IMG/VR virus record: IMGVR_UViG_3300048590_000532
Coordinates: 1-45,722 of that record
Source: a virus
DNA length: 45,722 bases
Strand: one strand, 5' to 3'
The notes beneath the pieces are model-generated. The model was given only the letters and a program-made list of their open reading frames with translations, made no database searches and was not told where the DNA came from. A program made the translations under genes and the position numbers. Positions 1 through 45,722 of this stretch are shown in pieces. Each line of letters begins with the position of its first letter. Position 1 is the first letter of the stretch.

Positions 1-180
1 CAGGAGGCCCATGTGTTCTGCCACCCGCCCTTGAATAGGACGGTGTCCGTTCAGTTGGTGGGACACCGCACTAATGGTGAGCCCAAGTTTACGGGCGAGT
101 TCACCCACGCCTCCAGCTTCATCACAAAGCTCCCGTAGTTTGGCGCGGGCTTCCTCGTCTGTGATGCAGCCATCTTTCAT
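1..180 (-). CDS. HTH (Cro/XRE-like) DNA-binding protein, 3' end missing
   Basis: An open frame starts at an ATG (180-178) and runs off the left edge without a stop after 60 codons. Residues about 10-50 read as a compact helix-turn-helix: an acidic helix, then GGVGELARKLGLTISAVSHQ, where the second helix (LTISAVSHQLNG) looks like a recognition helix. This is the layout of short phage Cro/XRE-type regulators. It faces away from the nucleotide-metabolism operon across a roughly 80-bp region holding promoters and a dyad, so a role as the local transcriptional switch is inferred. If the genome closes on itself, it would lie upstream of the helicase/primase-type gene that leaves the right edge on the same strand. 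The C-terminus is unseen, so length and exact family are open. Confidence 0.6.
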   Translation of the reverse strand, partial: MKDGCITDEEARAKLRELCDEAGGVGELARKLGLTISAVSHQLNGHRPIQGRVAEHMGLL

Positions 181-196
181 CGAAGGATTTCCCCGG

Positions 197-238
197 TTGA
201 CAGTTTCGTGACTTGACATTAAACTGGTCAAACGTCAC
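197..238 (+). promoter_or_regulatory. sigma70-like promoter with overlapping dyad
   Basis: TTGACA (197-202), a 17-bp spacer and TAAACT (220-225) form a good promoter about 40 bp before the dNMP kinase start. Over the -10 lies an imperfect nested dyad: TTGAC (213-217) with GTCAA (227-231), flanked by GTGAC (208-212) with GTCAC (234-238). The right arm is 2 nt longer between the two half sites. It lies between the divergent HTH gene and the operon, so it is a candidate operator for that HTH protein (inference). Confidence 0.6.
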
Positions 239-261
239 AGTCAACTCGGAAAGGCTTCTGC

Positions 262-759
262 ATGAACATTGTATTAGAAGGGCCCGATGGTTCCGGCAAA
301 TCAACGCTTGCGCGTATTATTGCGCAACACGTTCCCCTCACATATACGCCGGGCGAAGGACCTCCCAAATACCCGGGCGAGATGGTCGAACGTGTGCGCC
401 GGCTCCTGCGTCTCGATAACTGTCTCTTCGACCGGCATCCCTGCGTGTCGCAACTGATCTACGACCGCTTTCGTGAGGGGGGCGAGGGGCTTCCTGAAGA
501 ACTCGTCGATGCGTTCTATGCGACGAAGCCGTTCTTCATCTATTGCTACGGACGTGCCGGCGCGCATGAAGCCAAGCAGTACGACTCGCCTGAGCACCTG
601 GCGATGGTCGAGCAATTCGATGACAACATCCGCAACGCATACCACGAGTGGGCGCAAGGTCATGTGCCCGCTTATCAGTGGTACTCAGTCGAGTATCACA
701 ACCAATCCCAACTCAATGCCATCATCAACGCCTGCAAGGAGGCCCATCATGCCAAGTGA
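262..759 (+). CDS. deoxynucleoside monophosphate kinase (thymidylate kinase-like P-loop)
   Basis: 165 residues. A Walker A P-loop at the very N-terminus (EGPDGSGKST, residues 6-15) and the FDRHPCVSQLIYD segment near residue 58 match the dNMP kinase/thymidylate kinase fold, in which the DR motif follows the nucleoside-binding region. Family members transfer phosphate from ATP to a dNMP in the cytoplasm. Start chosen at ATG 262, about 7 nt after a GGAAAGG ribosome site and behind the promoter at 197-225. It overlaps the next gene by 11 nt. The neighbours (NTP pyrophosphatase, two TS-superfamily enzymes, dCMP deaminase) make a role in supplying normal or modified dNTPs likely. Which base it accepts cannot be read from sequence. 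Confidence 0.85.
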   Translation: MNIVLEGPDGSGKSTLARIIAQHVPLTYTPGEGPPKYPGEMVERVRRLLRLDNCLFDRHPCVSQLIYDRFREGGEGLPEELVDAFYATKPFFIYCYGRAGAHEAKQYDSPEHLAMVEQFDDNIRNAYHEWAQGHVPAYQWYSVEYHNQSQLNAIINACKEAHHAK

Positions 760-1426
760 ACTTTACCGCCATAAGAAGACCGGCCATATCTACAAGGTCG
801 TGTCATTCTGCGGCAAGATCGAAGCGACGTGGGAAGACGCCGTGATCTATCACCGTCTCGATGGACCGGCGACTGAGCTGATCGCTCGCCCGTCTTCAGA
901 GTTCTTCGATGGTCGCTTCGAGCCGATGGGACCAGCGCCGAAAGACCCAGGCTTTGATCCGCTGGGCGACATCGAAGAGTTCCACACCAGGTTCTACCTG
1001 GAGCCCAATCATCCGATGGGTGCTCTTTCCAATGACACGGCTAAGTTCCGTTACAAGTTTTTGTGTGAGGAGATGGAGGAGTGGTGGAAGCATCAGTGCG
1101 CAGCGTATGACGAGACGACGAGGCCGATGTTCGCGCGTGATGAGGCCAACTACACCTACCATCTCGAGGAAGCACTTGACGGCTTGGTCGACCTGGCCTA
1201 TGTCTTGTTCGGCACGGTCTACCTCCATGGGTTCAAGGGCATCTTTGCTGAGGCCTGGCGTCGTGTCCATGCCGCGAACATGCAGAAGGTCCGGGCTGAG
1301 CTCGATAGCGACAGCAAGCGCGGGTCATCGCTCGACGTGGTGAAACCCGCTGGCTGGGAGAAGCCCACGCACACCGACCTGGTCGAGTGCAACGACATCC
1401 ACCAATCCCACTCAGATCGAGCGTGA
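749..1426 (+). CDS. DUF1653-like domain fused to MazG-type all-alpha NTP pyrophosphatase
   Basis: 225 residues. Start at ATG 749 behind AAGGAGG (736-742), inside the end of the kinase gene. Residues 1-55 resemble DUF1653: a beta-rich segment with KTGHIYKVV, a central acid pair and a W/RP-type end. Residues about 70-200 have the helical MazG/HisE pattern: EEMEEWWKH, then HLEEALDGLVDLAYVLFGT, where the E-x3-E and E-x-x-D acids would bind Mg for hydrolysis of NTPs to NMPs. The ending, with a basic patch and a KPAGWEKP segment, is also typical of phage MazG-like enzymes. Members of this superfamily include dCTPases and dUTPases, so with the adjacent dCMP-hydroxymethylase-like genes it is a candidate for removing dCTP. 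That substrate is inference. Confidence 0.75.
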   Translation: MPSELYRHKKTGHIYKVVSFCGKIEATWEDAVIYHRLDGPATELIARPSSEFFDGRFEPMGPAPKDPGFDPLGDIEEFHTRFYLEPNHPMGALSNDTAKFRYKFLCEEMEEWWKHQCAAYDETTRPMFARDEANYTYHLEEALDGLVDLAYVLFGTVYLHGFKGIFAEAWRRVHAANMQKVRAELDSDSKRGSSLDVVKPAGWEKPTHTDLVECNDIHQSHSDRA

Positions 1427-1437
1427 GACAAACGGCG

Positions 1438-1466
1438 TTGTATTCGGTCGATTGATCGAGTACAAT
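1438..1466 (+). promoter_or_regulatory. sigma70-like promoter with spacer palindrome
   Basis: TTGTAT (1438-1443), 17-bp spacer, TACAAT (1461-1466). The spacer contains the palindrome TCGATTGATCGA, two 5-bp arms around TG, a plausible operator. The start of the next gene is 18 nt after the -10, so the leader is very short and consists almost only of the AAGGAGGTG ribosome site (1471-1479). Confidence 0.6.
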
Positions 1467-1483
1467 GCGCAAGGAGGTGAACT

Positions 1484-1768
1484 ATGGACGTCAACAAGAA
1501 GCAGATTGAGAACGACGGGGACATGCACACGGCCATGAGCGCCGTGCAGTCCGCGTGTCAGTTGCTCGGCACATTCGACTGGCAGCACCTGGTCGATCAG
1601 ACCAACTTCTTCGAAGGGGCCGGAGCTGTCATCCATCCACAGGTCTTCATGGCGATGCAACGCGATCCGCAGTGGGAGCAGAAGAAGCAGCTGTTCCTCG
1701 CCGCGGCCACGTTTGTCGGCAAAGTCGAGGACATCCGGAAGCAGCTGGGGGTCCCCGATGAAGGATAA
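1484..1768 (+). CDS. conserved-type small phage protein, function unknown
   Basis: 94 residues, mostly helical and acidic, with no motif I recognise. It starts at ATG 1484 directly behind an ideal AAGGAGGTG site and its own promoter, so it is very likely expressed. It overlaps the methyltransferase start by 11 nt. Its codon use is that of the surrounding G+C-rich genes and unlike the AT-shifted gene that follows, so the cassette boundary lies close to its 3' end. Confidence 0.6.
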   Translation: MDVNKKQIENDGDMHTAMSAVQSACQLLGTFDWQHLVDQTNFFEGAGAVIHPQVFMAMQRDPQWEQKKQLFLAAATFVGKVEDIRKQLGVPDEG

Positions 1769-2411
1769 CCGTAAACTTATCTACGATCTTTTTGGTGGGA
1801 CGGGGGCTTGGTCGCAATTTTACTACCAAGACTCTAAAAAGTACAGAGTCATCATTGTGGACCCTCGTGCTCAAAGGTCTCCAGAAGATAGAAGAGAAAC
1901 CATACAGGAGTTCCATGACCGGCTGAGAGAGGTCGGGCTCCCCCCAGATCTAATGAGACCCTATGGCATACTAGCGGCTTTTCCTTGCAAACAGTTTGCT
2001 GGTTCGGGGTCTAGGTGGTGGAAGGAAAAGGATGAAAGAAAGCCTTGGCTTATCGAAGGGGCTATAGACAACGTAGTACGAATGATGGACTGTGTCCGTA
2101 TACTGCGACCTACACAGTTCTTTTGCGCCGAAAACCCAGTGGGAAGGGCCCCCCGGCTACTTAAGAAGACCTTAGGACCGTGGGTAATGACCTTCGATCC
2201 TTGCGACTATGGGGGTTGGCTAGAGCCGTCCGGAGATGCCTACACCAAGAAAACCTGTTTATATGGGTGGTTTAACCCTCCTAAGAAAAAACGGGTGGAG
2301 CCCATTGAAGGAAGTAAACTACACAGGCTACCGCCAAGTCCCGACCGAGAATTTCTAAGGTCCATCACCCCCTCGGGCTTTGCCCGAGCTTTTTATGAGG
2401 CCAACCAATGA
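1758..2411 (+). CDS. C5-cytosine DNA methyltransferase (phage Dcm-like, short)
   Basis: 217 residues. Motif I is DLFGGTGAW (10-18, SAM binding), motif IV is FPCKQFAGSG (75-84, catalytic Cys77), motif VI is ENPVGR (125-130), and TKKTCLYGW (163-171) corresponds to motif VIII. It lacks an obvious large target-recognition domain, as is common for compact phage Dcm-like enzymes. The family transfers methyl from SAM to C5 of cytosine in DNA. ATG 1758 is chosen because the SAM motif then begins at residue 10. Base composition is clearly AT-shifted (many AGA, CTA, ATA and TTA codons) relative to genes on both sides, suggesting recent transfer. It is coupled to the next gene by an ATGA overlap. It may protect phage DNA or act with the hydroxymethylase-like neighbour; the target site is unknown. 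Confidence 0.85.
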   Translation: MKDNRKLIYDLFGGTGAWSQFYYQDSKKYRVIIVDPRAQRSPEDRRETIQEFHDRLREVGLPPDLMRPYGILAAFPCKQFAGSGSRWWKEKDERKPWLIEGAIDNVVRMMDCVRILRPTQFFCAENPVGRAPRLLKKTLGPWVMTFDPCDYGGWLEPSGDAYTKKTCLYGWFNPPKKKRVEPIEGSKLHRLPPSPDREFLRSITPSGFARAFYEANQ

Positions 2412-3241
2412 GCATGAAAACGACTTGGATCAATTACTGCATGGAGCTGGCCTGCAGGCCACCCACCTTCTACGCCAATGGCAACCGGAAGATTTTCAGG
2501 CCTGAGTCGTTAAGGTTCACTGGCTTGGATGACAGCATCACTCTGGAGACGGGCGCCTACACCAAGTCCAAGATGACACAGCTAGTCAAGAACTACTACC
2601 ATGAGGAGAGCATCCGAGCGGCGATTCAGTTGTGGGATAAGAGAAGGACCCAGAAGGGCTATGGCTCGGTATCATTTACCTGCTTTGCCCACTTCATCAA
2701 GGGCGGCGGAATAGAGGCCCCCCGGGCTAAGATGGCCTCAGTATTTGGCCCTTGCCTGCAGTCTGTGGTTCTGACCAAGCCGGAAAAGCCTGAAACCCAC
2801 GTTGATGTCTTCTATAGAACCACTGAGCTCTTCAAGAAGTTTCCGGCGGACATGGTCTTCCTTAGGGAAAAGCTCCTGAGCGAGTTCAACTTCGAGGGTT
2901 TTCCCATCAAGTCCGTCACATGCCACTTCGCTAACGCCACTCTACATCCCATGTACTTCGCCGTTATGGTGCCCCACTTAGATGACCCAGTGGAGGAGCT
3001 GGGGGAAGTCGACCGCCTAGATCCGGTCTACCACAGCTGGTTAGTGAAGGCCACCTCTCGGTACTTGGTCCCTAGGTACCACAGGGGTATTGAGAAGCAC
3101 TCCCAGTCAATGTCAGTGTTCCGGGGATTGCGGAAGTATGGAAAGGAAGATATACTAGAAGAACTTGCTGAGTACCTGGAAAGGAAACACCCCGGGCTTC
3201 GGTGGGAGAAGAACGAGAAAATAGAAGAAGGAGATGAATGA
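2408..3241 (+). CDS. thymidylate synthase-superfamily protein with Asp discriminator (dCMP hydroxymethylase-like candidate)
   Basis: 277 residues. The core aligns by eye with thymidylate synthases: FGPC (113-116, Cys116 as nucleophile), YRTTELF (136-142, like the RS-x-D phosphate/folate motif), then FPAD (145-148) where TS has LPFN. Asp148 therefore replaces the Asn that selects dUMP. His180 sits where TS has the His of its H-x-Y motif. Asn to Asp at this site is known to favour dCMP, as in dCMP hydroxymethylase. A second, more canonical member lies one gene downstream. The C-terminal 90 residues (basic, then a charged helix) have no assignment. Base composition is intermediate between the methyltransferase and its neighbours, and the start overlaps that gene by 4 nt. 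Superfamily membership is moderately supported; the exact reaction is inferred. Confidence 0.6.
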   Translation: MSMKTTWINYCMELACRPPTFYANGNRKIFRPESLRFTGLDDSITLETGAYTKSKMTQLVKNYYHEESIRAAIQLWDKRRTQKGYGSVSFTCFAHFIKGGGIEAPRAKMASVFGPCLQSVVLTKPEKPETHVDVFYRTTELFKKFPADMVFLREKLLSEFNFEGFPIKSVTCHFANATLHPMYFAVMVPHLDDPVEELGEVDRLDPVYHSWLVKATSRYLVPRYHRGIEKHSQSMSVFRGLRKYGKEDILEELAEYLERKHPGLRWEKNEKIEEGDE

Positions 3242-3525
3242 TGGCACGACGCAAGGCACCGCAGAACAAGGCCCAGCCTGGTGCCCCCGAGAACAAGGGG
3301 CCGTTTACCGAGGACGAGAAAAAGGAATCGTCTGAGGAGAACTACGACGGCGACGAGCTCACTGACCTGGTGATCCGCGACACGCAACTGCGCCGGCTGC
3401 TGAAGGCCGAGCAGAACGTACGGACCGGCGTCATCAGTTGTGCGGCGTTCCGCGAAATCGCTGAGCGCATCCGCGCTGAGCTCAACGGCAAGGCGGAGTT
3501 CGAGGAGGACCCCAATGGAGCATGA
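3238..3525 (+). CDS. small charged protein, function unknown
   Basis: 95 residues, basic N-terminus (MMARRK), then an acidic stretch and a C-terminal helical half. No known motif. Start is ATG 3238 (or the next codon, 3241), following AAGGAG, overlapping the upstream stop. The first 18 nt (3237-3254) are identical to the start of the putative ssDNA-binding gene at 9762. It sits between the two TS-superfamily genes and overlaps the second by 11 nt, so it is part of the same translationally coupled operon. Confidence 0.55.
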   Translation: MMARRKAPQNKAQPGAPENKGPFTEDEKKESSEENYDGDELTDLVIRDTQLRRLLKAEQNVRTGVISCAAFREIAERIRAELNGKAEFEEDPNGA

Positions 3526-4702
3526 ACGGATTATGCCGTTCAACTACCTGAGTGGCAGGGACACGTTCCAGCGCATCCGCGCACATACATGGAACCTGTT
3601 TCTGTCGCAAAGCCACAAGGTGCATACCGAAAAGTGGCAGGGAGTTGACATCGGCAGTAAGCCTGAGATGGCCAGCTATGAGCTGATGAACTACACGTTC
3701 ACCCATGACCTCATGGGCAACGGCGACCTGCAGCACTGGCGTGATGACGTTCAGCCCAACCTGCCTTGGGCGGACGACCACTTCGAGGAACGTGTCTGCG
3801 GCAAGCCGATCAATCCCGGCGTAGAGTGGGCGAACTGGCCTTGGGGCAAGTCAGCTGACACGTTTCGAGAGCCTTCTGTCAGGACCATGGGAAAGGACGA
3901 CTGGGCATACCTTGCCGGTATCATTGATGGCGAGGGGTCTCTTAGTATCCGAACTGCTAACAGGGATAGAGTATACCCCCGCATCAAGATAACGCAGGTT
4001 GACGAAGCTTTCCTTCGTCAGCTGTATGACAAATGGGGAGTTGGTACTTTCCGTGAGTACAGCGGCGAGAGTAACCAGCTAAGTTCCCGTCAGTCCCACA
4101 TCTGGCGAATATCCTCGAAGGCGGAGGTTCGGTGGATACTCGACGGTTGCTTACCCTACCTTCGGCTGAAGCGGGAACGTGCGCTAGAGTGCCTTGAGTA
4201 TATCGACCCGAAAGAGACGGTATATGATGACCAGCCGCGCTTCAACCACAATTACATGATGCGGTATTGGCCCAAGTTTGCAGGAAGAGACGAGGAACGT
4301 CCGAACTTCGGGATATACAATCCCTACGGTGACCTCAATGACCTGGTCCAGTCGCTTGCTCGCAATCCGCTGTCGCGTCAGGAATGGTTCCCTATCTTCC
4401 ATCCGGAGGACGTGGGCGAGGTCGTCGGCGGACGCAAGCCTTGCTCGCTCGGCTACCAATTCTGGGTGCGAGGTCAACGCCTGCACGTCTACTATCCGCT
4501 TCGTTCCTGCGACTTCTTCCGCCACATGCAGGACGACATCTATCTCACGATCCGGCTCCTGATCTGGGTCCTGAACCGCTGTCGAGAGATCGACGAGGCC
4601 TGGTTCGAAGTTCATCCGGGCACGTTCACGATGCACTGCACCAGCCTCCACGTGTTCGCCAATGATATGGTGCAGATGAGGAAAGAAGGAGCTAAGACAT
4701 GA
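3515..4702 (+). CDS. thymidylate synthase/dCMP hydroxymethylase-like enzyme interrupted in frame by a LAGLIDADG endonuclease domain
   Basis: 395 residues. The TS-type core is split. Residues 1-119 form the N-terminal part, ending in a WPWGKSAD segment. Residues 243-395 restart at the FNHNYMMRYWPKF segment, which corresponds to GPVYG-QWR of TS. They continue with NPLSR (284-288), KPC (308-310, Cys310 nucleophile), RSCDFF (330-335), Asp341 in place of the dUMP-selecting Asn, and SLHVF (377-381) for H-x-Y. Residues about 120-242 are foreign: a LAGLIDADG motif at 133-141 and a typical single-motif endonuclease body. There is no stop, so it is one continuous reading frame. Asp341 argues for dCMP rather than dUMP. 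ATG 3515 overlaps the upstream gene by 11 nt. Whether the inserted domain leaves the enzyme active is unknown. Confidence 0.75.
   Translation: MEHERIMPFNYLSGRDTFQRIRAHTWNLFLSQSHKVHTEKWQGVDIGSKPEMASYELMNYTFTHDLMGNGDLQHWRDDVQPNLPWADDHFEERVCGKPINPGVEWANWPWGKSADTFREPSVRTMGKDDWAYLAGIIDGEGSLSIRTANRDRVYPRIKITQVDEAFLRQLYDKWGVGTFREYSGESNQLSSRQSHIWRISSKAEVRWILDGCLPYLRLKRERALECLEYIDPKETVYDDQPRFNHNYMMRYWPKFAGRDEERPNFGIYNPYGDLNDLVQSLARNPLSRQEWFPIFHPEDVGEVVGGRKPCSLGYQFWVRGQRLHVYYPLRSCDFFRHMQDDIYLTIRLLIWVLNRCREIDEAWFEVHPGTFTMHCTSLHVFANDMVQMRKEGAKT
3872..4237 (+). mobile_element. LAGLIDADG homing endonuclease domain inserted in frame
   Basis: The LAGIIDGEG motif is encoded at 3911-3937, followed by about 95 residues with the usual beta-hairpin and helix layout of single-motif LAGLIDADG enzymes and a basic C-terminal part (LRLKRERA). 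The segment is about 120 codons and splits the TS-like fold just before a conserved active-site motif, the sort of site homing endonucleases target. It is too short to hold a Hint intein domain as well, and the frame is open throughout, so there is no room for a group I intron core. Codon use is mildly AT-shifted against the host gene. Boundaries are estimated from where TS similarity stops and resumes. Confidence 0.7.
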
Positions 4703-5037
4703 AGGGCACTGACTTCCCCGAGGCAACGCTTAAGCTGTTGCCCCCCGAGGGGCATGAAGAGGAGGTGTATCCGCTGCACGTTTGGCGACACCCCGAAGGC
4801 GGCATGGTCATCAGCAAATGGAAGATGACGTGGCGTGAGCGTCTGTCCTGCCTGTGGAACGGATACGTCTGGTTTCACTGCTGGGGCAACACCCATCCTC
4901 CCATGTCCATTGAGACGTCCTACCCGTTCGAGCGTGACAGCGTTCTGGGCATCCGTCGCTCGATCATCTTTGTGGCGATCCTCACCGCACTCGTGCTCGC
5001 CGGCACGGTGTTCCTGTATTTCTCGGAGACCTACTAA
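4699..5037 (+). CDS. phage membrane protein, C-terminal TM segment
   Basis: 112 residues. Residues 28-75 hold a Trp-rich soluble region (KWKMTWRERLSCLWNGYVWF, then HPP-x-SIET) of a kind often seen in small phage proteins of unknown function. Residues 87-107 are one clear transmembrane helix (IIFVAILTALVLAGTVFLYF). It likely sits in the inner membrane with a cytoplasmic N-terminus. The start overlaps the TS-like gene by 4 nt (ATGA) and the stop overlaps the deaminase start, so it is made with the nucleotide enzymes. No function can be assigned. Confidence 0.65.
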   Translation: MKGTDFPEATLKLLPPEGHEEEVYPLHVWRHPEGGMVISKWKMTWRERLSCLWNGYVWFHCWGNTHPPMSIETSYPFERDSVLGIRRSIIFVAILTALVLAGTVFLYFSETY

Positions 5038-5501
5038 TGAGACCCACCCGTCCACAGATGTTCATGGAAATCGCCCATGTCGTGGCCAAGCGGTCCACGT
5101 GCATGAGGCTCAACGTCGGCGCTGTCGTGGTGCAGGATCGACGGATCGTCAGCATCGGCTACAACGGGGCGCCTTCGGGCGCTCCTCACTGTGCGGGCAA
5201 CGAATGCCCGGGCAAGCATCACTGCCATGAAACGATCCATGCCGAGGACAACGCGCTTCGCCGTCTCAACGGCCATGATTACAGACGTAATGGGCCTATT
5301 GACGTCTACGTGACCGATAGCCCTTGCGCCGCCTGTTTCGGGAAGATCAAACGACACGGTTATGTCCGTCGCGTCTTCTTCGCCAACCCCTATCGCATCA
5401 CCGATCACCTGGTGAGCGAGAGGATCGGCATTTACAGAGTCACGCCGGCAGGTTATATTGTCGACTGGAACACGAAGGAACTGGTCGATGTTGAAACGTA
5501 A
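5037..5501 (+). CDS. deoxycytidylate deaminase (ComEB/dCMP deaminase family)
   Basis: 154 residues. Zinc-site signatures are HAE (68-70, with Glu70 as proton shuttle) and PCAAC (96-100, Cys97 and Cys100). A further Cys/His cluster (HCAGNEC to CHET, 51-65) matches the second zinc site of phage and Bacillus dCMP deaminases. The reaction is dCMP + H2O to dUMP + NH3, feeding thymidylate. The start overlaps the previous stop by one base (TAATG). In a phage that may also hydroxymethylate dCMP, this enzyme would compete for, or divert, the same pool. It overlaps the polymerase start by 14 nt. Confidence 0.92.
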   Translation: MRPTRPQMFMEIAHVVAKRSTCMRLNVGAVVVQDRRIVSIGYNGAPSGAPHCAGNECPGKHHCHETIHAEDNALRRLNGHDYRRNGPIDVYVTDSPCAACFGKIKRHGYVRRVFFANPYRITDHLVSERIGIYRVTPAGYIVDWNTKELVDVET

Positions 5502-7941
5502 GGCCGAGCGCATTGCCGTCATTACTGAGTCTCCGGAAGGGTGCGGTAGAACTGAAGATGCCATCGACTACATTATCGGGCCGCTCGAGGAGAGGTATGA
5601 GGTCGAGCATATCTCCGTCCTCGACGGCGACCCGAAAAACGGCAAAGCTGCAACCAAGACCGAAATCAAGCATGCCCGTGACCATGTGCTCGAAGCCATC
5701 GAAGGTTTCAAGTATGTGGTCATTGTGGGCAACACGCCCCTCCAGCTTATCACGGGTAAAGCCGGCATTAGCAAGCTTCGGGGAAGGCCGCTCAAGCGGG
5801 ACGGCTACATTTTCCTGCCCATGAATAATCCCGGCATCATCCGCCACGACGACAAGCAAGAAATGCTGCTCAACGCCGACCTCCAGTTCCTGGAGGACAT
5901 GGTCAAGTTCGGCGGCATCCCCGAGACGAAGGAGCTCGACTTCCGGATCGTCATGTGCGACGATGACATAGACGAGATGCTCGAGGACCTTCACGGCGCG
6001 GTGTCCTACGACATCGAAACGACGCAGCTCTACCCCTGGCAGACGCAGCACTTCAACGAAAAGACGGGCGAATGGGTTAAGGACCCGGAGCCTAAGATCG
6101 TCAGCATCGGCTTCGGTACAGCGCGCCATCAATGGTGCATTCCGGTCAATCATCCACAGTCTCCCTGGACGCAGGCTGAGGTCGAGGAGATGCTCGACGA
6201 GATAAACGAGCGCCGCGATGACTTCATGCTGATAGCGCACAACGGGAAGTTTGACCTCCTGTGGACATGGGTTCATCTGGGCGTCAAATGGGAAGTCGAC
6301 TTCGACACGATGCTGGCGCACTACCTGCTTGACGAGAACATGCGTCACGGGTTGAAGTATCTCGCCCAGGTGTATTGCGGTGCGCCTGACTGGGAAATCG
6401 ACCTGACCGAAAAGCAGGGCATGAACGTCCCGCTGAAGAAACATTGCAAGTATCTGGCCCACGACTTGTATTACACGCGCAAGCTGCGGTACGTGTTCGG
6501 CAAGATGTTGAAGGAGGACTGGGAAGTCAAGCGTGTCTTCGACAAGATCATGATGCCGTGCGCCAACCTGTTCGTCGAGGTTGAGTATGATGGCGTCTTC
6601 ATTGACATGGATCAATTCGGCGAAGCAGAGGAGGTACTACGTGAGCAATACGAAACAGCCCTTGCCGAGCTCAAGGAATGGGAGCCCGAGTATGTCCTCG
6701 ATGCTAAAGGCAAGAAACAGCCTTTCAACTGGGGCTCACCCGTTCAACTTGCCAAGCTGCTATTCGAAGACCTCGGCATCAAACCCCTGGACAAGACTGC
6801 TGCTGGCAATCCATCGACTAGCGAGAGCGTTATCAAACGCCTTGACCATCCTTGCACAGAAGCTCTCTTGCGCTTTAGAGCGGCTAAGCAGCAGCTATCG
6901 TTCTTCATCGACGGGTGGAAGCCTTTCCTCCACAAGCAATCCCGCGGGTACTACCTGCACCCCTCGTTCAAGTTACATGGAACAGTCACGGGGCGCCTAT
7001 CTTGCGAGCATCCGAACCTTCAGCAAGTGCCACGTGACCCGCGCATCCGTTCCCTTATATCGGCCGAAAAAGGTTGGACGCTCATTCAGTGTGACCTGTC
7101 TCAGGCCGAGCTGAGGATTGCCGCCGAGCTCGCTCGCGAGCGCAACATGATCCACGCCTTCATCAACGGCATTGACGTTCACTGGTTGACAGCGATCCGT
7201 GAGATTGCACGTGGCGGCGGACTTGTCGAGCTCGTCATGGATACTGCTAAAAAGCTTAACGGTTCGAAGCTGTCTTACAGCGATGCCATCGAGCTGCTCA
7301 TCAAGGCGGGTCACGAAGCCTGCATCGACGTGAACGGCGAATGGAAGGAGTATCGCAAAAAGGCCAAGGCTGTGAACTTCGGCTACCTCTATGGCATGTG
7401 GTGGAAGAAGTTCAAGATATACGCTCGCGATAACTATGGCGTCATCATCAGCGACGAGGAAGCCGAGGCGTCCCGCGTTACCTTCTTCGACAACTACCCC
7501 GATCTCGAACCATGGCACAAGCGTCAACGCAAGTACGTCCGTCGGCACGGCTACGTCAAGTCGCTGTCAGGTCGCAAGCGTCGACTGCCCGAGGCACGAA
7601 GCGCTGACGACACGCCTGAGCGCCGAGCTGCAGAGCGCCAGGCAATCAACTCGCCTGTGCAATCGTTCGCTAACGAAGTGAACCTCATGGCTGCGATACA
7701 GCTGCGCAAGGAGTACGGTCGTGACGTTGTGAAGATCTGTGGTACTGTTCACGACTCCGTGCTGTTCCGGGTCCGGAATGACATGGTCAAGGAGGTGTAC
7801 TATCGGATGCTCGAAATCATGCGTTGGCCCGAGCTGATGGATGAGTTCGACATCGAGATGAGTGTTCCCATCGAAGCCGACGGTGAGATCGGTCCTTGGG
7901 GCAAAGGTAAACCGTTTGAGAAATGGAAGGAAGCAGCATGA
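5488..7941 (+). CDS. polA: DNA polymerase I (family A) with UDG-like N-terminal domain and 3'-5' exonuclease
   Basis: 817 residues. Residues 1-140 resemble a family 4/5 uracil-DNA glycosylase fold (VVIVGN at 77-82, KLRGRP, MNNPGIIR) but lack the GEAPG catalytic loop, so probably inactive. Exonuclease motifs are DIET (175-178), HNGKFD (251-256) and YLAHD (322-326). Polymerase motif A is DLSQAELR (536-543), motif B is K-x-x-K-x-VNFGYLYG (624-636), and motif C is HDS (755-757) where most have HDE. A segment of about 50 extra residues lies between motifs A and B. There is no 5'-nuclease domain. Phe631 in NFG is the ordinary residue at the position that varies in environmental phages. ATG 5488 is preferred over 5458 because of the AAGGA site. 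This is the replicative polymerase. Confidence 0.93.
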   Translation: MLKRKAERIAVITESPEGCGRTEDAIDYIIGPLEERYEVEHISVLDGDPKNGKAATKTEIKHARDHVLEAIEGFKYVVIVGNTPLQLITGKAGISKLRGRPLKRDGYIFLPMNNPGIIRHDDKQEMLLNADLQFLEDMVKFGGIPETKELDFRIVMCDDDIDEMLEDLHGAVSYDIETTQLYPWQTQHFNEKTGEWVKDPEPKIVSIGFGTARHQWCIPVNHPQSPWTQAEVEEMLDEINERRDDFMLIAHNGKFDLLWTWVHLGVKWEVDFDTMLAHYLLDENMRHGLKYLAQVYCGAPDWEIDLTEKQGMNVPLKKHCKYLAHDLYYTRKLRYVFGKMLKEDWEVKRVFDKIMMPCANLFVEVEYDGVFIDMDQFGEAEEVLREQYETALAELKEWEPEYVLDAKGKKQPFNWGSPVQLAKLLFEDLGIKPLDKTAAGNPSTSESVIKRLDHPCTEALLRFRAAKQQLSFFIDGWKPFLHKQSRGYYLHPSFKLHGTVTGRLSCEHPNLQQVPRDPRIRSLISAEKGWTLIQCDLSQAELRIAAELARERNMIHAFINGIDVHWLTAIREIARGGGLVELVMDTAKKLNGSKLSYSDAIELLIKAGHEACIDVNGEWKEYRKKAKAVNFGYLYGMWWKKFKIYARDNYGVIISDEEAEASRVTFFDNYPDLEPWHKRQRKYVRRHGYVKSLSGRKRRLPEARSADDTPERRAAERQAINSPVQSFANEVNLMAAIQLRKEYGRDVVKICGTVHDSVLFRVRNDMVKEVYYRMLEIMRWPELMDEFDIEMSVPIEADGEIGPWGKGKPFEKWKEAA

Positions 7942-9020
7942 GCAACATATTCAAGGTCTCCCAGTCGAAGGTGAAGACGTTCCGTCGGTGCCATCAGGCA
8001 TACGACTATCGCTACGTCCAGGAGCTCCGGCGCAAGCGCAAGTCGCGTCCGCTCCAGTTCGGTACGATGATCCACGAGGCTCTCGAGCGTCACTTCAACG
8101 GTGACGATGCACTCGAGTACTTCGAGGAGCTGCGCAATGACGTGGCCGCCACGAAGCTGTTTGCGCAGGAGCGAGAGGAATATGGCGACATCCTGGTCGA
8201 CACCGAGGACATCATAACCGACTACCTGGACCACTGGGCTAACGATGGTCTGCGTCCCATTCGCAAGGCTGGTCGTGGCGCTGAGCATACCTTCGAGATT
8301 GAGCTCATGCCCGGCGTTGTGTGGAACGGGAAGATAGACGCAATCGCCAAGACGCCGAACAAACTGCGCTGGCTGGTTGAGCACAAGACCTACACGCGGC
8401 GTCCGAATGACGACGACCGTTGGCGCAACCTCCAGTCCGTCACCTACTTCCGGGCGAATGACATTCTCGGCTGGCAACCCCTCGACGGCTGCCTGTGGGA
8501 CTACATCAAATCCAAGCCGCCGGCGATCCCAGGCATCCTGAAAGACGGCTCTTTCAGCACTAAGAAGATTGATACCCTCCCCGCCACAGTTGAACGCACA
8601 TTGCGGGGCAACATGGAAGCTACCGACAAGACACTGGTAAAGAACCAGCTAGCGCTTAAGGCTATGGCTGAGAGGAACCGAGGCGAGTACTTCCAACGCA
8701 TCCACACCCCCGTGAACCGGGCTGTCGCTGATCTGGTCTTTGCGGACTTCGAAGCGACTGTCAGAGAAATGGTCGATAATCACGGGAAGTGTTCCGATAT
8801 GAACATTGACAAACACTGCAGCTGGTGTGATTATGAACCTCTCTGCCGAGCGAAGCTGCAGGGTCTGGACGTCGACTACATCAAGGAAAGGGAATTTACC
8901 GATGGCACGAAAGCCCGAAAGAATGAAACGGACGACGAGAAGCCGCCCGTCCACACGGTCGACCACGAGCAGGTCGTCCGCAAGCAAAACCCCGCCCCTG
9001 CCCGTAAAAAAGGCAAGTGA
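7938..9020 (+). CDS. RecB/Cas4-like PD-(D/E)XK nuclease with Fe-S cluster cysteines
   Basis: 360 residues. The motif set is SQSKVKTFRRC (8-18), GTMIHEALE (42-50, conserved His46), GKIDAI (131-136, Asp134) and EHK (148-150), the RecB-family catalytic set. Cys18 plus a C-terminal C-x2-C-x5-C cluster (CSWCDYEPLC) are placed as in Cas4/AddB, which bind a 4Fe-4S cluster. It probably degrades or trims DNA ends during replication or recombination, working with the Sak4-like ATPase directly downstream. The start overlaps the polymerase stop by 4 nt (ATGA). The C-terminal tail of about 45 residues is Arg/Lys/Asp rich and overlaps the next coding region in another frame. Confidence 0.88.
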   Translation: MSNIFKVSQSKVKTFRRCHQAYDYRYVQELRRKRKSRPLQFGTMIHEALERHFNGDDALEYFEELRNDVAATKLFAQEREEYGDILVDTEDIITDYLDHWANDGLRPIRKAGRGAEHTFEIELMPGVVWNGKIDAIAKTPNKLRWLVEHKTYTRRPNDDDRWRNLQSVTYFRANDILGWQPLDGCLWDYIKSKPPAIPGILKDGSFSTKKIDTLPATVERTLRGNMEATDKTLVKNQLALKAMAERNRGEYFQRIHTPVNRAVADLVFADFEATVREMVDNHGKCSDMNIDKHCSWCDYEPLCRAKLQGLDVDYIKEREFTDGTKARKNETDDEKPPVHTVDHEQVVRKQNPAPARKKGK

Positions 9021-9765
9021 CGTGGGCAAGCCGCGCTCATGGGTGATCTACGGTCGAGCCGGTTCCGGCAAGACGACGCTCGGCGGTTCGTTCCCCGGGC
9101 CAATCCTGCTGCTCGACTGCAAGGACGAGGGCACCGACAGCGTGTCCGACATCAAGGGCATCGACGTGATGGAAATCCGGGAATGGGAGGACATCGAGCA
9201 TGCCTATTGGTGGCTTATCCAGAACCCGGGTAAGTACAAGACCGTCATCATCGACACTATCACCCAGCTCCAGCAGATTGTTGTCGAAGAAGTCGGCAGC
9301 AAGAAGGCCGAGAAGGCCGGCAAGGCTGTGGGTGACTGGGGCACGATGACGAAAGGCGACTGGGGCGACGTGGCCTCACGCCTGAAGACCTGGATCACCA
9401 ATTTCCGAGACCTCCCCATGGAAGTCCTGTTCATCGCGCAGGACCGGACGTTCAACGTCGGGGAGGACGGAGATAGTGATGGCATGATCGACCCGGAGGT
9501 GGGCCCGCGTCTATCGCCCTCGGTCATGTCCCATCTGTGCGCCGCCGTAAGCGTCATCGGCAACACGTTTGTCCGGACGCGCACGGTCAAGACGAAACTC
9601 AAAGGACGTACTCGCGAAAAGGAGGTGACAGAGTATTGTCTTCGACTGGGGCCTAGTGCCTCGTATATAACGAAATTCAGGAAGCCTAAGCGGATCGCTC
9701 TGCCTGACTTCCTGATCGACCCAACCTACGAGGAAATCCTCGAAACCACCAAAGGAGAAAAATGA
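8902..9765 (+). CDS. Sak4-like RecA-type ATPase (AAA_24), single-strand annealing/recombination
   Basis: Walker A is YGRAGSGKTTLGG, Walker B is KTVIIDTITQL, and a later FIAQDR segment follows, as in Sak4/AAA_24 recombinases of phages. These proteins load on ssDNA and promote annealing together with an SSB. Start is uncertain. ATG 8902 (287 residues) has AAGGAAAGGGAA upstream but lies 119 nt inside the nuclease gene. GTG 9022 (247 residues) would start 11 residues before Walker A, and the first 40 residues from 8902 look like frame-shadow composition (Arg/Ser/Thr rich). The stop overlaps the next gene by 4 nt. Nuclease, Sak4 and SSB-like genes in a row form a recombination module. Confidence 0.85.
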   Translation: MARKPERMKRTTRSRPSTRSTTSRSSASKTPPLPVKKASDVGKPRSWVIYGRAGSGKTTLGGSFPGPILLLDCKDEGTDSVSDIKGIDVMEIREWEDIEHAYWWLIQNPGKYKTVIIDTITQLQQIVVEEVGSKKAEKAGKAVGDWGTMTKGDWGDVASRLKTWITNFRDLPMEVLFIAQDRTFNVGEDGDSDGMIDPEVGPRLSPSVMSHLCAAVSVIGNTFVRTRTVKTKLKGRTREKEVTEYCLRLGPSASYITKFRKPKRIALPDFLIDPTYEEILETTKGEK

Positions 9766-10712
9766 TGGCACGACGCAACACGCGCAGCAAGACGAAACGC
9801 ACCGCATCCTTCGCCGGCGTCGGCAAGGGGTTCGCCGCCGAGCAGGAGTACCTGGTCAAGGTGAAAGAATGCACGGTCGAAGACGGTGACTCCGGCCCCT
9901 ACTACAGCATGAAGCTGGAAGGCACGGGCGAGTTCGAAGGCTCGATCATGTACCACAACGCATCCCTTTCCCCCGCTGCTCTGTGGCGCACCCGCGAGGT
10001 CTTCGAAGCCTTCCTGGACGACGTTCCCGAGGACGAGTTCGACGTGGACGAATATGCTGCCGAGTTCATCGGCAAGACGGCCATGTGCTCGACGTTCAAG
10101 GACACCTACAACGGTCAGTCCCGGATCAAGCCCGAAGACTTCTGGCCGGCCGAGGATGATGGTGAAGGCAATGCCGGTGGCGGCGAAGCCGAGATCGACC
10201 TGGACGACATCGACGATGCCGACATCAAGAAGCTCGGCAAGGCCATGGGCATCAAGTCCAAGCGCGCTTCGACCATTCGCGAGGAGCTCGCCGAAGCCGA
10301 CGAGAATGAGCTGCTCGAGGCGATGCAGGAACTCGGCCTGGTCGAGGACGAGGGCGAAGGTATCGACCTCGACGAGCTGGACGATGACGACATCAAGAAG
10401 CTGGCCGAAGCGGCCGGCATCAAGGTCACGTCGAAGTCCCGCGTCAACACGCTGAAGAAGAAGCTGGCCGAACTCGACGGGGACGAGTTGGCCGAAGCTG
10501 CCGAGGAAGCCGGGATCGGTGAGGGCGGCGGCGAAGGTGGCGACGGCGGAGTGACCGCCGACGACATCAACGCGATGAACCAGGACGAGCTCGAGGAGCT
10601 GGTCGAGGAACATGAACTCGACGTGGACCTGGACGACTACAAGACGCTGCGCAAGAAGCGTACCGCGGTGGTCGACGCGGCCGAAGAGGCGGGCATCCTT
10701 GCCGAGGACTGA
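9762..10712 (+). CDS. putative ssDNA-binding protein with acidic C-terminal repeats
   Basis: 316 residues. The basic N-terminus (MMARRNTRSKTKR) and residues 15-130 have the SFAGVGKGF and SGPYYSMKLEG layout of phage proteins that follow Sak4-type ATPases and are thought to bind ssDNA (DUF669-like; assignment tentative). Residues 130-316 are strongly acidic and contain three degenerate repeats (about 146-193, 201-252 and 265-313). Each is D-x-DIKKL, a short helix, a basic turn and a second helix ending in EE-x-GI/GL, reminiscent of SAP/HeH helix-extension-helix motifs. An acidic tail is usual for SSBs, which use it to recruit partners, but three folded repeats are not. The operon ends here, at a strong terminator. 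Confidence 0.65.
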   Translation: MMARRNTRSKTKRTASFAGVGKGFAAEQEYLVKVKECTVEDGDSGPYYSMKLEGTGEFEGSIMYHNASLSPAALWRTREVFEAFLDDVPEDEFDVDEYAAEFIGKTAMCSTFKDTYNGQSRIKPEDFWPAEDDGEGNAGGGEAEIDLDDIDDADIKKLGKAMGIKSKRASTIREELAEADENELLEAMQELGLVEDEGEGIDLDELDDDDIKKLAEAAGIKVTSKSRVNTLKKKLAELDGDELAEAAEEAGIGEGGGEGGDGGVTADDINAMNQDELEELVEEHELDVDLDDYKTLRKKRTAVVDAAEEAGILAED

Positions 10713-10731
10713 TCCTCACCTCTTTAACTTG

Positions 10732-10760
10732 GGCGGGCCTTCGGGTCCGCCTCTTTTTTA
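10732..10760 (+). terminator. rho-independent terminator with UUCG loop
   Basis: An 8-bp G+C stem, GGCGGGCC (10732-10739) with GGTCCGCC (10744-10751) including one G-U pair, closes a TTCG tetraloop and is followed by TCTTTTTT. It lies 20 nt after the stop of the SSB-like gene. The sequence TTATCCACA, matching the DnaA box consensus, starts within the T tract (10758-10766). Confidence 0.88.
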
Positions 10761-10775
10761 TCCACAGGGGTTGCT

Positions 10776-10964
10776 ATGTTTGACCGCCTACCAAAACTCT
10801 CTATTGACGATAAGTGGGACATCGCCTATGACCACTCCGATAACGATAGGCCTAAGGCCTGGTACAGGTATGGTGAGTTTCACAGTGAGTGGGATGAGAA
10901 CAATGCTACTACAGCGATGTTCTACAGGTTGCTAGGGGTATGTCATTATGGCGAAACAGCCTGA
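10776..10964 (+). CDS. small AT-shifted gene, function unknown
   Basis: 62 residues, rich in Asp, Tyr and Trp, no motif recognised. Start is ATG 10776, 6 nt behind CAGGGG, and the stop overlaps the start of the VRR-NUC gene by 17 nt. It lies alone behind the terminator of the upstream operon, and its codon use is more AT-rich than its neighbours, so it may be a late addition. No separate promoter is obvious; read-through would be needed. Confidence 0.45.
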   Translation: MFDRLPKLSIDDKWDIAYDHSDNDRPKAWYRYGEFHSEWDENNATTAMFYRLLGVCHYGETA

Positions 10965-11388
10965 GTCCCGCCTGCAGAAATCAATCCAAGACCACCTGCG
11001 CAAGTCCGTGGGTGGTTGGTGGTTTAAGGTGTGGGGAGGTCCGTTCACTCCCGCCGGTATTCCCGACCTGATCGGTTGTGTGGACGGTATGTTCTTCGCC
11101 CTCGAAGTCAAACTGCCGAAGAAGTCATCTAAGCCCTCAGCCATCCAACTCGAAACAATCCGCGACATAGTCATGAAGGGAGGCGGCGTTGCCACAATCG
11201 TCCGAAGCAAAGAAGAAGCCGAAGCCGTCGTCATTGAAGCTTTGGCCCGAGCAGCAAGCCGTCTACGAGTTCGCCGTCTCACGCGACGCCACCGCGATGT
11301 TCTGCGAGCAGCGCACCGGAAAGACCTACGTCACACTGGCTATCCTCCGGAAGCTTGCAGGCGCACCGATCAATCTCGCCACGGGTGA
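10948..11388 (+). CDS. VRR-NUC domain nuclease
   Basis: 146 residues. Residues 1-100 carry the VRR-NUC pattern: GGPFTPAGIPDLIG (Asp in PD), FALEVKLP (E-x-K) and a conserved GGGVATIVRSKEEA end. The family is a PD-(D/E)XK nuclease group that cuts branched or single-strand/double-strand junction DNA. It is commonly next to a SNF2 helicase in phages, as here. The last 45 residues are Arg/His rich and encoded in the same 200 nt as the helicase start in another frame, so they may be non-functional read-on. Confidence 0.85.
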   Translation: MAKQPESRLQKSIQDHLRKSVGGWWFKVWGGPFTPAGIPDLIGCVDGMFFALEVKLPKKSSKPSAIQLETIRDIVMKGGGVATIVRSKEEAEAVVIEALARAASRLRVRRLTRRHRDVLRAAHRKDLRHTGYPPEACRRTDQSRHG

Positions 11389-12748
11389 GGGCAACGACTT
11401 CTGCGGCCTGCTTGTCACGCTGCTCACCAACCGTGACAGCACGTGGCTCGATGGTATCCGACAGTTCCTCCCGTGGTTGAATGTTACGAGCGACTGGGAG
11501 GAGTTCAAGAACCTGCCCAACCCCCGCGTCCTGCTCATCCACTACGAGATGTTGCCGAAGCTTATCAAGCGGCTGGTCAAGTACAAGAAGTTCAACTGGG
11601 CTTGCGTTGATGAGGCCCAGCGTATTGCGAACCGAGGCAACGGTGCATCACGCGCAATGGCGCGCCTCAGCTGGATCGAACGCAGGCTCGTCCTGACTGG
11701 TACCCCACAGGAGGTTCGTGAGACCGACTACTTCGGCATATTCAAGTTTCTCGACCCCGACGTGTTCGGCACGAACTGGGACAAGTTCGAGAAGTACTTC
11801 ATGGACTGGCCGAGGATCGACTTCGAACACGCGCCGCCGGGATCGGCATTGTGGCAAAAGAAGATATTGCAGCAACGGATACTCAAGAACAAGGCGACGT
11901 TCCGCGAGGAGCGACGGCAGGAGTTCATCGACCTGCTTCAGCCCTATTGCATCAGGCTGACCAAGGAAGACGTCGGGATCAAGCCCGCTCAGGTTCACAA
12001 GGTGCTGGTCGACATGACACGTGACCAGGCGCGCTGCTACAATGAAATGCTCGAGCAGTCGTTCACCTACCTGCCTCGAAAGAAGCGCACAGCGAAGCGC
12101 AGGCGAGTGCTAGCTGAGCTCGTGATAACGAACATAGCGAAACGCAGGCAGATCGCTACTGGCTTCGTGTATGACGACGACGAGCGCCTGCATGACCTCG
12201 GCGACATGAAGCTGCGTAAGACGATTGAGCTGGTCGACAAACTGCCCAAGCCCGTTGTCGTATTCACGGCCTTCCGTCCCGACAACGATTTGGTCTACGA
12301 AACATTGGTTGCCGAAGGCTATGACGTTGTGCAGGTCAATGGCTCGACAAAGAAGAAGCTGCGTCCCCAGATATGGCGTGACTTCCAGAAAGCACAGTAT
12401 GATGTTGCGGTCGTCCAGACCCGGACGGGTGGTACCGGTGTTGACCTGTGGAAATCGTCCCATGCAATCGTGTATAGCATGACTCACTCGTACCGCGACT
12501 GGGATCAGATGAAGTCCCGTCTCGATAGCCGTTCAAAATTAAAGCCATCAGAGTTTTATGTGCTATGCTCGAAAAACACTATTGACGAGGAGCTGTTCGA
12601 TCTCGTAATAGTTAAAAAGTTCAATACTGAACGGACCCTGAAGCATCTGAAACGAGGAGTAAAGAAATGGCCCGCAAAGCAAAAGCCACGAAGGAAACCG
12701 AAGTCGAAACCCAGACGCCGGCCAAGGATGAACCGAAGTACGGCGTGA
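11189..12748 (+). CDS. SNF2/DEAD-like superfamily II helicase
   Basis: 519 residues from a TTG start at 11189, supported by AAGGGAGG at 11176-11183 with 5-nt spacing. Motif I is FCEQRTGKTYVTL (GKT with a variant first half), motif II is VDEAQ, motif III is LVLTGTP, and the C-terminal lobe has VVFTAFRP, TGGTGVDL and QMKSRLDSRS (motif VI). This is the reduced SNF2-like helicase of many siphophages, thought to remodel replication or recombination intermediates with ATP. It overlaps the VRR-NUC gene by 200 nt and the next gene by 82 nt; the Lys/Arg/Pro-rich last 27 residues coincide with that overlap. Confidence 0.88.
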   Translation: MPQSSEAKKKPKPSSLKLWPEQQAVYEFAVSRDATAMFCEQRTGKTYVTLAILRKLAGAPINLATGEGNDFCGLLVTLLTNRDSTWLDGIRQFLPWLNVTSDWEEFKNLPNPRVLLIHYEMLPKLIKRLVKYKKFNWACVDEAQRIANRGNGASRAMARLSWIERRLVLTGTPQEVRETDYFGIFKFLDPDVFGTNWDKFEKYFMDWPRIDFEHAPPGSALWQKKILQQRILKNKATFREERRQEFIDLLQPYCIRLTKEDVGIKPAQVHKVLVDMTRDQARCYNEMLEQSFTYLPRKKRTAKRRRVLAELVITNIAKRRQIATGFVYDDDERLHDLGDMKLRKTIELVDKLPKPVVVFTAFRPDNDLVYETLVAEGYDVVQVNGSTKKKLRPQIWRDFQKAQYDVAVVQTRTGGTGVDLWKSSHAIVYSMTHSYRDWDQMKSRLDSRSKLKPSEFYVLCSKNTIDEELFDLVIVKKFNTERTLKHLKRGVKKWPAKQKPRRKPKSKPRRRPRMNRSTA

Positions 12749-13008
12749 ACGACCTGGTCGAGGCGACCGGCCTGCAGCCCGCGTCCGTCCGTGTCGCGCT
12801 CCGTGAACTCGGCGTCGAGAAGGAGTTCGGCAACAAGTACGGCTGGAACACCAAGAAGGACTTCGACGAGGTGGTCAAGGCGATGAAGGAACGCTCCGCC
12901 AAGCGTGTCGCCCAGCCGAAGGACGACGCCGACGAGAAGCCGGCGAAGGGCAAGGCGACGACCGCTCGCAAGCCGCGTTCCCGCAGGGCGAAGGCCGACG
13001 CCGAATAA
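12667..13008 (+). CDS. small DNA-binding protein, HTH module with basic tail
   Basis: 113 residues. The N-terminal 20 are Lys/Glu/Thr rich. Residues 25-75 form a winged-helix-like module (NDLVEATGLQPASVRVALRE, then a K-x-x-x-KYGW wing). The tail, from residue 80, is Lys/Arg/Ala rich like histone-type tails. The same module, A/L-R-x-x-LR followed by a Trp wing, occurs in the genes at 39154 and 39338. Start is ATG 12667 behind AACGAGGAGTAAAGAA. It is the last gene of the left plus-strand operon. It could be a nucleoid-type or regulatory DNA-binding protein. Confidence 0.6.
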   Translation: MARKAKATKETEVETQTPAKDEPKYGVNDLVEATGLQPASVRVALRELGVEKEFGNKYGWNTKKDFDEVVKAMKERSAKRVAQPKDDADEKPAKGKATTARKPRSRRAKADAE

Positions 13009-13033
13009 TCCTACGCCACTCGCGGCACTAAAG

Positions 13034-13068
13034 GGCTCCGGTCATCAATCAAGATGCCGGGGCTTCTT
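13034..13068 (+). terminator. probable bidirectional terminator hairpin
   Basis: GGCTCCGG-T-CATC (13034-13046) pairs with GATGCCGGGGCT (13053-13064) around a 6-nt loop, with one bulged T and one G-U pair, followed by TCTT on the plus strand. It lies between the convergent ends of the left operon (13008) and the late operon (13093). The U tract is weak, so efficiency is uncertain. Confidence 0.5.
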
Positions 13069-13092
13069 AGTAGCTGCTCGAGCGTCAGCCCG

Positions 13093-13635
13093 TTATTCGC
13101 CGGAGCGCTGTGCCCACAACTCGTCACGCTCGGCAGCGGTGAAGGGTTCGACGCCTTCCTCGAGGTGATCGTTGATCTTGTCAACGTGCGGGCGACCGTC
13201 GCCCATGAAGTCTTCGTCGCTCAGGTTGAGCGCAGCAGCCTCGAGGATCATCAGTCGATCGCTGTCGCCTTCGTCCTGAGGCGAGCCAGCGTTGCCGGCG
13301 TCGTCGCGTTGTGCGTTGTCCTCCTGCTTCGACTTCTTCGACGCCTTCTGGCTCGACTTTTTCGTGTCATCGACGTCCACCTTGCGCGGTGGCTTGTCGA
13401 CTGCGACGGGCACGAAGAACTCGAGGCGCTGGCGGATTGCCGGTCGCTTGTAGCGGAACGAGATGCCCTGCATGTCAGCGTTCAGCTTGCCGCTCACGTA
13501 GACTCCCGAACCGAACTGCTCGGTGGCTTTCGCAAGAACGGTTTCACACGCCGAGGCGACCGTTTCCGCTGTTGCCTTTTCCGGGGTGCCGACGGCTTCG
13601 ATGAAGGCTTCCTTGATCTGTGCTTCATTATTCAC
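13093..13635 (-). CDS. late-operon protein of unknown function
   Basis: 180 residues from a GTG at 13635, with AAAGGAG at 13649-13643 upstream. Residues 1-80 mix helices and strands (a Gly-rich VYVSGKLNADMQG segment). Residues 95-130 are a highly charged Lys/Ser/Asp/Gln linker, and the end is acidic. No family recognised. The start overlaps the Rz1 stop (GTGA), so it is translated with the lysis genes as the last cistron of the late operon. Confidence 0.6.
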   Translation of the reverse strand: MNNEAQIKEAFIEAVGTPEKATAETVASACETVLAKATEQFGSGVYVSGKLNADMQGISFRYKRPAIRQRLEFFVPVAVDKPPRKVDVDDTKKSSQKASKKSKQEDNAQRDDAGNAGSPQDEGDSDRLMILEAAALNLSDEDFMGDGRPHVDKINDHLEEGVEPFTAAERDELWAQRSGE

Positions 13636-13907
13636 AGGTTTTCTCCTTTGATTGTCGCAACGGTTTCCTGGGCCCATTGCGTAAGCCCATGCTGGCGACT
13701 CGCACAGTCGACGAGTGATCGCCTGTCCCGCAGCCAGTAGCCCTCAGCTTCCGCCTGCGTCACCTCCCGCTCCGGCAACCTTACCGGAGGACGACAGGGT
13801 TGCGTCAGAGAAGGCGCAGGCGGCGAGACATCAAGGTCCGCCGACGGCATTGAGCCTGCGCATGCTGTCAGTGCCAAAAGCGGGACGATCAGCATTAGGG
13901 TCTTCAT
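13632..13907 (-). CDS. Rz1: Rz1-like outer-membrane spanin (o-spanin)
   Basis: 91 residues. A signal peptide (MKTLMLIVPLLALTAC) ends in a lipobox with Cys16 as the lipidated residue. The mature part is Pro-rich (PPAPSLTQPCRPPVRLP) and carries two further cysteines, as in Rz1 lipoproteins. Its first 77 nt overlap the 3' end of the i-spanin gene in a different frame, the classical embedded Rz/Rz1 arrangement. Function: complex with Rz across the periplasm to fuse inner and outer membranes at lysis, which implies a Gram-negative host. Confidence 0.85.
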   Translation of the reverse strand: MKTLMLIVPLLALTACAGSMPSADLDVSPPAPSLTQPCRPPVRLPEREVTQAEAEGYWLRDRRSLVDCASRQHGLTQWAQETVATIKGENL

Positions 13908-14148
13908 TCGCTTGCCTTCTCAGTTCTTCGACACGGTCCTCGAGTTCCCGCATCTGTTCCAGTCGTGCCGCCTCGAGTGCGGCAAGCTCGGCATCTTTCG
14001 CGTCGAGCTGTTCATTGAGCTCCTCGATGGCCTCGAGCTGAGCCACGCGCTCAGCCCAACGACCATCAGATCGCCCCTTCAAATAGGCGCCACCGAGAAG
14101 TGTCCCGATGACAGCCAGTGCCCCAAGGAACATATAGACCCTAATCAC
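13831..14148 (-). CDS. Rz: Rz-like inner-membrane spanin (i-spanin)
   Basis: 105 residues from GTG 14148, which overlaps the holin stop. An N-terminal transmembrane helix (FLGALAVIGTLLGGAYL) is followed by a long coiled coil of Glu/Leu/Ala heptads to about residue 85, then a short tail. This is the usual i-spanin design with a cytoplasmic N-terminus and periplasmic coil. It could also start at the ATG five codons further in (MFLG). Pairing with the embedded lipoprotein gene makes the assignment firm. Confidence 0.82.
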   Translation of the reverse strand: MIRVYMFLGALAVIGTLLGGAYLKGRSDGRWAERVAQLEAIEELNEQLDAKDAELAALEAARLEQMRELEDRVEELRRQANEDPNADRPAFGTDSMRRLNAVGGP

Positions 14149-14377
14149 CGAGCCTGTCTCCCCGCTGTTGCCGGACGACCGTTCGAAGGTCGGCATGCCC
14201 CACACCTTGATAGGTGCCCAGTACGCCGAGGATTAGCGGGACCACCCAGGTCATCGCGGCGACGAAGTGCTCCGGTCGAAACACGAGGACTGCTGTTACC
14301 AGCGCCATCGCCCAGACCAGCACCGCCGTCGTGACGTGTTTCGAGTACTTCCTGTGGACAGTCTTCTTGTCGTCCAT
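14141..14377 (-). CDS. holin-like small membrane protein
   Basis: 78 residues. A charged N-terminus (MDDKKTVHRKY) is followed by two transmembrane helices (about 17-33 and 40-60) and a basic tail rich in Arg/Gln/Asp. Size, topology and position directly after the endolysin and before the spanins fit a class II holin that opens the inner membrane at the end of infection. Holins are too diverse for sequence motifs, so the call rests on topology and context. Confidence 0.7.
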   Translation of the reverse strand: MDDKKTVHRKYSKHVTTAVLVWAMALVTAVLVFRPEHFVAAMTWVVPLILGVLGTYQGVGHADLRTVVRQQRGDRLGD

Positions 14378-14380
14378 TGA

Positions 14381-15097
14381 TCAGCCCTCCTGCGTGTTCG
14401 CTGCGGCGTTGGAGTTCATGCGCGGCAGATGAATGGCCTGCGTCGGGTGGGTGCTCGGCCAACGGAACGACTCCGGCACGAAGCGACCCTTGTCCACAGG
14501 AACAACCGAGGACTTGTTCGACTGGTTGCCGCCGGCCATGTAGTACCGACGTGCATCTTCGCCGACGATGAACCCGACGTGCCCTCCGCCCTTGCGTTCG
14601 ATGGAAGCGACACAGCCATAGGTCGGTAGCGTGGGAACACCGAAGCCTCGCCAGTTCAGCGCCCAGTAGGGGTTGCGCGGGATCGGCTCGGTCGGCAGCG
14701 CCAGCCGGATCGGTGTCTCGACAAAGTCACCACACCAGGGCAGCTTCGCGGGATCGCCGAGCGCATGACCATCGGAGCGCAGCCAATCCCTGAGCCACTG
14801 GTTGTCGTAGACCTCGTGACGATTGAGCGCCTTCTTCGCTTCGATCATCCACGGCAGGTCCCTGTTCAGGTCGAGCTGTTGCTGCTCATCAAACAGCAGC
14901 TTCCACGTGATAGGCCCGACGTAGGGACGGAGCTTCAGACCGTTCGCTCGTTTGAACGAGATGATGGCGGACTCGGTGTGCGGTCCCATGATCCCGTCGA
15001 TGGGTCCCGGGTCGAAGCCCAGTTCATCCAGCCGTGATTGCAGGAACTCGATCTCATCCTGCGTCATGGCGGAATTGTCAGTCTTGTTTAGAGACAT
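14381..15097 (-). CDS. endolysin: peptidoglycan-binding domain plus CHAP/NlpC-like (TIGR02594-type) catalytic domain
   Basis: 238 residues. Residues 12-70 form a PG_binding_1 domain (LQSRLDELGFDPGPIDGIMG, later AIISFKR). Residues 80-215 match the TIGR02594-type cysteine peptidase/amidase: PWMIEAKKALN, KLPWCGDFVE with catalytic Cys122, and GGHVGFIVGE with His173. No signal peptide, so export needs the adjacent holin. ATG 15097 follows AAGGAGAAAACCG. It cleaves host peptidoglycan from within during lysis. It is separated by 11 nt from the upstream DUF2793 gene and 3 nt from the holin. Confidence 0.87.
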   Translation of the reverse strand: MSLNKTDNSAMTQDEIEFLQSRLDELGFDPGPIDGIMGPHTESAIISFKRANGLKLRPYVGPITWKLLFDEQQQLDLNRDLPWMIEAKKALNRHEVYDNQWLRDWLRSDGHALGDPAKLPWCGDFVETPIRLALPTEPIPRNPYWALNWRGFGVPTLPTYGCVASIERKGGGHVGFIVGEDARRYYMAGGNQSNKSSVVPVDKGRFVPESFRWPSTHPTQAIHLPRMNSNAAANTQEG

Positions 15098-15108
15098 CGG
15101 TTTTCTCC

Positions 15109-15888
15109 TTAACTCTGTGGCGGTTGGTTAACCATGTAGTGGAGGGCTACTCGAACAGAACCCCCTGTGAAGTTACCTCCGTTTGCAGTCAAAGTTACGG
15201 GGGTACTTGAGTAATTACCCGCGGGGTCTATAGTCCCTTGGTTAGTAGAACCAAGAGACACGCTGAGGCTTGCGCCAAAACGATCAACCGTGGAACCGTC
15301 GCCGCAGTCGAATGAGGTAGCGCCCGCGATTGCCCCAGTCACTCGAACCGAAGCCCCCAGGATGAGGCACTGGTTCGGGAAAGTGAGGGTAGTTGTCGCC
15401 GTGGTACCAGACAGAGAAGTGAGTTCCTCCTCTACACAGAACACACCGGTTTGGGCGCCATTGTTGGTTTGGGCGCTCACACGTCCTTCCACGGCTAGGT
15501 CCCCAGTGAGAGTACCCCCCGTCCAGGGTAGATAGGAGGAGCCCCCCAGCAAGTTGGCAAGTGAAGCCCAGCCGCTGTTATAGACGTAGAGCGTAGACTC
15601 ATCGGCAACAAAAGCGATGAAGCCGTTGAGCGGCGTGACGAACACCCACGCCCCATCTTGGTAGATCGCCAGGTCATCATCCTGACCGTTCCATGCGCCG
15701 GTCGCCGACCCACCGACGATATAGATATCTCCTTCGGACGGTGAGCCGGGCGGCGACGTGAGGTCCTTGTCGATCACGCCTGCCTGGACGATTGCATCAA
15801 GAAGCTTGAGTGCCTCATTGACAGTGACGTGTTTCTGTGCCTGAGCTGCAGCGAGTAGCGGGAGCACGAGCCTGTTGGTATCAGCCAT
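15109..15888 (-). CDS. DUF2793-type tail protein (GTA-associated)
   Basis: 259 residues from ATG 15888 behind GGAGG. Residues 1-110 match DUF2793: RLVLPLLAAAQAQKHVTVNE, a GDIYIV segment, then an AW-x-GQD and a DGAWVF motif. These proteins follow the GTA TIM-barrel gene and are probably tail-tip attachments. Residues 125-259 are a separate beta-rich part beginning with WTGGTLTGDLAVEG and rich in Thr/Ser/Gly, likely surface exposed and possibly receptor binding. It is more AT-rich than the N-terminal half. The start overlaps the preceding stop by 8 nt. Confidence 0.78.
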   Translation of the reverse strand: MADTNRLVLPLLAAAQAQKHVTVNEALKLLDAIVQAGVIDKDLTSPPGSPSEGDIYIVGGSATGAWNGQDDDLAIYQDGAWVFVTPLNGFIAFVADESTLYVYNSGWASLANLLGGSSYLPWTGGTLTGDLAVEGRVSAQTNNGAQTGVFCVEEELTSLSGTTATTTLTFPNQCLILGASVRVTGAIAGATSFDCGDGSTVDRFGASLSVSLGSTNQGTIDPAGNYSSTPVTLTANGGNFTGGSVRVALHYMVNQPPQS

Positions 15889-18800
15889 TGATTGTGGCCC
15901 TCCTTCCAATGCCGCGACCGACCTGGTCGCTGAGTTGATAGACGATGATGTCGAAAGGCGCGCTGATCCCATCGGCAGATCGTTGGGCAGCACTGTATAC
16001 CACAGAGGTGGCATCTGTCACGGCCAGTGTTCTGACCACGTTATCACTGCTATTGAGGACGTCTACCTCGTAGTGCTCGTAGGCTTCATTTATCGGCACA
16101 TCATCAATGTAGTCCCAGCTGTCGCCGTTAATACGTGTTCTCCGGACCCAGGAGATCGTGATGTCGCCCGATCCATCATCCACACCATCAATATGAACGG
16201 GCGAGTAGGGGCGAAGCCCTCGACCAGTGAATGTCCTCTGAACTGTCTGGTACAGATCGTCGCCAATGTCACGGTCGGCGGGACCCCACTTGAAGTAGTA
16301 TTCACGGCCGATGTCATTGATGCCGAACGCAAGTTGCTGTAGCGTGGACTCGATCAGAATGATCCGAGCACCTGCCGGCAGTGCGTCCTCCATGTTGTCC
16401 TCGGTGCCGAGCTGGCCTCGAAGCAGTTTAGTCAGCGTGTAGGTGCGAGGGCTAGTCAGCTGTACGTTGACGAACTGTATGATCTCCCATCCGCCCTTGC
16501 TGTTCTCGATGGCAAGAGTATTGCCCCCGTCGAGCACGTTCTCCTCAGGCAGTGTCGAAAGCTCCTCGAAGAAGACCTCAACCTTCAGCTCGTTGGTCGA
16601 GTCCCATACGTCCGTGACGCCTGAGTGGAATGGATCAGTCGTTCGACCGATAACAGACGGGGCGATGATCGTAGTGTCGAGTCCGTAGTTGCTATCAGTG
16701 ATCGAGCGATAGACGTTGACTCCCGGCCAGGGCGTAGCGTATGCCGCGGCGTAGGGGCGATAGGGAACGTCGACCGAGCGAAGCATCGGCAGGTCCATGA
16801 ACACGGTGGTCGGCGCAATCGCCACGGGCTGGTTGTTGACTGCCTGAGTCCTCGACGCGCCTCCGCCGGGCTGAAAAATACCGAGGTCGAAGGACCGTGC
16901 GCTGATCTGTCGGTAGGCGTTGTCAGCGATGCCCTCGATCCTGAGCGGCTTGTTGAAGTTGCCGTCGTTCACAGTGACCACGTCACCCGCTTCAAGATAC
17001 AAGAACTCAGGCAGCAGCCCGAACTCGCCGACGGTGCGCTTCGCCCAAGCGGAGTAGAGCAGCCTGTCGACTATCTGCTGGGCACGAGCATAGTCGATGA
17101 TGATGGGCGTCTCGGATGCGGGCTCAGACTCGGACTCGACTACCTCGCGGCGTTGGGACACCGCGGCCATCTCATACTCCTTGAAGATGTCAATGTACTT
17201 GATAGTCATTCCCACAGGGAGTTCGCTTGCCTGCGAGCGCGTCAGCACAACCGGCTCGTCGTTCCCTGACTGCGCCTCGGCGATGTCGTCGAGCGTCACT
17301 GTTGCAATCGAGCGCGACTCCTGCTGGCTCACCGCTTTGATCGTCGCACCGGACTCGATGATGTCGAAGGAGAACAGCGTGGCAAGCGGTTCAACCGTCG
17401 AGCGGAAAGACGTCTTCGCCTGGATCAGGAAACCGTCGCACGAGCCATAGGCCTGGCTGAAGTCATAGTTAGCGGTGACATTGTAGTCCTCGGCTAGCTG
17501 GTTCAAAAGGTCAGGCAGATAGACCGTGTCGATGCGACCGCTGATCCAGTGGCCATATTGCCAGTTCTCCTGGTCCGCCCAAGCATCGCCGTCCGTCGGA
17601 AACGTCGGCCACGGCCGAGCATCGTAGGACCAGTAGCACATGCGGCTCGTGTCGATCATGCGTCCGGAGTACTCACTCGATGCCGGATTGTTCGAGTTGT
17701 CCTTCCAGTACTCCACGAAAGCGCGGATGTACTGACGTTGGATTTCATCGTCTCGGCCGCCAGATGAGAAGTAGGGCACGAAGCTCTCGGACGACTTCGG
17801 GTCATAGAACACGTTGGGCTGGTTGGTGCCCTTGTCTATCGCAGGACAGCCGAACTCGGTCATGATGATCGGCTTGCTCTCAGGGACCCACGCTGTCGGT
17901 GATCCGCTTTCAATGCCGCCGGGGCGATTGTGGTGCTGGCTCCCCCACCAGTTCACGATGTCCTTTTGGCGGAATACCCACGGCTTTCCATAGGCGCCAT
18001 CGGTAATCGCGGTGCGAGTCTGGGACATCCGGTCGGCTGTGGATGCGTAGAAGTAGTCGTAGTCCTCACCGGCGGCGACCTGCCCCTTGAGATATTCGAG
18101 GTCATAGATCGAGTCACCCTTGGGGTTGCCATAGGCGTCAACGCCGTCTCCAAAATCTGCATGAGTATCGCTGTCACGCCAGTCGGACAGCTTCATGTAG
18201 TTATCTATGCCGATGAAGTCAATGTTGCTATCAGCCCAGAGCGGATCGAGGTGGAAGAACACGTCGCCACTCCCGTCGCCAGGACGGTAGGAGTTGTATT
18301 CCGACCAGTCAGCGGCGTAGCCAAGCTTCGCTGACGGCAGCAGCGATACGACTTGAGCAGCCAGCGAGATGAGACCGTTGACGAAGGGGAACGTGCCTGC
18401 CGCGCTACGAACACGGTTGGCTTCGACCATCTCAGTCCCGATGCAGAAGTAGTCGACACCTCCCGCTTGACGACACAGCTCAGCGTAGTGAAGGACGAAC
18501 CGACGGAACGACCATTCAGCAGTGCCGGTGTAATTCACGGTGCCGTCTGATCCTCCAAAATTCGCAGCCGTCGCCGTGCCGAGGAAGTTGGACACCTGAG
18601 TACCAGCCGCTGCGCTCTTATCCACAGTGCCAGCATACCCCGGAGCAGGCGAGCAGGTGATGCGACCGCGCCACGGGTGGATCGGCTGTCCCACCTCACT
18701 GGCGTTGTCGCTGTAGGGGTTGGGTAGTGTGTTGTCCGACGGAATGTCCATGACGATGAAGGGGTAGAACATGACCTCGTAGCCACGGTTCTTCAGGTCC

Positions 18801-19858
18801 TGGATCGCCCGATATACCGACAAGTCGTTCGGCGCGCCGCCGTAAGCCGGCCTACCGTTGACCTGGGAGATGACCAACGCAGTATCCCTCGTCAGTCCTG
18901 CGACACGCCAGCTAATAGGATCAGTTTGCTTCGTCTGGTTCTCCACCTTCGGTTGAAGTGTGCAGTTACCGATGCGCAGATCATCACCGAACCAGCTGAC
19001 CACAAAGCAGACAGTATTGACGTTCGGCAGACTGGCTTCCATCTGGTCGATGGCATGTTTCCAGTTGCTGTTACCATCGCCGAGATGATCGTTCTCGACG
19101 TTGGTGCTGCCATCCTCATATTTCTGGGTGATGCGGTTGGGGTCATAGCCGAACTCGGTGGTACCCGGGATCAAGCAGATGCCCGTGACCAGGTCTCCCA
19201 CAGCATCGTCATCCGAACGAGTGACGCGACGAGTGACCTCAAACGTCATCTGCGGGATGCGGTTGCCGAACTTGTTGATCTGCATATCCTCGAAGATGAC
19301 ATAGGCCAGGCCGCGATAGCCGGGGATGTTGCCCTCGCCATCCTTCTGCTCCATGTAGGAGTCCGGGTTCTGAGCCTCCGTACCTTTATAGATGCGGTAG
19401 GTATACTGCGACAGGTCGAGTAGCTTGCCGTCCGCCCAGATGCGGTGCACGTCAAGGATTTCTCCTTCGCACAGACCAACAGCGAAGTTGGCATAGTAGT
19501 TGTAGGTAGTAGTCGTGACCTTGCTACTACCGCCTCCACCCTTGCCGCCTTGCTTCGTCGTTTCCTTGACGACTTCCTCGCGCAGTCGAGTGGCCCAGAT
19601 GACGTTGCCGGCGACCTTGAAACGACCATAGCCGCGGACGATGTTCGCACCCTCGACTGATGTCATCACGTTGGCTTCATTGAGCCTCGGCCCCTCTTGC
19701 GATGACTTGATGGTCGGGGCAAACAGGTAGTTGTCGATAGCCGATCCGACCACGGCGCCAATGGACTGACCAATGACCACGGCACTGATCCCGAGGAAGG
19801 TGCCTCCGATAGAACCACCGATTGCGGCGCCTACGCCAGCGAGTAGCAGACCAGCCAT
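15881..19858 (-). CDS. GTA TIM-barrel-like tail-tip megaprotein (baseplate hub)
   Basis: 1325 residues. The N-terminus has Gly/Ala-rich hydrophobic helices (about 1-45). The central part holds the TIM-barrel-like domain of GTA gp15-type proteins (WSFRRFVLHYAELCRQAGGV, FCIGTEM, FIGIDNYMKLSDWRD), which resembles a glycoside hydrolase. The next part is the phage tail hub region (RSIATVTLDDIAEAQSG, YARAQQIVDRLL). The C-terminus is fibronectin-like, with DGVDDGSGDITISWVRRTR. In the Rhodobacter GTA this protein is the largest tail-tip component, contacting the cell surface. Its gene follows the NlpC/P60 gene exactly as in GTA. It is full length, with no frameshift seen. Confidence 0.92.
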   Translation of the reverse strand: MAGLLLAGVGAAIGGSIGGTFLGISAVVIGQSIGAVVGSAIDNYLFAPTIKSSQEGPRLNEANVMTSVEGANIVRGYGRFKVAGNVIWATRLREEVVKETTKQGGKGGGGSSKVTTTTYNYYANFAVGLCEGEILDVHRIWADGKLLDLSQYTYRIYKGTEAQNPDSYMEQKDGEGNIPGYRGLAYVIFEDMQINKFGNRIPQMTFEVTRRVTRSDDDAVGDLVTGICLIPGTTEFGYDPNRITQKYEDGSTNVENDHLGDGNSNWKHAIDQMEASLPNVNTVCFVVSWFGDDLRIGNCTLQPKVENQTKQTDPISWRVAGLTRDTALVISQVNGRPAYGGAPNDLSVYRAIQDLKNRGYEVMFYPFIVMDIPSDNTLPNPYSDNASEVGQPIHPWRGRITCSPAPGYAGTVDKSAAAGTQVSNFLGTATAANFGGSDGTVNYTGTAEWSFRRFVLHYAELCRQAGGVDYFCIGTEMVEANRVRSAAGTFPFVNGLISLAAQVVSLLPSAKLGYAADWSEYNSYRPGDGSGDVFFHLDPLWADSNIDFIGIDNYMKLSDWRDSDTHADFGDGVDAYGNPKGDSIYDLEYLKGQVAAGEDYDYFYASTADRMSQTRTAITDGAYGKPWVFRQKDIVNWWGSQHHNRPGGIESGSPTAWVPESKPIIMTEFGCPAIDKGTNQPNVFYDPKSSESFVPYFSSGGRDDEIQRQYIRAFVEYWKDNSNNPASSEYSGRMIDTSRMCYWSYDARPWPTFPTDGDAWADQENWQYGHWISGRIDTVYLPDLLNQLAEDYNVTANYDFSQAYGSCDGFLIQAKTSFRSTVEPLATLFSFDIIESGATIKAVSQQESRSIATVTLDDIAEAQSGNDEPVVLTRSQASELPVGMTIKYIDIFKEYEMAAVSQRREVVESESEPASETPIIIDYARAQQIVDRLLYSAWAKRTVGEFGLLPEFLYLEAGDVVTVNDGNFNKPLRIEGIADNAYRQISARSFDLGIFQPGGGASRTQAVNNQPVAIAPTTVFMDLPMLRSVDVPYRPYAAAYATPWPGVNVYRSITDSNYGLDTTIIAPSVIGRTTDPFHSGVTDVWDSTNELKVEVFFEELSTLPEENVLDGGNTLAIENSKGGWEIIQFVNVQLTSPRTYTLTKLLRGQLGTEDNMEDALPAGARIILIESTLQQLAFGINDIGREYYFKWGPADRDIGDDLYQTVQRTFTGRGLRPYSPVHIDGVDDGSGDITISWVRRTRINGDSWDYIDDVPINEAYEHYEVDVLNSSDNVVRTLAVTDATSVVYSAAQRSADGISAPFDIIVYQLSDQVGRGIGRRATING

Positions 19859-19859
19859 A

Positions 19860-20294
19860 TCACTTCACCTCCTGCGGAAAGGCGAACGCATACACGATCT
19901 TCTGCGTCCACCAATCGTTCAAATTGATCTCTGTCACTGGTGACCTATTGTAAGCATGAATGGCACGATTGTCACCCGTCATAATCATGCTGTGCTTGGC
20001 CACACGCTTCTCTTTCCAGCGCACCAGGATCACATGCCCAGCACCCCGTTGATCGAGCGGTACTGGCTCGAGGTATTTGTATGCAGCGAGCACCATATCC
20101 TCGTTGCCGTTGCTGTCTCCCCAGTCGGCGCTGTAGTTGATGAGCTCGGGGGGTTCGACGCCATACAGCTCCCGATACACACCGCGAATGAGGCCGACGC
20201 AATCTACGCCGACCCCCTTGAGCGAAGCCTGGTGATGATATGGGGTCCCTTTCCAGGACCGCGCAATTCGGACGATGTCTTCAGTCTTTACCAA
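19860..20294 (-). CDS. NlpC/P60-type tail-tip peptidase (GTA gp14-like)
   Basis: 144 residues from TTG 20294 behind GGGGGAGGG. An ATG start at 20327 would add 11 residues that lie inside the previous gene without a good ribosome site. Motifs: GTPYHHQASLKGVGVDCVGL with the catalytic Cys, GAGHVILVRW with the His, and KHSMIMTGDNRAIHAY. In GTA and siphophages this enzyme cuts peptidoglycan locally as the tail tip crosses the wall. It overlaps the DUF2163 gene by 14 nt and is followed directly by the TIM-barrel gene. Confidence 0.88.
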   Translation of the reverse strand: MVKTEDIVRIARSWKGTPYHHQASLKGVGVDCVGLIRGVYRELYGVEPPELINYSADWGDSNGNEDMVLAAYKYLEPVPLDQRGAGHVILVRWKEKRVAKHSMIMTGDNRAIHAYNRSPVTEINLNDWWTQKIVYAFAFPQEVK

Positions 20295-21186
20295 CGAAGT
20301 TCCCTCCCCCATCAAAATTCGGATCACCCGTGTTCGCGTATTGGATCACAGTGCTACTTCCCGGAATATGTGGGAAACCCCTGAAGTTGTCCGCGTTGTT
20401 GAACTTCGCCTTGCAGGAGCGGAACGTCTTGTCACAACCGGCAACCACCGTAAACGTGTCTGTCGTCTCGAGCTCGAAGGGCAGAGGTTCCCACAGGCTG
20501 ATGCTGACGACGCCTTCGGACAGGAAGTGAGCCTTAACCTCACGGACGATGCCGTTATTGTTGCCTGACGTGAACGTGATCTTGCCGCGGCTGAACCATC
20601 CCGAGGCGTAGGAGCCTAGTCCGGAAGCTATAAGACTGGAATATCCATTGGTCGAGGACACCGATCCCGTTCCGGTGTAGGTCGATCCGGCAAGCGACTT
20701 ACCGCAGAGACCATCGCCGAGCAGGGCATCGCAAGCATACTGGTAGATGCGACCCTTGACCTGCTGAAGCTGGTTAGAGATGCCTCGCACCTCGGTTTGG
20801 AACATCGTCTTGCCGCGTTTGACTTCTCCGAGGTTGCCCTTCTTCATGATGACCCGCTCAGACACGTCGGACCAGTTCACCAGGTAGACCTCGATGTCGG
20901 CATTGTCAAACAGGCCCGCCTCGATGTCAGCTTCGCGGATGTTGTCGGAGTCGACTGCGCCATAGACGTCCATGTTGTCCACGTTCATCCCGAGCTGCGA
21001 CTCGATCTCCGTGCCGAGGAACCCTGTGGAAGCTTCGTAAGTCACGCTGCCAAACGTAAGGTCTCGGTCGTGGTTCGTGAAGCCGAGGACTGTGTTGTCC
21101 GATCTCATGATCTTCCAGCACCAGCAGAGCGTCGTCTCGCGGGTATCGAGGTGGTCCTGAAGACCAGATGGGATGTCGGTTCTCAT
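20281..21186 (-). CDS. DUF2163 tail-tip hub protein (GTA gp13-like)
   Basis: 301 residues. Typical DUF2163 features: TLCWCWKIMRSD near the start, GFTNHDRDLTFGSVTYEA, VDNMDVYGAV, and the C-terminal GCDKTFRSC to NFRGFPHIPG region with its paired cysteines. An internal CDALLGDGLCG pair may bind a metal or Fe-S cluster, as suggested for GTA hub proteins. ATG 21186 overlaps the DUF2460 stop (ATGA). It forms the inner ring between distal tail protein and hub. Confidence 0.9.
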   Translation of the reverse strand: MRTDIPSGLQDHLDTRETTLCWCWKIMRSDNTVLGFTNHDRDLTFGSVTYEASTGFLGTEIESQLGMNVDNMDVYGAVDSDNIREADIEAGLFDNADIEVYLVNWSDVSERVIMKKGNLGEVKRGKTMFQTEVRGISNQLQQVKGRIYQYACDALLGDGLCGKSLAGSTYTGTGSVSSTNGYSSLIASGLGSYASGWFSRGKITFTSGNNNGIVREVKAHFLSEGVVSISLWEPLPFELETTDTFTVVAGCDKTFRSCKAKFNNADNFRGFPHIPGSSTVIQYANTGDPNFDGGGNFVGKD

Positions 21187-21812
21187 ACGCGGATCTCCAC
21201 AATCGGGATGTCGGGGATGTTGCCGGCAGCAAATGCCGCCAGGTCAATTTCGAGATAGTCGGTATTGAAGCGGACGGGAACGTCGAACTCGAAGCCCGCC
21301 GTGATGGCGTGGCCGTTGGTCGGTGCGCTATCGAAGGTGATGATGCCCGTGGCCAAGTTGACCGACCATCCCGAACCAGACGTGTCCGATCCGTTGACGC
21401 CGATCAGAACGGTGCCCTGCACTGGCTTCTTGATGTCGCGGGAATAAGGATCATAGGCCGAGCCGTAGGTCTTAATGAGCTGGAACGTCGTGGTGCTGCC
21501 ATCGCCCGTGCCGATGTCCACGTCATTGAAAGCCGGCGTCTGCTTGGGAGCGCAGGACTTGTAGTCGAACTTGTCCTTCCAGCGGAAGCCGTGCAGCATA
21601 CCACGGCGCTCCTCGAAGAACTCGACAACGGTGTGGATGTCATCAAGGTCCTTGACGCCATAGCCGGCGTTGTACTCTCGCTTCGAGTCCGCCCATTGAG
21701 AGTTGCGGTGTTCGTAACCTGATCCAGAAGTGGCGATGATCGTCTTTCGTTTCGGGCCGCCTCTCGAGCCGAAGGCGATGTCGGTGGGGAAGCGTACTTC
21801 GTGAAAAGCCAT
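21183..21812 (-). CDS. DUF2460 distal tail protein (GTA gp12-like)
   Basis: 209 residues from ATG 21812 with AGAGGAA upstream; the longer frame from 21833 has no better site. Motifs of DUF2460: FHEVRFPTDIAFGSRGGP, a Y-x-HRNSQWADSKREYNAGYG block, FFEERRGMLHGFRWKDKFDYKS and GFEFDVPVRFNTD. In GTA-like tails this is the distal tail protein at the tube end. It overlaps the tape-measure stop region and the DUF2163 start. Confidence 0.9.
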   Translation of the reverse strand: MAFHEVRFPTDIAFGSRGGPKRKTIIATSGSGYEHRNSQWADSKREYNAGYGVKDLDDIHTVVEFFEERRGMLHGFRWKDKFDYKSCAPKQTPAFNDVDIGTGDGSTTTFQLIKTYGSAYDPYSRDIKKPVQGTVLIGVNGSDTSGSGWSVNLATGIITFDSAPTNGHAITAGFEFDVPVRFNTDYLEIDLAAFAAGNIPDIPIVEIRV

Positions 21813-21813
21813 G

Positions 21814-23910
21814 TTATTGGTTCCTCTGTCCACGGGAGATAAACATGCCCATGCGGGACGCTATCTGCGATTGAGATTTCTGGAAGCTTTCCATGTCGGG
21901 CGTCTGGACGATCATCGTGATATTGGGTCCGGCTCGTCCTTGCTGTTGCATCATGTGCCGCGTCTGACCCGCGGTCTTTACGCGACGAGCACCGGCGGGA
22001 CCGTCCTGATTGATAAGCTCGGCACCCTCCTCGCCGGCGATGAAGTTACGCCAAGGCATCTCGACACCACCTCGGGCACGAGCACCGAAGAAGTTGCCGC
22101 CTCCGAAGAGTCCGGTGAATAGGTTGGAGAAGAAGGACCCAAGACCTCCCTTCGACGTGGCCAGGGTCTGGAACATATTCGACAGCTCCTGCTGCAGCAG
22201 CTCAGAGGTCGACTTAATGATGAGTCGGTTGAGGTCCTGGATGAAGTCCGAGAACGTGAAGCGACCCGTTTCGGCCAGTCGCTCAAACGCATTGCCGAAC
22301 ACCTGTGCCAGGTTGTCAGCCGCAGTCTCAAGCCCTTCCTGCATATCTTTCATCAGCGTCTGGACTTCTTCGGCAGCGCGTTTGGCTGCGCCGCCAACGT
22401 CTTCCATGCCGTCGGCGATGCGAGCAAGAGCGTTCTCGATGGCCTGTGCCCGAACGTCCTCGAAGAATTGGCCCATGTAGTCGAAGTTCATAGACTCCGA
22501 AAGGATTTCATTGACCCGCCTGCCAAGCTCGCCGAACGCATTGCGGTAAGCTCCCATGTGACCAGACAGGTCGGTGGGATCAATGCGCAGTGCTCCTTCG
22601 AGCATCTCGGTGTTGAAAATACGCCCAGCAGCCTCGCCGAGTTGTTCCGCCGTGTTGTTCAGCGCCTCGCCGGTTTCCATGCGCCACTGGCTCAAGTCCT
22701 GCTCGCTGATAGTCGGCAGATTACCGCTGAACCCGAAGAACTCCGTCGCACGGTCAGCACCGACGAAGTCGATGATCGACTGCAGTCCCGCAATCAACTT
22801 GTTGATGCCGTCGATGGCGCCATTGACCATGTTCTCCACACCATCGACAACCCAGTTGACCGCGCCACCGATGGCATCCCGCATGAGCGCAGGAAGCTGC
22901 ATCCACACGATCTTGACGGCTTCGTAAGCGAAGATGAACGCCTGCAGAACCTTGTCAAGGCCTCGAGCGATGCCCGGCACCATCTCTTGTGTGATGTAGT
23001 TGATGATAGCTTCGGTCGCCTGAAGCGCCGTGTTCTTGACGGCGGTCCATGTGTCATGCCACAGGTCGGGCAGCAGGTCCCATGTTGCTCCGATGATCCT
23101 GACCGCTGCAACGGTGGCACCAATCACTCCGTTCATGACCTTCGGGAACCACTCGGCGATGAAGTCGAGCACGGTCTCGAATGCGTCCTTCAGGTAGTTG
23201 ACCGGTCCCTCGATCAGCGCCCAGATGTATCGACCAACGACTTGGAAGACCGCCTTCGTAGTGTCCATGAAGCTCACGGTTACGTCGGTAGTCTTGTTGA
23301 TCTCTCGAGTCAGGATGCCGAAGCCGGTAGCGATGACAGCGAGGGGCCAGAGACGACGAGCAAGGCCAAGCAAAAGTCGGCTAATATCCTTAAACGCCTG
23401 ACTGATGCCGCCCTGACCTCCGTAGATTTGCGCAATCTGCGAACCCTGTTGGATCATGACCGTCATCGGATTCATGCCGGTGGCAAGCGTCATGCCGATG
23501 TCGTTCAGCTGATAGCCGAGGTTCATCATCTGCATCCGAGCCTGACCGGTTGAGCGCGTAAACGCCTGAACTGGTCGAGTATCGAACGCGGGCACTGCCG
23601 CCCGTTGCGCGGCCTGGGCTGCCGAGGCATAACCCCACACTTGGCGTTGTGCTTCACGATACGAACCCGCGACGACTTTCATGGCCGACGCGAGCCTGTT
23701 CATCTCGGAGGTATATTGGCCTTGAGTAATCTTGCCGCGGTCAAGGCTCCGGGTCAGCTCGTCCACCTTCGTGCTGACCTGGTTCCACGACATGGCCATG
23801 CTGTTCGTAGCCGCACGGGTCTGGGCCATACCCTGGCTAAGGTCCCGGGATAGGTCGGTCATGTCCGCCCGTACCGAGACAAAGAGTCGTTCAATCAGCC
23901 GGCCGATCAT
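21814..23910 (-). CDS. tape measure protein
   Basis: 698 residues. An N-terminal helical region with Gln/Ala/Ser-rich coiled coil (20-120), then GYQLNDIGMTLATGMNPMTV and a hydrophobic central third with several possible membrane segments (about 190-370). The C-terminal part has EEGAELINQDGPAGARRV and a Gln/Arg-rich end, the usual end of lambda-type tape measures (a GGGNFFGARARGGV loop precedes it). Tape length sets tail length; about 700 residues implies a tail of roughly 100 nm by the usual 0.15 nm per residue. It overlaps the tail chaperone frame by 20 nt. Confidence 0.92.
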   Translation of the reverse strand: MIGRLIERLFVSVRADMTDLSRDLSQGMAQTRAATNSMAMSWNQVSTKVDELTRSLDRGKITQGQYTSEMNRLASAMKVVAGSYREAQRQVWGYASAAQAAQRAAVPAFDTRPVQAFTRSTGQARMQMMNLGYQLNDIGMTLATGMNPMTVMIQQGSQIAQIYGGQGGISQAFKDISRLLLGLARRLWPLAVIATGFGILTREINKTTDVTVSFMDTTKAVFQVVGRYIWALIEGPVNYLKDAFETVLDFIAEWFPKVMNGVIGATVAAVRIIGATWDLLPDLWHDTWTAVKNTALQATEAIINYITQEMVPGIARGLDKVLQAFIFAYEAVKIVWMQLPALMRDAIGGAVNWVVDGVENMVNGAIDGINKLIAGLQSIIDFVGADRATEFFGFSGNLPTISEQDLSQWRMETGEALNNTAEQLGEAAGRIFNTEMLEGALRIDPTDLSGHMGAYRNAFGELGRRVNEILSESMNFDYMGQFFEDVRAQAIENALARIADGMEDVGGAAKRAAEEVQTLMKDMQEGLETAADNLAQVFGNAFERLAETGRFTFSDFIQDLNRLIIKSTSELLQQELSNMFQTLATSKGGLGSFFSNLFTGLFGGGNFFGARARGGVEMPWRNFIAGEEGAELINQDGPAGARRVKTAGQTRHMMQQQGRAGPNITMIVQTPDMESFQKSQSQIASRMGMFISRGQRNQ

Positions 23911-24112
23911 CCGGATACTCCTTCATCATCTTGCGCAGTTGCAACGAAGTCATGGGGGTTTCCGGTTCGCCATACTCCTTCTGTATGTATCCTTTAAGGG
24001 TGGCCTGCCATTCCCGCAGACTCATCCCCCAAAAGACATCGGGAGTATAGTGGATGTGACCAAAGGCGACCTTCATCCAGTATTCCCATGGCGTCGGGCG
24101 ACTGCTTACCCG
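23891..24112 (-). CDS. tail assembly chaperone, T-type extension reached by -1 frameshift
   Basis: The frame after the slippery site is open from 24112 and reads R-V-S-S-R-P-T-P-W-E-Y-W-M-K, then the tail chaperone pattern VAFGHIHYTPDVFWGMSLREW. The PW-x-x-x-M-K segment before ATG 24076 fits the family pattern and would be lost if translation began there, so it is more likely read as a fusion with the upstream gp10-like protein, as in lambda gpG/gpGT. It adds 73 residues. Independent initiation at ATG 24076 (61 residues) remains possible. The fusion would chaperone tube subunits on the tape measure encoded next. Confidence 0.72.
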   Translation of the reverse strand, partial: RVSSRPTPWEYWMKVAFGHIHYTPDVFWGMSLREWQATLKGYIQKEYGEPETPMTSLQLRKMMKEYPDDRPAD

Positions 24113-24465
24113 TTTCCCTCGTCTCCATCCTCCGTGCCGGCATCCTCATCCTTGTCGGCTTCGAAGCCCGCAGCGTTGAAGCACTGCCGGATCACCTCCA
24201 TGAGCTCCTGGATTGAAACGTCCCAGTCGATCATATCCTTGGAAGTGATTTCCTTGTTGCCACCGCCATTAAGGAGTGCGATGAAGATGGTGAGCACGTC
24301 CTTCATCCGGGCCTTGCCCATCACCTCGTCGATCTTGGTCAGACTCTCCACACCCAGACCATCTTCGATCTGAGCGATGGCCCCGAGGGTGAGGCACAGC
24401 TTGTACTCCTTGCCCTCGGGACCTTGGATCGTCACTTCACCTCGTTGCTTGTTTGCTTTGGTCAT
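24106..24465 (-). CDS. GTA gp10-like tail protein / tail chaperone G-type product
   Basis: 119 residues from ATG 24465 with AGGAGG upstream (the longer frame to 24576 is a shadow of the previous gene). Pattern of the GTA-gp10 family: a short beta hairpin (GPEGKEYKLCLTLGAIAQIE) followed by helices, ending in an acidic tail of Asp/Glu. The last codons contain the GGGAAAC slip site. In position and mechanism it corresponds to lambda gpG. The family name refers to a tail tube/terminator context, but the frameshift suggests a chaperone role. Confidence 0.82.
   Translation of the reverse strand: MTKANKQRGEVTIQGPEGKEYKLCLTLGAIAQIEDGLGVESLTKIDEVMGKARMKDVLTIFIALLNGGGNKEITSKDMIDWDVSIQELMEVIRQCFNAAGFEADKDEDAGTEDGDEGNG
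24112..24118 (-). promoter_or_regulatory. programmed -1 ribosomal frameshift slippery site
   Basis: The heptamer GGGAAAC lies as G-GGA-AAC in the gp10 frame, one codon (GGG) before its TAA stop. Slippage by -1 gives GGG-AAA and continues into the open chaperone frame. It matches the X-XXY-YYZ rule and differs only in the last base from the GGGAAAG of phage lambda G/GT, and it is in the expected gene. Confidence 0.8.
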
Positions 24466-24499
24466 TGGGTCTATCCTCCTTAAGTGACCGGTTTCAGTT

Positions 24500-24856
24500 T
24501 CAGTACGCCGCGGGCAGCGAGAAGACGCCAGCGGTAACCGAGGTGATGCCGGAGTAGTCGATGGTGACATCGCCATCGGTATCCATGTAGGCCTCGGTAA
24601 AAGGCCCGATCAAGCGTTCTTCGCCAGCGGGCACGGCGACAACCAGATCGTTCACAGTGACCACGCCGACGCCTCGAACACGGGCCGACGTCTTAACGGC
24701 AGTGATGGTGACATTGATCGAGCCACCGCTGCCGTTCTTGACGTGCAGGAAGTTCCGCTGGGCCGAGTTGACCTTCACGGTGTCTTCCGAGTTGACTGCT
24801 GCATACGCAGGCTTGAGACCCGCGGCAGCAATCGTTTGGAGCGTAAGCGCAGCCAT
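24500..24856 (-). CDS. virion structural protein, beta-rich, function unknown
   Basis: 118 residues. Ala/Thr/Val-rich beta pattern with FLHVKNGSGGSINVTITA, then VPAGEERLIGPF and a DGDVTIDYS segment. Small phage proteins of this type sit beside tail tube or capsid genes and are often found in virions, possibly as decoration. It lies directly after the major tail protein and before the chaperones. No catalytic motif. Confidence 0.65.
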   Translation of the reverse strand: MAALTLQTIAAAGLKPAYAAVNSEDTVKVNSAQRNFLHVKNGSGGSINVTITAVKTSARVRGVGVVTVNDLVVAVPAGEERLIGPFTEAYMDTDGDVTIDYSGITSVTAGVFSLPAAY

Positions 24857-24869
24857 GTGTCAGTCCCCC

Positions 24870-25283
24870 CTACGCTGCGGTCCAGGTCAGTTCACCCGCG
24901 GACTCGAACGTCATCGAGTACGTGGCTTCCCCGTTGTATTCGCCGGCGTAGTCGATGGCGGTCACCTGGAACGCGCCTCCGATTGTGCCGAAGTCGGGGA
25001 TGATGAACTGGTAGTCCTCGATGGACTGCGCGAAGAAGTAGCCGCGAACGTCTTCTTCTCCGGCCGTGTCCTTGAAGACACCTGAACCAGTGAGTGTGGC
25101 CGACTTCATGCCGGCGCCTGCCAGCAGTTCCCTCCATTTGTTGACGGAGTCGGAGTCGGAAACGTCGACCGTCTCGGCATTGAGCGAGATCGACTTTGAG
25201 CGCATCCCGCCGATGGTTACGAACGATCCGGCACCGTTCGAGTCCACCTTGATAAGGATGTCGCTACCCTTTTGTGCAGCCAT
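24870..25283 (-). CDS. major tail tube protein (TP901/GTA gp9 type)
   Basis: 137 residues, ATG 25283 behind AGGAGG. Family pattern: GSDILIKV at the start, FVTIGGMRSKSISLNAETVDVSDSDS, GMKSATLTGSGVFKD and a YSMTFESAGELTW end. It polymerises into the tail tube. Position between the DUF3168 completion protein and the gp10-like chaperone is canonical. Confidence 0.92.
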   Translation of the reverse strand: MAAQKGSDILIKVDSNGAGSFVTIGGMRSKSISLNAETVDVSDSDSVNKWRELLAGAGMKSATLTGSGVFKDTAGEEDVRGYFFAQSIEDYQFIIPDFGTIGGAFQVTAIDYAGEYNGEATYSMTFESAGELTWTAA

Positions 25284-25285
25284 AT

Positions 25286-25693
25286 TCAGGCCTCCTCTGT
25301 TACGGCACGGAACAGCCCGATGCCATGGTAAAGTTGTCCTTCCCGCGTCATGGTCCGAGACACGCGCCGGCAGTTCACCAGATTGTGGTCGGTCAACGAG
25401 TAGGACGTGACATCATGCAGGAGCTCGTAAACCCGTTGCATGACCTGGCGAGCCCTCTTCGATCCTTCTTTGTCATCCCAGACATGGACGTAGACGGCAT
25501 GTTCATCCCCGTTGTCAGTCGTCGTGTCCCATTCATCAGAGTCCGTGATATGGTAGACGATATACGGGTAGTCGGTGCGGCGTGGGATATAATCATACAC
25601 CCTCTGTCCCACGAAGCCTTGGAGTGTGGCGTCACCTCGCAGTGCGGCAATATGCGCCTTCATCAATTGTTCGGCGGAGTCTTGTGCCATCAC
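25286..25693 (-). CDS. DUF3168 tail completion/terminator protein (GTA gp8-like)
   Basis: 135 residues. Pattern HIAALRGDATLQGFVGQRVYD, then PRRTDYPYIVYH, a VHVWDDKEGSKRARQVMQRVYELLH block and a GIGLFRAVTEE end, all typical of DUF3168. These proteins cap the tail tube for joining to the head. The start is ATG 25693 or 25690, within the end of the gp10-like (HK97) gene, a 4-nt overlap. Confidence 0.9.
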   Translation of the reverse strand: MMAQDSAEQLMKAHIAALRGDATLQGFVGQRVYDYIPRRTDYPYIVYHITDSDEWDTTTDNGDEHAVYVHVWDDKEGSKRARQVMQRVYELLHDVTSYSLTDHNLVNCRRVSRTMTREGQLYHGIGLFRAVTEEA

Positions 25694-26127
25694 AGCGCCC
25701 CCTTAATTGCGTTATGGATCGCGTCGATGATCCGTTGGCGCCAGCGTGTCAGCGCGGGACGAAGGAACGGACGCGGTAGCATGTTGCGAGTACCGTACTC
25801 AAGCTCCCGAGCGTGGGGGGCGAGTGCGGCAATCGTCATGTTGAACTGAGACGGATCAACGTCCACCTCAATAGAGTTAACCAGCATGCCCAGGTCTTCA
25901 GCCGGAGCCTCGTAAGGACGAGACACCTTGACTTGCCTTTGTGGACGGTATCGAGTAACGATGGGTCCGGACTTGGTCTTTCTCAATTCCTGCTTGATGT
26001 CTTGCTCGATGGGATTGGCGAGACTGCGCAACGCGGCAAGGACTGCGGCCTGGATACCCCAGTCCAGTCGCTTGACCTTAGCCTGAAGCGAGGAGAGGTT
26101 TCGGACACGGACAGTCAGTCGCGGCAT
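25690..26127 (-). CDS. HK97 gp10-like head-tail joining protein
   Basis: 145 residues. A basic N-terminal half (helix, then KKRLD/RYRPQRQVKVSRPY) and the hallmark C-terminal segment PHARELEYGTRNMLPRPFLRPAL followed by a helix, as in HK97 gp10 family proteins. It is a neck component between the head-tail adaptor and tail terminator. The start is immediately at the end of the adaptor gene. Confidence 0.88.
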   Translation of the reverse strand: MPRLTVRVRNLSSLQAKVKRLDWGIQAAVLAALRSLANPIEQDIKQELRKTKSGPIVTRYRPQRQVKVSRPYEAPAEDLGMLVNSIEVDVDPSQFNMTIAALAPHARELEYGTRNMLPRPFLRPALTRWRQRIIDAIHNAIKGAL

Positions 26128-26483
26128 TAGGCGGGCCCCCCTTCCCGAAGGGTGAGGAGCAGGAACTCCTGCAGGTTGTCGGGATCATACGCCTGCTCGA
26201 TGTAATAGTTGACGTTGCGAAAGCGCAGGATCATCCCAGGTTGCACGAGCACGTTGTAGCGGAGCCAGCAGGCATGGGTTGTTACCTCGGTGAATTGCTC
26301 CCCCCATTGAAGCTCGCGACCGGTCACTGGCTGGATATGCGCCCAAAGGACCAGGGGGCCGACCTCATTATCCACGGGGTCCTTTCTATCAAAACCCCCT
26401 GAGCCATCGTCCTCCCTGTTTACATGAAAAACAGAGACACGGTGGCGCATACGGCCGATGTCAAAGAGGCGACGTTTCTTCAT
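26127..26483 (-). CDS. head-tail adaptor/stopper (SPP1 gp16-like)
   Basis: 118 residues. Pattern: GRMRHRVSVFH near the N-terminus, WAHIQPVTGREL in the middle, THACWLRYN and GMILRFRNVNYYIEQAYDPDN at the end, the phage head-tail joining protein family. It probably closes the head after packaging. It overlaps the connector stop by 4 nt and abuts the HK97 gp10-like gene. Confidence 0.9.
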   Translation of the reverse strand: MKKRRLFDIGRMRHRVSVFHVNREDDGSGGFDRKDPVDNEVGPLVLWAHIQPVTGRELQWGEQFTEVTTHACWLRYNVLVQPGMILRFRNVNYYIEQAYDPDNLQEFLLLTLREGGPA

Positions 26484-27139
26484 AGCTTGGCCACCTTGTA
26501 TCGGTTGAGGATCGACTGCAGGTGAACAGGTGCCACAGCCTGGTTCATGTCGGATTGCGTCTTAGTGAACTCACGGTTCTCATACCAATGAGCCGCAAGC
26601 ATCTTGACAGCAGTCCGGAGAGGGGCGGGAACGTCGGTCGGGTTGTCGCCGTATCCACAGACGTAGACGACTTTGACGCCGTTACGGGCTCGAGTGAACA
26701 CCGGCCACGTTGCGCCCATGTTGAGGATAATTTCCCCGGGCGTCCTGGTCGTGTTCAAGGAATAGTTGTCAGAGCTGAACGGAGTCTCGGTATTGTCGTC
26801 ATTGAAGGTTGAGACCGACGTGACGGACTGCAGCGGACCAATCGGCAGCTCGATGGAAGTGGCCTGTCCCATCGTGATCGAACCTTCGCGAACGCCGTCC
26901 CACCATCCCAGTGGGTCCTTCGTTTGCGGCCAGCGATCCATATACATGGTCCAGGTCTGAGTGATAAATGCGCGACAGGTGAACTCCTCCGCATACTCGC
27001 GAGCCGCTTGGATTAGCGTCGTGAGCAGCTCGCCGTCAACGGACTCGAGCACGTTGTCGCCACGCAGGAAGGTATCCATCTCAGCAACGGTGGCGACTTC
27101 CGTTGCGGGGTCAGTGGTGCGTTGGTTCGAGATATTCAT
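26480..27139 (-). CDS. head-tail connector (phiE125 gp8/HK97 gp6-like)
   Basis: 219 residues. The N-terminal helix pair (LLTTLIQAAREYAEEFTCRA), TWTMYMDRWP, ELPIGPLQSVTSVSTF and VYVCGYGDNPTDVPAPLRTAVKMLAAHWYENRE are the typical series of this connector family, which forms a ring under the portal. Preceded by a 12-bp intergenic hairpin that separates it from the capsid-region genes. Confidence 0.9.
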   Translation of the reverse strand: MNISNQRTTDPATEVATVAEMDTFLRGDNVLESVDGELLTTLIQAAREYAEEFTCRAFITQTWTMYMDRWPQTKDPLGWWDGVREGSITMGQATSIELPIGPLQSVTSVSTFNDDNTETPFSSDNYSLNTTRTPGEIILNMGATWPVFTRARNGVKVVYVCGYGDNPTDVPAPLRTAVKMLAAHWYENREFTKTQSDMNQAVAPVHLQSILNRYKVAKL

Positions 27140-27169
27140 CTGACAACTTCCTTCAGGTTAGAGATGGGT

Positions 27170-27206
27170 GGCGGCCAGCTCCGGTAGGAGGATAGAGCTG
27201 ACCGCC
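27170..27206 (-). other. 12-bp intergenic hairpin between capsid and connector genes
   Basis: GGCGGCCAGCTC (27170-27181) pairs with GAGCTGACCGCC (27195-27206) around a 13-nt loop, with one mismatch that becomes a G-U pair in the minus-strand RNA. No U tract follows. It sits in the 87-nt gap after the capsid genes, where it may stabilise the 3' end of the abundant capsid mRNA or partly terminate transcription (inference). Confidence 0.55.
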
Positions 27207-27226
27207 GTCCCATCGGCGAACGAGGA

Positions 27227-27652
27227 TTACGCCGGCGGGTTCGAAGCCGGCGCCTCATAGGGCTCGAGAAGGCACAGAACCGCCATCGGGGCGTTGCCCG
27301 TGTTGGCCGTCACGTCGTCGATCTCGATGGACACGTAGTCCGCGTCCCCCTTGTAGCCGATCTTCCGGCATTCGCCGTCGTCCCCGAACGTGAACCCGGC
27401 CAGCGCTTCTGTGCCGATCAGGTCTTTGTCCGCGACCGCGGTGTGGTTGCCCTGCGTCGAGGTCGAGCCTTCCTTGACCGTGACGGCCCAGGTTGCGTCG
27501 GTATCGGCAAGGGTGCCGAGCAGGATGATGAACGTGACGGACTTGTAGTGCCGCACGTCGATGGCAGCGGAAACCTGCGCCGTGCCATCAGCCACCACCA
27601 CGGGAGCAATGGCGACCACCGGGTGGATGTTGTTCATAAGGTCCCGTTTCAT
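27227..27652 (-). CDS. putative head decoration/virion protein
   Basis: 141 residues, ATG 27652 with AAGGAGA upstream. Beta-rich with VVVADGTAQVSAAIDVRHYKS and TWAVTVKEGSTSTQGNH, then a strongly acidic, Gly-poor end. Proteins of this pattern commonly lie just after the major capsid gene and are found in virions. The exact role (decoration or neck) cannot be read from sequence. Confidence 0.65.
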   Translation of the reverse strand: MKRDLMNNIHPVVAIAPVVVADGTAQVSAAIDVRHYKSVTFIILLGTLADTDATWAVTVKEGSTSTQGNHTAVADKDLIGTEALAGFTFGDDGECRKIGYKGDADYVSIEIDDVTANTGNAPMAVLCLLEPYEAPASNPPA

Positions 27653-27718
27653 GGGTATCTCCTTGTCTGAACGGTTAGTGATTGGATGAGGCGCTCATTC
27701 GCCTCACCCGGTGGCGGA

Positions 27719-29053
27719 TCAATCTGCGAACTGCAGCAGCTTGATCGCTTCATAGTGGCCGATACCGCCGCCCACACGCTTGGTCGTGTAGAACTGGACA
27801 TACGGCTTCGCCGAGAACGGATCGCGCAGAACGCGAACGCCGATGCGGTCCACAATGATGTAGCCCCGCTGGAAGTCGCCGAACGCGATGGAGAAGGCAT
27901 TGTCGGCAATGTCCGGCATGTCTTCCATCTCGTAGATCGGGTATCCCATCAGGCGGTCGGGCTGACCGTCGCGAAGGCCCGAGGACCACAGCTGCCGGCC
28001 GTCGGCGTCACGCAGCTTCATGATCGAGGAGACCGTCTTGCGGTTCATCGTGAAGCGAGCGTTGCGGCGGAAGACCGGCCTCAGGGAGTAGACAAGGTCC
28101 ACGATGTTCGTGGTCTCGGCACCCGGATCGGACGAGCTATCGGCCCAGTCGCCGGCGACGCCGGTGATAACCTTGCCCAGCTTGCCCCATTCCCAGTTGT
28201 CGTTGAGCACCGTGTCGTAGGTTAGGAAACCGCGAGGCTTCGCGGCGCCGTTCCCGTTGACGAAGGCGGCACCTTCCTGCACGGCGAACTCGATTGACAC
28301 CTCGTCGGCTAGCCACTGGTCGATGTTGATGGCCGAGTCATCGAGGATGGACTGCGTCGCCGAAGGGTTGGCATACAGCTCCATCACCGGATATTCGAGC
28401 ACGTCGAGCGTCGGCGTATCGGTGTTGGGACGCGAGCCCCGTTCACCAACCCAGCCGCTAGACGCACCGCCCTGGGACACGCGCTTCTTGTAGGAAGCGG
28501 TGGACACCTGGACGACCCGTGCGATATTCCGCATCTCGGAGATTTCCGTGATGACCCGGTCGATGGCCGTTTCCATCCGCACCGGAACGGTGTAGCCACC
28601 GTCGGGATCGGTACCGACCGAGAGCGCCTTCTTCTGGAGCTCGCCCAGGCCTTCTTCGCCGGCGCCCTTGCGGAACCAGTTCTCAAATGCCTTCTTGTGC
28701 TCCATCTGCTCGTCGGTAAGCTGGGTCTTGGTGCCGTCGGGCGCCGTCATGATCGGACGGTTGTTCTCCAGGCGCAGGTTCTCGACGAACTTCTTTTGCT
28801 CTTCGAGGGCCGTGGTGAGTTTCTTCACCTCGTCCTGCGTGACCACGTCAGCCGACTTCTTGTCGGTCGACTTCTTCATCTCGGCCAGTTCCTGGTCCGT
28901 CTTCTTCATGAAAGCATCCAGGGTCTGGGAGAACCCGTCGAGCGCCTTCTTGATTTCGACGGTATCGGCCTTCTTGCCTTCACCGCCGTCGTTGCCACCG
29001 GATGCGTCCTTGATTTCGAGCGGACCGGTGTCGTGCTGCATGAGTCGTTTCAT
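27719..29053 (-). CDS. HK97-fold major capsid protein with delta/scaffold N-terminus
   Basis: 444 residues. Residues 1-130 are a Lys/Glu-rich coiled coil (delta domain) that the adjacent protease would remove. From about 150 the HK97 fold follows: SVGTDPDGGYTVP, the E-loop region, ASYKKRVSQGGASSGWVGER, SATQSILDDSAINIDQWLADEV, GAAFVNGNGAAKPRGFLTYD and the C-terminal DRIGVRVLRDPFSAKPYVQF. The start overlaps the protease stop (ATGA). Confidence 0.95.
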   Translation of the reverse strand: MKRLMQHDTGPLEIKDASGGNDGGEGKKADTVEIKKALDGFSQTLDAFMKKTDQELAEMKKSTDKKSADVVTQDEVKKLTTALEEQKKFVENLRLENNRPIMTAPDGTKTQLTDEQMEHKKAFENWFRKGAGEEGLGELQKKALSVGTDPDGGYTVPVRMETAIDRVITEISEMRNIARVVQVSTASYKKRVSQGGASSGWVGERGSRPNTDTPTLDVLEYPVMELYANPSATQSILDDSAINIDQWLADEVSIEFAVQEGAAFVNGNGAAKPRGFLTYDTVLNDNWEWGKLGKVITGVAGDWADSSSDPGAETTNIVDLVYSLRPVFRRNARFTMNRKTVSSIMKLRDADGRQLWSSGLRDGQPDRLMGYPIYEMEDMPDIADNAFSIAFGDFQRGYIIVDRIGVRVLRDPFSAKPYVQFYTTKRVGGGIGHYEAIKLLQFAD

Positions 29054-29712
29054 GTCAGTCTCCTTTGCAGGGTTTCGTTCATCTGGCGCAGTTGTGCGGC
29101 CAGATCGTTCAGCCCGTCGTCAGGATCACCCTGTCCGCCGGAAGTGTTGGCAGCATTCCAGCCACCTGCGATAAGCTTGACAGCCATCGCGTTCGGCATG
29201 CCTGCGTCCCGCAGTACACGCTCGACCTCACGCTTGTTCCAGTCACCCTTGACTGACGTGACCGTAGCCGAGGTCAGCATGGGGAAGGTAACGAGCGAGA
29301 TTTCCCGCAGATCAACTTCCTTGAGCTGACGTTCGCCGGTGGCGTCGTCACGGAGAGCCTTGATCGTGCGGTAACCGATGGAAAGACCGTCGATGATGCC
29401 GGCTTTCATGAGTTCGTAGGTTTCCTTAGCCTTCTGGACCGAGGTGAGCAAGCGGCCCTTCACATAAAGGCCAGTCGCATCTTCGCTGATCTCGTCCCAG
29501 ACCCCGATTGGGTAGGATGGATCGTGCTGCCACAGCATCTTGACCCCTTGGGCCTTCCGCTGCCGAAGCGAGTTTTTGAAGGCGCCTCGTATGACCGTGT
29601 CACCGACTTGATCACGGTCACCGAACTTCGAAGCATACCCCTCAAAGACGCCCTCGTCGGAAACCTCCTTGAGGTCGAGAGGGACAAACTTCTTCTCAGT
29701 GTTTGTGGTCAT
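29050..29712 (-). CDS. HK97-family prohead protease
   Basis: 220 residues. Catalytic His63 in MLWQHDP and Ser111 in GLSIGY, with EGYASKFGDRDQVGDTVIRGAF at the start and LREISLVTFPML before the C-terminal helix. It cleaves the capsid N-terminal domain during prohead maturation. The C-terminal 55 residues are Asn/Gly/Ala rich and likely self-cleaved. Preceded by its own candidate promoter. Confidence 0.93.
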   Translation of the reverse strand: MTTNTEKKFVPLDLKEVSDEGVFEGYASKFGDRDQVGDTVIRGAFKNSLRQRKAQGVKMLWQHDPSYPIGVWDEISEDATGLYVKGRLLTSVQKAKETYELMKAGIIDGLSIGYRTIKALRDDATGERQLKEVDLREISLVTFPMLTSATVTSVKGDWNKREVERVLRDAGMPNAMAVKLIAGGWNAANTSGGQGDPDDGLNDLAAQLRQMNETLQRRLT

Positions 29713-29735
29713 GGGCGAACTTCCTTTCCTGCGTT

Positions 29736-29764
29736 ATATTACCCTAACCGACGGGGTTCGGCAA
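29736..29764 (-). promoter_or_regulatory. candidate promoter upstream of protease/capsid genes
   Basis: On the minus strand TTGCCG (29764-29759), 17-bp spacer, TAATAT (29741-29736), about 25 nt before the protease start. It could boost capsid expression within the late operon. The -35 is only moderate. Confidence 0.4.
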
Positions 29765-29769
29765 CCGCA

Positions 29770-30033
29770 TTACCGCTTCGTAACGTATGCCCAGATTGCT
29801 GCCAACACGCCTCCCGTTAGGATTGTAGTTATGCCGACGATGATGGTCGACCCGATCTTCTCCGATGTCCTTCGATACTTGCTGACCCATGCCTGGTTTT
29901 GCCTGAACTCCTTGACATGATCGAAGTCCCGTGGATTGACACCTAATACCTCGAACGTCTCCCTGACAGCTTGGTGGGTAGCTTCGCGAACCACCTCACG
30001 TAGTCTGGTTTCCTCTTCTGGTGTGAGCGGCAT
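29770..30033 (-). CDS. small membrane-anchored protein (DUF6127/XhlA-like layout)
   Basis: 87 residues from ATG 30033 with AGGGGG upstream. An amphipathic charged helix (LTPEEETRLREVVREATHQA), a linker, then one transmembrane helix near the C-terminus (IIVGITTILTGGVLAAIWAY) and KR end. It resembles small phage proteins of alphaproteobacterial phages that sit between minor head protein and protease. Function is unknown; membrane remodelling or superinfection exclusion are possible. Confidence 0.6.
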   Translation of the reverse strand: MPLTPEEETRLREVVREATHQAVRETFEVLGVNPRDFDHVKEFRQNQAWVSKYRRTSEKIGSTIIVGITTILTGGVLAAIWAYVTKR

Positions 30034-30041
30034 GGGGCCCC

Positions 30042-30746
30042 CTATTTCAGTCTGTAGTTTACAGTGCATCGACAGTTGGCGTTGTTTCGCGCTGACGCCT
30101 TTGGGTCACCGGGATACATCATGAGTTCCCCGCCCACGACGAAGTTCTCATCAATGCCCCTGACTTGCCCGTGAGCTGCAGCATGAGCGAAACGAACCAA
30201 AGAGTCTTCGCGAGACACCCATTCTTTGGTCACCCGCACTCCCAAACTATTTGCGGCTTCCCACGCGCCCCGCTCTAGAGCGGTGTGGGCTTCAGTCCGT
30301 GCGATCCGTAAGGCGTAGTTCCTTGTGGAAAGGATACGGACGATGTTCTGTCGTACTTGCATGGGTGTTTCACCCGACGCAAGCTCGGCGTTGATCCGAT
30401 CACGCAAGAACTGCTCAATCAACTCCGCCCGTTGTTGCGAGTAACGACGCAGCTCGGGGCGGATAAAGTTCAGAAGGAACTCGAGCCGTTCGTTCTTGTG
30501 GCCCATCAATCTGATGACGTGAATCATGCCATCTCTCATGATGGTTTCATGGAACCTGTTAATCAGGTCCTCAAGATCACTGCGCCACGTGTCGAGCGCG
30601 ACAGCGATCATGACTTGAGGCTGAGGAGCCCAGCGAGCGTCGATATGACGAGCCAGCAGCGTGTTCAGCGAATAAACGCTGGTGAACATGCGTTGTTCGT
30701 GTCGAGTGAGCAGCTGGCTCGATATGACGTGCTGGTCGCGAAGCAT
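30042..30746 (-). CDS. minor head protein (SPP1 gp7/Mu F-like)
   Basis: 234 residues. Hallmark C-terminal region: ARTEAHTALERGAWEAA, a W-x-S-x-ED turn, HAAAHGQ, FVVGGELMMYPGDP and NANCRC. This domain is found in minor capsid proteins that join the portal inside the prohead. The start overlaps the portal stop. No ADP-ribosyltransferase or other fused domain is present. Confidence 0.92.
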   Translation of the reverse strand: MLRDQHVISSQLLTRHEQRMFTSVYSLNTLLARHIDARWAPQPQVMIAVALDTWRSDLEDLINRFHETIMRDGMIHVIRLMGHKNERLEFLLNFIRPELRRYSQQRAELIEQFLRDRINAELASGETPMQVRQNIVRILSTRNYALRIARTEAHTALERGAWEAANSLGVRVTKEWVSREDSLVRFAHAAAHGQVRGIDENFVVGGELMMYPGDPKASARNNANCRCTVNYRLK

Positions 30747-32041
30747 CAGGCGTCCCCGTTTCCTGCGTTGTCGTCGTCATTCTCGAACGGGTCGTCCGAA
30801 CCGGGCTCCTTGCCATCGTTGGGATTAGGTTCGGGTTTGTCGGCGCTGAGCGGCATCTCATTCATCGGACCGAAGATGGATTTACCGACCTCCTTGTCCG
30901 TGTACTTGTCATAGCCGATGGCCCACCGCTTCTCATCAACTGTCAGAACCTTCGAGTCGTTGACCCGTTTCCACAGGGCTTCACGCTCATCAGCGAGCGC
31001 CTCGAGTGTATCGAGATCGGTGCAGACTTCGAACGCATCGCCGTAGGTGGGTTGGAAGAACGCGGTGAGGTCGCCGCAGACATGGGTCACGAGCGGGATG
31101 ACCGTTTGACGGTACAACGCTCGCACGGCCTGGCTGTAGTTGGTGTAGGTATTGTCGCCGGGGATGCCAAGGAGTTGCGGAGGAACACCGAAAGACAGAG
31201 CGATGTCACGGGCCGATTGGTTTTTGGCTTCCGTGTACTCCATGTCTTTCGGTGCGAGGGACATCTCTCTCCAGTCCAAGCCCCCATCGAGTAGCAGGGG
31301 CCTGCCCGCGTTCTTCGCCCCCTGGTACTTTTCCTCCAGCTCCGTCTTCAGCCGCGTGAACTGTTCATCGCTGAGCGCCTCGGTTCCCGACTCCCCGCCA
31401 GAGTATACGAGAGCCCCCGAAGGTCGAGCCATATTGTCGAGAAGCGCCTTACTGAAGACGTTGGACTGATTGTGAACGTCGATGCTGTAGGCCGCCGGCT
31501 CAACAGGGCTGAGGCCATAGTGATCGTCCGTCGGATGAAACTCCTTGATATGGAGTATGGGAAGCTGCGCATTGGGTCCCCCCGTAATGGGATATTCCAC
31601 TTTCGTGGCGCCGGCGGTGTAGGTGTACTTGACCGGATACCCCTTGGGACCCGTGGTGATGGTCATACGGTCGGGCCGCAGAACGAAAAGCTCGCGGATG
31701 GCCTTGTCGAGAATGTTCGGCTCGAGATAGGCGTTGCCGGCGAGAAGCAAAAACGAATAAAGCCGCGTCAGCAGCTCCTGGCGTGACTCGAAAGGGTTGG
31801 GTTTCTTTATCAGGTCGAGGAAGGGGTGCGTCTCGAGCTCTTTGCCCCCTTCACAGACGAGAAATGGCATCTGAGCAGCAGCCTCGGCGATCAAACGGAC
31901 GCAGCGGTAGGAGACCGCGTTCATCTGATAGCTTTCCTTGGACAGCTTGGCGTAGTCACGAGGCGTCCAAGAGGGTCGCCCCATGGTCTGCATGTAGATC
32001 GCTCGGCCTGTTTTAGAGGCCTTTGTCATTCTTTGTTGCAT
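30746..32041 (-). CDS. HK97-family portal protein
   Basis: 431 residues from ATG 32041, about 9 nt after AGAGGG; GTG 32050 is possible but too near that site. Pattern: QMNAVSYRCVRLIAEAAAQMPF, a PNPFESRQELLTRLYSFLLLAGNAYLEP block, ILHIKEFHPTDDHYGLSPVEPA, the stem region, and IALSFGVPPQLLGIPGDNTYTNYSQA. The C-terminal 45 residues are Asp/Asn/Pro rich and likely disordered. Dodecameric DNA channel at the prohead vertex. Confidence 0.94.
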   Translation of the reverse strand: MQQRMTKASKTGRAIYMQTMGRPSWTPRDYAKLSKESYQMNAVSYRCVRLIAEAAAQMPFLVCEGGKELETHPFLDLIKKPNPFESRQELLTRLYSFLLLAGNAYLEPNILDKAIRELFVLRPDRMTITTGPKGYPVKYTYTAGATKVEYPITGGPNAQLPILHIKEFHPTDDHYGLSPVEPAAYSIDVHNQSNVFSKALLDNMARPSGALVYSGGESGTEALSDEQFTRLKTELEEKYQGAKNAGRPLLLDGGLDWREMSLAPKDMEYTEAKNQSARDIALSFGVPPQLLGIPGDNTYTNYSQAVRALYRQTVIPLVTHVCGDLTAFFQPTYGDAFEVCTDLDTLEALADEREALWKRVNDSKVLTVDEKRWAIGYDKYTDKEVGKSIFGPMNEMPLSADKPEPNPNDGKEPGSDDPFENDDDNAGNGDA

Positions 32042-32070
32042 CTCATACACCCCTCTTTAGTAGTTGCTTT

Positions 32071-32151
32071 TCAATATACCGCGCTCTGACTGGCGCTGTT
32101 GGGGCCGATGACGATCTGCCAGAAGTCGCGCGGGATTTCATGAAGCGTCAT
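32071..32151 (-). CDS. possible 26-residue peptide between fibre and portal genes
   Basis: ATG 32151 to TGA 32071 encodes 26 residues (begins MTLHEIPRDFWQIV). GAGG lies 6 nt upstream, and it starts just 7 nt after the fibre stop, allowing translational coupling. It is too short to judge by composition and no family is recognised. It may be a remnant left by insertion of the fibre gene. Confidence 0.3.
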   Translation of the reverse strand: MTLHEIPRDFWQIVIGPNSASQSAVY

Positions 32152-32158
32152 ACCTGCC

Positions 32159-34690
32159 TCACAAAAACTTGTAGCGGATGAACGCCTTGAGCGGCGGGAC
32201 CATCATCATGTTGCCCGTCGCGCCCGGATGCACATAGTCATTGGCTGGCGTGTAGGTCACGTCGCTGGACCACGGGACAACGTTCTGTGCCGCCGCCATC
32301 TTGAATCCCGTCTCAGCGTCGAATGTGGGCGCAATGTCGAAATACGACACGTCAGACCGCGCCGCCGCGATGGCTGAATATTCCCGGCGGTGGGGTAGGA
32401 TGTACTCGTTCATAATTACCTCGGGCAGGATGATCTTGCCGCCCGTAGACAGGACATTCCGGCGCACCATAGGGGGCGTTGGAGGCAGGCCGAGAATAAT
32501 GAATTTGGTCGCGGATCGCGCTGACTTGATCTTGTCGATGATGGTGGCGCAATCAGCGGCCGCAAGCACCGCGCCTTTTTCGCGGATGTCGTTCCAGCCC
32601 AACTGGATTATCACCACGCAGTTCGATCCGGTCGCATCAACGCCGCTGGCGATGGAACCGATATCAAAGCCATTTGTCGTCAGGTAATATCCGAAGTCGA
32701 AATCGCTTGTGCCGGGGTTCCAGAAGGCATTCGCCCGCCCCGTCTTGTCGGCCAGCGTCAGATAATCCTCGGCTGACCAGCCGCCCCGGCCTTCGTGCTT
32801 CACGGTATTCAGGCCCATCGTGCCCCGGAAATGCACCTTGGTGAGGCCCCAGGGCGTGTAATAGGTATTCCCCGTAATGGCGGGGGTGCCTACGCCTGTC
32901 ATCTGGCGGGACAGTTCATTCGGCCAATCTCGGAATGTACCGCCGTCCATCGCCCCGGTGCCCTCGGTCGTGCTGTCGCCGAGACAGATGATATTCAGGT
33001 CGGTTGCGGGGTCAGCCGGAATGGTCGTGAAGCGGAAGGCCGTCTGGCCAAGATCAAGTTCTGCCCGCCCTCCATCCACGACCGTAGCAAGGCGGTAGAG
33101 TTCAACGCCCGTGGTGGCGCGCGACGGAATGAAAGACCTCGGTGTGCTGCTTTCGGCGTTCCACGCCACCGGAAAATTCCGGTCCGGCAGGATAGATCGC
33201 GCAAACACCGCCGTGCCCTCATCGACCGTGCCCATGATTTCGGCAGGCATGACCACCTTGGGATGGGCGATGTGCCGGATACGCCCGCCGACGAACGACG
33301 GCGTGACCAGCGTGCGTGATGCCGCCCGGACATAGGCGACGGCGGGATTGCTGATGGTCACCGTCGCCCGTGTCGCAGACGTCGTGCGCAGGGCGGCGAC
33401 ATAAAGGCCGTCCATGTCCAGCCCGATCAGTGTCGGAAAGTTGCCTGTTCCGGTCGTGTCGGCGGTTAGAACGAAAGTCTGCCCCTGATACACCGGGATC
33501 AGGCCAGTCATGAGCCAAGAAGTGCTCACCCGATAGGCCGCATTCGAAATGTCATAATAGGTCTGGTAGGTCTGTTCGCAGAAGAAATCGACCTCGGACC
33601 CCAGCACCTTTCCCGGCTCTACGCGCGAATGGACGCGCAGCGTGAAGCCGTTCGGGGGGATAAGATGACTGTAGTCCGTACCGATCACATAGCGCGCGGT
33701 CGGATAGAGCGAGGACGGGCGGATGTACTCAGTCTCGGCCCCGGCGACATTGTAAATCCCGAGGATCGTTGTCTTGTCGTCGGCGTAGAAGATCAGGTTG
33801 GCCGTCGCCGTCGCCGCAAGCGACTGACTGAACTGGACCTCAAGCGTGATTTCCGGGTCGATGGCCACGAAATCGCAGCTTTCATAGCTGGCATTCGCCA
33901 CAAACGCTCCGGTGTCCGTCCTGATATAGCCCTCCAGCATCCGCGAGGCATCGCCGTAATTCGTACCGCGCCCGTTGAGGACGCGCATGGCCTCGCTGTC
34001 GATTGCGGTGGCGCGCACATCGTCCACCGCGCCCACTGTCGGATAGCGGGCGATTTCCGCAGCGACGGGGCCGGTCTCGATCACATACAGGCCGATGTAC
34101 TCCACATCCTCGCCCGCCGCCGTGAAGGAATCGCCCTCGACCAAATCAGCCACACCGAGGGCGATGGCTCCGGCGATGGTCGTGTCGTGGTACGCGCCCT
34201 TGCTTGCGGCGATAAGCGTCACAGCATCGCGCGCCGCCTCGGCCAGCCCCTGCGCCACCTCGGCCCCCGTCCGCGCATCCGATGCCGCCGCCCGGTCCGC
34301 TGCTGCCTGACCAGCATACCCCTGGGCGGCAAGTTCTGCAGCCTGAGCATCCGATAGCGTCGGCGGCGGAGCAACGTCGAAGTGATCCCAGATATTGACG
34401 GGTCCTGCAACATCGGGCACAGTCAAAGTACCCATCGGTTGGTTCGGGTCAGGAGTGCGAGGCGGAATGAGGTAAACATAGTAAACGGTACCGGCGATGC
34501 CTCGAGCGTTGGGCCACAGAGCTACATCAATGTTGCCGTCAGAGGGGATGGTGTAGTACAGCTGGTGGGGAACGACAAGAGCAGAGTCCTTATCAGCCCT
34601 CTTGAGTTCAAACTTGAGACGATACCCCGCCGCGGGTTCATCGGTGGGTAGGGTAACAAGGCCCTGAACTTGGATCGTGGTGTATGCCAT
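32159..34690 (-). CDS. tail fibre/receptor-binding protein with SGNH-hydrolase domain
   Basis: 843 residues. Residues 1-110 form a beta-rich attachment domain (VQGLVTLPTDEPAAGY, YVYLIPPRTPDP). Residues 113-165 are an Ala/Gln-rich coiled coil. The middle 200-540 is beta-rich, and from about 560 comes an SGNH/GDSL hydrolase: CLGDSTTEG (Ser573 nucleophile), QLGWND near residue 700, and D-x-VHP near 818. Such domains deacetylate or de-esterify surface polysaccharides. Codon use from about residue 110 onward is more G+C-rich and smoother than the N-terminus, suggesting a replaced tip module. The gene lies between terminase and portal, away from other tail genes, with its own promoter. Confidence 0.85.
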   Translation of the reverse strand: MAYTTIQVQGLVTLPTDEPAAGYRLKFELKRADKDSALVVPHQLYYTIPSDGNIDVALWPNARGIAGTVYYVYLIPPRTPDPNQPMGTLTVPDVAGPVNIWDHFDVAPPPTLSDAQAAELAAQGYAGQAAADRAAASDARTGAEVAQGLAEAARDAVTLIAASKGAYHDTTIAGAIALGVADLVEGDSFTAAGEDVEYIGLYVIETGPVAAEIARYPTVGAVDDVRATAIDSEAMRVLNGRGTNYGDASRMLEGYIRTDTGAFVANASYESCDFVAIDPEITLEVQFSQSLAATATANLIFYADDKTTILGIYNVAGAETEYIRPSSLYPTARYVIGTDYSHLIPPNGFTLRVHSRVEPGKVLGSEVDFFCEQTYQTYYDISNAAYRVSTSWLMTGLIPVYQGQTFVLTADTTGTGNFPTLIGLDMDGLYVAALRTTSATRATVTISNPAVAYVRAASRTLVTPSFVGGRIRHIAHPKVVMPAEIMGTVDEGTAVFARSILPDRNFPVAWNAESSTPRSFIPSRATTGVELYRLATVVDGGRAELDLGQTAFRFTTIPADPATDLNIICLGDSTTEGTGAMDGGTFRDWPNELSRQMTGVGTPAITGNTYYTPWGLTKVHFRGTMGLNTVKHEGRGGWSAEDYLTLADKTGRANAFWNPGTSDFDFGYYLTTNGFDIGSIASGVDATGSNCVVIIQLGWNDIREKGAVLAAADCATIIDKIKSARSATKFIILGLPPTPPMVRRNVLSTGGKIILPEVIMNEYILPHRREYSAIAAARSDVSYFDIAPTFDAETGFKMAAAQNVVPWSSDVTYTPANDYVHPGATGNMMMVPPLKAFIRYKFL

Positions 34691-34712
34691 AGGATGCTCC
34701 TGAGTTTATTCT

Positions 34713-34741
34713 AACATACCACAGTGGGTGGGTAGTGTCAA
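34713..34741 (-). promoter_or_regulatory. strong promoter for the fibre gene
   Basis: Minus strand TTGACA (34741-34736), 17-bp spacer, TATGTT (34718-34713), 23 nt before the fibre ATG; AGGAG follows as ribosome site. Confidence 0.7.
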
Positions 34742-34757
34742 CTCACTTATGGCCCAT

Positions 34758-34771
34758 ATTACGTGCGTAAT
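34758..34771. promoter_or_regulatory. palindrome upstream of fibre promoter
   Basis: ATTACGTGCGTAAT: two 6-bp arms around TG, 16 bp upstream of the fibre -35 and 7 bp before the terminase stop. A possible operator; no protein can be assigned to it. Confidence 0.35.
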
Positions 34772-34777
34772 GTAATA

Positions 34778-36124
34778 CTACAGCTGCCGGATGCGAGGCT
34801 CCTGCTGCTTGCGGTTGCTCAGTTCGGCTAACGCCCACACCAAGGCGTCCATCCTGTCGGGCGATTTGCCCTCGACAGTGCCTGACGGATCGAAGTCGCA
34901 CATCTGGTCTTCGAGTGCTGAGAAGCTGCCGACGTGATGCACCCGACCTTGCTCATACAGGCCGGCGATGGGCTCAGCACGGATCCACTTGCCTTTCGAC
35001 GCACGGACCTTGATGACCTTGACTGTGGGATCGACAGAACGGATCACGCTTTCGACCATGTCGCCACCCTGGTTCACCTCGCAGACGATTGCGTTGGCCT
35101 GATGCTTGTAGTAGGCGGAGACAGCAGTTGCTGCCCAGCCTTCAGGACTGCGGCCTTGGACGGTCGAGTCATTATGGATGTAGAAATGGGCGTGGTTGGT
35201 ATTCGGGATGTCGCGGCTTGCGGTGATGATACCACATTCGTCCGAGTTGGCGTTGCCCGTCGCCGGCGGGTCGACTGCTACCACAGTCATGTGCAGGTCT
35301 TCGGGCACCTCGGACTTCTTCTTGCGAGCTGCTTCGATGAGCGGCATGTGGAACAGGGCGTTCGGGTTGTCGTCCAGGATTTCCGCGTCGAGCTCTTGAC
35401 GGCCGAGGCGAGTGCCTTCATAACGGCTGACGATGGCTTCGCGGAAGCTGGCAGCGAGGTTGTCGAGGTTGTCGTAGGTGTGGCCCTTGGTGATGAGAGT
35501 GGACTTTCGTTTGACGATCTCCTTTAGCAGCTTGGTCGGCTTCGGTGTCGTCGTGATGCACTGCACCGGACGTTTGCCGAGGCGCAGGCCGAACTGCAGC
35601 TGGTCCCAAGCCTCCTGCTGATAGCGCCATTTACAGAGCTCGTCTAGCCAAGCGGCGTCATGCTGCGGACCACGAAGCGCTTCAGGATCATCCGCCGAGT
35701 AGATGGTCGCTCGTGCGCCGTTGGGCCACGTCAGTCGCTTTTTGGACGGCTCGTAGGTCGGCCGGTTCCACGGCGGACACACTGACATAATCCCGCTTTC
35801 GCCTTCAACCATAACGTCTCGAGCGTCACCGGCGTCCTCAGCGACAAGCGCAATGCGGCGGTACTTGTGATGCTCGACCAGGTCACGGACCCACTCAGCG
35901 CCAGATCGTGTCTTGCCGAAGCCCCGTCCCGCTAGGATCAGCCACGTTAGCCAAGGGGTTTCGGGCGTTATGGGCGGCGGCAGCTGCTGCGGACGCGCCC
36001 AGAATGACCACTGGTACTGCAGCCGGATCGCTTCTTCGTCAGTCAGAGCCACGAACAGCTCGATGAGCTTCTGTGGATCGACTTGCTGCTTGAGCTGGTG
36101 TAAGCTGAAGTTGGCGAGGCTCAT
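34778..36124 (-). CDS. terL: terminase large subunit
   Basis: 448 residues. Walker A AGRGFGKTR (65-73), Walker B AAWLDEL with Asp161/Glu162, a coupling TTTPKPT segment, then the RNase H-like nuclease domain with VAVDPPATG, CEVNQGGDM and the final SPDRMDALVWAL acid pair. It packages and cuts concatemeric DNA. The type groups with GTA/HK97-like TerL. The start overlaps the small subunit stop by 4 nt. Confidence 0.95.
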   Translation of the reverse strand: MSLANFSLHQLKQQVDPQKLIELFVALTDEEAIRLQYQWSFWARPQQLPPPITPETPWLTWLILAGRGFGKTRSGAEWVRDLVEHHKYRRIALVAEDAGDARDVMVEGESGIMSVCPPWNRPTYEPSKKRLTWPNGARATIYSADDPEALRGPQHDAAWLDELCKWRYQQEAWDQLQFGLRLGKRPVQCITTTPKPTKLLKEIVKRKSTLITKGHTYDNLDNLAASFREAIVSRYEGTRLGRQELDAEILDDNPNALFHMPLIEAARKKKSEVPEDLHMTVVAVDPPATGNANSDECGIITASRDIPNTNHAHFYIHNDSTVQGRSPEGWAATAVSAYYKHQANAIVCEVNQGGDMVESVIRSVDPTVKVIKVRASKGKWIRAEPIAGLYEQGRVHHVGSFSALEDQMCDFDPSGTVEGKSPDRMDALVWALAELSNRKQQEPRIRQL

Positions 36125-36720
36125 TCTTCCACCTCTTCATAATCGGCATCTATGATTGTGTCGGGGTTGCGTGGGGGTAGCACCGGAGGCTTGACGCCAA
36201 GCAGGGTCGCCATCTTGTCGATGAGCGTTTCCGCCGCGCCTTCGAACTTGTGAATGTGGTCGACAGTGCTTTTGTCGCCGAACTCAGTCGGCATCCGGGA
36301 CTTAGCCAAGAACATGAGCAGCTGGTCGCTGTACTCCTGCTTGTGCCCGACGACTTTGCCGTCGTGGTAGATCGCTCGTTTGACGCCTTCGACACCGCGT
36401 CTGTGGATTTCAGCGCGGATGACATCATCGCCATCGGCTCTGGCGGCTTGGTAATCAGCCTCGAACTGCGGATCTTCGTCGCGCCGCCGCTTGAAATACC
36501 GGGTGCCGCATCCACAGGAAGCAGCCGCGTCCTTGTTCGTAATGCCTTCACGGATCAGCGCTAGGTACTGCTCGCGCATCTCGGTGTCAAAGCGGCCCTT
36601 ATCGTAGGCCTGCTTTACCTTCAGAGTGAGCTTCTTGCCGGACGGCAGTTTGATCGTGGCGCGTTGGGGTGCTCGGGGATCGTTGACAATCGTGGATTTC
36701 TTGCGTTCTTTCCTGGGCAT
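36121..36720 (-). CDS. terS: terminase small subunit
   Basis: 199 residues. A basic N-terminus, then a helix-turn-helix (REQYLALIREGITNKDAA, CGTRYFKRRR) followed by a FEADYQAA helix, the usual DNA-recognition part of small terminases. A central helical oligomerisation region comes next (HKFEGAAETLIDKMATLLG), and an acidic tail that would contact TerL. ATG 36720 behind GGGAG. It follows directly from a strong promoter. It binds the packaging site, which probably lies near. Confidence 0.82.
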   Translation of the reverse strand: MPRKERKKSTIVNDPRAPQRATIKLPSGKKLTLKVKQAYDKGRFDTEMREQYLALIREGITNKDAAASCGCGTRYFKRRRDEDPQFEADYQAARADGDDVIRAEIHRRGVEGVKRAIYHDGKVVGHKQEYSDQLLMFLAKSRMPTEFGDKSTVDHIHKFEGAAETLIDKMATLLGVKPPVLPPRNPDTIIDADYEEVEE

Positions 36721-36752
36721 GGAAATAGCTCCCGAATGGTGGTTCGAGAGCC

Positions 36753-36782
36753 AGTATAAGAGGATAGTAGTAGTTTTGTCAA
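36753..36782 (-). promoter_or_regulatory. strong promoter for the terminase/late operon
   Basis: Minus strand TTGACA (36782-36777), 18-bp spacer, TATACT (36758-36753), 33 nt before the small terminase ATG. Overlaps the stop of the preceding small gene. Confidence 0.72.
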
Positions 36783-37099
36783 CGACGTTTCCGGCGGCGT
36801 TTGGGCCGCTGGTAATATTGCGTGTATATGTTTTCCAGGCCTGGGATGTTGGGGTGCTTGTGAACCCACAGACTAGTATGGGGATCGAAGTGCCGCTGGA
36901 AGAAGCGGTCTATTCTGTGATTTCCCGTTGCGATATTTCTTTCTTGGTCTACTAGCTTTGAGAGTTCGTCGTAAGCCTGGTCCGACATGATAGGACGGTG
37001 GTTGTTCTCGTAGGCCCAAGCGGCTATGGCGATCTTGATCCGGCTGTGCCTGACTAGTTCGACGAGTCCGGCAGGTCCAGTGCCCCATTGTCTGGTCAT
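36779..37099 (-). CDS. small phage protein with DNA-ligase-N-terminus-like motif
   Basis: 106 residues from ATG 37099 with AAGGAG upstream. Residues 20-95 contain WAYENNHRPIMSDQAYDEL, similar in pattern to the YD-x-L segment at the start of NAD-dependent ligase adenylation domains (Ia region), then TGNHRIDRFFQRHFDP and WVHKHPNIPG, a series I recognise from small phage proteins. The tail is Arg/Lys rich (KRRRKRR). No nucleotidyltransferase KxDG motif, so it is not a ligase on its own. It has its own promoter, next to the terminase genes. Confidence 0.6.
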   Translation of the reverse strand: MTRQWGTGPAGLVELVRHSRIKIAIAAWAYENNHRPIMSDQAYDELSKLVDQERNIATGNHRIDRFFQRHFDPHTSLWVHKHPNIPGLENIYTQYYQRPKRRRKRR

Positions 37100-37118
37100 G
37101 AGTGTGCTCCTTTGCGCG

Positions 37119-37147
37119 ATCATACGTCCAGCCTAAGAGTCTGTCAG
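37119..37147 (-). promoter_or_regulatory. promoter for the small ligase-like gene
   Basis: Minus strand CTGACA (37147-37142), 17-bp spacer, TATGAT (37124-37119), 20 nt before the ATG at 37099. Confidence 0.65.
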
Positions 37148-37235
37148 GACCGATTGTCTGATTGCAGAGAAGCTAGGGGGCCAAAACCTTGGGGCTATAG
37201 AACGGTGCCGATCTGCTCCCTGGGACCGCGGCCAT

Positions 37236-37274
37236 AAAAAAAACCGCCTCCCCCATGAGCAGGGGCGACGGCGT
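37236..37274 (-). terminator. rho-independent terminator
   Basis: On the minus strand CGCCGTCGCCCC, a CTGCTCA loop and GGGGGAGGCGG form a G+C-rich stem followed by eight T (37243-37236). It lies 56 nt after the stop of the regulator gene at 37330 and insulates it from the late operon. Confidence 0.8.
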
Positions 37275-37329
37275 TGCAAACGGGCAACAGGTGACGGACG
37301 CCGCGTGATGCGGCGCCCATCGCGTTGCG

Positions 37330-37608
37330 TTATGCGTCGAGCAATGCGGCGACTGCCTTGCGCGTTGTCGCGTTGTCGGCGAAGACGTGCTTCTCGCCGT
37401 CCTTGAACAGCGGCGCCCACTTGTCAATGTTGCGGCGAATGCGCGCGCGCAACGTTTTTGCGTTGATACCGTGCTGAGCGGCGAGGTCAACGGACGTGAA
37501 CGTATTGCCCGACGCCTTCGCGTTCAGCTTCGCCTTCGACTCGCGTCCTGCGCGCTTGCCGCGAGCGGTGGCGACTTTGGTGACGGCGGGGGTGTTTTCG
37601 GTGGTCAT
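37330..37608 (-). CDS. small HTH DNA-binding protein
   Basis: 92 residues from ATG 37608 behind AAGGAG. The N-terminal 35 residues are Lys/Arg/Ala/Thr rich. Residues 40-65 form a helix-turn-helix (FTSVDLAAQHGINAKTLRAR) followed by a basic R-x-x-IRR helix and a Trp/Lys/His-rich end. It has its own strong promoter and terminator, so it is a monocistronic regulator upstream of the late region; a late activator or repressor role is inference. Confidence 0.6.
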   Translation of the reverse strand: MTTENTPAVTKVATARGKRAGRESKAKLNAKASGNTFTSVDLAAQHGINAKTLRARIRRNIDKWAPLFKDGEKHVFADNATTRKAVAALLDA

Positions 37609-37668
37609 TGGTGCTGCTCCTTGTGTTGTCAGCGGTGGTCGAACGCGGTATTGCGTTTCGATGATTTG

Positions 37669-37697
37669 AATATATGCCCGATGCGAGACGAAGTCAA
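37669..37697 (-). promoter_or_regulatory. strong promoter for the HTH regulator
   Basis: Minus strand TTGACT (37697-37692), 17-bp spacer, TATATT (37674-37669). The 9-mer AGCAAGATT (37706-37714) lies 8 bp upstream of the -35. Confidence 0.7.
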
Positions 37698-37699
37698 CA

Positions 37700-38001
37700 G
37701 CCCCGAGCAAGATTTATTTTATTTCTCCGTTGGGGTCTTGTTCCGTTGACACGACCGGCGTCTTGTGATAGGTGCGAGCGCCGCTGAGGGCTCTGTTGCG
37801 GATTGGTCACAGTTGCGGATCGGCAACACCTGCGGCCCTACCCTGCCTGCGGCACCGCCCGCGTAGAGTGCGGCCCTGGCTATGTAGAGCTTAGCGGTGA
37901 CGGCCCTAGGGCAACACGGCCGCGCCCGCGTATGGCCATGTGCCCCGGGGCTTATTTGCAGTCTCTACTAGTGGCCCCGTCTGCACAGTCTAGGGCCCCG
38001 T
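37700..38001. other. non-coding region with short repeats, near terminase
   Basis: About 300 bp with no supported gene; a plus frame at 37803-38060 has coding-unlike composition and no ribosome site. It holds: an AT tract (37711-37727) between AGCAAGA and GTCTTGTTCCG, a loose dyad; TTGACA at 37746; the 7-mer CGGCCCT three times (37833, 37871, 37901); and GGCCCCGTCT twice 21 bp apart (37973-37982 and 37994-38003). A consensus DnaA box, TTATCCACA (38012-38020), lies just after it. A control, packaging or replication region is possible. Confidence 0.5.
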
Positions 38002-38241
38002 CTAGGCAGAGTTATCCACAGGAGGGGCGATCACGAGCAACCAACCCGTCTGTGAAGTGATGTCGTCACCAGGCTCACCGGTGCAGCAGTACACATAGCC
38101 TTCCTTCTCAGCTATTGGTGCCCAGTACTCGAGCGGGCTCATCATCGGCCCATCCCACGTTATCTCCCAGCCGTCAGCCCACGAAATCTCCTCACAGGGG
38201 CAATTCCTCAAAACCCAAAGGGGGGTAAAACCTGGTTCCAT
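38002..38241 (-). CDS. small protein, function unknown
   Basis: 79 residues from ATG 38241, 5 nt after GGAGG. Trp/Pro/Glu rich with NCPCEEISWADGWEITWDG and YCCTGEPGDD; two CxC/CC pairs could bind metal but no family is clear. It is the last of three short minus-strand genes read from the promoter near 38849-38876. Followed by the non-coding repeat region. Confidence 0.5.
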   Translation of the reverse strand: MEPGFTPLWVLRNCPCEEISWADGWEITWDGPMMSPLEYWAPIAEKEGYVYCCTGEPGDDITSQTGWLLVIAPPVDNSA

Positions 38242-38255
38242 CATATCCTCCAAAA

Positions 38256-38639
38256 TCAGTGATGCACGACCGGAAAGTCCCGCGCCAACTCAGCAACCCT
38301 TTCGTCCAGTTCATCCTGGTCCATGCCTTCGAGCAGGAGGAACGCCAGCTCCTTGGTCGACATATCCCCAACCTCGTCGATGAGTTCCGCCATCAGAGCC
38401 TCACGCCACTCAGCCGGTACACGTTCGAGGTCCGCTCGTTCCCCAACACCCTCATCCCCCGAAATCCTGGCCCGCTCATCCGGGGTAAAAAGCTCCGTGA
38501 TGTACTTGTGCTCATAGCTGCTCGCCGGGCCCATCGTAACAAAGTGGTCCATAGCCTCATCGTAATACTCAAACGGACCGGTAAATTCCTGGTCCGCGTT
38601 CAACCCACCAATCGGCTTCGTGATAATGATCCACTGCAT
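38256..38639 (-). CDS. small acidic protein, function unknown
   Basis: 127 residues from ATG 38639 with GGAGGAGAAG upstream. It begins MQWIIITKPIGGLNADQEF, with the feel of a short beta strand pair, then an acidic helical half rich in Glu/Asp/Leu (DMSTKELAFLLLEGMDQDEL) and an HH end. No known motif. Its start is 2 nt after the stop of the 58-residue gene upstream, so the two are coupled. Confidence 0.6.
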   Translation of the reverse strand: MQWIIITKPIGGLNADQEFTGPFEYYDEAMDHFVTMGPASSYEHKYITELFTPDERARISGDEGVGERADLERVPAEWREALMAELIDEVGDMSTKELAFLLLEGMDQDELDERVAELARDFPVVHH

Positions 38640-38640
38640 A

Positions 38641-38817
38641 TCACTTCTCCTCCAGCAGCAACAGGGTATCATCGTCAAAGACGTCATGGTCCCCATTGTC
38701 ATACATGATGGTAGTGTCCCCTCCCCACACCCCGATGATCGTTGCGGTTTCGTGCTCATTCACCCAAACTGTTCGACCAACGTGATCGGGGGTGATCTGC
38801 TCATGCGTCGTTCTCAT
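38641..38817 (-). CDS. 58-residue protein, SH3-like pattern, function unknown
   Basis: ATG 38817 to TGA 38641, with AGGAGACGACA upstream. Sequence pattern: GRTVWVNEHETATIIGVW, GGDTTIMYDNGDHDVF, DDDTLLLLEE: five short alternating strands, like a small SH3/Tudor-like barrel. First gene of the minus-strand trio, behind a promoter 32 nt upstream. Confidence 0.6.
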   Translation of the reverse strand: MRTTHEQITPDHVGRTVWVNEHETATIIGVWGGDTTIMYDNGDHDVFDDDTLLLLEEK

Positions 38818-38848
38818 TGTCGTCTCCTACGTTAGAATGCACATACAC

Positions 38849-38876
38849 CTTACAAGACAAGATCACACCACGTCAA
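38849..38876 (-). promoter_or_regulatory. promoter for the three small minus-strand genes
   Basis: Minus strand TTGACG (38876-38871), 16-bp spacer, TGTAAG (38854-38849). Divergent from the plus-strand promoter at 38917; AGCAAGATT (38894-38902) lies between the two. Confidence 0.5.
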
Positions 38877-38916
38877 TACATAATCCCACCGCAAGCAAGA
38901 TTTTTCAATCCGCAGG

Positions 38917-38945
38917 TTTACAATGGCAGACAAAGTCTTTATACT
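38917..38945 (+). promoter_or_regulatory. strong promoter for the right-hand plus operon
   Basis: TTTACA (38917-38922), 17-bp spacer, TATACT (38940-38945), 27 nt before the first ATG. AGCAAGATT lies 14 bp upstream of the -35. Confidence 0.72.
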
Positions 38946-38972
38946 GCAATTCACGATCAACACTGGAGCAAC

Positions 38973-39164
38973 ATGATGTCTACCCTAATTCAATTCGACA
39001 ACCTCGCCGACTTGAGCGAGTTCAACTGCCCCACCCCCTTCATCGTCATGCACCCCTTTGTCTTGTTTGATGCCGAGCCTGAGGACATTATCGAATGGCT
39101 TGAGTCCGAAAACTTCAGTCGTGAAGATGGCTACTTTATGGTATGGCAGCCCTATGACTACTGA
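38973..39164 (+). CDS. small protein, function unknown
   Basis: 63 residues from ATG 38973 (or 38976) behind TGGAGC. A hydrophobic middle (FIVMHPFVLFDAEP) is flanked by acidic parts (DNLADLSEFN, EDIIEWLESEN), no motif known. First gene after the strong promoter at 38917; it overlaps the next start by 11 nt. Confidence 0.55.
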   Translation: MMSTLIQFDNLADLSEFNCPTPFIVMHPFVLFDAEPEDIIEWLESENFSREDGYFMVWQPYDY

Positions 39165-39357
39165 CCTCATCACCCTCAAACACATATGCCGCGAGTTTGA
39201 CCTCGACGCATACCCGCTACGGCAGGTTCTCAGGGCCAATCTGAAGCACAAGCGCAATCAGCGTTGGAAATGGAAGCCTGACGACCCGCAACTCACCGAA
39301 GTCCGCCAACTGGCTGCACAGATGAAGGAGAAGAAGCATGGCCAAGACAAAGCATAG
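39154..39357 (+). CDS. small HTH-module protein
   Basis: 67 residues from ATG 39154. Residues 5-55 carry the winged-helix-like module of this phage: LKHICREFDLDAYPLRQVLR, basic turn, RWKWKPDDPQL wing and a helix. The same pattern is in the proteins at 12667 and 39338. The C-terminus is Lys rich. No good ribosome site is visible, so coupling to the upstream gene is likely. Predicted DNA binding, target unknown. Confidence 0.55.
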   Translation: MTTDLITLKHICREFDLDAYPLRQVLRANLKHKRNQRWKWKPDDPQLTEVRQLAAQMKEKKHGQDKA

Positions 39358-40012
39358 CGGCATCGAGCAGGAGATGGTCAGTTCACCTACCAGGCCTCCC
39401 CGCTACCATCCGTTTTTCACCGTTCGCGACTCCGACGGTAACGAGGAGCGTTTCTTCACCCACGCTTTTCGCACCGCCTACGCAGCCCACTACTGGCTGG
39501 ACATGATCATCACCGCCTGCACAGAGCGAAACTGCCACCAGAACTGGAAATCACCAACACGTTTACTCTTCACAGACCCCGAGACCAACAGATCTCTTGA
39601 GATCAAGGAGGACCGCATCGAAGACCTGATCGAATACGAACCCACGAAGGAGGAGAAACTATGGATCCCACCGTACCCCCAAAGCCAACAGCTCAACCGC
39701 CTCTCAAACTTCTGGGACTGGCAGAAGACGTTCTTGTGCCCTACGAATACTTCCGAGCCCGAAGAACAGCCCAAGAGTACACCCAAGCCCAAGAAACGTC
39801 AGCCAGCCCCGAACAGGCACAAGACGACGAAGGCCCCAGTCGATCCCAACCAGGTGACAGTCGCCCAGATGGCTGCGGAAGCCAACATCCCGGCGAACAA
39901 GGCCCGGCAAATCCTGCGCAAAGCAGGTATGAAGAAACCCGAAGGGGGCTGGACCTACGCGAAGAACGACCCGACTATCAAGACCATCCGCGACCTCTTC
40001 GCGAAAGGCTGA
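39338..40012 (+). CDS. two-part protein with C-terminal HTH module
   Basis: 224 residues from ATG 39338 behind AAGGAGAAGAAGC. Residues 20-115: a mixed domain with HPFFTVRDSDGNEERFF and AYAAHYWLDMIITACTER. Residues 140-168: Lys/Pro/Arg linker. Residues 170-224: HTH module (VTVAQMAAEANIPANKARQI, LRKAGMKKPEGGWTY wing). This layout, an N-terminal effector domain plus a DNA-binding module, suggests a site-specific regulator. The linker region is overlapped by another open frame with a strong ribosome site. Confidence 0.6.
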   Translation: MAKTKHSGIEQEMVSSPTRPPRYHPFFTVRDSDGNEERFFTHAFRTAYAAHYWLDMIITACTERNCHQNWKSPTRLLFTDPETNRSLEIKEDRIEDLIEYEPTKEEKLWIPPYPQSQQLNRLSNFWDWQKTFLCPTNTSEPEEQPKSTPKPKKRQPAPNRHKTTKAPVDPNQVTVAQMAAEANIPANKARQILRKAGMKKPEGGWTYAKNDPTIKTIRDLFAKG

Positions 40013-40095
40013 TCGGATACGGCATCATCTGGCCACTCAGCATCGCCATCCGGTGCCTCCATCTCGCTTTATTCATCGCTTGGCTCCTCCGTTAA
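39661..40095 (+). CDS. possible overprinted gene with C-terminal TM helix
   Basis: 144 residues in the +1 frame relative to the gene at 39338, overlapping it for 352 nt. The start ATG 39661 has an excellent AAGGAGGAGAAACT site, but that site also encodes KEEKL of the overlapped protein. The 3' part extends 83 nt past the other gene and encodes a clear transmembrane helix (GIIWPLSIAIRCLHLALFIAWLL), which the overlap cannot explain. The middle is Gln/Arg/Pro/Ser rich, as a shadow would be. It could also start internally. Confidence 0.35.
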   Translation: MDPTVPPKPTAQPPLKLLGLAEDVLVPYEYFRARRTAQEYTQAQETSASPEQAQDDEGPSRSQPGDSRPDGCGSQHPGEQGPANPAQSRYEETRRGLDLREERPDYQDHPRPLRERLIGYGIIWPLSIAIRCLHLALFIAWLLR

Positions 40096-40117
40096 TTCGG
40101 AGGAGTCAGTCATTTTT
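40081..40117 (+). terminator. rho-independent terminator
   Basis: TGGCTCCTCCG (40081-40091) pairs with CGGAGGAGTCA (40098-40108), 11 bp with one G-U, around TTAATT, then GTCATTTTTG. Ends the operon that starts at 38917. Confidence 0.82.
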
Positions 40118-40430
40118 GTTCGCGCGAATATACACGGCAATGTATCTATCTATGAATTTATCCAATAATATCAACGCCGTCGGTATTCCCATAGCGCATC
40201 GCGAGCAATGTTAATCCACAGGTGAAAGTGCAACAATATCAACCCATTGACGCGCCTGGTAACACATCAAAAAGCTACCTGAGGCCTTAAGTGATTGATT
40301 TGACAGCGAAATCCAATAGACGCCGACATTGATATACATACACATGACCGGCAGAGCATGAGCGTTGACTTTGCACGACTTTTCATGGCAGAATTGACAT
40401 TGCTATCACTACCAGTAAAGGAAATCACCG
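40118..40430. other. AT-rich intergenic region with direct repeats
   Basis: 313 bp without a gene, visibly more AT-rich than the genome. Direct repeats CAATAATATCAACGCC (40163-40178) and CAACAATATCAACCC (40231-40245). Near-consensus DnaA boxes TTATCCAAT (40158-40166) and TTAATCCACA (40211-40220). An extended -10 (TGATATACA) near 40331 may be the promoter for the gene at 40431. Candidate origin or control region; no direct proof. Confidence 0.45.
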
Positions 40431-40955
40431 ATGCTCGCTAACCCAACCCCTATCCTTCACCGGGAATTTGGCATAGGCCTGACACAGCTTATGGCCGCCA
40501 TAAAGATACCCCATATTAAACGCGACACCGTGCGAACCATGATTGGTCGTCATCGAATACCCGAGCACCTCCATAAACGGCTGTTCCTCCCCACGATGAC
40601 TGTGTGGGGGCAAGCAGTGAATGACCGGCATCGAGCGGCACAGCAGCTGTGGGCATGTTACTTCCCCAACCATGAGCCTCACGTCTACCACCTGCTGAGC
40701 TTCGTGTTCTATTTCCCCGACAACCGGTTGCTCAAGGAAGCAGGTATACACGGGCGGACCCTGCACAAAATCCTGCGCCGGCCCAAGCTCACGAAAAAGC
40801 AGCTGCGCGACATTGCACCATTCGCCATGAAGTACCGCGATGCGCTCGCGTCCGAGAAGCAACGCGGCGGATCGGACCCACGATACATGAAGCTCCATCG
40901 CGCGTTGACTGATCCCAAGCGCCTGTATGAACCAGGGGAAATCATCGCAGATTAA
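40431..40955 (+). CDS. putative DNA-binding protein, function unknown
   Basis: 174 residues from ATG 40431 behind AAAGGAA. Basic, helical, with many His and Arg (HIKRDTVRTMIGRHRIPEHLHK) in an HTH-like N-terminal part, a HLLSFVFYFPDNRLLKEAGI middle and a second basic region (HKILRRPKLTKKQLR). It lies next to the AT-rich repeat region, so it could bind there. No family recognised. Confidence 0.5.
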   Translation: MLANPTPILHREFGIGLTQLMAAIKIPHIKRDTVRTMIGRHRIPEHLHKRLFLPTMTVWGQAVNDRHRAAQQLWACYFPNHEPHVYHLLSFVFYFPDNRLLKEAGIHGRTLHKILRRPKLTKKQLRDIAPFAMKYRDALASEKQRGGSDPRYMKLHRALTDPKRLYEPGEIIAD

Positions 40956-40961
40956 CGGCGA

Positions 40962-40991
40962 TTGACCTGGCAGCATCGTTTCGCATATAGT
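40962..40991 (+). promoter_or_regulatory. promoter
   Basis: TTGACC (40962-40967), 18-bp spacer, TATAGT (40986-40991), 29 nt before the start at 41021, which has AAGGAGATA as ribosome site. Confidence 0.68.
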
Positions 40992-41020
40992 GAACCTGCC
41001 TCAAACGAAGGAGATACCCG

Positions 41021-41212
41021 ATGGCAAACGCAACCACCCCTGTCAAGCTCCCGTTCAAGAAGGAGACCAAGAACATGCTCCAGTACCAGGCGCCCGACGA
41101 CGAGAAGAACGTCTCGCCGATCCCGACGCTCTACGTCCGGAAGGACGTGTTCGACTCGGGCAAGGAATGGCCGCCGTTCCTCGAGATCACCGTCAAGGGC
41201 GTGGCGAAGTGA
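41021..41212 (+). CDS. small conserved-type protein, function unknown
   Basis: 63 residues behind an ideal promoter and AAGGAGATACCCG. A Lys-rich N-terminus (KLPFKKETKNML), then PTLYVRKDVFDSGKEWPPFLEITVKG, a compact beta pattern. The strong expression signals suggest an abundant early protein. No match recalled. Its stop shares a GTGA with a weak alternative start of the next frame. Confidence 0.6.
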   Translation: MANATTPVKLPFKKETKNMLQYQAPDDEKNVSPIPTLYVRKDVFDSGKEWPPFLEITVKGVAK

Positions 41213-41295
41213 TCGACGCCCACTCCCTACGCCATCATGGCGTGTCACCCACGGGACGCATAACATCCAAGGTCCCCAGCTTCAAGGAGCTTCCC

Positions 41296-41919
41296 ATGAA
41301 TGTCACCAACCTCAATCGCACTGACCTGACCGACACCGAGCGTCAGCTGTCCGAGCTCGTGTTCGCGCACTACCACAGCAATCCCAAGCCGGGTCAGCGC
41401 TCGCGTGTCAGCGACGAGTTCGCCCGCAACCTCCGCGGCGATGAAGCCTGCATCATGCGTCTCGCCACGCTGCTCGCCAAGATGGTCGAGCCGGAACACG
41501 CGGACAAGGTCGGCGAAGTCGCCGGGTTCTACATCACGCCGGCCCGCCCGCCCGGTTCCATCAGCGACCTGCTGCAGGCCCTGCTCAATCCCGAGCCGCG
41601 GACGCTCGACACGATCCTGCGCCAGCCGCTCAGCTATCCCATCCTGGGCGTCAATCCCATCGTGCTCTGGGCCAAGGCGTTCGTCGTGCTGCAGGGGCTC
41701 TACTCGGACGTCGACTTCGACCACGAGTATGCCGAGGTGGATGACGACGAGTTCCGCCCGGCGATCCACGGCGATGGCATCAACATCGTCTCGGTCAACG
41801 GCGCGCTGCTGCAGGTGCTGCGTGAGGCCAACCTGACCGACAACATCGACCACTCGTTCTTCGCCACTCACCAGGACGAAGACGGCTGGGTCTTTTCCCG
41901 CGGCCAAGTGAATGGCTGA
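41296..41919 (+). CDS. protein of unknown function
   Basis: 207 residues from ATG 41296 behind AAGGAG; a GTG at 41209 in the same frame would add 29 residues but has no ribosome site. The N-terminal half is helical (LTDTERQLSELVFAHYHSN, EFARNLRGDEACIMRLATLL). The C-terminal half is acidic with EYAEVDDDEFRPAIHGDG and ends DEDGWVFSRGQ. High G+C codon use like the replication genes. No motif recognised. Confidence 0.6.
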   Translation: MNVTNLNRTDLTDTERQLSELVFAHYHSNPKPGQRSRVSDEFARNLRGDEACIMRLATLLAKMVEPEHADKVGEVAGFYITPARPPGSISDLLQALLNPEPRTLDTILRQPLSYPILGVNPIVLWAKAFVVLQGLYSDVDFDHEYAEVDDDEFRPAIHGDGINIVSVNGALLQVLREANLTDNIDHSFFATHQDEDGWVFSRGQVNG

Positions 41920-42061
41920 GACCACCGTCGGCATTTTCTGGGTGGCATGGACAGTATACCTTGCCTCCCAGGGCATCCGCCAAAAGCAAGCAGAACCGCT
42001 CATCGGCTACCTGTTGAGTTCCTGCCTGACAGGCTACACCGCATACCTGCTGCTGAACTGA
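41912..42061 (+). CDS. 49-residue membrane protein
   Basis: ATG 41912 to TGA 42061, overlapping the previous stop by 8 nt. Two hydrophobic segments: TTVGIFWVAWTVYLAS (4-19) and LIGYLLSSCLTGYTAYLLL (30-48), joined by a polar turn (QGIRQKQAEP), so a hairpin of two membrane helices. Last gene before a strong terminator. Small hydrophobic early proteins of phages often act on the host membrane; the target is unknown. Confidence 0.55.
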   Translation: MAETTVGIFWVAWTVYLASQGIRQKQAEPLIGYLLSSCLTGYTAYLLLN

Positions 42062-42064
42062 AAT

Positions 42065-42092
42065 GGGGGCCGAGCAATCGGTCTCCTTTTTT
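42065..42092 (+). terminator. rho-independent terminator with GCAA loop
   Basis: GGGGGCCGA (42065-42073) and TCGGTCTCC (42078-42086) pair over 9 bp (two G-U) around GCAA, followed by six T (42087-42092). Confidence 0.87.
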
Positions 42093-42105
42093 ATTGGAGA
42101 GAAGC

Positions 42106-42276
42106 GTGAAACCAGCAAAGGTCATAGCCGCCACGTGCCGCCATTGCGGGCGTGAGCTGAAGATACACCCACAGGATAATGCCAAGAACGCGCTCAAACG
42201 CAATCGCTGGTCGAACATCGACCTGACCGGCAAGACTGCTATCTGTCGTCCATGCGGCAAGAAAGGACTGAGATGA
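42106..42276 (+). CDS. small zinc-ribbon protein
   Basis: 56 residues from GTG 42106 behind GGAGAGAAGC. C-x2-C pairs CRHC and CRPC about 36 residues apart frame a basic middle (KNALKRNRWSN), a zinc-ribbon layout. Probably binds nucleic acid or an RNA polymerase. It follows a terminator, so it is expressed by read-through or a weak promoter. Overlaps the next start by 4 nt. Confidence 0.6.
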   Translation: MKPAKVIAATCRHCGRELKIHPQDNAKNALKRNRWSNIDLTGKTAICRPCGKKGLR

Positions 42277-42509
42277 TGACCATTGACGAATACGACCAGA
42301 GCCGCAAGTTCCTCGAGAAGAAGTCGCTCGAGTATCCGTTCGCCTGTCGGACGAAAGTCAAGTGGCCCGATCCCGAACACGTCAAGCGGCTCACGCGCCT
42401 CGACTTCGTTCAGGCCCCGCTGATGAAGGAACGGGAATGGCGCTTCCGCACAGCCGCCGAGATGCAGCGGTTCAAGCATAACTACACCACGCTCGAGAAC
42501 AGAGTTTGA
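42273..42509 (+). CDS. small basic protein, function unknown
   Basis: 78 residues from ATG 42273 (ATGA overlap). Lys/Arg rich with FLEKKSLEYPF, KVKWPDPEHVKRLTRLDF and a helical end EMQRFKHNYTTLEN. No motif. It ends 8 nt before the large inverted repeat and promoter at 42517. Confidence 0.5.
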   Translation: MMTIDEYDQSRKFLEKKSLEYPFACRTKVKWPDPEHVKRLTRLDFVQAPLMKEREWRFRTAAEMQRFKHNYTTLENRV

Positions 42510-42516
42510 GCATCAT

Positions 42517-42564
42517 TCCGGAAGCAAGATTGCTGTTGACACGGGTCTTGCTTCCGGATACAGT
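42517..42564 (+). promoter_or_regulatory. strong promoter inside a perfect 13-bp inverted repeat
   Basis: Arms TCCGGAAGCAAGA (42517-42529) and TCTTGCTTCCGGA (42546-42558) are exact reverse complements, 16 nt apart. TTGACA (42536-42541) lies in the loop, the right arm fills most of the 17-bp spacer, and TACAGT (42559-42564) follows directly. A protein bound to both arms would cover the -35 and spacer, so this is a likely operator. As RNA it could also form a stable hairpin, but no T tract touches it. Confidence 0.75.
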
Positions 42565-42593
42565 CTTTTTGTTATCAACGCAAGGAGGCTATC

Positions 42594-42695
42594 ATGACCA
42601 TCAACCAAATCATCGCCCTCGCAGTCGCAGGCAAAACTCTTCCCGATCACAAAGACCCTGTCCTGTCGGGACTCAACGCTTGTGGGAGGGGCTGA
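42594..42695 (+). CDS. 33-residue peptide gene
   Basis: ATG 42594 to TGA 42695 behind an ideal AAGGAGG, first gene after the promoter at 42536-42564. It begins MTINQIIALAVAGKTLPD: a short hydrophobic helix, then a polar end with Cys near the terminus. Its stop is one nt before the next ATG. Either a true small protein or a leader peptide. Confidence 0.5.
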   Translation: MTINQIIALAVAGKTLPDHKDPVLSGLNACGRG

Positions 42696-42696
42696 T

Positions 42697-42924
42697 ATGA
42701 ACGCACCTATCAAACCCAACTCCACGATGATGACCGCCCTGCGCGAGCAGGCCAGCGCCATCTACAACTGCTGGATCAACGGCAACGAGTCAACCGCCGC
42801 CACGATGCTCCACCAGGTTCCACATGACCGTACCGCCTACGTGGTCCTGATGATGACAGTGCTCGCCCTCCACGAAGGCAAGCAGTACCCCTTCTCCCAG
42901 TTCATCGCGAGGGCGACCCGATGA
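42697..42924 (+). CDS. small helical protein, function unknown
   Basis: 75 residues from ATG 42697 behind GGGAGGGG. Helical with MMTALREQASAIYNCWINGN, STAATMLHQVPHDRTAYVVLMM and a Phe/Arg end. It overlaps the next gene by 4 nt (ATGA). No motif recognised. Confidence 0.55.
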   Translation: MNAPIKPNSTMMTALREQASAIYNCWINGNESTAATMLHQVPHDRTAYVVLMMTVLALHEGKQYPFSQFIARATR

Positions 42925-43238
42925 CCAGGTCTACCTCATCGCTCGTTTGTGAGTTCGTCACCGACCTCAAGTCCGGTGAGGAGTTCACAGCCCGGCAACT
43001 GTTCGAGTTGCTCGAGCAGGACGGTGCAACACATGCCGCAGTGTCCGGCACGTTGCATCGCCTGGTCCGCCTCGACATCCTGGCAATCGTCCGCAAGGAC
43101 TACCTCGGATGCGAGCGCAAGTCGTATGTCTTTCAGGTGGTCAACCCCGACCTGCCTGTGACGACAAACGAACACAAACGGTCCGTCTGCGGGTTCACCC
43201 GCACGGACACCGAACGCACCCCACTTTTCAAGGAGTAA
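42921..43238 (+). CDS. winged-helix DNA-binding protein
   Basis: 105 residues. Residues 5-70 read as a winged helix: FTARQLFELLEQDGATHAAV then SGTLHRLVRLDILAIVRKDY as recognition helix and wing, like PadR/MarR-type or phage arsR-like folds. The tail is Thr/Arg rich. Part of the operon under the inverted-repeat promoter, so it may autoregulate it (inference). Confidence 0.65.
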   Translation: MTRSTSSLVCEFVTDLKSGEEFTARQLFELLEQDGATHAAVSGTLHRLVRLDILAIVRKDYLGCERKSYVFQVVNPDLPVTTNEHKRSVCGFTRTDTERTPLFKE

Positions 43239-43243
43239 ATCCT

Positions 43244-43873
43244 ATGGCGAAACGCCCCACGAAAAAAGCGCAACCGACCACGGAGACATACCCTGTCTTG
43301 CAGCAGGCGTATGACCACTTCAACGAAACCCTCTTCGACGGTCAGTTGCCGAACTGTCTCATCACCCTAAGCGCCGAACTGAAGAAGGCCTATGGGTACT
43401 ATCGCAACCACCCCTTCGCTCACACCAAATTGAAGGACCAGTCGACGGACGAAATCTCGCTCAACCCGTTCACGTTCACCGGACGCAGCGACCGCGACAT
43501 CTACTCGACGCTCGTCCACGAAATGGTGCACCTATGGCAGCATCACTTCGGCGTCGATAACAAGAAGACCGCTCATGACAAGGAGTGGGCGAACAAGATG
43601 GAAGAGATCGGATTGATGCCATCTTCCACAGGTGCCGAGGGGGGCAAGCGCACCGGTCGTCGCGTGTCGCACTACATCATCGAGGGTGGAGCGTTCGACA
43701 TCGCCGAGAAGAAGTTCAAGGGCGTGATCGCTTGGCGCGGTGCACCCATCGAGCGCGTCAAGAAAGGCAGCAAGCGAACCAAGTACTCGTGCCCTATGTG
43801 TGAGACCAACGCCTACGGCAAACCGGAACTGTCGCTCATCTGCGGCGACTGTGATGAGGGGATGACGGCATGA
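43244..43873 (+). CDS. SprT-like zinc metalloprotease
   Basis: 209 residues from ATG 43244 behind AAGGAG. Catalytic HEMVH (92-96) followed by LWQHHFG and a third-ligand KTAHDKEW segment, the SprT/Spartan-like order. The C-terminus has a zinc ribbon (CPMC, CGDC about 15 residues apart). Family members cleave DNA-bound proteins, for example DNA-protein crosslinks. A phage version may clear host proteins from DNA. Followed by an ATGA overlap. Confidence 0.85.
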   Translation: MAKRPTKKAQPTTETYPVLQQAYDHFNETLFDGQLPNCLITLSAELKKAYGYYRNHPFAHTKLKDQSTDEISLNPFTFTGRSDRDIYSTLVHEMVHLWQHHFGVDNKKTAHDKEWANKMEEIGLMPSSTGAEGGKRTGRRVSHYIIEGGAFDIAEKKFKGVIAWRGAPIERVKKGSKRTKYSCPMCETNAYGKPELSLICGDCDEGMTA

Positions 43874-44103
43874 CGATACGCGCGACATGGGCCTTCAATG
43901 GCCAGACGAAAATCATCTTGGGAAACTGGCACCGGTTGTGGTGCCTGCTGTTCGGCCCGTTCTACTACCTGTTCAAGGGCATGTTCCTATGGGCGATCTT
44001 GTCGTTCTTCACGCTCAACGGCTTGTGGATCGGCTTCCCACTGTTCAATCGCGCCATCGTTCTGCGCCACTACCATCGCAAGGGGTGGGTGCAAGAATGC
44101 TGA
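43870..44103 (+). CDS. small membrane protein
   Basis: 77 residues. Two hydrophobic stretches (WCLLFGPFYYLFKGMFLWAI and FFTLNGLWIGFPLF), then a basic end (LRHYHRKGW). A pattern also seen in small inner-membrane proteins with a GPFYYL motif. ATGA overlap with the protease gene and 7-nt overlap with the next. Function unknown. Confidence 0.6.
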   Translation: MTIRATWAFNGQTKIILGNWHRLWCLLFGPFYYLFKGMFLWAILSFFTLNGLWIGFPLFNRAIVLRHYHRKGWVQEC

Positions 44104-44369
44104 AGTATCGCATCCGATACACATGGCCCGACGGCAAGGTCCGCTATCGTAAAGACGGCGGACTTTGCAAGAGTCCGGAGGACGCTACGGTATTTACCTT
44201 GATCGAGGCGTCTGATATAATCAAACAATCCAATGATGCCCGCATCGTTTGGGACATACGCACAACCAAGGAGGCCTGCCATGACAGTCCGATACTACCA
44301 CTTCTATACGATCCCGACCAAGAACCAGAAATCCCGCCGCCGAAACGTCGATCCCGTAAAAAGCGCTAG
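44097..44369 (+). CDS. small protein, function unknown
   Basis: 90 residues from ATG 44097. Starts with a short beta hairpin (KYRIRYTWPDGKVRYRKDGG), then a helix (TVFTLIEASDIIKQS) and a beta strand with a Trp, ending in Pro/Lys/Arg tail. The last 89 nt are shared with the next gene in another frame, so the tail may be dispensable. Confidence 0.55.
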   Translation: MLKYRIRYTWPDGKVRYRKDGGLCKSPEDATVFTLIEASDIIKQSNDARIVWDIRTTKEACHDSPILPLLYDPDQEPEIPPPKRRSRKKR

Positions 44370-44487
44370 CGAAAGCCGCGAGGTTCGTGACTGGTACAAT
44401 CGCATGAACATGCCGACGGCTGTCTTTATCAACCAGCAACCTACGTCTCCTGACGAGTTGCCCTTCGGCGAAAGGCTTTGGAAATGA
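44281..44487 (+). CDS. small basic protein, function unknown
   Basis: 68 residues from ATG 44281 behind AAGGAGG. Basic N-terminal half (TKNQKSRRRN), then VRDWYNRMNMPTAVFINQQP and a polar end. The strong ribosome site supports it despite the 89-nt overlap. It couples to the next gene by ATGA. Confidence 0.55.
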   Translation: MTVRYYHFYTIPTKNQKSRRRNVDPVKSASESREVRDWYNRMNMPTAVFINQQPTSPDELPFGERLWK

Positions 44488-44669
44488 AACCCGATGTAAT
44501 CCAAATCCCCGTGGACACCCACTACCCTGATACCAGTCGCCGCAGGAAAGTCAGGGAACTAGCCTATAAGCTGGGTTACCGCACCTACATCGGCACTTTT
44601 ATTGTCCCGCCCGATGGTGATGATGACCAGGAGTTTCGGGTCTTTGAGTATAGGAAAACCCTACAATGA
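44484..44669 (+). CDS. small protein, function unknown
   Basis: 61 residues from ATG 44484. Alternating short strands and a basic helix (DTSRRRKVRELAYKLGYRTY), then an acidic turn with DGDDDQEFRVFEY. Codon use is somewhat more AT-rich than the neighbours. ATGA overlaps on both sides. Confidence 0.55.
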   Translation: MKPDVIQIPVDTHYPDTSRRRKVRELAYKLGYRTYIGTFIVPPDGDDDQEFRVFEYRKTLQ

Positions 44670-45064
44670 CCCGCATCAACGTCGTCCCCGTAACCGAGCT
44701 GACTGACAAGCACCTGCTCGCCGAGTACCGCGAACTTCCTCGCATCTTCGGCGCATCGAAAAAGTGGTATGAGCGCGGCGGACGTGTTCGTGATCTTCCG
44801 ACCACGTATCGTCTCGGCAAAGGGCATGTCCTGTTCTTCTACAACAAGCTGGAGTATTGCTTCACTCGTCAGCAATCCCTTGTCGCCGAGTGCAAGCGCC
44901 GCGGGTTCAAGGTGCAGCACGAGCCTTCACTCGACTTGATCAGCTGGGCCCCGCATTACCTGTATCACAGCTATCAACCTACACGCGCAGCGTTGCGTAT
45001 CAATCGCGAGCGCATCAATACACGCTTGCGCGAGGTGTCACAGCGTCGCACAGCGAGCGCGTGA
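44666..45064 (+). CDS. denV: T4 endonuclease V-type pyrimidine dimer DNA glycosylase
   Basis: 132 residues closely following T4 DenV: MTRINVVPVTELTDKHLLAE at the start, with Thr2 as the Schiff-base nucleophile and Glu23 in EYRELPR as catalytic acid, FFYNKLEYC in place of FFYDKLEFL, and a basic RRGFKV turn. The C-terminal third diverges and is shorter and more basic. It excises UV-induced pyrimidine dimers (glycosylase plus AP lyase). It is the last gene of this operon. Confidence 0.93.
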   Translation: MTRINVVPVTELTDKHLLAEYRELPRIFGASKKWYERGGRVRDLPTTYRLGKGHVLFFYNKLEYCFTRQQSLVAECKRRGFKVQHEPSLDLISWAPHYLYHSYQPTRAALRINRERINTRLREVSQRRTASA

Positions 45065-45096
45065 CTGTCCTTCTCGACGTTTGATGATAGGACCTA

Positions 45097-45125
45097 CCTG
45101 AGCGACGTGCTAGCACGTCCTCAGG
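45097..45125. other. near-perfect long palindrome between convergent genes
   Basis: CCTGAG-C-GACGTGCTA and TAGCACGTC-CTCAGG form two 15-bp arms that match except for one extra C at 45103. The central 16 bp (45104-45119) are a perfect palindrome. It spans the end of the minus-strand ATPase gene (stop 45123-45121). No T tract, so as a terminator it would be intrinsic-poor; a bidirectional block or protein site is possible. Confidence 0.6.
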
Positions 45126-45722
45126 ACGACTTGTCAACGAGGAATGTTTGACGCTTGACGCCTCGTCCTCGTGATACCTTCTTCAATCCCAACTCAGCAG
45201 CTGCCTTGCGTATCGACATCTCGCTGATCGAGCGGGTGTCGGCGTTCTTGAGTAGCGAGTGGTAATTGACCTCGCCTTCCTCTTTCATCATTGACCGGAT
45301 GAGGTCGGCGGCAATGTTCTTGGACGAGTCGTCTTTCTGGTTCGACGTTCCCACAATCTCGTCACTGCCGTAATCGACGTGGCCTTCATACACCAGTCGC
45401 GAGCGATCCTTCTTGCCGAGCGTATCAGGCAGGGGTTCAATCACATACCCCAATGAGCCGAAGAACGGGGACAGGTTATTTTTGGTGCAGGCGACGACAC
45501 GCATGTCCGCTTCTTCAGGATGCCACCCAACAGTGGCGATGATACGAGCAACACCCGCGAACGCGATTGAACCATTGCCAGCATAGAGAGCCTTGCCCGC
45601 AGCTGACTTGTTGAGGTGTCGGACGATGACGAGCGCGAACTGGTAACGCTCGCTGAGTTCCTTGAGCACCTGCAGCGCCTGCTGCGTTTCGCTCGCCCGG
45701 TACGTGTCGGCACCCCCGATAT
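45121..45722 (-). CDS. RecA-like helicase/primase-type ATPase (AAA_25), N-terminal part missing
   Basis: The frame is open to the right edge (199 codons visible). It contains GGADTYRASETQQALQVLKE, then LVIVRHLNKSAAGKALYAGN and GSIAFAGVARI, the core-end pattern of RepA/AAA_25-type ATPases of phage primase-helicases. After a Lys/Asp linker the C-terminus (about 110-199) holds a winged-helix-like domain (SISEMSIRKAAAELGLKK). The Walker A lies beyond the window. It probably encodes the replicative helicase/primase partner of the family A polymerase. The GTG at 45669 is internal, not the start. Confidence 0.75.
   Translation of the reverse strand, partial: IGGADTYRASETQQALQVLKELSERYQFALVIVRHLNKSAAGKALYAGNGSIAFAGVARIIATVGWHPEEADMRVVACTKNNLSPFFGSLGYVIEPLPDTLGKKDRSRLVYEGHVDYGSDEIVGTSNQKDDSSKNIAADLIRSMMKEEGEVNYHSLLKNADTRSISEMSIRKAAAELGLKKVSRGRGVKRQTFLVDKSS

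Follow-up and report, generated by a model that had tools for sequence, protein, structure and literature searches.

Closest described systems

In environmental DNA, MetaGPA (eLife 2021) ties a gene set of thymidylate synthase (TS), PRA-PH and dCMP deaminase to modified cytosine, and in its modified contigs TS position 177 is mostly Asp, positions 147 and 177 being the two that differ (PMC8670742). The dCMP hydroxymethylase of phage T4 (gp42) is without the TS C-terminal tail (PMC6400193). The Mosigvirus (RB69-type) enzyme is a TS-superfamily 5-hydroxy-dCMP synthase, and the known RB69-type modification is glycosylated (PMC13390438). We analysed a stretch of 45,722 nucleotides from a siphophage, here called the window, and estimate at roughly 0.6 the probability that the region listed below is a nucleotide-level cytosine-modification cassette in which the enzyme P2 most likely makes 5-hydroxymethyl-dCMP.

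A candidate cytosine-modification cassette

262..759, + strand: dNMP (thymidylate-type) kinase; phrog_761, 1.4e-13; P-loop GPDGSGKST
749..1426 (start approximate), + strand: all-alpha NTP pyrophosphohydrolase (dCTPase/dUTPase/MazG type); phrog_671, 2.5e-17
about 1758..2411, + strand: DNA methyltransferase-like gene; phrog_757, 2.5e-34; C5-MTase-like motifs DLFGGTG, FPC and ENP
2408..3241, + strand: P1, TS-superfamily companion, 277 aa; AlphaFold2 model, structural matches, residue conservation
2753..2755, + strand: P1 Cys116, nucleophile position (E. coli TS Cys146); 77/77 in the family
2849..2851, + strand: P1 Asp148, at the Asn177 position; 77/78 in the family
3515..4702, + strand: P2, TS-superfamily dCMP-type enzyme, predicted dCMP 5-hydroxymethylase with nested endonuclease, 395 aa; PF00303, 4.2e-08
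3866..4240, + strand: in-frame insertion in P2, between F117 and F243; alignments with insert-free relatives
3887..4207, + strand: single-motif LAGLIDADG endonuclease domain (YLAGIIDGEG), I-MsoI/I-CreI-like; phrog_5046, 4.9e-18
4442..4444, + strand: P2 Cys310, catalytic nucleophile position; 94/94 relatives, the loci having partly been chosen by a search pattern that includes this residue
4535..4537, + strand: P2 Asp341, at the Asn177 position, predicted to select cytosine; 94/94 relatives; aligned with Asp229 of L. casei TS N229D
4699..5037, + strand: small conserved protein directly 3' of P2; phrog_25433, 7.9e-10; in 20 related loci
5037..5501, + strand: dCMP deaminase; PF00383, 3.5e-19; PF14437, 3.8e-09; phrog_174, 1e-38
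5494..7941, + strand: family A DNA polymerase, end of the conserved block; PF00476, 1.6e-71

The initial annotation had proposed two TS-superfamily proteins, P1 and P2, with an adjoining dNMP kinase and all-alpha NTP pyrophosphatase. The two neighbours were borne out by their PHROG matches, P2 by its Pfam match and P1 by its structural model. The match of the pyrophosphohydrolase to PRA-PH (PF01503; 0.0036) is below the curated cut-off, and the PHROG match backs it. The dCMP deaminase, the LAGLIDADG domain, the methyltransferase-like gene and the absence of the folate segment from P1 had been missed. The methyltransferase-like gene is outside the conserved cassette and has no match in the genomes of three related loci (L018, L020 and L024).

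PF00303 with Asp177, PF01503 (sub-cut-off), PF00383 and PF14437 occur together in the window, as in the MetaGPA contigs, and both have a residue other than His at position 147. One difference is a carbamoyltransferase, of which none was found here. Since the gene set is that of MetaGPA, cytosine modification of a known kind is likely in this phage. As noted initially, no glycosyltransferase or dioxygenase was recognisable in the searches, nor was a carbamoyltransferase.

The order kinase-NTPase-P1-P2-deaminase-PolA was found in all 28 full P1-anchored loci and, with small variations, in phages of Brevundimonas, Serratia, Pseudomonas, Yersinia, Mycobacterium, Gordonia and Streptomyces. An Xp15-type carbamoyltransferase was sought in all related loci and none was found. 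Clustering of the neighbouring ORFs gave core genes and small unknowns, with no recurrent candidate for hypermodification. The literature searched held no assayed enzyme or virion DNA from the P2 family, and a term search of the paper on Yersinia phage P744 turned up no passage on modification or digestion.

In the pathway that we propose, the pyrophosphohydrolase would convert host dCTP to dCMP, which P2 would bind via Asp341; Cys310 would attack C6 and a one-carbon unit would be placed onto C5, the product most likely being 5-hydroxymethyl-dCMP. The kinase, which likely phosphorylates the modified dCMP, would return it to the triphosphate pool for incorporation by the phage polymerase. The dCMP deaminase may both provide dUMP for thymidylate and drain unmodified dC. 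P1 would be a second TS-fold enzyme, with base-activating residues but no folate half, probably acting after or with P2.

P2 is a probable dCMP-type member of the TS superfamily

Besides PF00303, where its score is above the cut-off, P2 matched phrog_160 (3.1e-26). Its AlphaFold2 model superimposed on T4 dCMP hydroxymethylase (1b49) with a Z of 19.1 and an rmsd of 2.7 over 218 residues, and on the CMP hydroxymethylase MilA with a Z of 18.8. A catalytic Pro-Cys had been reported for both TS-like proteins and is indeed present in each (P309-C310 in P2, P115-C116 in P1). The same holds for the claim that Asp148 of P1 and Asp341 of P2 sit at the site of the dUMP-selecting Asn177, on which residue spacing and near-invariance agree. 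Asp341 lies outside the search pattern mentioned above and 11 residues past the phosphate-binding Arg, a spacing shared by all classes compared (Arg166-Asn177 in E. coli TS, Arg168-Asp179 in T4 gp42). Moreover, when the P2 profile was compared with the PDB, the N229D mutant of L. casei TS came out best, the Asp columns pairing with no gap. The invariance of Asp341 in P2 and of Asp148 in P1 is far beyond chance.

The counterparts of TS Tyr94, Asp169 and His207 in P2 are Y247, D333 and H379. At the position of E. coli His147, P2 proteins carry Ser or Thr, and T4 gp42 and RB69 carry Thr. The finding of the TS fold, the Cys, the phosphate Arg and Asp at position 177 supports the view that P2 is a dCMP-type enzyme, from which we infer cytosine as the substrate. 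The dCMP-type specificity of both TS-like proteins and the nucleotide-level pathway suggested at the outset are supported by Asp177 and by the Pfam set shared with MetaGPA.

P2 shares with T4 gp42 the TS fold, the Cys nucleophile, the Asp (177/179) and the company of a kinase, a pyrophosphatase and a deaminase (gp1, gp56 and cd in T4). Because P2 stops 16 residues past His379, it also lacks the TS C-terminal tail. However, the description of the locus as a ‘T4-like set’ has to be given up. In a tree of the core region the P2 clade (100/98) is separate from the T4 clade (100/98), and P2 also groups apart from the RB69-type 5-hydroxy-dCMP synthase (AfhB), with long branches that include E. coli TS and two others. 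The water-activating Asp145 of T4 is replaced by Arg307, three residues ahead of the Cys, in 94 of 94 P2 sequences. The counterpart of the folate-activating Glu (58 in TS, 60 in gp42) is ambiguous, being Asn82 by profile alignment, with the neighbouring D/E87, acidic in 58/58, as an alternative. Further differences from T4 are the nested endonuclease, the extra companion P1, the siphophage setting and the lack of a recognised glucosyltransferase. As P2 forms a deep clade apart from gp42, we regard the cassette as not T4-derived.

P1 is a TS-fold companion without the folate segment

The AlphaFold2 model of P1 had a mean pLDDT of 91.5, and each of its 50 top-scoring PDB rows was a TS-superfamily protein (Z 11.7-15.0). 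The closest among the rows listed were the AfhB structures 9iqu (Z 15.0) and 9iqc (Z 14.5), followed by MilA (13.8) and TS (12-13). MilA, a TS-superfamily cytosine-nucleotide enzyme, is thus a structural match to both P1 and P2, but it takes CMP and belongs to antibiotic biosynthesis. By sequence, P1 matched no TS model or Pfam family, its search of the PDB returned nothing credible (only an intein at E 1.3), and hhalign gave no useful match to the TS, T4 and RB69 profiles. The TS relationship is therefore visible through structure only, and P1 would be invisible to a Pfam-based study such as MetaGPA. Most records annotate the family as ‘hypothetical’. No matches came up when viral contigs were scanned with P1 as a single sequence, and an alignment that took in phages of both Proteobacteria and Actinobacteria proved too diverse to use in a pattern scan; a narrower alignment succeeded.

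Across very low sequence identity, P1 keeps the base-activating Tyr, Cys, Arg and Asp (Y63, C116, R137 and D148). The Cys is family-wide, the Pro before it is not invariant (25 sequences), and Asp148 again lies 11 residues past the phosphate Arg. P1 lacks the TS segment bearing the folate-binding residues. The initial view of a pair of TS-like proteins stands as to fold and Asp, but the two are not equivalent.

The action of P1 probably follows that of P2 or coincides with it, whether on the P2 product or in a mixed complex, and any statement on the reaction of P1 is a guess. It is possible, if doubtful, that P1 has no enzymatic activity of its own and is an obligatory partner completing the P2 active site in a heterodimer. 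TS active sites borrow phosphate-binding arginines from the other subunit, the folate segment is missing from P1, and P1 was never found without P2 among the full P1-anchored loci (28/28), the two genes usually abutting or overlapping. However, a scaffold would not need the whole base-activating set, and only 38 of the 51 full P2 loci have a recognisable P1, so that about a quarter do without it. More tentatively, and in our view rather improbably, P1 could represent a new class of TS-fold enzyme without a folate site that takes another route to C5 of cytosine nucleotides. It might accept the hydroxymethylated product of P2, re-form the exocyclic methylene via Cys116 and add a new group, or else oxidise C5 with flavin, giving hypermodified cytosine wholly at the mononucleotide level, with P2 doubling as a homing endonuclease in this phage. 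If true, this would explain the lack of a DNA-level glycosyltransferase or carbamoyltransferase.

Alternative products of the cassette

Judged from the sequences, 5-hydroxymethylcytosine is our best guess among this base, 5-hydroxycytosine, 5-methylcytosine or a further modified form. T4-type hydroxymethylation has a competitor in the reaction of the RB69-type enzyme, which is homologous, has the TS fold and makes 5-hydroxy-dCMP (PMC13390438). We consider it unlikely that P2, P1 or both are flavin-dependent dCMP 5-hydroxylases like AfhB, with 5-hydroxycytosine in virion DNA. This reading draws on the closeness of P1 to AfhB, whose entries 9iqu and 9iqc are titled as a dCMP hydroxylase with dCMP and a riboflavin-dependent monooxygenase with dCMP and FAD, and on the near identity of 9iqc to RB69 ORF048c. 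P1 and AfhB share the TS fold and the Asp at 177, but only 14% identity over aligned residues. MAFFT also aligns the P2 loop ahead of Tyr94 (WPWG..NAAKF) with that of RB69 (YP..NVAKF). Against it, the pterin-contacting D333 is kept in 93 of 94 P2 sequences and is Asn in RB69, and the P2 model most resembles TS and T4 dCMP hydroxymethylase, 9iqu falling outside the best 50 rows, which is not decisive. In addition, the RB69-type modification is glycosylated, and neither a glycosyltransferase nor a sugar-handling cluster was recognised here.

It is very unlikely that the genes serve ordinary thymidylate metabolism, raising dTTP and lowering host dCTP with canonical virion DNA. A dCMP deaminase and an NTP pyrophosphatase also occur in dTTP-supply pathways, and annotators label such genes thymidylate synthase and thymidylate kinase. 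However, Asp for Asn177 in 94/94 P2 and 77/78 P1 sequences disfavours dUMP, P2 is without the TS tail, and two relatives encode a separate ThyX, which is what one would expect if the phage did not rely on P2 for dTMP. Also very unlikely is a P2 that methylates dCMP to give 5-methylcytosine at the nucleotide level, since, although Asn-to-Asp TS mutants turn into deoxycytidylate methylases (Liu and Santi 1992, as cited in PMC8670742), P2 and its relatives lack the C-terminal tail, like the hydroxymethylating T4 enzyme, and P1 would be left without explanation.

A LAGLIDADG endonuclease domain nested in P2

About 320 of the 375 nt of the insertion in P2 encode the endonuclease; close relatives free of the insert have 6 codons at this place. 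The domain spans about residues 125-231 and has a possible ATG of its own. It carries the LAGLIDADG motif with its acidic residue, and the helix-strand order of the fold is present in the model at low confidence. Matches include PF00961 (3.2e-04, just below the curated cut-off) and the two-domain I-MsoI construct 3fd2 (8.7e-07). Like I-CreI and I-MsoI the domain has a single motif, but it sits in frame within an enzyme, and neither an intron nor an intein was detected. Two other phages (L015 and L016) carry the insertion at the identical site; in these three diverged phages it is open and in frame over both junctions, and the endonuclease domain is under purifying selection.

Phage relatives of this domain are mostly free-standing. 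In the known cases of mobE in nrdA and mobA in gene 60 the genes are split into separate ORFs (PMC2988022), whereas in P2 the endonuclease is fused in one ORF. A group I intron or intein, leaving a mature P2 as an uninterrupted TS-like protein, is highly improbable: such elements are common in phage genes and the insertion lies in a conserved, active-site-adjacent region, as with mobile introns (PMC2988022), but the insertion is too small to hold a ribozyme, Rfam gave no match over 3515-4702 at E up to 5, the frame stays open, and no splicing motifs were seen by eye in the translation and no intein family among the Pfam matches. The group I intron was therefore rejected. The domain is instead probably a captured homing endonuclease in a small-domain loop, which would spread the gene by homing and leave the enzyme foldable. 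Endonuclease activity is a guess, and the P2 of this phage could function less well because of the insertion.

Implications

The nested endonuclease of P2 would offer a clear example of a functional enzyme that harbours a homing endonuclease with no splicing involved. The P1 family is widespread, has no Pfam TS match and may hold new C5-cytosine chemistry. The cassette is present in cultured phages, including mycobacteriophage Muddy and phages of Gordonia, Serratia and Pseudomonas. The predicted cytosine modification would have consequences for restriction, for sensitivity to CRISPR and for sequencing.

Genetic organization and conservation of the cassette

The window is a 45.7 kb virus record whose genes are of siphophage type, among them those for the major tail protein, tape measure, portal and terminase. 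The cassette occupies its left part, with all genes on the plus strand:

262-759, +, dNMP kinase, first in the cassette
about 749-1426, +, all-alpha NTP pyrophosphohydrolase
about 1758-2411, +, DNA methyltransferase-like gene (phrog_757, C5-MTase-like motifs)
2408-3241, +, P1, the smaller thymidylate synthase (TS)-like protein; a small ORF lies between P1 and P2
3515-4702, +, P2, the larger TS-like protein
4699-5037, +, small conserved ORF directly after P2
5037-5501, +, dCMP deaminase
after the dCMP deaminase, +, family A DNA polymerase, last in the order

The initial annotation was right about its coordinates, both Pro-Cys motifs and both Asp residues it singled out. The methyltransferase-like gene, with its C5-MTase-like motifs, lies within a cassette that may itself already modify C5; it had no match in three related genomes. 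The product of 4699-5037 is a 112-aa protein that recurs in 20 related loci. At the other end of the window, an SprT-like protein (43109-43870; PF10263, 4.7e-17) and an endonuclease V-like repair enzyme (44666-45064; phrog_1183, 4.4e-41) are encoded, and relatives also have genes with these annotations.

The operon order kinase, pyrophosphatase, P1, P2, deaminase, polymerase recurs with small variations in phages of Brevundimonas, Yersinia, Pseudomonas, Serratia, Mycobacterium (Muddy, NoShow), Gordonia and Streptomyces, and in uncultured phages. When loci of at least 11 kb were counted, P2, kinase, pyrophosphatase, deaminase and polymerase were all present in 28 of 28 loci retrieved with P1, whereas P1 was present in 38 of 51 retrieved with P2. 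P1 thus seems to need P2, whereas P2 does not seem to need P1. Two relatives also have ThyX, as would be expected of phages whose P2 is not a source of dTMP.

P2 is a TS-family protein with features of a dCMP enzyme

P2 was called thymidylate synthase by both Pfam and PHROGs. The best PDB chain for a profile of 14 relatives was the Lactobacillus casei TS N229D mutant, an entry whose title gives dCMP as ligand, and the query Asp was aligned on the mutant Asp. Asp341, Cys310, Arg330 and His379 are invariant among 94 aligned relatives, and Tyr247 and Arg288 do not vary in the 93 in which they are aligned. Asp341 lay outside the pattern used to fetch these loci, so its invariance is not a selection effect; the invariance of Cys310, which the pattern included, is in part such an effect.

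The AlphaFold2 model of P2 matched human TS (Z 19.3) and T4 dCMP hydroxymethylase (gp42; Z 19.1, rmsd 2.7 over 218 residues). Like the T4 enzyme, P2 is without the C-terminal tail of TS. At position 147 it has Ser/Thr, where T4 and RB69 have Thr, and it keeps the pterin Asp, where RB69 has Asn. However, the T4 folate Glu has no certain equivalent in P2, the candidates being Asn82 and the always acidic residue 87; Arg307 stands in place of T4's Asp145; and P2 forms its own deep clade in the tree. P2 would therefore work like gp42 without being a member of the gp42 group.

P1 is a TS-superfamily protein that appears to lack the folate half

By sequence, P1 matched only phrog_34294, of unknown function, and no TS match was found in Pfam, PHROGs or the PDB. 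Its AlphaFold2 model (mean pLDDT 91.5) had exclusively TS-superfamily proteins among the best 50 PDB matches, led by 9iqu (Z 15.0) and 9iqc (Z 14.5), then MilA (13.8) and TS (12.7 and below). Judging by their titles, the two leading entries are structures of AfhB, a dCMP hydroxylase from a phage, with dCMP, and of a monooxygenase that depends on riboflavin, with dCMP and FAD. RB69 ORF048c has almost the same sequence as these two, and this Mosigvirus enzyme has been described as a TS-superfamily 5-hydroxy-dCMP synthase (PMC13390438).

Among 79 P1-like sequences, the only fully invariant residues, among those aligned, are Tyr63, Cys116 and Arg137; Asp148 is present in 77 of 78. The Arg-to-Asp spacing of 11 is the same in E. 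coli TS, T4 gp42, RB69 and P2, and Tyr63 may be read, by position, as TS Tyr94. The segment between the first beta strands and this Tyr spans about 30 residues in P1 versus about 60 in E. coli TS, where it bears Glu58 and Trp80. Judged from the secondary structure of the model and the sequences, the folate half thus appears to be missing from P1.

Several phages (PMBT14, Lebethron, STP12 and uncultured ones) have a further P1-like TS ORF downstream of P2, mostly shorter than P1.

Further P1-like TS ORFs in related phage loci
L006, 8750-9313
L009, 5932-6525
L010, 2807-3520
L036, 8159-8701
L042, 7386-7964
L043, 6771-7319
L078, 7020-7862
L085, 7002-7571

A LAGLIDADG endonuclease domain is nested in P2

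The segment between F117 and F243 is 125 residues long in the window's P2 and 6 residues long in a Desulfofustis phage relative that is 88% identical. The in-frame insertion (3866-4240) encodes a single-motif LAGLIDADG domain resembling I-MsoI and I-CreI; searches of it revealed no Rfam intron, and no intein motifs were seen by eye. Two other phages carry the domain in frame at the identical site, L015 with 85% identity over the domain and L016 with 40%. Among 69 related phage loci, by contrast, only two have long sequence on both sides of the LAGLIDADG domain, one of them the L016 contig itself; the other 67 resemble free-standing genes in this respect. Between the window and L015, dN/dS is about 0.2-0.27 for the P2 flanks, and the insert has a dN of 0.095 with saturated dS. 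Both flanks and insert are under purifying selection, and the fusion is therefore old and apparently kept functional. The insertion lies at the position of the loop that in L. casei TS holds a natural 50-residue insertion, which makes a folded insert plausible.

In the phage cases on record, the host gene is broken into separate ORFs (PMC2988022), whereas the endonuclease of P2 is nested in frame; we found no literature description of such an arrangement in a phage gene. In Mycobacterium phage BaboJay (L096, 1318-3147), two ORFs that both carry the annotation RNA ligase flank a LAGLIDADG gene annotated as HNH, an arrangement that suggests the splitting of a host gene by a homing endonuclease.

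Probable cytosine modification and its likely product

In MetaGPA, a survey selecting environmental DNA with modified cytosine, the TS domain showed the strongest association, co-occurring with PF01503, PF00383 and PF14437; in modified contigs position 177 of TS (Asn177 in E. coli) was mostly Asp, and position 147 was also changed (PMC8670742). All four families are present in the window (the PF01503 match scores below its curated cut-off), and so is Asp177. Given these matches, including the changed position 147, the cassette is best read as modifying cytosine at the mononucleotide level, and we put the probability of any cytosine modification at about 0.85. The sequence observation behind the initial proposal of a T4-like set for modified cytosine nucleotides holds, and the proposal itself finds partial support. 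The most likely product of P2 would be 5-hydroxymethyl-dCMP, in view of the missing C-terminal tail and the retained pterin Asp. The searches recognised no glycosyltransferase, dioxygenase or carbamoyltransferase. Two features set this cassette apart from known cytosine cassettes, namely a P1 that appears to be folate-less and the endonuclease nested in P2.
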